From NCBI GenBank assembly GCA_012838865.1, contig DUOK01000175.1, positions 1-47,406 of the forward strand: a stretch of DNA of 47,406 nucleotides, in the 5' to 3' direction. Shown here in pieces: positions 1 through 47,406 of the stretch. This stretch comes from Bacteroidales bacterium (GTDB lineage Bacteria > Bacteroidota > Bacteroidia > Bacteroidales > Marinilabiliaceae). The notes under the pieces are model-generated. The model saw nothing but the letters and a program-made list of their open reading frames with translations. It searched no databases and was not told where the DNA came from. Every line of letters starts with the position of its first letter. The first letter of the stretch is position 1. The position numbers and the translations under genes are program-made.

Positions 1-1
1 A

Positions 2-118
2 TTGGGCGTGAATCCCTTTGACCAGCCCGGTGTAGAAGCCTACAAAAAGAACATGTTTGCCCTCCTGGGTAAACCCGGCTTCGAAAAAGAAACGGAAGCC
101 CTGCGCAAACGCATCTAA
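2..118 (+). CDS. pgi: Glucose-6-phosphate isomerase, C-terminal end (partial)
   Basis: Only the last 38 codons and the TAA stop are in the window, and the ORF track omits them. Read from base 2, the frame gives a tail containing [20 protein letters not shown] and ending in LRKRI. The [12 protein letters not shown] block is the conserved C-terminal signature of phosphoglucose isomerase, which interconverts glucose 6-phosphate and fructose 6-phosphate in the cytoplasm. The assignment rests on this short block and on my knowledge of the family. A strong terminator follows 22 bases after the stop, so dnaG is not co-transcribed with it by default. Confidence 0.85.
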
Positions 119-140
119 GCAGCGCTTTTACAAGCAACAA

Positions 141-169
141 AAAATCCGGCCACAGGGCCGGATTTTTTT
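141..169 (+). terminator. Intrinsic terminator after pgi
   Basis: The arms AAAATCCGGCC and GGCCGGATTTT pair over 11 bp around an ACAG loop. A run of T follows directly. Confidence 0.9.
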
Positions 170-208
170 GTTTATACCTTTCCCCGGTCGCGCTTCCTAA
201 AAATTCAC

Positions 209-216
209 TAAATTTG
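209..216 (+). promoter_or_regulatory. Candidate -7 promoter element for dnaG
   Basis: TAAATTTG matches the Bacteroidota -7 consensus TAnnTTTG and lies 41 bases before the dnaG ATG. No convincing TTTG -33 element sits at the usual distance, so the call is weak. Confidence 0.35.
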
Positions 217-257
217 TGACCCGCACCATATAAAATATTCCCACAGAAGGCAAAAAG

Positions 258-2240
258 ATGATAGACCCAGGTACTGTTGACCGGATAATGGAAGCTGCAC
301 AAAGCCAAATCACCGAGGTGATATCGGAATTTGTGAACCTCAAGCGCCGGGGCATCAACTACATTGGCAACTGTCCCTTTCACAACGAAAAAACCCCCTC
401 CTTCATCGTATCGCCCCACAAAGGCATATTCAAATGCTTTGGCTGCGGCAAGGGCGGCAACGCCGTCAACTTTTTAATGGAGCACGAACAACTCAGCTTT
501 GTCGACGCCCTCAAAGTACTCGGTCGCAAATTCCACATCCCCATCGAAGAAAAGGAGCCAACGCCCCAGGAGCTTCAACAGCAAAACGAGCGGGAAAGCA
601 TGCTGGTGGTCACCGAATACGCCGCCAGGTATTTCAGTCAAATGCTCTACGAAAGCGATGAGGGGCAGTCGGTGGGACTGGCTTACTTTCGGCAGCGGGG
701 CTTTCGCGACGACATCATCAAAAAATTTCAACTGGGCTACTCCCCCGAGCAGCGCGATGCCCTCACTAAGCAAGCCCAACAGCAGGGCTACAAGCTGCCC
801 TACCTCGAGAAAACAGGCCTCAGCATCGTGCGCGACGATTACAAGGCCGACCGTTTCCGGGGACGCGTCATCTTCCCCATTCACAGTCTCTCCGGCCGCA
901 TCATCGCCTTTGGCGGACGCGTACTGCGCACCGATGCCAAAACCGCCAAATACCTGAACTCCCCCGAGTCGGAGATCTACCACAAAAGTCGCATCCTTTA
1001 CGGCATCTATCAGGCACGGCAGGAAATGGTGCGGCAAGACCGAACCTACCTCGTAGAAGGCTACACCGATGTGCTCTCCTTTCACCAGGCCGGCATTACC
1101 AACGTCGTAGCCTCCAGCGGAACCGCGCTGACGGTCGACCAAATCCGGCTGATGGCCCGCTTTTCGCCCAACATCACCATCATATACGACGGCGACGCCG
1201 CCGGCATAAAGGCCTCCTTGCGGGGAATCGACCTGGTGCTGGAAGAAGGCATGAATGTAAAAGTACTGTTGCTGCCCGAAGGAGAGGACCCCGACTCCTT
1301 TGCCAAAAAACTGGGTGGCGAAAAACTGCTCGAATACATCAAGGAACACGAAACCGACTTCATCCGCTTCAAGACCTCCATCCTTTTGAAGGACACCGAA
1401 GGCGACCCCATTAAAAAAGCCCAGCTCATTCAGGACATCGTCCGCAGCATTGCCGTGATTCCCGACCCCATCGTCCGCTCGGTCTACGTAAAAGAATGCA
1501 GCCGCATGATGGAAGTGGACGAGCCCGTGCTCTACACCGAAATCGGCAAAATCAAGAAGAAACAACAAGAGAAAGCACGACCACGCCCCACCGGCAGCTA
1601 TGGGGGAGGACCCACCGCCCCGGCCGCCTCCCCGGCAAGCACAGCGGTGCCGGCCGACTCGGCCAGGCCCCTGCCGGAGCTGACCGACAATCCCCTCGAA
1701 AACGAGGAAAGGGAAGTGCTGCGCTTCCTCTTGAAATACGGCGAGCAGCCCCTGGGCGCGGTAGAGGCAGAAGGCGAGACCCGAGAAATGACCGTGGGCC
1801 AGTACATCGTGCATGCCCTGCGCGAAGACGAGCTCGAAAGCCGCAACCCCCTGCACAACGAGATGCTCGAAGCCTATGAAAGTCAACACCAGAAAGCCGG
1901 CTTCCAGGCACAACGCTTCTTCGTGTCGCACAGCAATCCCGCCATCAGCAGTCTGGCCAGCGACCTCATTGCCCGCGAGTACCACCTGAGTCGCATCCAC
2001 AACAAATACGGGCAGGTGAACAAAGACGAGGACGTACTGCCGGCCCTGGTGCCCCGCGTAGTCACCGAACTCAAGTGGAAAATGGTAAAAATACGCATGG
2101 AGGAAGTCCGACAAGCCCTCAAAGAAGCCCAGGACCAGGGCCGTGAAAGCGACCTGTTGGAACTCATGCAGCAGCTGGCCCTGCTGCAACAAGCCTTTAA
2201 AATCATTTCGCAACAACACGGCGAACGCACCGTCATATAA
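258..2240 (+). CDS. dnaG: DNA primase DnaG
   Basis: DnaG makes the RNA primers for lagging-strand synthesis at the replication fork. The N-terminal CHC2 zinc domain is visible with C39, H42, C60 and C63 (CPFH...CFGC). The Toprim catalytic core follows with EGYTD starting at E267 and the metal-binding DGD at 311-313 (YDGDAAG). A low-complexity Pro/Ala/Thr linker around residues 445-470 leads to a C-terminal region that in this family binds the DnaB helicase. At 660 residues it is a normal full-length primase. The ATG at 258 lies about nine residues before the first conserved family positions. The next gene starts 15 bases after the stop, so a transcript shared with the flavoprotein and spmAB genes is likely. 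Confidence 0.97.
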   Translation: MIDPGTVDRIMEAAQSQITEVISEFVNLKRRGINYIGNCPFHNEKTPSFIVSPHKGIFKCFGCGKGGNAVNFLMEHEQLSFVDALKVLGRKFHIPIEEKEPTPQELQQQNERESMLVVTEYAARYFSQMLYESDEGQSVGLAYFRQRGFRDDIIKKFQLGYSPEQRDALTKQAQQQGYKLPYLEKTGLSIVRDDYKADRFRGRVIFPIHSLSGRIIAFGGRVLRTDAKTAKYLNSPESEIYHKSRILYGIYQARQEMVRQDRTYLVEGYTDVLSFHQAGITNVVASSGTALTVDQIRLMARFSPNITIIYDGDAAGIKASLRGIDLVLEEGMNVKVLLLPEGEDPDSFAKKLGGEKLLEYIKEHETDFIRFKTSILLKDTEGDPIKKAQLIQDIVRSIAVIPDPIVRSVYVKECSRMMEVDEPVLYTEIGKIKKKQQEKARPRPTGSYGGGPTAPAASPASTAVPADSARPLPELTDNPLENEEREVLRFLLKYGEQPLGAVEAEGETREMTVGQYIVHALREDELESRNPLHNEMLEAYESQHQKAGFQAQRFFVSHSNPAISSLASDLIAREYHLSRIHNKYGQVNKDEDVLPALVPRVVTELKWKMVKIRMEEVRQALKEAQDQGRESDLLELMQQLALLQQAFKIISQQHGERTVI

Positions 2241-2255
2241 CAAGTTAAGTAAAGC

Positions 2256-2741
2256 ATGAAGACCGTAAGTCATACCGACCAGGCCACCATTGAAGCCATC
2301 ATTCGCAAATGCGACATCTGTTTTATAGGGGTCGTCACCCCCGAAAACCAGCCCTACGTGCTGCCCATGAATTTTGGTTATGAAGAAGGCCTAATCTATT
2401 TGCACAGCGCCCCCGAAGGGCGCGTGATACGGGCCCTGGAACAAAAGGCCGACATCTGCATTACCTTCAGTACCGACCACGCCCTGGCCTTTCAGCATCC
2501 CGAAGTAGCCTGCAGCTACCGCATGAAATCGAAGAGTGTTGTCGCCTTTGGCCGGGTGGCCTTTGTGGACGACATGGACGAAAAACGCAAAGCCCTGGAC
2601 ATCATCATGCGCCAATACAGCGACAAGACCTTCAGCTACAGCGACCCGGCCGTACGCAACGTAAAAATTTGGAAAGTAGCCGTGGACGACATCTCTTGCA
2701 AAGAGTTTGGCGCCCCCCACGAAAGATATAAGCCCCAATAA
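2256..2741 (+). CDS. Pyridoxamine 5'-phosphate oxidase-fold (Nim-like) flavoprotein
   Basis: This 161-residue protein has the split-barrel flavin-binding fold. Recognisable parts are the first strands (CDICFIGVVTPENQPYVLPMNF), the GLIYLHSAPEGRVIRAL segment that in this superfamily contacts the flavin phosphate, and a C-terminal VWKVxVDDISCKEFG-type strand. Its closest named relatives, from family knowledge, are the NimA-like 5-nitroimidazole reductases and the haem- or FMN-binding PNPOx-like proteins. The substrate cannot be told from sequence. It sits 15 bases after dnaG and 27 before spmAB. A link to nitroimidazole resistance would be speculation, because most such proteins are housekeeping flavoproteins. 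Confidence 0.85.
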   Translation: MKTVSHTDQATIEAIIRKCDICFIGVVTPENQPYVLPMNFGYEEGLIYLHSAPEGRVIRALEQKADICITFSTDHALAFQHPEVACSYRMKSKSVVAFGRVAFVDDMDEKRKALDIIMRQYSDKTFSYSDPAVRNVKIWKVAVDDISCKEFGAPHERYKPQ

Positions 2742-2768
2742 GGGTGGACCGACAAAAACCACTGTCTC

Positions 2769-4001
2769 ATGGTACTCAACTACATCTGGATCGCCTTTTT
2801 TCTCATCGCCTTTGTGGTAGCCCTCCTGCGCCTGCTCTTTTTGCAGGATTTGGAGATCTTTCCGAATTTGGTCAACGCCACCTTCGACTACGCCCGCACC
2901 GGCTTTGAAATTTCGCTCGGCCTTACCGGTGTACTCACCCTTTGGCTGGGTTTCATGAAAATAGCCGAAAAAGGCGGCATGATTCAATTGATGACCCGCG
3001 CCATAGGCCCCTTTTTCAACCGGCTGTTTCCCGATTTGCCCAAGAACCATCCGGCCTACGGCTCCATGATGATGAACCTGGCCGCCAACATGCTGGGGCT
3101 CGACAATGCCGCCACCCCCATGGGTTTAAAGGCCATGAAAGAAATGCAGACCGTAAATCCCCATAAGGAGTCGGCCTCCAATCCCCAAATCATGTTTCTG
3201 GTGCTCAACACCTCGGGACTCACCATCATCCCCATCTCCATTATGGTGTACCGTGCCCAGTTTGGAGCCGCCAACCCCGCCGACATCTTCCTGCCCATCC
3301 TCCTGGCCACCTTCTTCTCCACCCTGGCCGGCGTGCTCACCGTATCCCTGGTGCAGGGCATCAAACTGTACGACAAAGTGATTCTGAGTTACCTGGGGGG
3401 CTTGACAGCGGCAGTCGGCGCCCTCATTTGGGGCCTCTCCCAACTCGAGCGCGATCAGCTGCAGGTGGTCTCCCTGCTCATAGCCAACCTCACCCTCTTC
3501 GGCTTCATCACCCTGTTTATCGTACGGGCCATGCTGAAAAAAGTGAATGTTTACGAAGCCTTTGTCGAAGGCGGCAAAGAAGGTTTTGGCATCGCCATCA
3601 AAATCATCCCCTACCTCATCGCCATTCTGGTGGCCATTGGCGTATTCCGGGCCTCCGGAGCCATGGACTACCTCATCGACGGAGTGGCCTGGTTGTTTGC
3701 CCATCTGGGCGTCGATACCCGCTTTGTAGATGCCCTGCCCACCGCCCTGATGAAACCCCTGAGCGGCAGCGGAGCACGCGGCATGATGATCGATGCCCTG
3801 GAGACCTTTGGGGTCGACTCCTTTGCGGGCCGTCTCGCCTCCATCGTACAGGGTGCTACCGACACCACCTTCTACATCATCGCCGTCTATTTTGGTTCGG
3901 TGGGCATCCGCAGGACCCGGTATGCGGTGGGGTGTGGACTCATAGCCGATTTTACAGGCATTGTAGCCGCCATCTTACTGGGCTACCTCTTCTTCGCCTA
4001 A
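2769..4001 (+). CDS. Fused SpmA/SpmB nucleoside-recognition (Gate domain) membrane protein
   Basis: A 410-residue inner-membrane protein with many hydrophobic helices. The first half carries the SpmA signature (NLAANMLGLDNAATPMGLKAMKEM). The second half carries the SpmB signature (PTALMKPLSGSGARGMMIDAL). In Bacillus these are two proteins needed for spore core dehydration. In Bacteroidota, which do not sporulate, they occur as one fusion of unknown role, thought to be transporter-like because the Gate domain is shared with nucleoside transporters. The start at 2769 places a hydrophobic helix at once, with no cleavable signal. It is probably in one operon with dnaG and the flavoprotein. Identity of the family is firm. 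The function is unknown. Confidence 0.9.
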   Translation: MVLNYIWIAFFLIAFVVALLRLLFLQDLEIFPNLVNATFDYARTGFEISLGLTGVLTLWLGFMKIAEKGGMIQLMTRAIGPFFNRLFPDLPKNHPAYGSMMMNLAANMLGLDNAATPMGLKAMKEMQTVNPHKESASNPQIMFLVLNTSGLTIIPISIMVYRAQFGAANPADIFLPILLATFFSTLAGVLTVSLVQGIKLYDKVILSYLGGLTAAVGALIWGLSQLERDQLQVVSLLIANLTLFGFITLFIVRAMLKKVNVYEAFVEGGKEGFGIAIKIIPYLIAILVAIGVFRASGAMDYLIDGVAWLFAHLGVDTRFVDALPTALMKPLSGSGARGMMIDALETFGVDSFAGRLASIVQGATDTTFYIIAVYFGSVGIRRTRYAVGCGLIADFTGIVAAILLGYLFFA

Positions 4002-4079
4002 GGGCGCTTCCTTGCGCAAAGACTTTACATTCTGCGCGTCTTTGCTTAACTTTAAAGGACCATCCTAAAAAAGAAGACC

Positions 4080-4322
4080 ATGACCAGCGAAGAAAAAAAG
4101 CAGAGCGATAAAAAAGCAAGCACCATCTGGAAACTGGGATGGGGCTGGTACCTGGCGGCGCCCCTGCTGGGGCTCCTTGCACTGGCCGCCGGCAAGGGCG
4201 TCAACGACACCCTGGCCGCACCACCCCGATCGGCCCTCGACATATTAAAAGAGCGCTATGCCAAAGGCGAAATCGACCGTTCCGAATTTGAAGAAAAGAA
4301 AAACGACCTGCTTTCGATTTAA
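4080..4322 (+). CDS. Small SHOCT-domain membrane protein
   Basis: An 80-residue protein: a charged N-terminus rich in Lys and Glu, one hydrophobic segment around residues 22-38 (WYLAAPLLGLLALAAG), and a C-terminal SHOCT motif (ALDILKERYAKGEIDRSEFEEKKNDL). SHOCT is a short C-terminal domain often found at the end of membrane or phage-related proteins, and may mediate oligomerisation. It lies 78 bases after spmAB on the same strand and ends six bases before the convergent AraC gene, with no hairpin between them. The role is unknown. Confidence 0.8.
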   Translation: MTSEEKKQSDKKASTIWKLGWGWYLAAPLLGLLALAAGKGVNDTLAAPPRSALDILKERYAKGEIDRSEFEEKKNDLLSI

Positions 4323-4328
4323 TGTCGT

Positions 4329-5231
4329 CTAAAACACATTTTTTGTCCCGTTAAAGTTCATGCGAAACTCGCTGGGCGTGCACTTTTGCTTCTTCTTAAA
4401 AGTGCGGTTAAAATTGGAAATATTGTTGAACCCACATTCGTAACAAATTTCCGAAACCGTCTTATTGCTTTCAATCAACAGCCGCGTGGCATAACCCAGG
4501 CGCATCTCATTCACAAATTCGATAAAAGATTTGCCCGTTCGCTGCTTAATGAGGCGACTGAAAGAGACCACCGACATATTCAGCAAACCAGCCGCCTCTT
4601 CCAGCAAAATTTTTTTACTGAAATTGGCCCGCACATAGTTGTAAATCTTCTCGATGCGCTCACTGTTGTGAAAATCGTTGCTGTGCTGGAACGATAAATT
4701 CGTGAGCAAACGCTGACCGCGCGAAGTAGCCAGGTCGTACAACAGCGACTGAAACTCAATAAAGGAGTCAAAGCCCCGTTTCTGACTCAGCGAAGTCAAA
4801 CGCCCCTCTATTTGCCGGGCCGTTTCCTTAGAGAACGAAAGGCCGCGCTGGGCATTATTCAACAAATCCCTGATGGGTTTCAGCATATTTTTAGCAATCA
4901 GCGACTCCCCAAAAATATCTCGCGGAAATTGAATGGTAATTTCATGCAGCAAAACCTTACCCGTATTTCTGAAGTTTTCCCAACCGTGGTAAAGGTTGGG
5001 GCCCACCATCACCAACTCATAATCATCAATCTCCTCAATCGAGTCGCCCACCACCCGGCGCGCCCCCCGCGCATTGGCAATAAAATTAATTTCGTACTCG
5101 GGGTGAAAATGAATGGGATAAGTAAAAAGGGAGCGTTGACGATCAAAGACCAAAAAACAATCGTCCTCATTCAGCGGGGTAATCTCCCGGTGAATCGAAT
5201 CCCGAACCGGCGTCATCACAACATCTTGCAT
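4329..5231 (-). CDS. AraC-family transcriptional regulator with cupin sensor domain
   Basis: The N-terminal half is an AraC-type cupin ligand-binding domain (YPIHFHPEYEINFIANARG, with the HxHxxxE pattern). The C-terminal 100 residues are the double helix-turn-helix (KKILLEEAAGLLNMSVVSFSR and SEICYECGFNNISNFNRTFKK). Such proteins usually sense a small molecule, often a sugar, and act on nearby promoters. I chose the ATG at 5231 (MQDVVMTPVRD) rather than the track start at 5300, because the extra 23 residues are a Cys-rich hydrophobic stretch read from A/T-rich spacer. The Met at 5216 is also possible. No obvious target operon is adjacent. The gene is convergent with the SHOCT gene. Confidence 0.9.
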   Translation of the reverse strand: MQDVVMTPVRDSIHREITPLNEDDCFLVFDRQRSLFTYPIHFHPEYEINFIANARGARRVVGDSIEEIDDYELVMVGPNLYHGWENFRNTGKVLLHEITIQFPRDIFGESLIAKNMLKPIRDLLNNAQRGLSFSKETARQIEGRLTSLSQKRGFDSFIEFQSLLYDLATSRGQRLLTNLSFQHSNDFHNSERIEKIYNYVRANFSKKILLEEAAGLLNMSVVSFSRLIKQRTGKSFIEFVNEMRLGYATRLLIESNKTVSEICYECGFNNISNFNRTFKKKQKCTPSEFRMNFNGTKNVF

Positions 5232-5263
5232 AGCACAACAGATTAAAAGGCAACAAATTTTAA

Positions 5264-5271
5264 CAAAAATA
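5264..5271 (-). promoter_or_regulatory. Candidate -7 element for the AraC-family gene
   Basis: On the minus strand this reads TATTTTTG, matching TAnnTTTG, 33 bases before the chosen ATG. No good -33 element is seen. The 322-base spacer 5232-5553 is A/T-rich and otherwise holds only the AAATCGCA repeats and the rpsP promoter. Confidence 0.35.
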
Positions 5272-5323
5272 CATAAAATCAGATACAATAATACTACCAC
5301 CCCTTAAAAAAAATCATCCAAAC

Positions 5324-5341
5324 AAATCGCAATAAATCGCA
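5324..5341. repeat. Tandem AAATCGCA pair, one helical turn apart
   Basis: AAATCGCA occurs at 5324-5331 and again at 5334-5341, a 10-base period. Two same-face direct half-sites upstream of an AraC-family gene look like a possible operator. Nothing shows that the protein binds it. Confidence 0.35.
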
Positions 5342-5478
5342 CAGAACAGCAAACTCAGACCACAACTACAATAATAAACACACATTAATCCTCCAAAACA
5401 GCCTTAATAAAAGTGAAAAACGACATTATTCTACCATCGTGTACAAACGGCCCCACCAACAACATTTTCACTAAAAGC

Positions 5479-5509
5479 TTTTGCAGTAGTGAAAAAGCAG
5501 CTATCTTTG
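5479..5509 (+). promoter_or_regulatory. Promoter of rpsP
   Basis: TTTTG (5479-5483) and TATCTTTG (5502-5509) are separated by 18 bases. Both match the Bacteroidota -33 (TTTG) and -7 (TAnnTTTG) consensus. The -7 continues as TATCTTTGCA, a form common before highly expressed genes in this phylum. Transcription should start near 5516, giving a leader of about 40 bases. Confidence 0.8.
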
Positions 5510-5553
5510 CAGTCGCTAAAAAAGTAGGTTGTATTAATTGAAATTTATTTAAC

Positions 5554-6111
5554 ATGCCCGTAAAAATTAGATTAACAAGACACGGACGCAAAAGGTATGC
5601 TTACTACCACATTGTGGTAGCTGACAGCAGGGCGCCACGAGATGGCAGGTACATTGAAAGGATTGGTTCTTACAATCCCAACACGAATCCTGCTACCATT
5701 GACCTTAATGTTGATAAAGCCTTAACATGGCTTGGCCAGGGCGCCCAACCTACCGACACTGCCCGTGCAATTTTGAGCTACAAAGGTGTTATGATGAAGA
5801 AGCACCTGCTCGAAGGCGTAAAAAAAGGAGCTTTTGACGAAGCCGAAGCAGAGCGTCGTTTCAACAAGTGGATGGAGGAAAAAGAAGCCAAGATCCAGGA
5901 GAAGAAAGACCAGCTGGCGGGACAAAAAGCAATGAGCAAAAAAGAGCGTTTGGAACAAGAAGCAAAAATCAACGCCGAAAGAGCCGAGAAAATTGCCAAG
6001 AAAAACGCTGAGCTGGCTGCCGAAGCCGAAGCTGCCAATGCTGAAGCCACTGAAGAGGCTCCAGAAGAAGCCGCTGAAGAAGGTGCAGCAGAAGAACCGC
6101 AGGCTGAATAG
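5554..6111 (+). CDS. rpsP: 30S ribosomal protein S16 with long acidic/alanine tail
   Basis: Residues 1 to about 85 are a canonical S16 ([38 protein letters not shown]), a small-subunit assembly protein. About 100 further residues form a charged, probably helical extension rich in Lys, Glu and Ala, ending in a Glu/Ala run ([11 protein letters not shown]). Long tails of this kind are usual in Bacteroidota S16, whereas E. coli S16 is about 82 residues. The gene has its own strong promoter and terminator, and is followed by rimM, the classic partner in 30S maturation. Confidence 0.97.
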
Positions 6112-6140
6112 CAAGGCCCAGTCATTCTTCATAAAATTTA

Positions 6141-6172
6141 AAAACCCGTCTGGCCAACAGACGGGTTTTTTT
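6141..6172 (+). terminator. Intrinsic terminator between rpsP and rimM
   Basis: The arms AAAACCCGTCTG and CAGACGGGTTTT pair over 12 bp around a GCCAA loop, with extra T after it. It separates two genes usually co-transcribed, so it may set their ratio. The sequence after it, TATACATTTATG, could supply a weak promoter for rimM. Confidence 0.9.
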
Positions 6173-6188
6173 ATACATTTATGCCGTT

Positions 6189-6722
6189 ATGATCGACAAA
6201 GACCAACAAATACATTTGGGCCAGGTGGCCAAACCACACGGCGTGGACGGAGAAGTGCTCATACGCATGCTTGCCCAATGGGAGAACTATGAACCCGCTC
6301 CTGATTTTATTTTTCTGGAGCTTCTTGGGGGACTGGTCCCCTTTGAAGTAAAAGCCTTGCGCTACCGACACAGCCACGACCTACTGGTGCAGCTCGACCG
6401 CATCAGCGATCAGGAACAAGCCAGGCAGCTGCAAGGCACTGCGGTTTATATCGCAGCGGAAGATTTGGGCGAAGCACCTCAGGAAGAAAAACGCTCCCTG
6501 AATCTCCTCACCGGCTTTCAGGTAAGCGAGCAGCGCCGCGGCAGTCTGGGTAAAATTCAAGCCGTGATCGAGATTCAAAACAATCCCCTGATAGAGCTGC
6601 TCATCAACGAAAAAGAGGTACTCATTCCCCTGCAGGAAGACTTCATTGTCCACATCGACTGGAAAAAACGCGAACTCACCATGCAGCTGCCTGAGGGACT
6701 CATAGAGCTGTACCTGGAATAA
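6189..6722 (+). CDS. rimM: Ribosome maturation factor RimM
   Basis: A 177-residue protein with the N-terminal RimM beta-barrel (LGQVAKPHGVDGEVLIRM, the G-x-hydrophobic-x-K/R-xHGxxGE signature) and the C-terminal PRC-barrel (LTGFQVSEQRRGSLGKIQAVIE, then NPLIELLINEKEVLIPLQEDFI). RimM helps 30S subunits mature by binding S19, which fits its place after rpsP. Its last 23 bases overlap the end of the convergent thioesterase gene (6700-6722). Confidence 0.96.
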   Translation: MIDKDQQIHLGQVAKPHGVDGEVLIRMLAQWENYEPAPDFIFLELLGGLVPFEVKALRYRHSHDLLVQLDRISDQEQARQLQGTAVYIAAEDLGEAPQEEKRSLNLLTGFQVSEQRRGSLGKIQAVIEIQNNPLIELLINEKEVLIPLQEDFIVHIDWKKRELTMQLPEGLIELYLE

Positions 6723-7143
6723 GTCGCCCCTTCTCCATACGATCAAAAGCCCTGCGCCAGTCGTCCGGAATAAGCATCCCCGACTGGCTGGCCTGGTCGT
6801 AGCCCGCCATCACCGAATCACAGGTCGCCGTGGGTTCCGCATCCCCCTCCTTCACCAGCCACTGGAGCATGCGCAGACTCTTCCCGCCCAGGTGATACAC
6901 TCGCGTGAGCACCCGCACCTGATCATCGGGCAGGGTTTGCTTAAAAAAATCGGTTTTAATGGAAACGATCAGCACCACCTTATCGTTCTTCCACAGCTCC
7001 CCGCCAAAAGCCTCCCGCAGGTAGTGCACCCGGCCAATATCAAAATACTCCTGAATAATGGTATTGTTCACGTGCCCAAAACCATCCACATCGTTAAAGC
7101 GAATTTGAATGGGCGTAGCGTGATAGAACTCTTCCAGAGCCAT
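6700..7143 (-). CDS. Hotdog-fold acyl-CoA thioesterase (4HBT family)
   Basis: A 147-residue 4-hydroxybenzoyl-CoA thioesterase-like protein. The family signature is FNDVDGFGHVNNTIIQEYFDIGR near the N-terminus, with the Asp-x-x-Gly-His-x-Asn core around the active site. Such enzymes hydrolyse acyl-CoA thioesters. The natural acyl chain is not evident. It is ten bases after dapD on the same strand, so the two are likely co-transcribed. The 3' end overlaps rimM tail-to-tail and no terminator lies between, so some antisense transcription of each end is expected. Confidence 0.88.
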   Translation of the reverse strand: MALEEFYHATPIQIRFNDVDGFGHVNNTIIQEYFDIGRVHYLREAFGGELWKNDKVVLIVSIKTDFFKQTLPDDQVRVLTRVYHLGGKSLRMLQWLVKEGDAEPTATCDSVMAGYDQASQSGMLIPDDWRRAFDRMEKGRLIPGTAL

Positions 7144-7153
7144 AAGTAAAAAA

Positions 7154-7960
7154 TTATACCGCTACACCAAAATCGCGCAGCGCGTCGTTCAACGAAGTTT
7201 TTAAATCGGTAGAAGCCTTCCGCTGTCCTATTATCAGCGCCGCAGGCACCTGGTAAGCACCAGCCGGAAACTGCTTGGTATAACTGCCCGGAATCACCAC
7301 CGAACGTGGCGGCACAAAACCTTTGTACTCCACAGGCTCGCTCCCGCTCACATCAATGATCTTGGTGGAACCGGTAAGCACCACATTGGCACCCAAAACG
7401 GCCTCCTTACCAATGCGGCAACCCTCTACCACAATGCAACGCGACCCAATAAAAGCCCCGTCCTCCACAATGACCGGTGCCGCCTGCAGGGGTTCCAGCA
7501 CCCCACCCAGTCCAACACCACCACTCAGGTGTACGTGCTTGCCCACCTGAGCACAACTGCCTACCGTGGCCCAGGTATCCACCATGGTGCCCTCATCCAC
7601 ATAGGCGCCAATGTTCAAATAAGAGGGCATCATCACCTCTCCGCGAGCCACATAGGCACCATAACGTGCCACAGCATGAGGCACCACGCGTACGCCCAAT
7701 TCCTTATAATTCCGTTTCAAGGCCATTTTATCGTGAAACTCAAAGGGACCCAATTCAATCGTTTCCATTTTTTGCATGGGAAAATACAAGATCACCGCCT
7801 TCTTTACCCACTCGTTGACCTGCCACTGGTCGCCCACCGGCTCAGCCACCCTCAAAACGCCCCGGTCCAGTTCATCAATGACCTTACGAATGGCCTCCCG
7901 GGTTTCCTCCTTGTCCAATAGGGAGCGGTCGTCCCATGCTGCTTCAATTACTTTTTGCAT
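7154..7960 (-). CDS. dapD: Tetrahydrodipicolinate N-succinyltransferase
   Basis: DapD transfers succinyl from succinyl-CoA to tetrahydrodipicolinate in the succinylase route to meso-diaminopimelate and lysine. The 268-residue protein has the expected N-terminal helical part (ELDRGVLRVAEPVGDQWQVNEWVKKAVILYF) and a left-handed beta-helix of hexapeptide repeats (MPSYLNIGAYVDEGTMVDTW, AFIGSRCIVVEGCRIGKEAVLGANVVLT). Length and motifs are standard. The ATG at 7960 is the first good start. The divergent spacer with the HTCS gene is 143 bases and shows no clear consensus promoter. Confidence 0.96.
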   Translation of the reverse strand: MQKVIEAAWDDRSLLDKEETREAIRKVIDELDRGVLRVAEPVGDQWQVNEWVKKAVILYFPMQKMETIELGPFEFHDKMALKRNYKELGVRVVPHAVARYGAYVARGEVMMPSYLNIGAYVDEGTMVDTWATVGSCAQVGKHVHLSGGVGLGGVLEPLQAAPVIVEDGAFIGSRCIVVEGCRIGKEAVLGANVVLTGSTKIIDVSGSEPVEYKGFVPPRSVVIPGSYTKQFPAGAYQVPAALIIGQRKASTDLKTSLNDALRDFGVAV

Positions 7961-8103
7961 AAAATTTAAAGGTTTGGTTCAACACTTAGATTTAGAAAAA
8001 ACAGGTTTGGTTCCTGTAAAAATAAGGGAAGCGGGTGGGAATTACCGGAAAAAAAACAACAGTTGTTGGAATTTTTATAATTTTAACAGCCAAGAACCCG
8101 AAC

Positions 8104-11100
8104 ATGTACCACTACAGAACCTTTATTGCCCTTATACTAATCGGACTCTTTGTGCCTGTGAGCGCTTGGGCGCAGACGCACCTTTTTCATCCGGTAGAAC
8201 AGCCTCTGTCGAACAGTTATGTACGCTGTATATATAAAGACAGTAAGGGTTACCTCTGGGCAGGCACCTTTAACGGACTCAATCGCTACGATGGAGCCGG
8301 CATACAGACCTATCATCACGAAGCCGGCAAAACCAACACCCTCAGTCACAACATGGTCAATGCCTTGCTCGAGGACCATCAGCAAACCCTGTGGGTAGGG
8401 ACTTCCGAAGGACTGAATTACTACGACCGGGAAAAGGATGCCTTCCACTACATCATACATCGGCCCGACCTGGAAAACCGACACAACAACAGCTGCATTA
8501 CCGCCCTTTGTCAACCCGACACCACGACCCTTTGGATGGGAACCCGCGGCGGCGGGGTGAACATTTACCGCTACGCCGAAAAACGCTTTGACTTCCTCTT
8601 CCTAACGGCCTCCAAGTTGCTGGACGAAGCCAGCAACCACATCACCTGTCTGCAACAACACCACAACACCATATGGGCAGGAACAGCGGGGGGACTGTTC
8701 CGGATCAACCGGGAGACCCTGGTGGTGAGTCCTGTTCAACACCCCCTACTCGCCCGGACCAATATCAACGCCCTGGCCCTCCGGGGAGACAGTCTGTGGG
8801 TCGCCACTCCCGAAGCACTCTATCTGGCCGTTCTTAGTGAAAACACCCCCGCAGTCTTTGCTCCGGTAAAGCAAGTGCCGCAACAAAACATCAGCGTATT
8901 GCATCCCCATCAAAATGGAGCAGAATTGTGGTTGGGCTATGAAAATGGGGGACTGGGCTGTTACCGCCCCGCAGACCAAACCTTCAGCCACTACCACCAC
9001 CAGCCGGGCCTACGCAACGGTCTGCCCGACAACACCATTTGGAGTCTGCACAGCGACGAGGCCGGACGCCTGTGGGTGGGGACCTACAAGCAGGGTTTGC
9101 ACCTGCACGATCCTTATTACGACAAGTTCCTGAATTTTGAACACAATCCCTACGACCCCCTCTCGCTGAGTCACAATAACGTGCGAGCTTTTGCCGAAGA
9201 TCCGGAAGGTCGCCTCTACGTAGCGACCGACGGAGGCGGTCTCTCCCTCTTTGTACCCCATGCGCAGGAGGCATACAGCGGGCAAGCCCTGCCCGACCAC
9301 CTCCAAAATCTGCCCACACAAGCCCTAACCACCCTATTGTACAGCAAGCAGCACCAACTTTGGGCAGGCACCTGGGGAAGTGGCCTTGTACAAATCGATC
9401 TCGACAAAAAGACAAGAAAAATCCATCCTCTTTCCCCAACGAACTCAGCAGCGAACAGACTCTTCAGTCTCTATGAAGACAGGGCGGAAAACATCTGGGC
9501 GGGAACGGCCGGTGAGGGCTTGTACGTAAAAAAGAAGAACAGCCCCCATTTTCAAAAAGCCGGGAAAAGTTTCGAGGGACTCGAACTGCCCGAAGACGCC
9601 TTCATCACCTTCATCTTTGAGGACCAGGGCAAGGACTTGTGGATAGGCTCCCTCTATGGACTGTTTCGCTTCCACCGGCAAAACGGAAGCATCATCCAAA
9701 AATCGGTCTATTACAAAGAACTCTCCGGCAAAGGACTGGAAAGCAACTCTTTTCAGTGTGTACACCAGGATGCCCGGGGACGCATCTGGCTGGGAACCTT
9801 CGACCGGGGCGTGGCCCGCTACCATCCCGAAACCGATCGCTTCACCCACATCCATACCGAGCATGGTCTCGCCGGCAATATGATTCAGGCTATCTTGTCG
9901 GACCAGGACGGGCAGCTCTGGATAAGCAGTGAGCAGGGACTCAGCTGCTGGGATCCCGAAAGGTCGACTTGCATCAACTACAGCGAAGCCGATGGCCTTT
10001 TAACCAAAAACTTTCAAGGCAACGCCGCACTGAGCTTAAATAAGGGCTCACTTCTTTTCGGAACCACGGAGGGTTTTCACCTGATTGATCCAAAACGTCT
10101 GCCCAAAAACCCCCACAGCGGAGCTCCCCAAATCACCGCCCTCCACCTCCTTACCCGCAGCGCCGAAGCAGACAGCAGCTCAAGCTGGTCACCCCTTCAT
10201 AACAAGCAGACCCTTAAGCTGTCTCACCAACAAAACAGTTTCACCCTGACCTTTACCGCACTCAACTACACCCGTCCCGAAAACAATCGCTACCGCTATA
10301 AAATGGATGGCTGGGACCCGCAATGGAACGAAAGCAAAAACCCGGAAGTGAACTACCACAACCTCTCCCCCGGCCGCTATACCTTTCTGCTGCAAGCAGC
10401 CAACAACGACGGCATCTGGAGCGAAAACACCGCCCAGGTAAACCTGAGCATTCAACCGCCCCTTTGGCGCAGCTGGGCCCTTCTGCCCCTCTACCTCCTG
10501 CTGGCCGGATCCATTGTTTATCTCTTGATTGTACTCCGCTTACGCCGCCTGCAACTTCTCCACAATTATCAAAACAATAAGGCCCATTTACAAGTCTACG
10601 AAAAATGGTCCCATGAGCTGCGCACCGCTTTAAGCCTCATTGCGGCACCCTCCGAAAAATTACTGGACCAGCCCGCCCTTTCGCCTGAAATCCGGGCCGA
10701 ATTGCAGCGCCTGCGCAAAAACACCCTACAGCTCAGCAACTTGTCGCAAAAACTCTTGCTGCAGAAAGCCGACATCTCCCAAAACCCTGCGCCCGAAGCA
10801 AGCCCTCCCAGGCCAGACACCCTCCAGGCTCAGGACGAGCACCCCATAGAAAACGAAGCGCGCCACGAGATTTTGTTGATCGAAGACAACGAAGAATTAC
10901 TTGATTTTCTGGACCGTGAACTCCGCCGCCAATACACCATTTACAAAGCAGTAAATGGCGAAGAAGGCTTGCAAATGGCCCTGGAGAAATTGCCCGACCT
11001 GGTCGTCAGCGATGTGATGATGCCCGGCATGTCGGGGACCACCCTTTGCGCTCAGTTGAAAAAGGACCTGAGCACCTGTCACATCCCCATTTTGTTGCTC

Positions 11101-11625
11101 ACCGCCAAAGCCAGCGACCAGGACCAGGCAGAAGGCTTGCTCACAGGCGCCGACGCCTACATCACCAAGCCCTTTAGTATGAAAGTATTGCTGGCGCAAA
11201 TACAGCAACTTATTCAAAACCGTCAGCAACTCTACCACACCTTCCGCCAAAGCGGCTATTTGCTTCCCAGTCGCAACAAAAGCCAAAAAAGCGACGAAAA
11301 CTTCCTAAGCCAAATCGTTGCGCTCATTCGGGGGGACCTGTCCAACACCAACCTCAATGTAGAAGCCCTGGCCGAAAAGACCGAACTCTCGCGCACCCAG
11401 CTGTACAAAAAAATTAAAGCCCTAACAGGCTTGTCCGCAGTAGAATTTATCCGGGAAGTCCGACTGAAAGAAGCCGTGCTGCTCATGGAAGAAGGCGATC
11501 TCAGTCTCACAGAAGTCGCCTACCAAAGCGGTTTCAACTCTCCATCCTACTTCTCCAGAAGTTTTAAAGAGTATTATGGCTTCAGCCCCTCAGAACTGAC
11601 GCATAAAAAGATGCGAAAAGAGTAG
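8104..11625 (+). CDS. Hybrid two-component system (HTCS) sensor/regulator lacking the HATPase_c domain
   Basis: With the start at ATG 8104 (MYHYRTFIALILIGLFVPVSAWA, a signal or anchor segment) the protein has 1173 residues. The track start is a GTG 69 bases upstream without support. Order of parts: periplasmic Reg_prop beta-propeller, about 25-690 (repeats such as SKGYLWAGTFNGLNRYDG); Y_Y_Y domain, about 707-775; transmembrane helix, about 790-812; a DHp-like segment with H837 (KWSHELRTALSLI); receiver domain, about 920-1035, with phospho-acceptor D970 (VVSDVMMPGMSG) and Lys in YITKPF; AraC-type DNA-binding domain, about 1069-1173. Only about 85 residues separate H837 from the receiver, and the N, G1 and G2 ATP-binding boxes of a histidine kinase are absent. 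The usual Pro of the H-box is Ala. The frame is open throughout, so this is a clean domain loss, not a frameshift. It probably regulates the facing CAZyme operon. Confidence 0.93.
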   Translation: MYHYRTFIALILIGLFVPVSAWAQTHLFHPVEQPLSNSYVRCIYKDSKGYLWAGTFNGLNRYDGAGIQTYHHEAGKTNTLSHNMVNALLEDHQQTLWVGTSEGLNYYDREKDAFHYIIHRPDLENRHNNSCITALCQPDTTTLWMGTRGGGVNIYRYAEKRFDFLFLTASKLLDEASNHITCLQQHHNTIWAGTAGGLFRINRETLVVSPVQHPLLARTNINALALRGDSLWVATPEALYLAVLSENTPAVFAPVKQVPQQNISVLHPHQNGAELWLGYENGGLGCYRPADQTFSHYHHQPGLRNGLPDNTIWSLHSDEAGRLWVGTYKQGLHLHDPYYDKFLNFEHNPYDPLSLSHNNVRAFAEDPEGRLYVATDGGGLSLFVPHAQEAYSGQALPDHLQNLPTQALTTLLYSKQHQLWAGTWGSGLVQIDLDKKTRKIHPLSPTNSAANRLFSLYEDRAENIWAGTAGEGLYVKKKNSPHFQKAGKSFEGLELPEDAFITFIFEDQGKDLWIGSLYGLFRFHRQNGSIIQKSVYYKELSGKGLESNSFQCVHQDARGRIWLGTFDRGVARYHPETDRFTHIHTEHGLAGNMIQAILSDQDGQLWISSEQGLSCWDPERSTCINYSEADGLLTKNFQGNAALSLNKGSLLFGTTEGFHLIDPKRLPKNPHSGAPQITALHLLTRSAEADSSSSWSPLHNKQTLKLSHQQNSFTLTFTALNYTRPENNRYRYKMDGWDPQWNESKNPEVNYHNLSPGRYTFLLQAANNDGIWSENTAQVNLSIQPPLWRSWALLPLYLLLAGSIVYLLIVLRLRRLQLLHNYQNNKAHLQVYEKWSHELRTALSLIAAPSEKLLDQPALSPEIRAELQRLRKNTLQLSNLSQKLLLQKADISQNPAPEASPPRPDTLQAQDEHPIENEARHEILLIEDNEELLDFLDRELRRQYTIYKAVNGEEGLQMALEKLPDLVVSDVMMPGMSGTTLCAQLKKDLSTCHIPILLLTAKASDQDQAEGLLTGADAYITKPFSMKVLLAQIQQLIQNRQQLYHTFRQSGYLLPSRNKSQKSDENFLSQIVALIRGDLSNTNLNVEALAEKTELSRTQLYKKIKALTGLSAVEFIREVRLKEAVLLMEEGDLSLTEVAYQSGFNSPSYFSRSFKEYYGFSPSELTHKKMRKE

Positions 11626-11788
11626 ACAAATCTGTCCACCCCCATACGCATCTATCACATTATCAACAGCTTTCTCAAAAGTTAAAACGACCGGCACATA
11701 TGTGCAAAGGCCTTGCCGCAGGCTGCCTTATCTTGCTTATATCAAACAAAAAGAACCCTACACTCGATTCTTCTCTATATTTCAGTCT

Positions 11789-11821
11789 AAAAGGGCTCCT
11801 GTAACGACAGGAGCCCTTTTT
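11789..11821. terminator. Bidirectional terminator between the HTCS gene and the CAZyme operon
   Basis: A 14-bp hairpin (AAAAGGGCTCCTGT paired with ACAGGAGCCCTTTT, loop AACG) with T on the plus side and a shorter T run on the minus side. It serves the convergent HTCS and GH28 ends. The rest of spacer 11626-11839 shows nothing further. Confidence 0.9.
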
Positions 11822-11839
11822 GTTTCTACCCTGCGAATA

Positions 11840-13381
11840 CTATTTTTCCACAAGGTTCTTCACCTGAGCAAAGAGAAAAGCCTCTCCCTCCTGGGGAAAA
11901 ACCCGAACATTCTTCATCTGCAGACCATCCACCTCCATAAACTCGGCGCCATAGCGGGCAGAAATCGTCACATTCTCCAAATTGATGTTTGAGATGGGCA
12001 TCTCGGGCAAACCATGAAAATACATCGCCCTGCGCGCATTGACCGAAGTCACATTTTTAAAGGAGAGGTTCCTGAACATCGGCGTTTCCTCAGTAACAGG
12101 CAACAAATCTCTTTCAGCAACTGCACCATCTTCCCCTGCAGCCAGGGCTTCACTGGCCGACTTTCCACCATAGTAAAGATTAAAGCGAAAAGAGTCGGTG
12201 GAAATATCGTGCATACTTACATTCTCCACAAAGATGTTTTCGACAACGCCACCTCGTCCTCGGCGACTCTTGAAGCGTAAACCCACATCGGTGCCCAAAA
12301 AAGAACAAGAGCGTACCAAAATATTACGTACCCCGCCAGACATTTCACTGCCCACCACAAAGCCTCCGTGCCCGCGATAAACCACACAATTCTCCACAAT
12401 TACATTTTCTGTGACACGTGCCCTGCGCCGCCCATCCTCGTCCTTTCCTGATTTGATGCAAATGCCGTCGTCGCCCACATCAAAGGAGCTGTTTACCACC
12501 AGGGCGTTGCGACAAGATTCCAAATCCAAACCGTCGCCGTTCTGTGCGTAAGAGGGATTGCGTACCTGAATGCCGTCAATAATAACATTCTCACACATCA
12601 AGGGATGCAAATTCCACGAAGGCGAATTACTAAAAATCACCCCCTGCAAAAAAACATTCTTACATGCTATAAAACTGACCATGACCGGCCGTAAAAAATC
12701 TTTTACCGCCAGCCATTCTTCCTCAGTAGTCAGATGCTGCGGCACATTCATATTGCTGATGGTATCGCCGTGAAGCGCCCCGGCGGAAGGAAACCAATAG
12801 TTGTCGCGCTTAAAAACTCCTCCACGGGACACAAAGCTGCGCCACTGACTTTCGGTCACCTTATCCCGCTTAACCGGTCGCCACTCGTCCCCTGCCCCAT
12901 CAATGGCGCCATGACCCACAATGGCAATATTCTCCAACTGTCTTCCAGAAATGGGCGACTGACAGCGCCGGGTGTCGAGTCCCTCAAAAACAGTTTCCAC
13001 CAGAGGGTACAGGGACTTGTCGCGACTGAATAGAATCACTGCACCCTTTTCGAGGTACAAGCGGATATTGCTCCGAAACACAATGGGTCCGGTATGCCAC
13101 ACGCCGGCAGGCACATAAAGCGTTCCGCCGCCCTGCCCGGCCAACTCTTGCATAGCGCGTTCAAAAGCCTGGGTATTTAAAAACTGTCCATCCCCCTTTC
13201 CACCTGCATCTCTCAAATCCACCTGCCGATCGGGAAAAGTCGGCGGCACCAAAACCTCCATCTCAAAAGGCAAATCCTCAAAATAAACCGCATAAGGCGA
13301 ACGCTCCTCCCCGCCACAAGCAACCAACAACAGCGACAGCGTCGCACCAACAAAAATCATCCTAAGGCTCATATTCCCCAT
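11840..13381 (-). CDS. GH28 polygalacturonase-like glycoside hydrolase, lipoprotein
   Basis: A 513-residue right-handed beta-helix enzyme of family GH28, which hydrolyses galacturonic acid linkages in pectin. The lipobox LLVAC with C22 indicates a lipoprotein. The start may be Met4 at 13372. The catalytic pattern is present: NGDGLDL with D283, GDDG with D304/D305, GHGG with H338, and RFKSRRGRGG matching the RIK site. The long loops and the SNSPSWNLHPLMCENVIIDG block are typical of the bacterial exo-acting or oligosaccharide-active branch, though the exact substrate is inferred. It is the last gene of a three-gene minus-strand operon and ends facing the HTCS gene across a shared terminator. 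Confidence 0.93.
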   Translation of the reverse strand: MGNMSLRMIFVGATLSLLLVACGGEERSPYAVYFEDLPFEMEVLVPPTFPDRQVDLRDAGGKGDGQFLNTQAFERAMQELAGQGGGTLYVPAGVWHTGPIVFRSNIRLYLEKGAVILFSRDKSLYPLVETVFEGLDTRRCQSPISGRQLENIAIVGHGAIDGAGDEWRPVKRDKVTESQWRSFVSRGGVFKRDNYWFPSAGALHGDTISNMNVPQHLTTEEEWLAVKDFLRPVMVSFIACKNVFLQGVIFSNSPSWNLHPLMCENVIIDGIQVRNPSYAQNGDGLDLESCRNALVVNSSFDVGDDGICIKSGKDEDGRRRARVTENVIVENCVVYRGHGGFVVGSEMSGGVRNILVRSCSFLGTDVGLRFKSRRGRGGVVENIFVENVSMHDISTDSFRFNLYYGGKSASEALAAGEDGAVAERDLLPVTEETPMFRNLSFKNVTSVNARRAMYFHGLPEMPISNINLENVTISARYGAEFMEVDGLQMKNVRVFPQEGEAFLFAQVKNLVEK

Positions 13382-13456
13382 TTTAGCAATTAATTATTTC
13401 CCCAACTCCAGACAGCCCATAATAAATGGACCGTTGGCCTCGGCAACCACCAAAAC

Positions 13457-16400
13457 CTATTGCACCAGAGTAAGTCCAAGCAATCCAATAAGCACTTCAT
13501 TAGCCACGGCCTCCAGTTCCAGCGCCTCCAGTTCACGTGAGGCGTCAAGAGGGAGATCCAGGATAAGGCCCGCCCCGCCATCAATGCTGCGACCATAAAC
13601 CTCATCCGGGTCAATAGCCATCAGAGCCTCCATATTACGTGACACCTCCCCGGTTTTTAAAGCAACCCGGTAAGGGCGGGGGAAGGGACTGTAAAAGGCA
13701 TGCTCGTCCAGGAAAAGGTCCTGCTCAATGGGCAACCAGTTGTTGGGATTGATCAATTCCAGCACTTCCTCCCCGCCATCCTTGTACTTCACGCGTATGC
13801 GACCGTTTACCAAATGGCTCTGCATATGATTGGTAGAGCCCGCCATCAGCAAATAAACATGCTGTGCATGACCTTCCAAAGGGATTTGTGCGCGCTCAGG
13901 ATAATTGTCCCATTGCGAAACAAACAACACATTGGGTGCCACACTATCCCCCGCTACAGAAAAGGCCAGCCCCATAGGCGTTTCAAAAACACCCTCTTTT
14001 ACAGCAGAACGAAGACCGCTGTCGTCAATATCTGCGCTCAGTTTTGGGTGACACCATTCCCCAATACCCTGAACAGGAATTTGCAGGGTGGTAAATGGCG
14101 ACCGGGGGGAAAGGTATTGCTCATCAAAAATGGAGGACAGCGAGGCATTCACCCCATCCTTGATAGACACCAGTCGCTGTTCACGTTGGGGAGCCTCCAA
14201 ATTCCATAAAGACAAATCCTCTTGAAACAGTGCTTCATCGCCGACACGCAACTCGATGCGGTTACTGCCCAAAAAAACTTTTTCTTTGGGCACTTGCAGA
14301 GACTGCGACCAGCTGTCGGGAGCCAGTTCCAATCTGGTCGACCAGGCATAAGGACCGGGATTCACGACAACTTCCATGTCGACTGCGCTGCGCCCCTGAT
14401 TCTTTATGCGAAAACTCAGCTGTTCGGCTTCCACCTCTGTTTCCAGGGCAAAGGGGTGCATCAACTCCAGGTGCAGGGGTTGCCACCACAGCGCACTGCC
14501 CTCGCGCAATTGAACAAACAGGGTTTTTGCACCAACCGGCCCCTGCGTCCGGCCTGTCAACACCCCATCCTCGAAACGCACATGGCTCAGCGCACCTTGC
14601 GGGTCCTTCACAGCCTTAATTTCTGCCGCTAAGTCGACCTGCAGTTCCTCACCCGAAACCATCGCCAACTCTTTTACATCCAACTGATTTCCCCACAACT
14701 TGTCCCACGCCACAACAAGCTCAAGCTCCTCTTCCATAGGCAGCTCCAGAACAAGATAGGCCTGTCCAAGCCCTTCCTCCATCTGCCAGGAGTGGGAGCG
14801 CCCATTTACCCTGACGGAACGTACCCCGGGACCCAGCGCCCTTAATTTTAACTCCAGGGTGTCGGCTGCATCCATACGACAATGAAAAGTATAAAGACTC
14901 CGAAGCCCCTCCTGACGGTAACTGAAATCCAGATACGACGCGGAAAAAGACGCGTGTTCCCAAGCTGCAGGAAAGCCGGGACGGATGACCAGTCGACGGT
15001 TCAACAAGTCCGGTTGGATGCCATAAAGCCCCTCAACCAGGGCCCTGGAATACATCCCAACAGGATCACCAAAATCGCGGTAACACTCCCCTCTGGCCGC
15101 ATCGTAAAAACTGATTTGACCGATGTTGCCGGGACTGCTGCCCAGGTACATACCATCCAGCAAAATACTCTTGAACAACTTTGCAGCCACATCGCTTCGC
15201 CCGCTTTGCCAATAAGCCAGCGCAGTATGTGCCACCTCGGCAAAAGCTACATTGTTGACCGACCAGGAATAGGGAAACCAGTTGGTGGTAGAAAGCGTGT
15301 AATAACCCTCATCAGGCAAACCCTTGGCCCTTATCGGAATATGTGGAATCTGTGTATCGATGTAACGCGTAGCCTGATAAGCCTGAAAAGGCGTATGGAC
15401 CTCCGAGTCTATGGCATGATAAATGGTCCACAAGCCCGGCTTATCGTGCACCAGGCCCAAGCCCATATAGTCCTGAAACTCGGCCCAATGGCCCTCTCCC
15501 TCCAACCACAGCCGCTGGTTAAGCGCTTCCAGAATACGTTCCGCCTCCTTTTGATAGGGGCCGGGATCTTCTCCAATTTTTTGAGCCACCAGGGCCACCA
15601 AACGATTGGCCCTATAGTTATAGGCCGAGGTGTAGGTCACCGCTCCACTGTTGTAATACAAAGCATCACTCGCCCAAATGGCCGCACAGGCATCGTAAAG
15701 ACCATCGTTGTCGGGATCATAATTGCGCTTCTCCCATTCGAGATGCGCCTTTAATACCGGCCATACTTCCCGTGCATAAGACAAATCTCCCGTCCAGTTT
15801 AAATGCCACAAAAGCGCATCGATGTACACCAGATTCATATTGTAATGGTGCATTTGGTTGGGATTTTCGGGATTGCGTGCAATGTAGCCATTGGAGTACA
15901 TTTGTGTACCCCATTGTTTGAGTGGACGCGCCAAATTCAGGGCAGAATCGGGGGTGGCATGCGGCAAAACCGGCTCAAGCGCTGTGACCTGCGAAGCGGC
16001 ATAACGACTGAAATGTCGTCGGTTTCGCTCACTCCATCCAATAAAATCACCCGTGTAAGCGGCCCGCCAGCCATTAAGCGGCATACGCCACCCAATGGCC
16101 CCGTGCAACCACACATCTTCCCAAAGCCCATCAGCAGCTGCAGTCAAGGCCCCACCCAGGGTGTTAAAATAAGGATCGGGGGTTTCCACCTTTAAAGCAC
16201 TGCCCAGCAGCTTACTCCGCTCCAAAGCCTGGGCAAAGACCTCATCCAAATCCTTGTCCGCCAAAGCACTTGCCCCTTCCACATTCTGCAAGGCAAAAAA
16301 GTGCGTAAAGTCGCCCGACACCTGCCACTGTGCACCTAAAACAGGCTTCGCCTCCTCGACCTGAGAAGCCCAAAATTCAGCAGGACTGCCTAAGTCATAA

Positions 16401-17083
16401 GGCGAAAGCAAGCGTAGGGTGGCGGGGGGACTAAAACGGCCTTCGACCCGGGTCGGATTGCGGGTCTCCTGACCGTAATCCAAAATAAAACCGCCTTTCG
16501 TCAGACTGTAATCGTTGTTGCGACAGGCCTCAGCATCCAAATCAAAAGCATTGACCTCATCCACGCCCAAATCGGCATTTCGGTAAAAACGCTTACTGTC
16601 TGCGCCCCCATACATCGTCAACAAACGAGACCCTGCAGGCAAATCCGCTCCGCTCAATTTAACCACAACACCACGGCCTTCAGCCATGGCCAGAACCTCC
16701 AGCTCCAAACGTCCACCCGCTAGAAGTGGATCCTCCACCCGATAGGTCCTGATACCTGCCCGCGATTCCGCACGCACCCAGGAGGCATCTGCCAGCCAAA
16801 GGCTGCCCCTGGAGGTTTCAATCCCCCATTGCAAATGGCCACCCCGATAAGGCATATACAAACCCAGCACAGGCACATCACTGGTCTCCACCCGAAAGGA
16901 AGACCCCGAGGCATACAAAGCCTTATTGTACCTCAACTTTCCGTTTTCAATAACAAAGGATTCCCCCTCAGGCCGGTAGCGCAGTTCACGCTCTGTTCCC
17001 TGCCAAACACCATAAGCACTTTGTGCAAACAGCTCTGTTCCCAGACCAAAAAAAAATCCGACAAAAACAAGTATTTTCAACAT
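13457..17083 (-). CDS. Secreted six-hairpin (DUF4450-like) glycosidase-related protein
   Basis: A 1208-residue protein with a Sec signal peptide (MLKILVFVGFFFGLGTELFA, cleavage before QSAYG). The middle (about 300-720) looks like an (alpha/alpha)6 six-hairpin domain with Trp-rich segments (ENPNQMHHYNMNLVYIDALL, DPDNDGLYDACAAIWASD, TTNWFPYSWSVNNVA). Beta-sandwich regions flank it. My recall places it in the Bacteroidota DUF4450 group, often found with GH28 and other pectin enzymes. The reaction is not known to me. It lies 21 bases after the upstream lipoprotein gene. The reading frame continues for 20 sense codons past the TAG stop (13397-13456) before a TAA. The normal-looking family end (ANEVLIGLLGLTLVQ) suggests that TAG is the true stop. 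Confidence 0.75.
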   Translation of the reverse strand: MLKILVFVGFFFGLGTELFAQSAYGVWQGTERELRYRPEGESFVIENGKLRYNKALYASGSSFRVETSDVPVLGLYMPYRGGHLQWGIETSRGSLWLADASWVRAESRAGIRTYRVEDPLLAGGRLELEVLAMAEGRGVVVKLSGADLPAGSRLLTMYGGADSKRFYRNADLGVDEVNAFDLDAEACRNNDYSLTKGGFILDYGQETRNPTRVEGRFSPPATLRLLSPYDLGSPAEFWASQVEEAKPVLGAQWQVSGDFTHFFALQNVEGASALADKDLDEVFAQALERSKLLGSALKVETPDPYFNTLGGALTAAADGLWEDVWLHGAIGWRMPLNGWRAAYTGDFIGWSERNRRHFSRYAASQVTALEPVLPHATPDSALNLARPLKQWGTQMYSNGYIARNPENPNQMHHYNMNLVYIDALLWHLNWTGDLSYAREVWPVLKAHLEWEKRNYDPDNDGLYDACAAIWASDALYYNSGAVTYTSAYNYRANRLVALVAQKIGEDPGPYQKEAERILEALNQRLWLEGEGHWAEFQDYMGLGLVHDKPGLWTIYHAIDSEVHTPFQAYQATRYIDTQIPHIPIRAKGLPDEGYYTLSTTNWFPYSWSVNNVAFAEVAHTALAYWQSGRSDVAAKLFKSILLDGMYLGSSPGNIGQISFYDAARGECYRDFGDPVGMYSRALVEGLYGIQPDLLNRRLVIRPGFPAAWEHASFSASYLDFSYRQEGLRSLYTFHCRMDAADTLELKLRALGPGVRSVRVNGRSHSWQMEEGLGQAYLVLELPMEEELELVVAWDKLWGNQLDVKELAMVSGEELQVDLAAEIKAVKDPQGALSHVRFEDGVLTGRTQGPVGAKTLFVQLREGSALWWQPLHLELMHPFALETEVEAEQLSFRIKNQGRSAVDMEVVVNPGPYAWSTRLELAPDSWSQSLQVPKEKVFLGSNRIELRVGDEALFQEDLSLWNLEAPQREQRLVSIKDGVNASLSSIFDEQYLSPRSPFTTLQIPVQGIGEWCHPKLSADIDDSGLRSAVKEGVFETPMGLAFSVAGDSVAPNVLFVSQWDNYPERAQIPLEGHAQHVYLLMAGSTNHMQSHLVNGRIRVKYKDGGEEVLELINPNNWLPIEQDLFLDEHAFYSPFPRPYRVALKTGEVSRNMEALMAIDPDEVYGRSIDGGAGLILDLPLDASRELEALELEAVANEVLIGLLGLTLVQ

Positions 17084-17104
17084 AAGCTACACATCAACCC
17101 TTCT

Positions 17105-19216
17105 CTAAGGCATTACCATTAAATCTTCCCAAACCACCTTCCAACTCCCGTCATCCGGAAAGCCAGGTGTGGGCAGCTCGTTACCGTCCCAGCCCGCACA
17201 CATCATAGCCACAGCAGTGAGCAAACCCCCATTGCCCGGCAAATAAACCCTTAAGCGCGCATCCTGATAATTGTGCCCGTTAATAAGATAAGTATTGGTA
17301 CGCTTATCCATAAGCAGGGCACCCACCGCCTTCTCACGATCACCCAGGCGGGCCGCATTCATCGCCGTCATAGGATAATCCCACCCCCAGGTCTTACCCC
17401 AATTCCAGTTGTCCCATATCCAGTCGAGGGTGTTCTGCATATAATCGGTACGAATCAAATTATTTTGAGGCAACATACCCATTGCACCGAGCACAGCAGG
17501 GTGGTCTGAAGTAAAACGAATGTCCTTGTAGGTATCCACAGCATCCTCCGAAGCCAGATACAAGCCATCCAACTCCGCCAAAGGCGGCAACTTATCAATA
17601 ATCTCATCCCATTGCACACGACGCGACTTTCCAGCGCGCTCGCGCCATTTCTGAGCCACCGAGAGCCCGTAGTGCCAGTACGACAATTCAAAGGGGGGAT
17701 TGATGGTCTCCACCGCACGCAAAGTTTCCTGGGCAGGAATCACCCCTTGCAAAATATAGCGCCCCTCCATCATATCATAATCTGCAAAAGAAGCCATAAA
17801 TGCCGCCGTTTCCTCCACCAAAAAGCCATACTTTTCAAGCACTTCGGGGGTAGGGGAACTGCGGTAAAGCAGTTCGGCCATATAAATAAAATGCGGCTGC
17901 TGCCAAATCAGGAAGGAGCCCACTCCCGATGGGGCTTCCGTAGCAGAAGGATCCGTCATTTTCATCCATCGACAACCCTTAAAGCCCTGCCGCTCGGCAA
18001 TTTCTTTGGCCATCGGATAGGCCGCTGCGTACCAGTCCATACTCCGCTCCAGCAACTCAGGTCGCCCCCATAGCGCAAAATGCACACCATGCCACCAGTG
18101 CATCTCCAGATGAAACTTACCGTACCAACTGTTGTAGGTCAAACCGGTTTCCTGCGGCGGATACATGCCGGCCGACTGTATGGCCATCAAATACTGCGAC
18201 AACACCACCCGGCGTTCCAGCTCTTTAGCGCCCGCTGCCGTGCTTCCGGAAAAATCAACCGCGCCACCATTCTTCCAAAACTGCTGCCAGTAATCCGAAG
18301 CGTCCGACAAAACCATTTCCACCTCCAGATCCTCCTTAACCGGCTCCTCCACAAATGCACAACTAAAAGAGAAATCTTTCTGTGCAGGCTCCAAAACAAA
18401 ATAATGGGCCTCCTTTTCGCGCAGGGAGGCCTTTCCCTCCCAACTGATCCGCACATAATACACCGCTTCGTCCAGCGTCCGCTTCAACAGCGCACTTTGC
18501 GCATCCTGCTCCACCAGGGTCGTCAGATGCTTCTCAGGAACACTCCAATCAGTAGCATCATCGGCATGCTGCCCACTTGGATAAGGAAAACGAAAAGAAA
18601 TCCCCAGTTCTCCCCGCTCCAGCAAGGGCGAACTCAGCGCAGCCGCCAGCACATCCCGATTGGGATCCACTGCAGTTTTAACCGCCACCGAATCACCATT
18701 CAACACAAAGCGACTGCGAATGGTGCCGTTCCACAAATCCAATTCCTGATGCGGGTCCTGAATGTCCGAAGGCCGCAGGCCCTCAGCCTCAAAACCTACA
18801 TAACCCAAATGCAAGCGATGCGGATTCACCCGAAACCAATTGGCTGCATCCTTTGAGCGTCCGGGTTCACCAAACTGCACAGAATAAGGCTCCGGCTTCC
18901 CCCTGAAATCATAGTCCTTTAAGGTCTCCTCAAAACGAAAGTTCTCCGGATTCGGAAAGCTGTGCCAGCCCCATTGCGACTGCGTACCCAGCGGCATGCC
19001 TTTGGCATAAAAATCCGGAAAAGTCTGCAAACCCGTTGCATCTACGGTCACCGCAAAATTCCCATTGCCTACCGACAAGGCCGACAATTCTTCTACTTCA
19101 GTTACCAGGGGGCTGTTGCGCTTAACCAGTGCATAGCGGTCTATTTTTCCGACCTCCTCTTCCTTACATCCAAAGAATACACCAATCAACAAAACAATTA
19201 AAAACCAGTACTTCAT
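17105..19216 (-). CDS. Six-hairpin glycoside hydrolase-like lipoprotein (GH65/GH95-like fold)
   Basis: From the ATG at 19216 the protein is 703 residues, starting MKYWFLIVLLIGVFFGC, a lipoprotein signal with Cys at residue 17. The track start 120 bases upstream adds spacer-encoded sequence and is rejected. The N-terminal part (RYALVKRNSPLVTEVEELSA, LSVGNGNFAVTVDATGLQTF) and the helical C-terminal two-thirds (TYNSWYGKFHLEMHWWHGVHFAL, WGWDYPMTAMNAARLGD) resemble (alpha/alpha)6 glycosidases and phosphorylases of the GH65/GH95 type. I cannot assign a substrate. It is the first gene of the operon and diverges from the ilv leader across a 250-base spacer. Confidence 0.75.
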   Translation of the reverse strand: MKYWFLIVLLIGVFFGCKEEEVGKIDRYALVKRNSPLVTEVEELSALSVGNGNFAVTVDATGLQTFPDFYAKGMPLGTQSQWGWHSFPNPENFRFEETLKDYDFRGKPEPYSVQFGEPGRSKDAANWFRVNPHRLHLGYVGFEAEGLRPSDIQDPHQELDLWNGTIRSRFVLNGDSVAVKTAVDPNRDVLAAALSSPLLERGELGISFRFPYPSGQHADDATDWSVPEKHLTTLVEQDAQSALLKRTLDEAVYYVRISWEGKASLREKEAHYFVLEPAQKDFSFSCAFVEEPVKEDLEVEMVLSDASDYWQQFWKNGGAVDFSGSTAAGAKELERRVVLSQYLMAIQSAGMYPPQETGLTYNSWYGKFHLEMHWWHGVHFALWGRPELLERSMDWYAAAYPMAKEIAERQGFKGCRWMKMTDPSATEAPSGVGSFLIWQQPHFIYMAELLYRSSPTPEVLEKYGFLVEETAAFMASFADYDMMEGRYILQGVIPAQETLRAVETINPPFELSYWHYGLSVAQKWRERAGKSRRVQWDEIIDKLPPLAELDGLYLASEDAVDTYKDIRFTSDHPAVLGAMGMLPQNNLIRTDYMQNTLDWIWDNWNWGKTWGWDYPMTAMNAARLGDREKAVGALLMDKRTNTYLINGHNYQDARLRVYLPGNGGLLTAVAMMCAGWDGNELPTPGFPDDGSWKVVWEDLMVMP

Positions 19217-19413
19217 AGCTGAAAATTTTTCATTATAACACAAAAGCAATCTTCCTTCACTGCCCCCTTTCAACAAAATTAACAATTCTTGCACACAATC
19301 CCTCCAATAGGCAAAATTTGAATATTTATACGCCATATTGGAATTTTCGACAGCAAAACTGCGGATTTAATAAAAAAATGACAGCAAAGCGTATTTTTTT
19401 TTACGATTATGGC

Positions 19414-19442
19414 TTTGATTAATGACAAAATTCATACATTTG
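19414..19442 (+). promoter_or_regulatory. Promoter of the ilv/leu cluster
   Basis: TTTG at 19414-19417 and TACATTTG at 19435-19442 match the -33 and -7 consensus with a 17-base spacer, slightly shorter than ideal. Transcription would begin near 19449, about 18 bases before the leader peptide ATG. Confidence 0.65.
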
Positions 19443-19466
19443 CATAGTCAACAACAAAATCAGGAC

Positions 19467-19526
19467 ATGAAACTTTTTGCATCTCTCCTTCTCGTAGTCA
19501 TTATTGTTCTCGTGGTGAACCATTAG
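19467..19526 (+). CDS. Branched-chain amino acid leader peptide (19 aa)
   Basis: This ORF is too short for the track. It reads MKLFASLLLVVIIVLVVNH and stops at TAG. Residues 7-17 are eleven consecutive Leu, Val or Ile codons, and twelve of nineteen residues are branched-chain. It sits between a good promoter and a terminator directly upstream of ilvD. The design matches leader peptides that stall ribosomes when charged Leu, Val or Ile tRNA is scarce. The codons for residues 6-9 also form strand 1 of the attenuator. As a protein it probably has no function after release. Confidence 0.88.
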   Translation: MKLFASLLLVVIIVLVVNH

Positions 19527-19605
19527 AGAAGTGAGACAGGTATGTAAAAAGTTAAGCGACATAAAACTTAAGACCCCTCTCACTTCAACGGTGAGAGGGG
19601 TTTTT
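19482..19605 (+). promoter_or_regulatory. Transcription attenuator of the ilv operon (three mutually exclusive hairpins)
   Basis: Hairpin 1:2 pairs 19482-19485 with 19533-19536 and 19488-19493 with 19526-19531, around a small internal loop. Hairpin 2:3 (antiterminator) pairs GAAGTGAGA at 19528-19536 with TCTCACTTC at 19578-19586, 9 bp. Hairpin 3:4 is the terminator at 19573-19601. A ribosome stalled in the Leu/Val/Ile run leaves strand 2 free to form 2:3, which removes the left arm of the terminator. A ribosome reaching the TAG at 19524 covers strand 2, so the terminator forms. All pairings were checked base by base. The mechanism is inferred from the well-known enterobacterial model. Confidence 0.85.
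19573..19605 (+). terminator. Attenuator terminator before ilvD
   Basis: ACCCCTCTCAC pairs with GTGAGAGGGGT over 11 bp around a seven-base loop and runs into TTTTT. It lies 42 bases before the ilvD ATG. Confidence 0.93.
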
Positions 19606-19647
19606 GCTTAAACAGGTTTTGCAACACTAATTACTATATAAAGAGTC

Positions 19648-21489
19648 ATGAAGATTCCATTGCGCAGCAACACCACCACCCAGGGCCGAAGAATGGCCGG
19701 CGCCCGCAGCTTATGGCGGGCCAACGGAATGAAGGACGAACAAATGGGCCGCCCCCTGATTGCGGTGGTCAATTCCTTCACCCAGTTTGTACCCGGTCAC
19801 GCCCACCTGCACCAAATCGGTCAGGACGTTAAAAAACTGATCGAAAAGCAGGGCTGCTTTGCTGCGGAATTCAACACCATCGCCATCGACGACGGCATCG
19901 CTATGGGACACGACGGCATGCTCTACTCCCTGCCCTCGCGGGATTTGATCGCCGACAGCGTAGAATACATGGTCAATGCCCACAAGGCCGACGCCATGAT
20001 ATGCATCAGCAACTGCGACAAAATCACGCCCGGTATGCTTATGGCCGCCATGCGCCTGAACATCCCCGTGGTTTTTGTATCGGGTGGACCTATGGAAGCG
20101 GGCAAGCACGACGGCAAGGCCCTGGATTTGGTCGACTCTATGGTGATGGCCGCCGACGACAGCGTCAGCGACGCCGACGTACTGGCCGTGGAACAGAATG
20201 CCTGTCCCACCTGCGGCTCCTGCTCGGGCATGTTTACCGCCAACTCCATGAACTGCCTCAACGAGGCTTTGGGACTGGCCCTGCCGGGCAACGGCTCCGT
20301 TGTAGCCACCCACGTGAACCGTCGACAACTCTTCGAAGACGCCGCCAACCAGATTGTAAAACTGGCCTACCGCTATTACCAGGACGGCGATGTTTCTGTA
20401 TTGCCCCGCAACATCGCCACCAAGGCGGCCTTTATGAACGCCATGACCCTCGACATTGCCATGGGCGGAAGCACCAATACCGTGCTGCACCTCCTGGCCA
20501 TTGCCCACGAAGCGCAGGTCGATTTTAGCATGGACGACATCGACCAGCTTTCCCGCAAGACGCCGGTTTTGTGCAAAGTGGCCCCCAACAGCAACTACCA
20601 CATGGAGGACGTCAACCGGGCCGGAGGCATCCTGGGCATATTGGCAGAATTGGAGCGGGGACAACTCATCGACAGCAGTGTGGGCCGCATCGATTATCCC
20701 AGTCTGGCCGAAGCCATCCGCCATTACGACGTAATGAGTAAGGACTGCCTGCCCCGCGCCAAAGACCTTTATCAAAGTGCCGCCGGTGGTTTCGTCAACC
20801 TGAAACTGGCCAGTCAGAAAGCCGCCTACAGCAGCCTGGATCTCGACCGCGAAAAAGGCTGCATCCGCAGCGTGGAGCACGCCTATTTTAAGGACGGGGG
20901 ACTGGCCGTACTCTTCGGCAACATTGCCCAGCAAGGCTGCATCGTTAAAACAGCAGGCGTAGATCCCTCCATCTTTAAGTTCAAAGGGACGGCCCGTGTG
21001 TACGAATCGCAGGACGACGCCAGCGAAGGCATCCTTTCCGGAGAAGTAAAGGCCGGAGAAGTCGTCTTCATCCGCTACGAAGGACCCAAAGGAGGACCGG
21101 GTATGCAAGAAATGCTTTACCCGACCTCCTACCTGAAGTCGCGCCAGCTGGGTGCCCTCTGTGCCCTGGTCACCGACGGCCGCTTTTCGGGCGGCACCTC
21201 CGGTCTTTCGATCGGTCACGTCTCGCCCGAGGCAGCAGCAGGCGGCAACATTGCCCTGATTCAAAACGGCGACCCGGTAGAAATCGACATCCCCGCCCGC
21301 AGCATCAACATCATGGTAGATGAATCCACGCTGACGGCCCGTCGCGAAAAAGAAAAGGCCAAAGGAGCCGCCGCCTTTAAACCAAAACAACGCGAGCGTG
21401 TTGTTTCTAAAGCCTTAAGAGCTTATGCCAGTATGGTGACCTCGGCCGACCGGGGCGCCGTCCGGATTTTACCCGGTGAAACAATGTAA
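19648..21489 (+). CDS. ilvD: Dihydroxy-acid dehydratase
   Basis: IlvD dehydrates 2,3-dihydroxy-isovalerate and 2,3-dihydroxy-3-methylvalerate to the 2-oxo acids that precede valine, leucine and isoleucine. The 613-residue protein carries the iron-sulfur cysteines in [10 protein letters not shown] and [19 protein letters not shown], and the C-terminal substrate region [12 protein letters not shown] and [20 protein letters not shown]. Length is standard. It is the first structural gene after the attenuator and is followed 35 bases later by ilvB. Confidence 0.97.
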
Positions 21490-21524
21490 TAAAACGAATA
21501 ACAATCCCCTTTAAGCAAACGATT

Positions 21525-23258
21525 ATGGAAACACAAACCCAAGCAAAAAGCCAGGAAAAGCCCGCCGGAGCCATCCGGATGACCGGCGCCGAGGCGGTAG
21601 TGCGATCGCTTCTGAATGAAGGGACCGAAATACTCTTCGGTTATCCCGGAGGAGCCATCATGCCCGTTTACGATGCGCTGTACTCCTTCCAGAAAGAACT
21701 GCACCATGTGTTGGCCCGACACGAGCAAGGCGCTGTGCATGCTGCCCAGGGTTACGCACGCGTCACTGGTCGGGTAGGTGTGGCCATAGTCACCTCCGGT
21801 CCCGGTGCAACCAATGCCGTTACCGGCATTGCCGATGCCATGATGGACTCTACCCCGCTGGTGGTCATCAGCGGACAGGTGGGTTCGGCCCTGCTGGGCT
21901 CCGATGCCTTCCAGGAGACCGATGTGGTAGGCGTTACCCAGCCCATCACCAAGTGGAATTTTCAGGTAAAAAAGGCCGAAGACATTCCCTATGCCATTGC
22001 CCGTGCCTTTTACATTGCCCGCAGCGGACGTCCCGGACCGGTACTCATCGACATCACCAAAGACGCCCAGTTTGCGAGCTTCGACTACCACTATGAGCCC
22101 GTACGCTTCATCCGCAGCTACAGGCCCACACCAAAAGTGGAGCCCGAACAGATTAAGGCGGCGGCGCGACTGATCAACTTTGCCAGGAAACCCCTGGCCT
22201 TGGTGGGCCAGGGCGTTATTCTGGGTAACGCCGAGCAGGAATTGCTCGACTTTCTCAAAAAGTCCGGCGTACCCGCCGCATGGACCCTCTTGGGCCTTTC
22301 GGCCATGCCCAGCGACCATCCGCAAAACGTAGGCATGCTGGGTATGCACGGCAACTACGGTCCCAACATCAAGACCAACGAAGCCGACCTGATCATAGCC
22401 ATCGGTATGCGCTTCGACGACCGGGTAACGGGCGATTTAAAAAACTACGCCACCAACGCCAAGGTGGTACATTTAGAAATTGACGAAGCCGAAATCAATA
22501 AAAACGTACACGCCGATGTTCCGGTACTGGGCGACGTGAAACAAACCCTGCCCCTGCTTACCGAGACCATCAGCCAGGGCGACCACAGTGCCTGGATGGA
22601 AGAGTTCAGGGCCTGCGACCGGATTGAGCACGAGCGCATCATTCGCGAAGAACTGGCCCCCTCCAAAAAAGGGATGACCATGGGCGAAGTCATTCACAAA
22701 GCCTCCAAGGCATTTAACGACGACGCCATTATGGTGACCGACGTAGGCCAGCACCAAATGATGGCCAGTCGCTATTTCCGCTTTAAGCAGACCCGCAGCG
22801 TGGTCACCTCAGGCGGTCTGGGCACCATGGGCTTTGGACTGCCCGCAGCCATGGGCGCCAAGCTGGGTGCGCCCCAGCGTCAGGTCTGTCTCTTTGTAGG
22901 CGACGGCGGTTTTCAAATGACCATTCAGGAACTGGGCACCATCTTCCAGTCCAAAATACCCGTTAAGATCGTACTGCTCAACAACAACTTTCTGGGCATG
23001 GTACGGCAGTGGCAGGAACTGTTTTTCGACAGTCGCTACGCCTCTACCGAACTGATCAACCCCGATTTCCAGACCGTCGCCAAGGGCTACCACATCGAAA
23101 CGGTAAAGGTGACCGAGCGCGAGGAGCTCGACCAGGCCATTGCCAAAATGGTGGCCCATGAGGGTGCCTACCTGCTCGAAGTCGTGGTAGAGAAAGAAGG
23201 CAACGTATTTCCGATGGTGCCGGCAGGCGCCTCGGTATCCGATATCCGCTTAGAGTAG
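21525..23258 (+). CDS. ilvB: Acetolactate synthase, large (catalytic) subunit
   Basis: This enzyme condenses two pyruvates, or pyruvate with 2-oxobutyrate, using ThDP and FAD. The N-terminal domain has the catalytic Glu in RHEQGAVHAAQGYARVTG and the GPGATNAVTGIADAMMDSTPLV block. The C-terminal ThDP site reads GDGGFQMTIQELGTI...NNNFLGMVRQWQELFF. At 577 residues it is the anabolic form, and the regulatory subunit follows 29 bases downstream. The first 15 residues are a poorly conserved Gln/Lys-rich tail. Confidence 0.97.
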   Translation: METQTQAKSQEKPAGAIRMTGAEAVVRSLLNEGTEILFGYPGGAIMPVYDALYSFQKELHHVLARHEQGAVHAAQGYARVTGRVGVAIVTSGPGATNAVTGIADAMMDSTPLVVISGQVGSALLGSDAFQETDVVGVTQPITKWNFQVKKAEDIPYAIARAFYIARSGRPGPVLIDITKDAQFASFDYHYEPVRFIRSYRPTPKVEPEQIKAAARLINFARKPLALVGQGVILGNAEQELLDFLKKSGVPAAWTLLGLSAMPSDHPQNVGMLGMHGNYGPNIKTNEADLIIAIGMRFDDRVTGDLKNYATNAKVVHLEIDEAEINKNVHADVPVLGDVKQTLPLLTETISQGDHSAWMEEFRACDRIEHERIIREELAPSKKGMTMGEVIHKASKAFNDDAIMVTDVGQHQMMASRYFRFKQTRSVVTSGGLGTMGFGLPAAMGAKLGAPQRQVCLFVGDGGFQMTIQELGTIFQSKIPVKIVLLNNNFLGMVRQWQELFFDSRYASTELINPDFQTVAKGYHIETVKVTEREELDQAIAKMVAHEGAYLLEVVVEKEGNVFPMVPAGASVSDIRLE

Positions 23259-23287
23259 TACCCCAAATATTAACCTCAGAAAAAGAA

Positions 23288-23833
23288 ATGATGCAACAGG
23301 AATTCACACTCAGCATATTTTCGGAGAACCACGTGGGTCTGCTCAACCAGATCACCACCGTGTTTACCCGACGCAACCTCAACATCGAGAGTCTGGTTAC
23401 CTCCGAATCGGCCATCGCCGGCATCCACAAATTTACCATTGTGGTATTCAGCAGCCGCGAGGAAATTGAAAAGGTAGCCCGGCAAATCGAGAAGCGCATC
23501 GACGTCATCAAAGCCTTTGTGCTCACTGAAGACGAGATCATTCATCAGGAAATTGCCCTCTACAAGGTGCCCACCCGCACCCTGCTCAACGGCAACGAGA
23601 TTGAAAAACTCGTGCGCCAGTACGGCGCCCGCATTTTGGAAATCACCGAAGAATATACCGTGATTGAAAAAACCGGACACCATAAAGAGACCCAGGAGCT
23701 TTTCGATAAAATGGACCAATACGGTGTGGTGCAGTTTACCCGTTCGGGACGCATTGCCGTAACCAAGGCCAAGGCCGAGCTGCTCGACAATTACCTGCGT
23801 AAGGCCGAACTCGACAAGCAGGAACTCAACTAA
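23288..23833 (+). CDS. ilvN: Acetolactate synthase, small (regulatory) subunit
   Basis: A 181-residue regulatory subunit with an N-terminal ACT domain (FTLSIFSENHVGLLNQITTV, FTRRNLNIESLVTSESAIAG) and the C-terminal ALS_ss_C domain (ILEITEEYTVIEKTGHHKET). In the family it confers valine feedback inhibition and stimulates the large subunit. Enzyme activity may therefore be controlled as well as transcription. The start is one of two adjacent Met codons. Confidence 0.95.
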   Translation: MMQQEFTLSIFSENHVGLLNQITTVFTRRNLNIESLVTSESAIAGIHKFTIVVFSSREEIEKVARQIEKRIDVIKAFVLTEDEIIHQEIALYKVPTRTLLNGNEIEKLVRQYGARILEITEEYTVIEKTGHHKETQELFDKMDQYGVVQFTRSGRIAVTKAKAELLDNYLRKAELDKQELN

Positions 23834-23850
23834 AGCCGCTTACAATTGTT

Positions 23851-23858
23851 TACTTTTG
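23851..23858 (+). promoter_or_regulatory. Candidate internal -7 element before ilvC
   Basis: TACTTTTG matches TAnnTTTG and lies 50 bases before the ilvC ATG, in the 74-base gap after ilvN. No good -33 element is visible. It could give ilvC extra expression independent of the attenuator. Confidence 0.35.
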
Positions 23859-23907
23859 ACATCCAAGTTATTAACAAACCATATCAATACAATTAACAAA
23901 CACTATT

Positions 23908-24957
23908 ATGGCTAGAATCAATTTCGGTGGAACCGAAGAAAATGTAGTTACCAGAGAGGAATTCCCCTTGAAAAAGGCACAGGAAGTGCTCAAAGACGAA
24001 GTGATCGCAGTAATTGGTTACGGCGTTCAGGGACCCGGTCAGGCCCTCAACCTCAAAGACAATGGCTTCAATGTAATCATTGGCCAGCGTAAAGAGTCCA
24101 AGACCTGGGACAAGGCGGTAGCCGACGGCTGGGAACCCGGCAAAACCCTGTTTCCCATCGAAGAAGCCCTCGACAAGGGAACCATCATCCAGTACCTGCT
24201 GTCCGACGCCGGTCAGATCAGCGTATGGCCTACCGTTCAGAAATACCTGAAGCCCGGTAAAGCCCTGTACTTCTCTCACGGTTTTGGTATAACCTACAAG
24301 GAGCGCACCGGCATTGTTCCGCCCAAAGACGTAGATGTTATTTTGGTGGCCCCCAAAGGTTCGGGTACCAGTCTGCGTCGCATGTTCCTCGAAGGACGCG
24401 GCCTCAACTCCAGCTACGCCATCTTCCAGGACGCCACCGGCAAAGCCAAGGATCGTGTAGTAGCCTTAGGTATTGGTGTAGGCAGCGGTTACCTTTTCGA
24501 AACCACCTTCCAGAAGGAAGTGTACAGCGACCTGACCGGAGAGCGTGGGACCCTGATGGGCGCCATCCAGGGCATCTTTGCTGCCCAGTACGAAGTATTG
24601 CGTAAGAACGGCCACAGTCCCTCCGAAGCCTTCAACGAGACCGTTGAAGAGCTGACCCAGAGCCTGATGCCATTGGTGGCTGAGAACGGTATGGACTGGA
24701 TGTACGCCAACTGTTCCACCACCGCCCAGCGTGGTGCGCTCGACTGGTGGAAGAAATTCCGCGACGCCTCTTTGCCCGTATTCAGCGAACTCTACGACGA
24801 GGTAGCCAAAGGCAACGAAGCCCAGCGTTCCATCGACTCCAACAGTCAGTCGGACTACCGGGTAAAACTGGAAGCAGAACTCAAGGAGTTGCGTGAATCG
24901 GAAATGTGGCAAGCCGGCGCCGCCGTGCGCAAGCTGCGTCCCGAAAACGACAAATAA
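23908..24957 (+). CDS. ilvC: Ketol-acid reductoisomerase
   Basis: IlvC converts acetolactate and acetohydroxybutyrate to dihydroxy acids with NAD(P)H and Mg2+. The Rossmann signature is IAVIGYGVQGPGQALNLKDNG, and the cofactor loop is GQRKESKTW, whose Arg/Ser residues suggest NADPH use by analogy. The catalytic region shows VILVAPKGSGTSLR and DLTGERGTLMGAIQG. Its 349 residues with one C-terminal knotted domain fit class I. It is followed 15 bases later by a strong terminator. Confidence 0.96.
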   Translation: MARINFGGTEENVVTREEFPLKKAQEVLKDEVIAVIGYGVQGPGQALNLKDNGFNVIIGQRKESKTWDKAVADGWEPGKTLFPIEEALDKGTIIQYLLSDAGQISVWPTVQKYLKPGKALYFSHGFGITYKERTGIVPPKDVDVILVAPKGSGTSLRRMFLEGRGLNSSYAIFQDATGKAKDRVVALGIGVGSGYLFETTFQKEVYSDLTGERGTLMGAIQGIFAAQYEVLRKNGHSPSEAFNETVEELTQSLMPLVAENGMDWMYANCSTTAQRGALDWWKKFRDASLPVFSELYDEVAKGNEAQRSIDSNSQSDYRVKLEAELKELRESEMWQAGAAVRKLRPENDK

Positions 24958-24972
24958 ATCAAGTATTTTAAA

Positions 24973-25010
24973 CCCGGGGCAACACCAGGGGTGTTGCCCC
25001 GGGCTTTTTT
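24973..25010 (+). terminator. Strong intrinsic terminator inside the ilv-leu cluster
   Basis: CCCGGGGCAACACC pairs with GGTGTTGCCCCGGG over 14 bp around a three-base loop, followed by C and six T. It lies between ilvC and leuA, whose ATG is only 45 bases on. No consensus promoter is seen in that gap, so either readthrough or a non-consensus promoter feeds leuA. Confidence 0.93.
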
Positions 25011-25055
25011 CCTTCCAAAGAAAAATCCGGAATCACCGGACTAAAAGAGACAAAC

Positions 25056-26552
25056 ATGAGCAACAGAGTCTATATTTTCGACACCACATTACGGGATGGC
25101 GAACAAGTCCCCGGCTGCCAGTTGAACACCATTGAAAAAATTGAAGTGGCGCGTCAACTCGAGAAACTCGGGGTGGACATTATTGAAGCCGGCTTTCCGG
25201 TCTCCAGTCCCGGCGATTTCAACTCTGTGGTGGAAATCTCAAAAGCCCTTACCAACCCCACCATTTGTGCACTGACCCGTGCCGTAAAAAAAGACATTGA
25301 AGTGGCCGCCGACGCCTTGAAATTCGCCAAAAAAGGACGCATCCACACCGGCATCGGCACCTCGCCCTACCACATCTTCAACAAACTCAACTCCAATCCC
25401 GAAGCCATTATTGAGCGGGCTGTGGAAGCCGTTAAATACGCCAAAAAGTTTGTAGAAGACGTAGAGTTCTATGCCGAAGACGCCGGCCGCTCAGACAACG
25501 AATACCTGGCCCGCGTAATAGAGGCCGTCATCAAAGCAGGCGCCACCGTGGTCAACATTCCCGACACCACCGGCTACTGCCTGCCCTCCGAGTACGGCGA
25601 AAAAATCGCCTACCTGGTCAATAAGGTACCCAACATCGACAAAGCCATCATTGCCACCCACTGTCACAACGACCTGGGTATGGCCACCGCCAACACCGTT
25701 TCGGGCATCATCAACGGCGCCCGTCAGGTAGAGGTGACCATGAACGGCATTGGCGAGCGGGCCGGCAACACCTCCCTCGAAGAAGTGGTGATGACCCTGC
25801 GCGCCCACAAGGATCTGGACTTCGACACCAACATCGACAGCAAGCAGATCATGAAGACCAGCGGACTGGTATCCACGCTTATGCGCATGCCCATCCAGCC
25901 CAACAAGGCCATTGTGGGGCGCAACGCCTTTGCCCACTCCTCGGGCATTCACCAGGACGGGGTACTCAAAAACCGCGAAAACTACGAAATCATCGATCCG
26001 GTGGAAGTCGGCGTAAAAGAATCGTCGATTGTACTCACCGCCCGCAGCGGGCGTGCTGCCTTGAAGCACCGCCTGGGCGTGCTGGGCTACGATTACGAAC
26101 CCAGCGAACTCGACAACATATACAACCGCTTTTTGGACCTGGCCGACAAGAAAAAGGACATCACCGACGAAGATCTGGAAATCCTGGTCGGCCGCGAAAA
26201 GCAAGCCGGCAAAAAGCCCATCGAACTGGTATCGCTGCAGGTCATGTGTGGCAAGTCCACCATCCCCACCGCCACCGTTCAGGTCAGCTTCCACGGCGAC
26301 ATCTTTACCGAAACCGCCTCGGGCAACGGGCCCATCGACGCCGCCTTCACCGCTGTAAAAGCGCTGGTGAAGCGCCGGGTGCGCCTCGAAGAATTTTTGA
26401 TTCAGGCCATCACCCGCGGCAGCGACGACCTGGGCAAGGTACACGTACAGGTAGAGCACAAAGACCAGATTTACTACGGCTTTGCTGCCCACACCGACAT
26501 CGTGACCGCATCCGTGGAAGCCTTCCTCGATGCCCTGGGCAAAATACAATAA
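25056..26552 (+). CDS. leuA: 2-isopropylmalate synthase
   Basis: LeuA condenses acetyl-CoA with 2-oxoisovalerate, the committed step to leucine. The TIM-barrel starts with [17 protein letters not shown], and the metal-binding HxH appears in [21 protein letters not shown]. The [17 protein letters not shown] motif follows. The C-terminal LeuA allosteric domain (from about residue 365) is present and normally binds leucine for feedback inhibition. At 498 residues it is full length. It is the first gene after the internal terminator. Confidence 0.95.
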
Positions 26553-26601
26553 GCACAAAGAGCAAACACATTGATACAGTAACCATTAAAATTAGAATAC
26601 C

Positions 26602-28002
26602 TTGGCTGGAAAAACACTTTTCGACAAAATCTGGGAGAAACATGTTGTCAACAACGTAGAAGGAGGACCCAGTGTATTGTACATCGACCGCCATTTGATT
26701 CACGAGGTAACCAGTCCTCAGGCGTTCGCAGGCTTAAAAGCAAGAGGGATTAAGGTCGCCCGGCCCGAAAAAACCGTGGCCACCCCCGACCACAACATCC
26801 CCACCATGGAACAGCACCTGCCCATCCACGATGAGCTGAGTCGCTTCCAGGTGAACAAACTCAAAGAAAACTGTGAAGCCAACGGCATAACCATGTACGG
26901 TTTAACGCATCCTTACAACGGCATTGTGCACGTAATAGGACCGGAATTGGGTCTTACCCGTCCGGGCATGACCATTGTGTGTGGCGACAGTCACACCTCT
27001 ACCCACGGGGCCTTCGGCAGCATTGCCTTTGGTATTGGCACCAGCGAAGTAGAGATGGTGCTGGCCACCCAGTGCCTCATGCAATCGCGTCCCAAAACCA
27101 TGCGCATCAACGTAGAAGGCGAGCTGCAAAAAGGCGTGACCTCCAAAGACATCGTCCTCTACATCATTTCTCAAATCTCCACCGGAGGCGCCACCGGCTA
27201 CTTCGTGGAATTTGCCGGATCGACCATTCGTAAGCTCTCCATGGAGGCCCGCATGACCATCTGCAACATGAGTATTGAGATGGGTGCCCGCGGCGGCATG
27301 ATTGCCCCCGACGAAACCACCATTGAGTACGTTAAAGGCCGCGAATTTGCCCCCAAGGGCGCCGAGTGGGACAAGGCGGTAGCCGAATGGCGCCAGCTGC
27401 CCAGCGACCCCGATGCCGTATTCGACAAAGAGTTGACCTTTAAGGCCGAAGACATTGAGCCGATGATTACCTACGGCACCAATCCCGGTATGGGCATCGG
27501 CATCAGCGCCCACATTCCCAAGGTTGAGGACATCGAGAAAGCTTCACAAAACAGCTTTAAAAAGTCGCTCCAGTACATGGGCTACCAACCCGATGAGCCC
27601 ATGATAGGCAAAAAAGTGGACTACGTATTTGTCGGCAGCTGTACCAACGGGCGCATCGAAGACCTGCGCGCCTTCGCCGCCTTTGTAAAAGGCAAAAAGA
27701 AGGCCGACAACGTGACCGCCTGGATCGTTCCCGGCAGTAAGCAGGTCGAGAAGCAAGCCATTGAAGAAGGACTGCGCGACATCCTCGAGGAAGCAGGTTT
27801 TTACCTGCGTCAGCCCGGCTGTTCGGCCTGTCTGGCCATGAACGACGACAAAATTCCGGAAGGTCAGTACGCCGTAAGTACCTCCAACCGGAACTTCGAA
27901 GGCCGTCAGGGACCCGGTGCCCGCACCATGCTGGCCAGTCCCCTTACCGCCGCAGCCACCGCCATCAACGGCGTCATCACCGACCCGCGGACCATGCTGT
28001 AA
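26602..28002 (+). CDS. leuC: 3-isopropylmalate dehydratase, large subunit
   Basis: LeuC and LeuD isomerise 2- to 3-isopropylmalate, and in some bacteria also citramalate to methylmalate. This aconitase-family subunit shows [24 protein letters not shown], and the [4Fe-4S] cysteines in VGSCTNGR and [10 protein letters not shown]. The start is a TTG at 26602. An in-frame TAG lies only three codons upstream with no ATG between, and the family begins exactly there ([15 protein letters not shown]). Low initiation at TTG may tune the amount. The length of 466 residues is standard. Confidence 0.95.
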
Positions 28003-28103
28003 ATCGTTGAAAAACAAGAATCATTAACACCTGTCGTGCAGCCCCCACCGCTCCCCGAAAAGGAAGTGGTGAGGAGGCCCACCGGCACTTAAAAACAAAA
28101 ACA

Positions 28104-28697
28104 ATGCCCATAGATAAATTTGTCACCCTGGAATCGCCCGCCGTGCCGCTGCCCATCGAGAATGTGGACACCGACCAGATCATTCCGGCGCGCTTCTTAA
28201 AAGCCACCACCCGCGAAGGGTTTGGCGACAACCTGTTTTGCGACTGGCGTTACGACAAAAACGGCCAACCCAAAGCCGATTTTGTACTGAACGACCCCAC
28301 CTACAGCGGCCAGATTTTGGTAGCCGGAAAAAACTTCGGCAGCGGATCGAGCCGCGAGCACGCCGCCTGGGCCATTGGTGGCTACGGCTTTAAAGCCGTA
28401 GTGTCCAGCTTCTTTGCCGACATCTTCAAGAACAACGCCCTCAACAACGGCATCCTGCCCGTGCAGATTTCCGATGCCTTTTTGGCGCAGCTCTTCGAAG
28501 CCATCGAAAAAGACCCGAAAGTCAAAATCAAAATCGATCTCGAAAACCAAAGCATCTCGGTGCCCGCCACCGGCATTTCCGAGGACTTCGACATCAATCC
28601 CTACAAGAAAAAATGTCTGCTCAACGGATACGACGACATCGACTATCTGTTCAGCATCAAAGACGAGATCGCGGCCTGGGAAAAGGCTGCACAATAA
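28104..28697 (+). CDS. leuD: 3-isopropylmalate dehydratase, small subunit
   Basis: The swivelling-domain partner of LeuC, 197 residues. Recognised by [26 protein letters not shown] near the start and by [25 protein letters not shown], the substrate-recognition block. A 101-base gap follows leuC. A 19-bp perfect hairpin follows the stop. Confidence 0.96.
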
Positions 28698-28709
28698 GCA
28701 CCTTCCAGC

Positions 28710-28751
28710 GGGGACCGCTTTTTCGGAGTCTCCTCCGAAAAAGCGGTCCCC
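28710..28751. repeat. Perfect 19-bp inverted repeat between leuD and the leuA paralog
   Basis: The left arm 28710-28728 and right arm 28733-28751 pair without a mismatch around a TCTC loop. The left arm begins GGGGACCGCTTTTTCGG. No T run follows (TTAACC), so it is not a standard terminator. It may stabilise or be cut in the polycistronic mRNA, or be a short palindromic element. Confidence 0.9.
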
Positions 28752-28776
28752 TTAACCAACATCCAAAACCTTCAAA

Positions 28777-30327
28777 ATGCCAAGCATGAACCTTATCGAA
28801 GTAATGGATACCACCCTGCGCGACGGGGAACAAACCACCGGGGTATCATTCAGCGAAGCCGAAAAGCTGGCCATCGCCCGCCTCTTGCTCGACGAGCTGA
28901 AAGTCAACCGCCTCGAAGTGGCCTCGGCAAGGGTCTCGGAAGGGGAATTCAGAGCCGTTCAGCGCATCACCCAGTGGGCCGCCAAAAACAACTGTCTCGA
29001 CAAAATAGAAATCCTCGGTTTTGTCGACGGCGAGGTCTCCCTCAACTGGATAGAAGCCGCCGGTGGCAAGGTCCTGAACCTGCTGACCAAAGGCTCGCTC
29101 AAGCACGTACAAAGTCAGCTTCGAAAAACACCCGAACAGCACCTGGCCGACATCCAGGGCGTACTGGCCGAAGCCGAAAAACGCGGCATCACCGTCAACG
29201 TTTACCTCGAGGATTGGTCCAACGGCATGCTCAGCTCCCGCGACTACATCTTTTTTATGGTCGATGCCCTCAGCAAAACCAAAGTAAAACGCATCATGCT
29301 GCCCGACACCCTCGGCATTTTCAGTCCCGACCAGACCTGGGAAGCCTGTAAGGCCATGTGCGATCGTTACCCCGGGGTGCATTTCGATTTTCATGCCCAC
29401 AACGACTACGACTTTTCCGTGGCCAATGTGTACATGGCCCTCAAAGCCGGCGTACGCGGGGTACACACCACCGTCAACGGACTGGGCGAAAGAGCCGGCA
29501 ACGCCCCTTTGGCCAGTGTACTGGGCATGATGAACGACCATTTGAAAATCACCAACAGCCTCAACGAGGCCAAGCTCAACCAGGTCTCGCGCATGGTCGA
29601 ATCCTTCAGCGGCGTGCGCATCCCCGGCAACAAGCCCCTCACCGGCGAATACGTCTTTACCCAGTGCAGCGGCGTGCATGCCGACGGCGACAAAAAAGAC
29701 AACCTCTACTTCAACCAACTCATGCCCGAACGTTTCGGCCGCGTGCGGCGCTATGCTCTGGGCAAGACCTCCGGCAAGGCCAACATCCTCAAAAACCTCG
29801 AAGAACTGGGCATCGAACTGGGTCCAGAGGACATGAAAAAAGTGACTCAGCGCGTAATAGAGCTGGGCGACAAAAAAGAAAACGTATCGACCGAGGACCT
29901 GCCCTACATCATCAGCGATGTACTCAAAAACGGAGGAACCCGCGAAAACATCCGCCTGCTCAACTACAGCCTCAACCTGGTGCGTAAAATGAAACCCACC
30001 GCCAGCATCCGGCTGATGATACACAAAGACACCTATTTCGAGAGTGCCGTAGGCGACGGCCAGTACGACGCCTTTATGAAGGCCCTCTGGAAAATATACG
30101 AGCGCCTGGGCAAAGACCATCCCTTGCTGACCGACTACATGGTGAGCATTCCCCCCGGCGGTAAGACCGACGCCCTGGTGGAGACCGTCATCACCTGGGA
30201 TTTTAAAGGTCAGGAATTTAAGACACGGGGACTGGATCCCGACCAGACCGAAGCGGCCATCAAGGCCACCATTAAAATGCTCAACATCATCGAAAACGAC
30301 GACTTCAAATTCAAAGACCAGAAATAA
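28777..30327 (+). CDS. 2-isopropylmalate synthase paralog, probable (R)-citramalate synthase
   Basis: A 516-residue member of the LeuA/CimA/homocitrate synthase family, with [22 protein letters not shown] at the start, HAHNDYDFSVANVYMA for the metal-binding HxH, NGLGERAGNAPLAS, and a C-terminal LeuA-type regulatory domain (about 390-510). It is clearly diverged from the LeuA encoded upstream. Placed between leuD and leuB, it could make citramalate from pyruvate and acetyl-CoA. LeuCD and LeuB would then turn this into 2-oxobutyrate, the isoleucine precursor. No threonine dehydratase gene is in the cluster, which is consistent. Specificity is inferred. A second isopropylmalate synthase is the alternative. 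Confidence 0.8.
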   Translation: MPSMNLIEVMDTTLRDGEQTTGVSFSEAEKLAIARLLLDELKVNRLEVASARVSEGEFRAVQRITQWAAKNNCLDKIEILGFVDGEVSLNWIEAAGGKVLNLLTKGSLKHVQSQLRKTPEQHLADIQGVLAEAEKRGITVNVYLEDWSNGMLSSRDYIFFMVDALSKTKVKRIMLPDTLGIFSPDQTWEACKAMCDRYPGVHFDFHAHNDYDFSVANVYMALKAGVRGVHTTVNGLGERAGNAPLASVLGMMNDHLKITNSLNEAKLNQVSRMVESFSGVRIPGNKPLTGEYVFTQCSGVHADGDKKDNLYFNQLMPERFGRVRRYALGKTSGKANILKNLEELGIELGPEDMKKVTQRVIELGDKKENVSTEDLPYIISDVLKNGGTRENIRLLNYSLNLVRKMKPTASIRLMIHKDTYFESAVGDGQYDAFMKALWKIYERLGKDHPLLTDYMVSIPPGGKTDALVETVITWDFKGQEFKTRGLDPDQTEAAIKATIKMLNIIENDDFKFKDQK

Positions 30328-30354
30328 AACACAATAACAAATAATTTTAGATAC

Positions 30355-31419
30355 ATGAAGCTCAACATTGCAGTGCTCGCCGGCGACGGCATAGGACCAG
30401 AAATCATAGCCCAGGCCATAAAAGTAGTCGACGCCGTATGCGCCAAAAAAGGCCACGAAGTCACTTATCAGGAAGCCCTTACCGGCGCCGCCGCCATCGA
30501 TGCCCTAGGCGATCCTTACCCCGACAGTACCCACCAGATTTGTCTCGCTGCCGACGCCGTACTCTTCGGCGCCATCGGTCACCCCAAATTCGACAACGAC
30601 CCCACCGCCAAAGTGCGGCCTGAGCAGGGACTGCTGCGCATGCGCAAGCAACTTGGTCTCTATGCCAACCTGCGTCCGGTAGAAACCTTCCCCTCGCTGC
30701 TGCACAAGTCGCCCCTGCGCAGAGACCTGGTTGAAGGCGCCGATTTTATGTGCATCCGTGAACTCACCGGCGGCATCTATTTTGGTGAAAAAGGCCGCAG
30801 CGAAGACGGCAACACCGCCTTCGACAACTGCGTGTACACCCGTCCCGAAATTGAGCGCATCCTTAAACTCGGCTTCGAGTACGCCATGAAGCGCAACAAA
30901 AAGCTCACCGTAGTCGACAAAGCCAACGTACTGGAGACCTCCCGCCTCTGGCGCCAAATTGCCCAGGAAATGGCCCCCGACTACCCCGAAGTGGACACCC
31001 AGTACATGTTCGTGGACAACGCCGCCATGCAGCTGATCCAATGGCCCAAAAACTTCGACGTAATGGTGACCGAGAACATGTTCGGCGACATCCTGACCGA
31101 CGAGGCCTCCGTCATCACCGGCTCACTGGGCCTGCTGCCCTCCGCCTCCATTGGACTGCATACCAGCGTATTTGAGCCCATCCACGGCTCCTATCCCCAG
31201 GCCGCCGGCAAAGACATCGCCAACCCCGTAGCCACCGTGCTTTCGGCCGCCCTGATGTTCGAGTACGCCTTCGACCTGAAAGAAGAAGCCGCCCTCATCC
31301 GCCAGGCCGTCAATGCCTCCCTGGAGCAGAACTTCGTAACCGAAGACATCGACAAGGCCCAGGCCAAAAAGACCTCCGAAGTGGGCGACTGGCTGGCCAA
31401 CTACATCAGCAAAGCCTGA
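30355..31419 (+). CDS. leuB: 3-isopropylmalate dehydrogenase
   Basis: LeuB oxidises and decarboxylates 3-isopropylmalate with NAD+. The 354-residue protein shows [20 protein letters not shown] at the start, [14 protein letters not shown] for the substrate loop, and the metal-binding region [44 protein letters not shown] is part of the cofactor site. It is the last gene of the cluster and a hairpin follows. Confidence 0.96.
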
Positions 31420-31445
31420 TAAAATTTTCATCCAAAACCAGCATG

Positions 31446-31485
31446 CAGCGGGACCCCTCCATGAGGCCGGTCCCGCTGTCTTTTA
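31446..31485 (+). terminator. Probable terminator after leuB
   Basis: CAGCGGGACC pairs with GGTCCCGCTG over 10 bp, with an inner CCTC/GAGG stem, and is followed by TCTTTTA. The T run is weak. Confidence 0.7.
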
Positions 31486-31530
31486 TACAAAAGCAATTTC
31501 CCGTATATTTACAGCACAAAAACAACAACT

Positions 31531-32655
31531 ATGCTGCGCTACCTAAGCATCCTTTTACTGCTCAGCCTTTGGGCCTGCAGCGACCCCACTCCTCAGGCCC
31601 CCCTCTACGGCACCTTTTGGGGCGGCGAAGGCAGTCGCCTGATCCTGCGCTCGGTGCATGGCGCCAAAGCCGTCAGCGACACCCTGCTCATCGACCACCA
31701 GGGCAATTTCCTGTGGCAACCCGACACCCTGCTTCCGGGCTTTTACCAGCTCGAAAAGCAGAGCGGCAAACAGCTTAGCTTCCTTCTTACCGGAACAGCG
31801 CCCATCCAAATAGACGCCCAATACCTTACTTTTCCGGAGCAATGTCAAACCTCAGGCCCCTCCTATTGCCGGGAACTCAAAACCATTGACGAACTCAGTG
31901 CGCACTGGCAACAGGCCCTGCTCTCCACCAGTCGGTCCCTGCGCGACTCCGCCTGGCAGCCCACGCCGGCCAACACCCATGCCCTTCAGCTTCAGCTCGA
32001 CAGCGTCACCACCCACTTTCAACAACAGGTCCTGGAAGCGGCCGACCATCCTCTGGTCCGCCTCTATGCCCTCCTGCAAAAGAGCGGACAACGCCCCCTC
32101 TTTCATCCCTGGGAGCAGCGGCAACACTATTTTGCCGTGGACAGTCAGCTGCGCGACTACCTTTACATCGAAGAAGTGGCCCTCTTTCACCAGAACACCC
32201 GCGAACTCCTGCAACGCGAACAAAAAGCCCAGACCCTGGAAGCGGGACAAACCCTGCCCGAATTGCTGTTGACCATCGACCAGGGCGACAGCCTCCTGAC
32301 CAGCCATCTGCGGGGACAGACCGCCCTGCTCCTCTTTTTCAACCGCCAGGATGCCCGCAGCCGGGCCCATTACAAGGAAAGCCACGAAATGCTGCAGGAC
32401 TTCCGCCGGAGCCCCCTGCACATCCACCTTTTTCACACCGACAGTCTGCCCCCCAACCAGCTGTACGACCTTCGTCCCCTGCCCCAGGTCCACTACCATC
32501 AACTCAGCCCCGAAAGAAGCACCCAACTGCTTCAGGAAGGCCTCCTTGTGCAGCAACCCGCCAGTCTCCTCCTCACCGCGGAGGGACGCATCGCCGCCCG
32601 CAACCTGTGGGGAGCAGATCTCCGCCTTGGCCTCGAACAATTACTCCAAAAATAA
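31531..32655 (+). CDS. Lipoprotein with degenerate thioredoxin-like fold
   Basis: A 374-residue lipoprotein: signal MLRYLSILLLLSLWAC with Cys16. The N-terminal region (LYGTFWGGEGSRLILRSVHG...SDTLLIDHQGNF) resembles the DUF4369 beta domain that precedes TlpA-like thioredoxins in Bacteroidota. The C-terminal region after AGQTLPELLL keeps thioredoxin-like strands (TALLLFFNRQDARSRAHYKE) but has no CxxC where the redox site should be. It ends in ASLLLTAEGRIAARNLWG. It precedes a second protein of the same design by 35 bases. A redox role is therefore unlikely. The function is unknown. Confidence 0.7.
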   Translation: MLRYLSILLLLSLWACSDPTPQAPLYGTFWGGEGSRLILRSVHGAKAVSDTLLIDHQGNFLWQPDTLLPGFYQLEKQSGKQLSFLLTGTAPIQIDAQYLTFPEQCQTSGPSYCRELKTIDELSAHWQQALLSTSRSLRDSAWQPTPANTHALQLQLDSVTTHFQQQVLEAADHPLVRLYALLQKSGQRPLFHPWEQRQHYFAVDSQLRDYLYIEEVALFHQNTRELLQREQKAQTLEAGQTLPELLLTIDQGDSLLTSHLRGQTALLLFFNRQDARSRAHYKESHEMLQDFRRSPLHIHLFHTDSLPPNQLYDLRPLPQVHYHQLSPERSTQLLQEGLLVQQPASLLLTAEGRIAARNLWGADLRLGLEQLLQK

Positions 32656-32690
32656 ACTTATCTTTACCGCGCAATAAACACGCAAGCATC

Positions 32691-33854
32691 ATGAAGTACC
32701 ACATCCTTTGGCTCCTCAGCCTCCTCTTTATCACAGCCTGCAACGGCAAAGACAGTTTCACCATCAGCGGCACCATCGACCAGGCCAATGGAGATATGCT
32801 CTATCTCTACCGTATGGATTTGAGTGGCGACGTAGTGCTGGACAGCACCCAACTCAAGGGCAAGGGCAACTTCCGCTTTAAGCAGGCCCCACTCACCGAG
32901 CCCACCTTTTTAAAACTGGCCCTTTCGCCCCGCCGTTTCATCACCCTTTTGGGCGACAGCACCGAACACATTAAAGTTGAAAGTCAGGCCGACCGCTTTG
33001 CCTCCAACTACAGCGTTCGTAATTCCATCGGTTCACAGCACGTACAACTGTTGCAGAAGAGCGCCGCTCAGCTGCGTCAGCATACCGACAGCCTCATTGC
33101 CTATTACCAGAACTTGCCCACAGAAGAGCAAGAAAAGGAACTGGAAAGAATCAGCAACGAGCTGCGCGAATTAATCGCCGACTACAAAGCACGCACCGGA
33201 AAATTCATCATGGACAATCACCTGTCCTTTGCCAGTTATTACGCCCTCTTTCTCACGCTGAGCGACGACAATCAGATACTTAATGTCATGGATCGCGACG
33301 ACCAGCTGTACTTTGCCACCCTGGCCACCAGTCTCAACCAACGCTATCCCGAATCGGCCCGCGTTCGTCAGCTCTACGACATGGTCCTGGCTGTAAAACA
33401 GGACGAACGCAGAGCACAACTGCTCGAATTCATCAACCAGTCCGAAGGTTCCGGAGCCCCCGAACTGAGCGTCCCCAATCTGCAAGGCCAGGAAATCAGT
33501 CTCGCTTCCCTTAAAGGGAAAGTGGTGCTGCTCTCCTTCTCCGCCTCCTGGGACCAGGCCTCCGTGCGGGAAAACCGTGCCCTCAAGGGCATCTATCAAC
33601 GTCATCAGAACCGTGGTTTTGAGGTCTACCAGGTGGGACTCGAGCGCAGTCGCGTTTTGTGGGAAGCCTATTTGGCTCAGGAAGAACTGCCCTGGATCAA
33701 CGTATCTGAACTCACCCATACCTCATCCTTTGCTGCCCGCACCTACAATGTGCAGCGCATCCCTGCCAACTACCTGCTCGACCGGGAAGGCAACATCATA
33801 GGCAAGGATCTCTTTGGCAGCCGCCTCGAAGAAAAGCTCAGAGAAGTGCTCTGA
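32691..33854 (+). CDS. Lipoprotein with DUF4369-like and redox-inactive TlpA-like domains
   Basis: The start is ATG 32691 (MKYHILWLLSLLFITAC, lipobox with Cys17), not the track start at 32607. The protein has 387 residues. The first half (FTISGTIDQANGDMLYLYRM, LKGKGNFRFKQAPLTEPTFL) is a DUF4369-like domain. A helical middle follows, then a TlpA/AhpC-TSA-like domain from about 265 (SVPNLQGQEISLASLKGKVVL). The WCxxC site is replaced by W287-D-Q-A-S, so no disulfide chemistry is expected, while the cis-Pro region survives (VQRIPANYLLDREGNIIGKDL). A TATCTTTA element at 32659 might be a weak promoter. Confidence 0.82.
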   Translation: MKYHILWLLSLLFITACNGKDSFTISGTIDQANGDMLYLYRMDLSGDVVLDSTQLKGKGNFRFKQAPLTEPTFLKLALSPRRFITLLGDSTEHIKVESQADRFASNYSVRNSIGSQHVQLLQKSAAQLRQHTDSLIAYYQNLPTEEQEKELERISNELRELIADYKARTGKFIMDNHLSFASYYALFLTLSDDNQILNVMDRDDQLYFATLATSLNQRYPESARVRQLYDMVLAVKQDERRAQLLEFINQSEGSGAPELSVPNLQGQEISLASLKGKVVLLSFSASWDQASVRENRALKGIYQRHQNRGFEVYQVGLERSRVLWEAYLAQEELPWINVSELTHTSSFAARTYNVQRIPANYLLDREGNIIGKDLFGSRLEEKLREVL

Positions 33855-33885
33855 TGCTTAAGTTTCACAAGACCGGGAAAGAAAT

Positions 33886-34635
33886 TTGAAAGTCAGTAAA
33901 AGCATATACTTTGCCTCCGACGTGCACCTGGGCGCCCCCGGCATCCGGAATCCGCGCGAACACGAACGCCGCTTTGTAAGCTGGCTCGACAGCATCCGCG
34001 ACAGCGCCGAAGAAATCTATTTACTGGGCGACATCTTCGACTTCTGGTTTGAGTACCGTAAGGCCATCCCCAAAGGCTACACCCGCTTTTTGGGCAAGCT
34101 CTGCGAGCTGACCGATGCCGGCATCCCCGTTCACTTTTTTACCGGCAACCACGACATTTGGGTTTTCGACTATTTGCCCGCAGAAACCGGCGTACAAGTC
34201 CATTACGGTCCCCTGATCAAAGACTTCAACGGCAAGCGTTTTTACCTGGCCCATGGCGACGGACTCAGTCCCCACGAAAAAGCTTACCGACGATTAAAAG
34301 CCATTTTCACCAACAAAATGGCGCAAAGACTGTTTCGTAGTATACACCCCGACCTCGGCATTGCCCTGGCCACATTCTGGTCGCGCAAAAGCCGTGAAAA
34401 AAACGAGGACCCCCACGAAGCTGCCTTCAAAGGAGAAGACAAGGAGTGGCTCATTTTGTGGGCCAAAAGCCTTTTGCAGCAGGAGCACTACGATTACTTT
34501 GTATTTGGGCACCGGCACATCGACAAACGATTACAGCTGAACCCGCAAAGTGAATTGATTTACCTGGGCGACTGGGTGAGCCGTTTCAGCTATGGAGAGT
34601 GGGACGGCAAGACCTTCCACCTCCGTTATTTTTAA
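33886..34635 (+). CDS. lpxH: UDP-2,3-diacylglucosamine diphosphatase LpxH
   Basis: LpxH cleaves UDP-2,3-diacylglucosamine to lipid X in lipid A synthesis at the inner face of the cytoplasmic membrane. The 249-residue protein has the calcineurin-like metallophosphatase motifs: FASDVHLG (D12, H14), LLGDIFDFWF (D49), TGNHDIW, LAHGDGLS and VFGHRHIDKR. The start is a TTG at 33886, directly ahead of the first conserved strand, with no in-frame ATG nearby. It is 31 bases after the lipoprotein gene. Bacteroidota members are often annotated as LpxH-like, and the exact activity is by homology. Confidence 0.88.
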   Translation: MKVSKSIYFASDVHLGAPGIRNPREHERRFVSWLDSIRDSAEEIYLLGDIFDFWFEYRKAIPKGYTRFLGKLCELTDAGIPVHFFTGNHDIWVFDYLPAETGVQVHYGPLIKDFNGKRFYLAHGDGLSPHEKAYRRLKAIFTNKMAQRLFRSIHPDLGIALATFWSRKSREKNEDPHEAAFKGEDKEWLILWAKSLLQQEHYDYFVFGHRHIDKRLQLNPQSELIYLGDWVSRFSYGEWDGKTFHLRYF

Positions 34636-34664
34636 GCGCAAAACCAACCAATTTTAATAAGTAC

Positions 34665-35747
34665 ATGTTTGCACAACCATCCATTTATGCCGTCATAACC
34701 GGCTCAGGCAGTTATATCCCGCCTGTAGTAGTGAAGAACGAAGCCTTCGAAAGCAGCGTTTTCATGAACGAAGACGGCAGCAAAATTGAGACTCCGGGGC
34801 CTGAAATCACCCGGAAATTTGAACAGATTACCGACATCGTTGAACGCCGCGTAGCGCCACCGGAAGTCCAGACTTCAGATATGGCCACCTTTGCTGCCCA
34901 AACAGCCATTGCCGATGCCGGTATCGATCCCGAAACCATCGACTACATCATTGTGGCCCACAACCTGGGCGATATGAAACACGGGTCACTCTATCCCGAT
35001 ATCCTGCCCACCCTATCGTCGCGCGTGAAGAAAAAATTGGGCATCAAAAGCCACAAAGCCGTGGCCTACGACATTACCTTTGGCTGTCCCGGGTGGACCC
35101 AGGCCATGATTCAGGCCAACTACTACATCAAATCGGGCGATGCCAAAACCGTCCTGGTCATTGGAGCCGACACCATCAGTCGCTCCTCGGACCCCCACGA
35201 CCGCGACCGCATGATTTTTTCAGACGGTGCCGGAGCAGCCATCCTTCAGGCCCGCGAAAGCGACACCCCGGTGGGCATGCTTAAGCATGTGGTACGTACC
35301 GATACCGAGGACTACCTCGACCTGTTGCAGATGGGCCCTTCCTACAATCCGGAGCAGGACGGCATCTACCTGAAAATGCTGGGGCGCAAGTTGTACAACT
35401 ACGCCCTCACCTACGTGCCCCTGGTGGCCCAGGAGTGCCTCGTTAAAAACGGCCTACAGCTCAGCGATGTCAAAAAAGTACTCATCCACCAGGCCAATGC
35501 CAAAATGGACGAAGCCATCTTGAAACGCATATTCCGCCTCTATGGCGAAAAAAATGTGGACCTGCAGGTGATGCCCATGACCATACGTACCCTGGGCAAC
35601 AGCAGCGTAGCCACGGTACCCACCCTTTACGACCTACTGGTAAAAGGAAAACTGGAAGGCCACAGTGCCGCTTCGGGCGACCATCTGATGATGACTTCGG
35701 TTGGTGCCGGCATGAACATCAATGCCTTTATGTACCGCATGCCCTAA
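34665..35747 (+). CDS. 3-oxoacyl-ACP synthase III-like (FabH family)
   Basis: From the ATG at 34665 (MFAQPSIYAVITGSGSYIPP) the protein has 360 residues, slightly longer than typical FabH. The thiolase-fold triad is complete: C141 in TFGCPGWTQ, H275 in LIHQANAKMDE and N312 in TLGNSSVAT. FabH enzymes condense acyl-CoA with malonyl-ACP to start fatty acid chains. A stand-alone copy next to lpxH, away from plsX and other fab genes, may be a paralog with another starter or a secondary product. Identity of the family is firm. The substrate is open. Confidence 0.88.
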   Translation: MFAQPSIYAVITGSGSYIPPVVVKNEAFESSVFMNEDGSKIETPGPEITRKFEQITDIVERRVAPPEVQTSDMATFAAQTAIADAGIDPETIDYIIVAHNLGDMKHGSLYPDILPTLSSRVKKKLGIKSHKAVAYDITFGCPGWTQAMIQANYYIKSGDAKTVLVIGADTISRSSDPHDRDRMIFSDGAGAAILQARESDTPVGMLKHVVRTDTEDYLDLLQMGPSYNPEQDGIYLKMLGRKLYNYALTYVPLVAQECLVKNGLQLSDVKKVLIHQANAKMDEAILKRIFRLYGEKNVDLQVMPMTIRTLGNSSVATVPTLYDLLVKGKLEGHSAASGDHLMMTSVGAGMNINAFMYRMP

Positions 35748-35771
35748 GCACGGCGGCACCGAATAAGCACG

Positions 35772-35801
35772 ACGACCGTCTGCCCCCGGGCAGGCGGTCG
35801 T
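35772..35801. terminator. Hairpin terminator between convergent fabH-like and GT2 genes
   Basis: ACGACCG pairs with CGGTCGT, extended by CTGCC/GGCAG-type pairing inside, followed by TCTATTT. It sits in the 55-base convergent gap and ends at the edge of the GT2 stop. Confidence 0.75.
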
Positions 35802-35802
35802 T

Positions 35803-36900
35803 CTATTTCCATTTGGGGGTCGACAACAAGCCCCCTAAAGCCGACAGCAACAACAAAAAGGGATGAAAAAGGGAAAACAGCACATGCCGACCCGTCGGAT
35901 AGTCCGCATCCAAAAAGCGAAAACCTTCCCGCAATAAAAGTCCGTCGACCACCGCTTTAATTCCAAAGGCCAACACCGGCCACCAGGGCGAACAGGCCCC
36001 CAAAAGTGCACCCGCCACCAGAGCCAGCAGCCACAAATTACTCAGAAACACCACCCCGGCAAGACCCAGTGAGGCCCCATCTTTGTATGCACGCGCCTTA
36101 CCGCCCCAGCGCATCCGCTGCCGCAGATAAGCAGGCAGACTCCCACCCACAGGAGTCTCCACCACGGCGGCAGCATCCTTCACAAATACAATGCGCTTGT
36201 GGGCCGACTTAAAGGCATGCAGCAAAAACACATCGTCGCCCGAAGCCCAAGCCTGTCCCCCCACACGGTCTCTAAGCTCAAAATAAGCACTGCGCCGAAA
36301 AGCCATAGAAGCCGCACTACAAAAAACCGGCATGCCCAACAAAGCCGCCCCCGCCCCGCTCAACTGCAAAGCCATATAATCAGCCGATTCAAAAGCCCCA
36401 AACAGGCCCCCTCCCGGCCGCATACGCACCAGACCGAATAAAAAATCGGCCTCCTGCGCAGTAAAAGCAGTCGCCACAGCCGCTACCCAGCCGGGCGCCG
36501 GCACACAATCGGCATCGGTCGTCAGCACCAGACTTCCCTTGCAACGATCAAAAGCGTGACGCAGCGCCTGCTTCTTCCCGCGAGCGGGCGAGCTCAGGAG
36601 AACAAAGCGCGCATCATCTGCCAGCTCCCGCCGCAGAAAAGCTGGTCCCCCATCCGAAGAACCATCGTCCACCAATAAAAATTCAAGTAAAGAATCGGGA
36701 TGGCTTTGTTCCCGTAAAGCCGCCACCAGAGCAGGCAAATGCTTTTCCTCATTGCGAAAGGGAACCACCACCGAAACCAGCGGTTCTTCCAATACGTCGG
36801 ACTGTCCCGACCCCTTTTCCCTTCTCCAACAGCGCCAGACCGCCCCAACAAAGCCCAGGTAAAGTAAAAAGGGAAGAAGGCCCCAGCACAAAACAAACAT
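35803..36900 (-). CDS. Family 2 glycosyltransferase, membrane-bound
   Basis: A 365-residue GT-A enzyme with an N-terminal membrane helix (MFVLCWGLLPFLLYLGFVGAVW) and two or three C-terminal helices (after about 280). The catalytic parts are VSVVVPFRNEEKHLPALVAAL, LLVDDGSSDGG, LVLTTDADC for the metal-binding DxD, SGDDVFLL for the base, and QRMRWGGKA matching QxxRW of processive synthases. It uses a nucleotide sugar at the cytoplasmic face. Product unknown. The upstream SPOR-protein gene stops one base before this ATG, so translation is probably coupled. Confidence 0.9.
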   Translation of the reverse strand: MFVLCWGLLPFLLYLGFVGAVWRCWRREKGSGQSDVLEEPLVSVVVPFRNEEKHLPALVAALREQSHPDSLLEFLLVDDGSSDGGPAFLRRELADDARFVLLSSPARGKKQALRHAFDRCKGSLVLTTDADCVPAPGWVAAVATAFTAQEADFLFGLVRMRPGGGLFGAFESADYMALQLSGAGAALLGMPVFCSAASMAFRRSAYFELRDRVGGQAWASGDDVFLLHAFKSAHKRIVFVKDAAAVVETPVGGSLPAYLRQRMRWGGKARAYKDGASLGLAGVVFLSNLWLLALVAGALLGACSPWWPVLAFGIKAVVDGLLLREGFRFLDADYPTGRHVLFSLFHPFLLLLSALGGLLSTPKWK

Positions 36901-36901
36901 C

Positions 36902-37888
36902 CTAGTGCAGGCGCAAGGACAGCACCCAGTTCTCCATCTGTAAATCCTGCAACAGCACCTCCTGACGCTGCAAGGCCTGGTTCACCGAAGCGTGCCATTC
37001 CAAGCTCACCAAAAAGCGTCCCTCATAAGGCAAAACAGCAGCCTGTTCAAAACCCCGGGCCACAAAACTCCGGGCCGCTGCGGCAGCACGCGCTTCCTCC
37101 GTGTAACTGCCGACAATAACATGGTGCTGACGGGAAGCCGGCACTACAGGTTTCACTTCCGCCTTGTCTTCCTCCACATCTTCCGACATGGGCGCCAGCT
37201 CCTGCTCCATCGAATCCAAAGGCGCGGCCTCCGGCAGCTCCGCTTCTTGCGCTACCGTCGTTTCCACTTCCTCCTTCACCGCTTTGTAAGCGTCCAGCAC
37301 CGGCGTAAAAAACCACAAAACGGCACCCGCCAAAAGCAGCAAAAGCAAAAGCAGAAATACAATTAGTCCGACAGGACTGCGCCGCTTCTTCGTCTCCTCC
37401 TCCTGCAAACTGCCGGCGTTCTGATCGCGCGCTTCCTGCTCCAAAGCAGGCGGAGTGGGCACTGCACTTTGCAGTGGAATACTTTCCTCCTCCACCGAAG
37501 TTTCCAAATCCAACAACTCGTTGTCGTCCAGGGGCGCAGCTACTTTCTCCTCCACCCGCTCTTCCGTTTCAGCCGGCAGGTCCTGCTCAAAACGCAAAAC
37601 CCCCTGATCGTCCTTTAAAAAACGACCAATGCCTTTGACCTCAAACATGCCCGTATCTTCCAGGGTGCTGTTCAGTCTGGCGACATAGTCTTCCACCTTT
37701 TGTGCAGCCGCAGCAGAGTCAATGCCCTCAACAGCACAAATGTGACTGATTAAAAGACCATCGTTAAAACTCAAAAAGTTATTGAAGAGAATGTTCTGGC
37801 CCTTATCGCGCGAAACAATAAAAGCCCCAAAATCAGGAATAATGATCCGGTTGTTTTCCCTAATCAGTTCGAGGAGATAATTTTCCAT
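36902..37888 (-). CDS. HU-like (CCDC81-type) / SPOR-domain membrane protein
   Basis: I place the start at 37888 (MENYLLELIRENNRIIIPDFGAFIV). The 16 extra residues in the track come from spacer. The 328-residue protein has an N-terminal HU-CCDC81-like region (about 1-110, DFGAFIVSRDK, MFEVKGIGRFLKDDQGVLRF), an acidic linker, one transmembrane helix at about 185-205 (VGLIVFLLLLLLLLAGAVLW), and a C-terminal SPOR domain (HHVIVGSYTEEARAAAAARS). SPOR domains bind denuded septal peptidoglycan, so a periplasmic SPOR with a cytoplasmic HU-like head fits a cell-division or envelope link. This topology is common in Bacteroidota and its role is inferred. Confidence 0.88.
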   Translation of the reverse strand: MENYLLELIRENNRIIIPDFGAFIVSRDKGQNILFNNFLSFNDGLLISHICAVEGIDSAAAAQKVEDYVARLNSTLEDTGMFEVKGIGRFLKDDQGVLRFEQDLPAETEERVEEKVAAPLDDNELLDLETSVEEESIPLQSAVPTPPALEQEARDQNAGSLQEEETKKRRSPVGLIVFLLLLLLLLAGAVLWFFTPVLDAYKAVKEEVETTVAQEAELPEAAPLDSMEQELAPMSEDVEEDKAEVKPVVPASRQHHVIVGSYTEEARAAAAARSFVARGFEQAAVLPYEGRFLVSLEWHASVNQALQRQEVLLQDLQMENWVLSLRLH

Positions 37889-38006
37889 ACAACATAACTT
37901 TTTGACAGTACAGGCTTTTGCCAACACAAAATTCACGAATTGTTAAAGATAAACAGATTTTTACCTAAAATACAAGTCTCACGCATTTTTATACAGCAAG
38001 CAACAA

Positions 38007-38036
38007 CAAAGGCTGCCTCCGTAGAAGCAGCCTTTG
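38007..38036 (-). terminator. Probable terminator after transketolase
   Basis: CAAAGGCTGC (38007-38016) pairs with GCAGCCTTTG (38027-38036). On the minus strand the T-rich TTTGTTGTTGCTT follows, a poor U run. It lies 21 bases past the tkt stop. Confidence 0.65.
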
Positions 38037-38057
38037 CCAAAAACAATATAATTGAGC

Positions 38058-40085
38058 TTACTTGTTCAATAGGGCAAGCACCTGATTGTACACCGCCTCA
38101 CCGGTAAACCCGAACTCCTTGTCCAGCACCCCGTAAGGCGCAGAGTAGCCAAAGTGATCCAAACCAGCCACCACCCCGTCGGCACCTACCAGTCCCTCCA
38201 GGTTAACCGGCAAACCGGCGGTTAAACCAAACTTGGGCGTACCCGGCAAGAGTACCTCATCCTGGTAAGCCTTAGGCTGATTGCGGAAAACACCCTCAGA
38301 AGGCACCGAAATGATCTGCACCTTCAGGCCCTTCTTCTCGCGAAGTAACTTAGCCCCTTCGACCAAAGTAGCGACTTCAGAGCCATTGGCCACCAAAACA
38401 ACATCTACCTGAGCAGCGTCCTTCTCCACAATGTAGGCACCCTTTTTAGACTGCAGGGCCTGCTGGTACGAGCTGCCGGGCAGGTTGGTGATGTTCTGAC
38501 GCGACAAAATCAAAGCAGTAGGCGTCTTCACATTCTCCACAGCCATTTGCCAGGCCACGGTAGTCTCCTCGGCATCGGCCGGACGCAGCACCAACATACT
38601 GTTCTCGCCCTTGTGGTTCTTCAGCTTTTCGAGCAGACGAATTTGGGCCTCCTGCTCCACCGGCTGGTGGGTGGGACCGTCTTCTCCAACGCGGAAAGCA
38701 TCGTGGGTCCACACATACTTCACAGGCAGCTCCATCAAGGCAGCCAAACGCACTGCAGGCTTCATGTAGTCGCTGAACACAAAGAAAGTTCCGCAAACGG
38801 GAATCACCCCACCGTGCAAAGCCATACCGTTGGCCACCGCAGCCATAGTCAACTCAGCCACACCGGCCTGTAAAAAGGAGCCGGAGAAATCACCCTTGGT
38901 AAAAGCCGTAGTCTTCTTCAAAAAGCCATCGGTCTTATCGGAGTTGGCCAGGTCGGCCGACATCACAATCATATTTTCAATTTTACCCGCAAACTCAGCC
39001 AGAACAGTAGCTGAAGAAGCTCTGGAAGCATTGTTGGCCTTTTGCTGAATGGCAGCAAAATCAAAGGCCGGCGCCTCCTTGCTAAAGAAAGCCTTGAACT
39101 TAGCGGCCAGCTCAGGCTGGGCAGCTTCCCAGGCCTTCTGCTCCTCGCGCTTACGGGCCACAAACTCCGCTTTGGCAGCCTGAGCCTTGGCATACAGTTC
39201 AGCCACTTCGGGGAAAATGGTGAAAGGCTGCTCAGGGTTACCCCCCAGATTTTTGATGGTTGCAGCAAAATCGGCACCGGCCGCACTCAGGGGCTGACCG
39301 TGGGTGCTCACCTGCTTCTCATAACTGCTGCCGTCGGTCTTAACCGCACCCTTACCCATAATGGTTTTACCAATAATCAGGGTAGGTTTCTCGGTCTCCG
39401 ATTGGGCGGCCTTCAAGGCAGCACGAATCTCGTCGTGCTTGTGCCCGTCAATGGTCACCACTTTCCAGCCCCAGGCCTCGTATTTCTTAGCCGTATCCTC
39501 AACGGTCACCGCATTGGTCTCGGTCGACAGCTGAATGTCGTTGCTGTCGTAAAACATCACCAGGTTGCTCAAACCCAGGTAACCTGCCATACGACCGGCA
39601 CCCTGAGAAATCTCTTCCTGCACGCCGCCATCTGAAATAAAGGCATAAGTTTTATGCGCCATCCACTCACCAAAGCGCTGCACCAAAAAGCGCTCAGCAA
39701 TAGCCGCGCCCACAGCCATGGTGTGGCCCTGACCCAGAGGTCCGGAAGTGTTTTCTACACCACGTGCCACATCTACTTCGGGGTGACCCGGGGTGGGACT
39801 GCCCCACTGACGAAACTGAGACAGCTCGTCCATGCTGTAAGTCCCCGTCAGCGCCAAAATGCTGTACAGCATGGGCGACATGTGACCGGGATCCAGAAAA
39901 AAGCGGTCGCGGTTTATCCAGGTGCGATCCTTGGGATCGTAGTTCAAGAATTCAGAAAAAAGAATGTGTACAAAGTCTGCACCTCCCATGGCGCCACCGG
40001 GGTGGCCCGATTTGGCCTGCTCTACCATTGCGGCCGACAAGATCCGAATGTTGTCGGCTGCCTTCATTGAAATGTCTTTACTCAT
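38058..40085 (-). CDS. tkt: Transketolase
   Basis: Transketolase moves two-carbon units between sugar phosphates in the pentose phosphate pathway with ThDP. From ATG 40085 it has 675 residues. The track start 12 bases upstream is a TTG. Motifs: SGHPGGAMGGADFVHILF, the ThDP-binding FISDGGVQEEISQGAG...YDSNDIQLST, GKTIMGKGA, and the pyrimidine domain FDAIQ-type region with THDAFRVGEDGPTHQPVEQ. The length is typical. It stands alone on the minus strand and diverges from pdxB, whose substrate erythrose 4-phosphate (as the phosphonate acid) derives from this pathway. Confidence 0.96.
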   Translation of the reverse strand: MSKDISMKAADNIRILSAAMVEQAKSGHPGGAMGGADFVHILFSEFLNYDPKDRTWINRDRFFLDPGHMSPMLYSILALTGTYSMDELSQFRQWGSPTPGHPEVDVARGVENTSGPLGQGHTMAVGAAIAERFLVQRFGEWMAHKTYAFISDGGVQEEISQGAGRMAGYLGLSNLVMFYDSNDIQLSTETNAVTVEDTAKKYEAWGWKVVTIDGHKHDEIRAALKAAQSETEKPTLIIGKTIMGKGAVKTDGSSYEKQVSTHGQPLSAAGADFAATIKNLGGNPEQPFTIFPEVAELYAKAQAAKAEFVARKREEQKAWEAAQPELAAKFKAFFSKEAPAFDFAAIQQKANNASRASSATVLAEFAGKIENMIVMSADLANSDKTDGFLKKTTAFTKGDFSGSFLQAGVAELTMAAVANGMALHGGVIPVCGTFFVFSDYMKPAVRLAALMELPVKYVWTHDAFRVGEDGPTHQPVEQEAQIRLLEKLKNHKGENSMLVLRPADAEETTVAWQMAVENVKTPTALILSRQNITNLPGSSYQQALQSKKGAYIVEKDAAQVDVVLVANGSEVATLVEGAKLLREKKGLKVQIISVPSEGVFRNQPKAYQDEVLLPGTPKFGLTAGLPVNLEGLVGADGVVAGLDHFGYSAPYGVLDKEFGFTGEAVYNQVLALLNK

Positions 40086-40140
40086 GTTTAGCGGCAATTA
40101 TTAAGGTTTGTTGTTCGTATAATTCCAATTTAACCAGGCA

Positions 40141-40148
40141 CAAAAGTA
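40141..40148 (-). promoter_or_regulatory. Candidate -7 element for transketolase
   Basis: On the minus strand this reads TACTTTTG, matching TAnnTTTG, 55 bases before the tkt ATG. The -33 region is A/T-rich without a clear TTTG. Confidence 0.45.
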
Positions 40149-40241
40149 GTTATTTTTTTTTACTTACTGAAAAAGACAGTCCCCCCTCCAAGCCCTCAAA
40201 CGCTTCATTCATTGATTTTTTCGCAGTCCCACACTTTTTAC

Positions 40242-40249
40242 TAATTTTG
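40242..40249 (+). promoter_or_regulatory. Candidate -7 element for pdxB
   Basis: TAATTTTG matches TAnnTTTG, 75 bases before the pdxB ATG. A TTG lies upstream but at a long spacing. Confidence 0.35.
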
Positions 40250-40324
40250 TCTCAGCTGCTCCTGCCGCAAGAAACCTGAAACAAAAAGGTAGTTTGCACC
40301 TTTATTATTACAAAAAACATAAGC

Positions 40325-41464
40325 ATGAAAATAGTTGCCGACGATAAAATTCCCGGACTCAAAGGCGTCTTTGAGCCCTTTGCCGAAGTACTGTATCTGC
40401 CCGGAAAAGATATCGGTCCCGATGATGTGAAAGATGCCGATGCCCTGATTGTACGTACCCGCACCGCCTGCAACGCCCAGCTGCTGGAAAGCTCTTCTGT
40501 AAAAATGGTGGCCACCGCCACCATTGGCACCGACCACTTCGACATCCCCTGGCTCGAAAGTGCCGGCATCCGGTGGGTCAATGCCCCCGGCTGCAACTCC
40601 GGATCGGTCCGCCAATACATCGGCTCGGTACTGGCGCGACTGATACTTGAGGGACGCGATCCCGCCACCACCACCCTCGGCATAGTAGGCGTAGGCATGG
40701 TGGGCAGCAAAATTGCCCAGCTGGCCAACGCCCTGGGCTTTAAAGTGCTGTTGAACGACCCGCCCCGACAGCGCAGCGAGGGCAGCGCAGCCTTTTGCGA
40801 CCTGCCGCAACTCTTGCGGGAGTCGGACCTCATCAGCTTTCACACCCCCTTAAACATGAGCGGACCCGATGCCACCTGGCACCTTTTCAACAAAGACACC
40901 TTGCGGCAGACCAAAAAAGGCGCCATCGTCATCAACACCTCCCGGGGCGAAGTCACCGCCACCCAAACCCTCCTACAAGGCCTGGCCAGCGCCCACCTCA
41001 GTCGCGTAGTCCTCGATGTCTGGGAAAACGAGCCCAACATTCACTCCGATTTGCACCAGAAAGTCTGGATCGGCACTCCCCACATCGCCGGCTACTCGGT
41101 AGATGGTAAAGCCAACGGCACCACCATGACCGTTCAGGCCCTGGCCCGTCACTTTCAACTGCCGCTGAGCGATTGGCAGCCGGCCTCACTGCCCCTGCCC
41201 CCCGATCCCCTCATCCGCTTCGGCGAAGAAATACTGCAAATGACCCCCGCCCAAGTCGCCGCCACCGCCATTTTGAAGACCTTTGACGTATGCGACGACG
41301 ATGCCCGACTGCGGGCCCGGCCCACCGAGTTCGAAAAACTAAGAGGCGCATATCCGCCCCGCCGCGAGTTTCACCTCTGGCAGGTACAACTGCCCAAACA
41401 AGCCGCCGCAGAAGTCCGCACCCTGTTTAAGCAACTCGGCTTTGTATTAAAGGAAGCGCAGTAA
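40325..41464 (+). CDS. pdxB: 4-phosphoerythronate dehydrogenase PdxB
   Basis: PdxB oxidises 4-phosphoerythronate, the second step of the DXP-independent pyridoxal phosphate route. The 379-residue protein is a D-2-hydroxyacid dehydrogenase: MKIVADDKIPGL start, ATIGTDHFD, Rossmann GIVGVGMVGSKIAQLANALG, catalytic Arg in NTSRGEVTA, Glu in LDVWENEP, and His in GTPHIAGYSVDGKANGT. A C-terminal PdxB dimerisation domain of about 80 residues completes it. Its 3' end overlaps the convergent PAP2-like gene by 18 bases. Confidence 0.95.
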   Translation: MKIVADDKIPGLKGVFEPFAEVLYLPGKDIGPDDVKDADALIVRTRTACNAQLLESSSVKMVATATIGTDHFDIPWLESAGIRWVNAPGCNSGSVRQYIGSVLARLILEGRDPATTTLGIVGVGMVGSKIAQLANALGFKVLLNDPPRQRSEGSAAFCDLPQLLRESDLISFHTPLNMSGPDATWHLFNKDTLRQTKKGAIVINTSRGEVTATQTLLQGLASAHLSRVVLDVWENEPNIHSDLHQKVWIGTPHIAGYSVDGKANGTTMTVQALARHFQLPLSDWQPASLPLPPDPLIRFGEEILQMTPAQVAATAILKTFDVCDDDARLRARPTEFEKLRGAYPPRREFHLWQVQLPKQAAAEVRTLFKQLGFVLKEAQ

Positions 41465-42055
41465 CGAAGAAAAAACAAGCAGAAAGCCCAGCGCATAGCC
41501 CGCATAGACCTGTGCGGGCGTATGCGCCCCCAAAGCCAGTCGCGCCGACCCTGTGAGTCCCCCCGCCACCACCAGCAAAGCCAGCCAGCCCGACACATCC
41601 AGTCCGTAACGCAGACCCAGAGCCGCCAGGGCACCAGCCACACCGGCAATGCCAATGGTATGGAGACTGATTTTCCAGAAAAGAGTAATGACCAGAGCAA
41701 ACAATAAAGTCGACAAAGTCGACAACATAAAAGTCGCCAGCATCCCCGACAAGCCCATCCGTTTCAGCAGCAGGTAGCCCATGTAGTAAAACAGCGCCGT
41801 AAAGAGCACCGGCCACAAACGCTCCCGGGGCGTCTCCATCTGAAAACTCTTAATGGCTCCAAACTGATACAACAAAGGCAAGAGCGACAAGGGCAAAATA
41901 CAAGTGGTGAGTCCCACCATCAAATAAACCACCCGCTTGGCCTCCAAAGGCATAAAAGCCACATGGTGGCCCGAGTTAAAAATCAGAAAGACCCCAAAAA
42001 CCGGCATCAGCATGGGATGAAAAAGTACCGAAATCACCTTGCTCAATAAACGCAT
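41447..42055 (-). CDS. PAP2-superfamily-like membrane protein
   Basis: A 202-residue protein with about six hydrophobic helices. Two elements recall PAP2 phosphatases: WKISLHTIG in place of the PSGH motif, and ARLALGAHTPAQVYAGYALG matching Arg-x5-His. The final Asp of Hx3D is replaced by Gln. The Bacteroidota group with this form is uncharacterised, and catalytic phosphatase activity is uncertain. Lipid phosphate substrates such as undecaprenyl pyrophosphate would be a guess. It lies 32 bases after rpoN on the same strand and overlaps the end of pdxB. Confidence 0.78.
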   Translation of the reverse strand: MRLLSKVISVLFHPMLMPVFGVFLIFNSGHHVAFMPLEAKRVVYLMVGLTTCILPLSLLPLLYQFGAIKSFQMETPRERLWPVLFTALFYYMGYLLLKRMGLSGMLATFMLSTLSTLLFALVITLFWKISLHTIGIAGVAGALAALGLRYGLDVSGWLALLVVAGGLTGSARLALGAHTPAQVYAGYALGFLLVFSSLLRFL

Positions 42056-42087
42056 AACTTTCTTCTCCTTTTAGGGACAGTGTCCCG

Positions 42088-43548
42088 TTACAACTCCTTG
42101 CGCAAGCGTGCCACAGGAATATTCAACTGTTCCCGGTACTTGGCCACCGTACGACGGGCAATGTTGTACGACTTCTCCTTCAGAATCAGCGCCAGCTTAT
42201 CGTCGGTCAATGGTTTGCGTTTGTCCTCCGCGGCAATACACTCCTCCAGAATCTTTTTGATTTCCCGGGTCGACACCTCCTCGCCGCTATCGGTCTGCAA
42301 GCCCTCCGAAAAAAAGTACTTCAGCGGAAAAATGCCGAAGTGCGTCTGAATGTACTTGCTGTTCGACACCCGCGAAATCGTCGAAATATCCAGATTGGTT
42401 TTATCGGCAATGTCCTTCAAAATCATCGGGCGCAAACTCATTTCATCGCCCTCCACAAAATATTCCTTCTGGTAATCCAGAATGGCCTCCATCACCGTCA
42501 TCAGCGTATTTTGGCGTTGACGAATGGCATCAATGAACCACTTGGCCGAATCGAGCTTCTGCTTCACAAACATCACCGCCTCCTTTTGCTCGCGGCTCTG
42601 GTTTTTCTTATTCGACTGGTAATCGCTGAGCATCTCCGAATAAGTGGTGCTGACGCGCAGCTCGGGCAAATTGCGCGAATTCAGCGAAAGCTGAAACTGG
42701 CCGTCCTCTACCTCCAGAATAAAATCCGGAATAATGTGCTGGGCCGTTTTGCTCATCGGATTGCTGTACGAGCTGCCCGGCTTGGGATTGAGCTTCAAAA
42801 TTTCATCCACCGCATCCTTCAGCTGCTCGTCATCGAGGTGCAGGCGCTTGGCAATTTTATCGTAATGTTTGCGGGTAAACTCCTCAAAATGCAGTTTCAG
42901 AATCTGGTAAGCATGGCGGGCCGACTCTGCCTCGTTGGCCCGGCGTTCCATCTGCAACACCAGGCACTCCTGCAAATCACGGGCCCCCACCCCGGGCGGA
43001 TCAAAATCGTGAATCACCTCCAGCGCCTCCAGCGCCTCCTGCTCCTCCACCTCCACATTCTGCGAAAAGGCCAAATCGTCCACAATCTCCTCAATCTCCC
43101 GCCGCAGGTAACCATCCTCGTCAATATTGCCAATAATGTATTCGGCAATGTTGCGCTGGCGCTCAGTCATGATGCGCAAACCCAGCTGAGCCGTCAAATG
43201 TTCATGAAAGGTGGTCCCCCCCGAAAAGGGAATGTCTTCGTGCTTGTCGTCCTTCGAGTAATTGCGCGACTGCAATTTGTAGGCAGGAATATCGTCGTCG
43301 CGAATGTAGTCGTCGATCGACAGCTCATCCTTTTCCATCTCCTGCTCGGGAACCGAATCGGCCTCATCGCCGTACTCATCATTGCTCCCCTGCGAATCGC
43401 CCGCATACTCCAATACAGGGTTTACCTCCAACTCCTCCTTAATGCGCTGTTCCAGCTGGGCAGTCGGAATCTCCAACAACTTAATCACCTGAATTTGCAG
43501 GGGCGAAAGTTTCTGAAGCAGTTTTTGCTGTAAACTCTGTTTCAACAT
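42088..43548 (-). CDS. rpoN: RNA polymerase sigma-54 factor
   Basis: Sigma-54 directs RNA polymerase to -24/-12 promoters that need an AAA+ activator. The 486-residue protein has region I (LKQSLQQKLLQKLSPLQIQV), the acidic region II (about 55-100), the core-binding domain (PPGVGARDLQECLVLQMERR), the DNA-binding HTH, and an intact RpoN box near the C-terminus (ARRTVAKYRE). All expected parts are present. The 282-base spacer to priA holds a terminator, a promoter-like element and a leader hairpin. Confidence 0.96.
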   Translation of the reverse strand: MLKQSLQQKLLQKLSPLQIQVIKLLEIPTAQLEQRIKEELEVNPVLEYAGDSQGSNDEYGDEADSVPEQEMEKDELSIDDYIRDDDIPAYKLQSRNYSKDDKHEDIPFSGGTTFHEHLTAQLGLRIMTERQRNIAEYIIGNIDEDGYLRREIEEIVDDLAFSQNVEVEEQEALEALEVIHDFDPPGVGARDLQECLVLQMERRANEAESARHAYQILKLHFEEFTRKHYDKIAKRLHLDDEQLKDAVDEILKLNPKPGSSYSNPMSKTAQHIIPDFILEVEDGQFQLSLNSRNLPELRVSTTYSEMLSDYQSNKKNQSREQKEAVMFVKQKLDSAKWFIDAIRQRQNTLMTVMEAILDYQKEYFVEGDEMSLRPMILKDIADKTNLDISTISRVSNSKYIQTHFGIFPLKYFFSEGLQTDSGEEVSTREIKKILEECIAAEDKRKPLTDDKLALILKEKSYNIARRTVAKYREQLNIPVARLRKEL

Positions 43549-43562
43549 AAATCTGAATACTT

Positions 43563-43587
43563 AAAAAAGGGTCTGTAAAGGCAGACC
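43563..43587 (-). promoter_or_regulatory. Terminator-like hairpin in the rpoN leader
   Basis: On the minus strand GGTCTG and CAGACC pair around CCTTTA, followed by C and six T, ending 14 bases before the rpoN ATG. It lies downstream of the likely promoter, so rpoN transcripts must pass it. It may be an attenuator or a 5' stabilising stem. Confidence 0.5.
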
Positions 43588-43596
43588 GCTCAAAAG

Positions 43597-43604
43597 CAAA
43601 AATA
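43597..43604 (-). promoter_or_regulatory. Candidate -7 element for rpoN
   Basis: Reads TATTTTTG on the minus strand (TAnnTTTG). The predicted start is near 43590, just before the leader hairpin. The -33 match is weak. Confidence 0.4.
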
Positions 43605-43645
43605 AGCTTATTTCCGCAATATTGAAACAACAACGCCCCTTCTAC

Positions 43646-43688
43646 AAAAAAAGTGCCCCGCAGCAGTAGTCGAAACAACTGGCGGGGC
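43646..43688 (-). terminator. Intrinsic terminator after priA
   Basis: GCCCCGC and GCGGGGC pair, continued by CAGT/ACTG inside. On the minus strand the stem is followed by AC and seven T. It separates priA from rpoN. Confidence 0.85.
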
Positions 43689-43705
43689 CAACTTGATCCA
43701 CCCCG

Positions 43706-43770
43706 GGGGGCGGTGCTTTTGGTTGTGTGCTTTTCTAAGGATCTTCCACCACCAAAAGTACAACGCCCCC
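43706..43770. repeat. Imperfect inverted repeat between priA and its terminator
   Basis: GGGGGCGGTGCTTTTGGTTG is mirrored by CACCAAAAGTACAACGCCCCC with small gaps, around a loop of about 20 bases. It could be an extended transcript-end structure. No copy elsewhere in the window was noticed. Confidence 0.55.
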
Positions 43771-43830
43771 GACCCTTAGTTCCGGTCAAAAAGTAAAAAT
43801 GCTGTGCAAAAGGTACAAAAAACACCGTTT

Positions 43831-46296
43831 TTACATAGGATCCACATCGGCCGCCACCTGCACATAGCGCCAACTTTGGGTAGCCAGCACCCGGTTGATG
43901 CAATCCTGCATCAGCTCCTTGGCCTTCACCGTAGAAGCCTGGCGCTCCAGCTTCAGCATGATTTTTTGCAAATGCACATCCTGAATACGCGCCACCGGCG
44001 GTTCCTGCGGACCCAGCACCCGATTGCCAAAAACCTCACGCAAAAAATGCGCCAGCGCCTGCGCCGCCCCCTGCGCCGTTTGCCGCTGCTTGTGTTTCAC
44101 CGTGAGATACACCAAACGGTAAAAAGGCGGGTATTTGAACTGCTCACGCTCGGCCAGCTGTTCGGCATAAAACCCGGCAAAATCGTTGTTGCGCACCCGC
44201 GCAATCACCGGATGCTCCGGATCGCTGGTCTGTAAGACCACCGTCCCCCGGCGATTTTTACGGCCGGCGCGACCGCTCACCTGCGCCATCATTTGGTAGC
44301 TGCGTTCAAAAGCCCTGAAATCGGGATTGTTGAGCATCCCGTCGGCATTCAAAATACCCACCACACTCACCCGGTCAAAATCGAGTCCCTTCGTCACCAT
44401 TTGCGTACCCACCAAAACATCGAGCTTCCCCTGCTCAAAAGCCCCTATCAAGTCCTCATAGCCCTTTTTCGACCGCGTGGTATCGTAATCCATCCGCCCC
44501 ACCCGCACCCCGGGTAAAAGCGCCTGAATCTCCTCCTCAATTTTTTGCGTGCCAAAGCCCTTCAGTTGCAGCGAGGGATTGCCGCAGGCCTGGCAGACCG
44601 TGTGCACCGGCTCGGTGTAGCCGCAGTAGTGGCACACCAACTGATGAATGCCCTTGTGGTAGGTCATGCTCACATCGCAGTGCCTGCAGCGCGAAATCCA
44701 GGCACAGACCGTGCACTCCAGGTAAGGCGCAAAGCCTCTCCTATTCTGAAACAGAATAATCTGCTCGTGCCGCTCCAGGGCATCCTGCATCAAGGCCACC
44801 AGCTGGGGCGAAAAAGGACCCGTCATCCGTTTCTTACGCTGCTCGTCGCGCGTATTCACCACCACCACCTCCGGCAGCTGCAAACCCTCGTGCCGCGTTG
44901 CCAGCTCCACCAGCCCATATTTTCCCGTCTCCGCATTGTAATAACTCTCCATCGACGGAGTAGCCGTACCCAGCAACACCTGCGCCCCAAAGTGACGTCC
45001 CAGTACCAGCGCCACATCCCGGGCATGGTAGCGCGGTGCCGGATCAAACTGCTTAAAAGAATGCTCGTGCTCCTCATCCACAATAATCAATCCCAGCGCC
45101 TTAAAGGGCAAAAACACCGCCGAGCGCACGCCCAAAATCACCTGGTAAGGCTGCTCACTCAAGAGGTTTTGCCAGACCTCCACCCGTTCGGCATCGGAAA
45201 AGCGGGAGTGGTAAATCCCCAGCTTATCGCCAAAGTGGGCCTTCAGGCGACTCGTAATCTGGGTGGTTAAGGCAATTTCGGGCAAGAGGTACAAGGCCTG
45301 GCGGCCGGAGGCCAATATCTCTTCGATCAGATGAATGTAGAGCTCGGTCTTCCCGCTGGAAGTCACCCCATGCAAAAGCACCGGCTTATCGGGCGACAGC
45401 TGTTCCCGCACCTGTTCCAGCGCCTTGGTCTGCACCTCCGAAAGCGCCTTCTTTTCCTGCAGCTCCACCCTTTCCTGCACCAGCCGTGAAACCTCCCGCT
45501 GCGCCTGCACCAGGGTCCCCTTCTTCAACAACTCCCCCAGGGCCCCGGCGCCCCCTTCCACCAAGTCGAGCAGCTCCTTGCGCCACATACCCGCACCCGC
45601 CATCACCGACTCCACCCCGCCGGCCTTCTGCACAAAAGTCATCAGTACCTGCAACTGCTTGGGGGCCCGCCCCAAAGCATCAAAGGCATCGCGCAAGCCG
45701 TTCTCACTGCGCGCCCCTTCGGCCAGCTGAATAAAAGCCTCCTCGCGGGCACGGTAAGCCGCATTCAGGCGCTCATGCACAAACACCGCATCCATATCCA
45801 TCAAAGCCTTTACCAGGCCGTAACAGTTTTTCAATCCCGTAAGCTCATTGAGTCGCCCAATGGTCGTGTGCTTCTCGCGACTCAGAAAATCCAGTACCAG
45901 CAAAGCCTTTTCAGGCAAATCGTCCTGCTGCTCAAAGTCCGCATTATAATACACCCGCGTTTCGCTCTCCAGCTTGAGGCCCGAGGGCAGCGCCGCCTTA
46001 TAAATCTCACCCAAAGTACATTGGTAATAGTCGGCCATCCACTGCCACAGTTTCAACTGCGCAGCAAGCACCACCGGTCCCCCCTCCAGCACACTCTGCA
46101 GCGGCTTGCAGGCATAGGCCTGCGGCGCCTCGTGGTGCAACCGGAAAACCACCCCAGACAGCAGCTTCTTTTTGCCAAAAGAAACCACCACACGACAGCC
46201 CGTCTCCAGTCCCCCCGCCAACTCAGGCGGCACACTGTAAGTAAACAAGCGCGGCAGCGGTACCGGCAATACAATATCGGCAAACAAATCGGGCAT
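43831..46296 (-). CDS. priA: Primosomal helicase PriA (replication restart)
   Basis: PriA reloads the replisome at stalled forks. From ATG 46296 (MPDLFADIVLPVPLPRLFTY) it has 821 residues. The track start 21 bases upstream is a TTG. The 3'-DNA-binding domain is N-terminal. The helicase shows HGVTSSGKTELY (Walker A), IIVDEEHEHSFKQFD (DEEH), and VSGRAGRKNRRGTVVLQT near motif VI. The zinc module has paired cysteines (CTVCAWISRCRHCD, CHYCGYTEPVHTVCQACG). Full length and intact. Confidence 0.97.
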   Translation of the reverse strand: MPDLFADIVLPVPLPRLFTYSVPPELAGGLETGCRVVVSFGKKKLLSGVVFRLHHEAPQAYACKPLQSVLEGGPVVLAAQLKLWQWMADYYQCTLGEIYKAALPSGLKLESETRVYYNADFEQQDDLPEKALLVLDFLSREKHTTIGRLNELTGLKNCYGLVKALMDMDAVFVHERLNAAYRAREEAFIQLAEGARSENGLRDAFDALGRAPKQLQVLMTFVQKAGGVESVMAGAGMWRKELLDLVEGGAGALGELLKKGTLVQAQREVSRLVQERVELQEKKALSEVQTKALEQVREQLSPDKPVLLHGVTSSGKTELYIHLIEEILASGRQALYLLPEIALTTQITSRLKAHFGDKLGIYHSRFSDAERVEVWQNLLSEQPYQVILGVRSAVFLPFKALGLIIVDEEHEHSFKQFDPAPRYHARDVALVLGRHFGAQVLLGTATPSMESYYNAETGKYGLVELATRHEGLQLPEVVVVNTRDEQRKKRMTGPFSPQLVALMQDALERHEQIILFQNRRGFAPYLECTVCAWISRCRHCDVSMTYHKGIHQLVCHYCGYTEPVHTVCQACGNPSLQLKGFGTQKIEEEIQALLPGVRVGRMDYDTTRSKKGYEDLIGAFEQGKLDVLVGTQMVTKGLDFDRVSVVGILNADGMLNNPDFRAFERSYQMMAQVSGRAGRKNRRGTVVLQTSDPEHPVIARVRNNDFAGFYAEQLAEREQFKYPPFYRLVYLTVKHKQRQTAQGAAQALAHFLREVFGNRVLGPQEPPVARIQDVHLQKIMLKLERQASTVKAKELMQDCINRVLATQSWRYVQVAADVDPM

Positions 46297-46518
46297 ACTC
46301 AGCGAAGTTTGAAACAAAGGCTAAAGATACAAAAAGCAAGGCGGAGGCCCTCGTCAAAAAAACAGTAAAAAACGGCCGGACCTCGTACGTGCCCCCTAGT
46401 TTCTGATTGTCATAAACTTGTAAGACAAACATAACACAGTCTTAACCTTGCATTGACAAGCTGCTTGCCCCATCTGCTTATTTTTACCCCGGAATATCAG
46501 ACCAACAAAAAGCTTCTT

Positions 46519-47205
46519 ATGCAAACAAACCGTCCCAAGGCCATGATGTACCCGGGTAACAACAACTTTATGCAGGCAGGCAAGGTCCTCCTCGAAGAAG
46601 AAATGGACAGCCAAGTCCTACAGATGTGGTCCAAAACCGACATCCGGTCCGACCGCTTTTACCAGACCGGTTTCGAGACCATCGTGTTTGATCACGAGAG
46701 CAGCTATGCGTTGGCCACCGTGTTGGCCTCCGTGTTTAACTGGGAACAGGAAATGGTTTTGATGACCCGCAGCGGACAGTATGGAGAAGATACGCTGGAC
46801 CTAAGGGGCGAGGGACGCCTTCACCATTTGCCCCTGGGCGACCTCCAGGCCCTGGAACAAATTGTTACGCAGCGCCGTTTGCTCAGCGGGATCCTCTTAC
46901 AAATCGAAAGCAGCGAAGCACTGAGCGACCAGTTGATCGACCAGCTCCTGTTGCTCACCGCCCGCCACAAGCTCACCCTCATTGTACATTGCGAAGGGCC
47001 CACCCAGGCCCTCAACGACCGCTTTCACGGCGGCATCGACTACATGGTGGGCAGTCTTTCACCCCAGCGCTCCTTTGTAGTAGCCCGCCGCAGCAAACTG
47101 GTACAGACCGAAGGGAACTCCCGCAGTTTCAACCTCGATTTGTACGCCAGCTGGCAGCGCAGCATGGCCCGCCGCAACGCCATCATTGAGCCCATGTGCG
47201 GCTGA
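46519..47205 (+). CDS. Degenerate class-V (PhnW-like) aminotransferase homolog, ending at an in-frame TGA
   Basis: From ATG 46519 (MQTNRPKAMMYPGNNNFMQAG) there are 228 residues before TGA at 47203. The track start at 46453 is a TTG in spacer. Segments align by eye with 2-aminoethylphosphonate transaminase: ETIVFDHESSYALATVLASV, GIDYMVGSLSPQRSFVVARRSKL and GNSRSFNLDLYASWQ. The PLP-binding Asp is His (LIVHCEG) and the catalytic Lys segment is shortened and lacks Lys, so it should not be an active transaminase. PhnW is about 360 residues, so the C-terminal domain is missing. The last residues before TGA are EPMCG, and the frame continues for 21 coding-like codons. It may be a pseudoenzyme, a selenoprotein or a decaying gene. 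Confidence 0.65.
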   Translation: MQTNRPKAMMYPGNNNFMQAGKVLLEEEMDSQVLQMWSKTDIRSDRFYQTGFETIVFDHESSYALATVLASVFNWEQEMVLMTRSGQYGEDTLDLRGEGRLHHLPLGDLQALEQIVTQRRLLSGILLQIESSEALSDQLIDQLLLLTARHKLTLIVHCEGPTQALNDRFHGGIDYMVGSLSPQRSFVVARRSKLVQTEGNSRSFNLDLYASWQRSMARRNAIIEPMCG

Positions 47206-47271
47206 AGCAGCGCCTTCCACATCGAATACTTCCCCATGGCCGGCGGCTTCCTGATGCCCAACCGGGGCTGA
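47206..47271 (+). other. In-frame coding-like extension after the TGA (possible Sec or readthrough tail)
   Basis: After TGA 47203-47205 the same frame reads SSA then FHIEYFPMAGGFLMPNRG and ends at TGA 47269. Twenty of the 21 sense codons end in G or C, like real genes here and unlike the A/T-rich spacers. If the first TGA is read, the protein has 250 residues with the recoded residue at 229, in the context Cys-Gly-X. I could not find a convincing bacterial SECIS hairpin in the following 40 bases, so translation of this tail is unproven. Confidence 0.4.
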
Positions 47272-47282
47272 GGGCAGTCCCC
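47265..47282. other. Short hairpin between convergent gene ends
   Basis: GGGGCTG pairs with CAG-T-CCCC around AGGG with one bulged base. No T run follows on the plus strand. It overlaps the second TGA and precedes the mgtE stop, so it may be a weak shared terminator. Confidence 0.4.
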
Positions 47283-47284
47283 CG

Positions 47285-47406
47285 CTAAATAAATACCGAA
47301 AAGAAGTAAGACGACAGAATCAGGTAGACAAACATCCCCGACAAGTCGTTAAGCGTAGTAATAAAGGGACCCGTAGCCACCGCCGGATCAATACTGAAAC
47401 GGTTCA
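47285..47406 (-). CDS. mgtE: Magnesium transporter MgtE, C-terminal end (partial)
   Basis: Not in the ORF track. The minus strand, read from 47404, gives NRFSIDPAVATGPFITTLND followed by a hydrophobic helix (SGMFVYLILSSYFFSVFI) and a TAG stop at 47285. The DPAVATGPFITTxxD motif is the hallmark of the last transmembrane helices of MgtE Mg2+ channels and lines the ion pore. The rest lies outside the window. Confidence 0.9.
   Translation of the reverse strand, partial: NRFSIDPAVATGPFITTLNDLSGMFVYLILSSYFFSVFI

Follow-up and report, generated by a model that had tools for sequence, protein, structure and literature searches.

The window analysed here, a stretch of 47,406 nucleotides of Bacteroidales DNA, contains at positions 8104-11625 of the forward strand a gene for a 1173-amino-acid protein that is a hybrid two-component system (HTCS) with its HATPase_c (CA) domain removed in frame, at a locus held in common with Geofilum rhodophaeum. 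Among the glycan regulators of gut and environmental Bacteroidota, the HTCSs form a major class; the protein described here is a rare kinase-less derivative of this family, found in two Geofilum species. Searches of open-access papers turned up no description of an HTCS that lacks HATPase_c.

The mechanically delimited open reading frame begins with a GTG at 8035, which adds 23 residues to the numbering used here. The ATG at 8104 is the likely start, and a signal-peptide-like sequence follows it (likely signal peptide at residues 1-23). Pfam analysis of the 1173-residue protein identified Reg_prop (7e-52), Y_Y_Y (9e-18), Response_reg (5e-21) and HTH_18 (8e-21). The periplasmic two-component-regulator propeller, made of Reg_prop repeats, occupies positions 8170-10200 and is followed by the Y_Y_Y domain (10264-10452), a single transmembrane helix (10474-10536), a DHp hairpin with both helices (10576-10782), a disordered Pro/Ala linker (10783-10863, pLDDT <50), the receiver domain (10870-11202, beginning at about residue 921) and the AraC-type DNA-binding domain (11368-11598). 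The AlphaFold2 model gave the same order, with one long helix that runs without interruption through the transmembrane segment, the stalk and the first DHp helix, then the second DHp helix, the linker, the receiver and the AraC domain. The pTM of the receiver-AraC model was 0.72, a moderate value that is too low to call a locked arrangement. A fold search with a model of 473 residues returned near its top only receiver-containing matches, without the HTCS fragment 12aw, and did not inform on the arrangement of the domains.

The DHp hairpin was recognised by alignment and by AlphaFold2; its HisKA match (6e-4) was weak, with 20.2 bits under the Pfam cut-off of 26.9. Its H-box, SHELRTA, retains His837 (codon 10612-10614) and has Ala in the place of Pro. 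In the receiver, the phospho-acceptor Asp970 is encoded at 11011-11013 and Lys1022, the Lys of the TKPF motif, at 11167-11169. These three residues lie where the original prediction had placed them, and the distance from His837 to the receiver, given there as about 85 residues, is 84. The H-box substitution that it pointed out was likewise confirmed, as SHELRTA was confined to the copies of this regulator among 111 ORFs and all the other recognised H-boxes had Pro.

The absence of HATPase_c, also claimed in the original prediction, was supported by several comparisons. The domain had no Pfam match in the 1173-residue protein at E<1, and a six-frame search gave 44 matches genome-wide and 0 on the contig of the regulator. 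It is present at each of the nine further receiver-AraC loci of HTCS type in the same genome (9/9). The gap between Y_Y_Y and receiver was then compared in the 111 ORFs having Y_Y_Y, an HTCS-type receiver and AraC, drawn from loci across Bacteroidota; 5 of these are copies of the regulator gene or its ortholog and about 106 are others. The gap measures 129 amino acids in the regulator and 84 in the ortholog. In the others it is never below 282 (median about 317), which places the regulator far outside the normal range. A simple pattern detected a G1 or G2 box in all other HTCS ORFs but one (L076), which has an N-box pattern match and a spacer of full length. In the alignment, the DHp helices of the regulator run to '...LLLQKADIS', which corresponds to '...LLDFQKADL' in complete HTCSs (L093, for example); the sequence then jumps to the pre-receiver linker, where other HTCSs have about 200 amino acids of HATPase_c. 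What remains is more than the DHp-like helix first described, as both DHp helices are kept and it is the CA domain that has been excised. A special meaning of the Pro/Ala linker was considered and rejected, since its counterpart in the alignment is the usual linker between CA and receiver in full HTCSs. According to established histidine-kinase biochemistry, autophosphorylation and intramolecular phosphotransfer are impossible without a CA domain. On this basis the regulator, whose ATP-binding domain is absent, cannot phosphorylate itself.

The genome assembly consists of 331 contigs, and an assembly or sequencing error could have removed the HATPase region. We consider this hardly credible, as the reading frame continues across the deletion, the contig contains no HATPase fragment and an independent RefSeq assembly, that of G. 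rhodophaeum HF401 (L011), encodes a syntenic ortholog of 1128 amino acids that has no CA domain either. The junction of this ortholog is at the same place as the deletion of the regulator, but it is different and shorter. A frameshift or artefact was rejected on the strength of this independent ortholog. The G. rhodophaeum gene was the one close ortholog to emerge when one genome from each species was scanned, so that the closest ortholog is kinase-less too. The two genes share their neighbours, with dapD on one side and a GH28/DUF4450 operon on the other, and their propellers are 96% identical. In G. rhodophaeum the rest of the DHp hairpin, from the H-box onward, is also deleted, yet the receiver retains every phospho-site residue despite the loss of the His box. 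Consequently, the claim that the phospho-relay residues are kept is correct for the copy in the window but does not extend to its ortholog, and His837 is dispensable, as the latter has no H-box.

In Geofilum rubicundum the same operon lies beside dapD with no regulator between them and no full HTCS at the locus, and the ortholog was absent from the remaining members of the genus. Among the matches listed from 71 genomes of the family, no further kinase-less HTCS was found beyond the ortholog. Neither was any found among the matches listed from 295 genomes of the order and 396 of the phylum, in searches with queries taken from the kinase-less form in which about 7 candidates were scored for each genome and only the best matches listed, so that independent cases may be missed.

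Comparison of the two genes revealed an unexpected mosaic. Over about 15 kb around the regulator gene the identity with G. rhodophaeum is 96-98%, and within it a diverged segment with sharp bounds (10384-11224, forward strand) comprises the end of Y_Y_Y, the transmembrane helix, the DHp/linker region and the receiver. Third codon positions differ from the ortholog in 64 of 215 cases (30%) inside this segment versus 52 of 893 (6%) elsewhere in the gene (Fisher P 4e-20, for a segment of approximately 10384-11224 against the remainder). Synonymous rates are 0.4-1.3 within the segment and 0.05-0.17 beyond it, and the linker region is fast-evolving. Selection at the protein level alone does not raise synonymous divergence, and for this reason the simplest reading would be that homologous recombination with a diverged relative gave one lineage its TM-to-receiver cassette. 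The CA domain is missing from the cassettes of both species. The most economical account is that CA was lost once, long ago, and the His box later in one allele, although two separate deletions are possible.

The convergent neighbour of the regulator, and its likely target, is a GH28 (polygalacturonase-type) gene (11840-13381, reverse strand). The same operon, all on this strand, includes a gene for a DUF4450/MGH1-like glycoside hydrolase (13457-17083) and, as its first gene, one for a 743-amino-acid protein (17105-19336) with no Pfam or NCBIfam match that is well conserved in three Geofilum genomes. From its adjacency we infer that the regulator controls the GH28/DUF4450 operon. The gene content of the operon, GH28 and DUF4450/MGH1-like, plus GH88 in the sister species, suggests pectin-derived oligosaccharides. 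When the operon promoters were compared, that of G. rhodophaeum was too similar and that of G. rubicundum not alignable, and no binding site is proposed. The GH88 gene (unsaturated glucuronyl hydrolase-type) lies between GH28 and DUF4450 in G. rhodophaeum (L011:10873-12042) and in G. rubicundum (L165:13688-14848), and is cleanly absent in the species of the window, at position 13382-13456. In G. rubicundum, the DUF4450 gene (L165:10025-13647) is split over two overlapping frames, by a frameshift or a sequencing error.

The output half of the regulator is intact. Of the receiver/AraC positions conserved in at least 80% of 135 other HTCS receiver-AraC segments, the regulator has 51/51 and the ortholog 49/51, in agreement with the original statement that Asp970 and the TKPF Lys are kept and the AraC domain is complete. 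The kept positions include the acidic pair, the phospho-Asp, the switch Thr, the Lys, the beta5 Asp/Tyr, the C-H-I-P motif (inhibitory CHIP, 11077-11088) and its two lock partners, Asp1064 (11293-11295), just upstream of the AraC domain, and Lys1103 (11410-11412), within it. These partners were assigned by analogy with BT4124, where D1344 and K1383 are 39 residues apart, together with the conservation of the columns, in which D occurs in 121/135 and K in 134/135 HTCSs. In Bacteroides thetaiotaomicron HTCSs, the S/CHIP-DK contact holds the unphosphorylated DNA-binding domain inactive (Gao, Wu and Stock, 2024; PMC11253607). Classification as a pseudo-receiver or atypical response regulator was rejected, as the key phosphorylation residues are all kept. 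Between regulator and ortholog, dN/dS is 0.23 for the propeller, 0.15 for the receiver (dS 0.44) and zero for the AraC domain, which has no amino-acid change; these values show purifying selection on both the sensor and the receiver. If the kinase was lost recently, the phospho-site may be conserved through inertia.

These data bear on whether the protein is a decaying or dominant-negative remnant, on its way to a pseudogene and possibly forming inactive heterodimers. The lack of a regulator at the G. rubicundum locus, the missing GH88 gene and the fast evolution of the linker region would fit such a fate. However, the frame is intact and open in two species, dN/dS is low in sensor and receiver, and the AraC domain has no amino-acid change and the conserved positions are complete, so that we regard decay as improbable.

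The reading that we put forward, and to which we would give an even chance, is that of a working membrane-tethered regulator of the pectin-type GH28/DUF4450 operon, with a stalk-coupled sensor and a receiver gate that is opened in trans. Binding of the ligand to the periplasmic propeller/Y_Y_Y dimer would shift the geometry of the transmembrane stalk, and the altered stalk would position the two receiver-AraC units. The CHIP-DK lock between receiver and AraC would prevent DNA binding as long as the receiver is not activated. As the regulator is unable to form phospho-His by itself, phosphate would reach the receiver in trans, from another HTCS, a receiver-less propeller kinase or a small phosphodonor, and the protein would so integrate the periplasmic signal with a second, cytoplasmic one. 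Phosphorylation by another kinase is plausible because tethering has been argued to relax the HK-RR specificity in HTCSs, with promiscuous phosphotransfer (cited in PMC11253607). No kinase gene was found on the contig of the regulator in the six-frame HATPase_c search. In the same genome, candidate kinases are three propeller/Y_Y_Y proteins that end in HATPase without a receiver (contigs C66, C225 and C17) and the nine full HTCSs, none of them linked to the regulator gene.

A close rival of the receiver-gated reading, less probable but quite possible, is pure one-component coupling, in which the periplasmic dimer would drive AraC dimerisation mechanically through the stalk, in the manner of SusR or ToxR, and the receiver would be a spacer or dimerisation domain. 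It is consistent with the loss of the His box in G. rhodophaeum and with the presence in the same genome of two propeller-AraC chains that have neither kinase nor receiver (C170, with Y_Y_Y, and C308, with Y_Y_Y below the cut-off) and of a chain in which propeller and Y_Y_Y are joined to a LuxR-type domain (C125). In addition, transcription can be activated by forcing AraC DNA-binding domains to dimerise, as discussed in PMC11253607. Against it stand the intact phospho-site and CHIP-DK lock and the purifying selection on the receiver. Moreover, BT4236, for which independence from phosphorylation has been suggested, departs from the lock with CSIP-EK (PMC11253607), whereas the regulator keeps it. 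The original prediction had offered conformational coupling and phosphorylation by another kinase as alternatives; the intact lock and receiver site incline us to think that the receiver is still being activated.

A fuller version of the receiver-gated reading is tentative and, taken as a whole, rather doubtful. The kinase-deleted HTCS would have become a two-input (AND-type) membrane regulator, in which glycan sensing acts via the stalk on a receiver lock opened by a different kinase, the CA domain having been lost first and the His box later, and the TM-to-receiver cassette having been exchanged by recombination. If this were true, the output of one sensor would be conditional on another.

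The regulator resembles Bacteroidota HTCSs such as BT4124, BT4663 and BT3334 in carrying propeller, Y_Y_Y, transmembrane helix, DHp, receiver and AraC domain in one chain, in its S/CHIP-DK lock and in adjoining a carbohydrate-degradation operon. It differs from them in the missing HATPase_c and in the Pro-to-Ala change of the H-box, and the copy of the sister species in also lacking the H-box. B. thetaiotaomicron BT4236, an HTCS with Gln at the phospho-His site and the lock variant CSIP-EK (PMC11253607), is likewise a chain that is expected not to autophosphorylate; there the His is replaced and the lock altered, whereas the regulator has lost its CA domain and keeps the lock in full. With the membrane one-component regulators of SusR/ToxR type and with C170 and C308, the regulator shares a periplasmic sensor, a transmembrane helix, a DNA-binding domain and the lack of a kinase, but, unlike them, it keeps a canonical receiver (Response_reg 5e-21). 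It sits between the HTCSs, from which the missing HATPase_c sets it apart, and the SusR-like class, from which the receiver does. The receiver-AraC half is a sequence relative of the HTCS receiver-AraC fragment 12aw (PDB; E 6e-62), which also has CHIP and, being a fragment, is uninformative on the membrane part. The receiver-less kinases of C66, C225 and C17 have a sensor of the same family, with the kinase kept and the output absent, and are in this respect complementary to the regulator.

Phosphorylation and the tethering of two DNA-binding domains to a dimer may contribute to HTCS output in various proportions. The regulator and its ortholog form a natural deletion series, in which first CA and then CA plus the His box are lost while sensor, receiver, lock and DNA-binding domain are kept under selection. 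The pair is a natural test of the need for an own kinase, and allows asking whether the receiver gate needs phosphate and where this phosphate comes from.

Other propeller sensors of the same genome have further output domains. The two propeller-AraC chains named above, L152 (C170) and L158 (C308), end in AraC with neither kinase nor receiver, Y_Y_Y being clear in the first and weak in the second, and L155 (C125), with a clear Y_Y_Y and also without kinase and receiver, has a LuxR end. Finally, in L151 (C284) and L157 (C245) the propeller/Y_Y_Y sensor is fused to a SpoIIE-type phosphatase domain.
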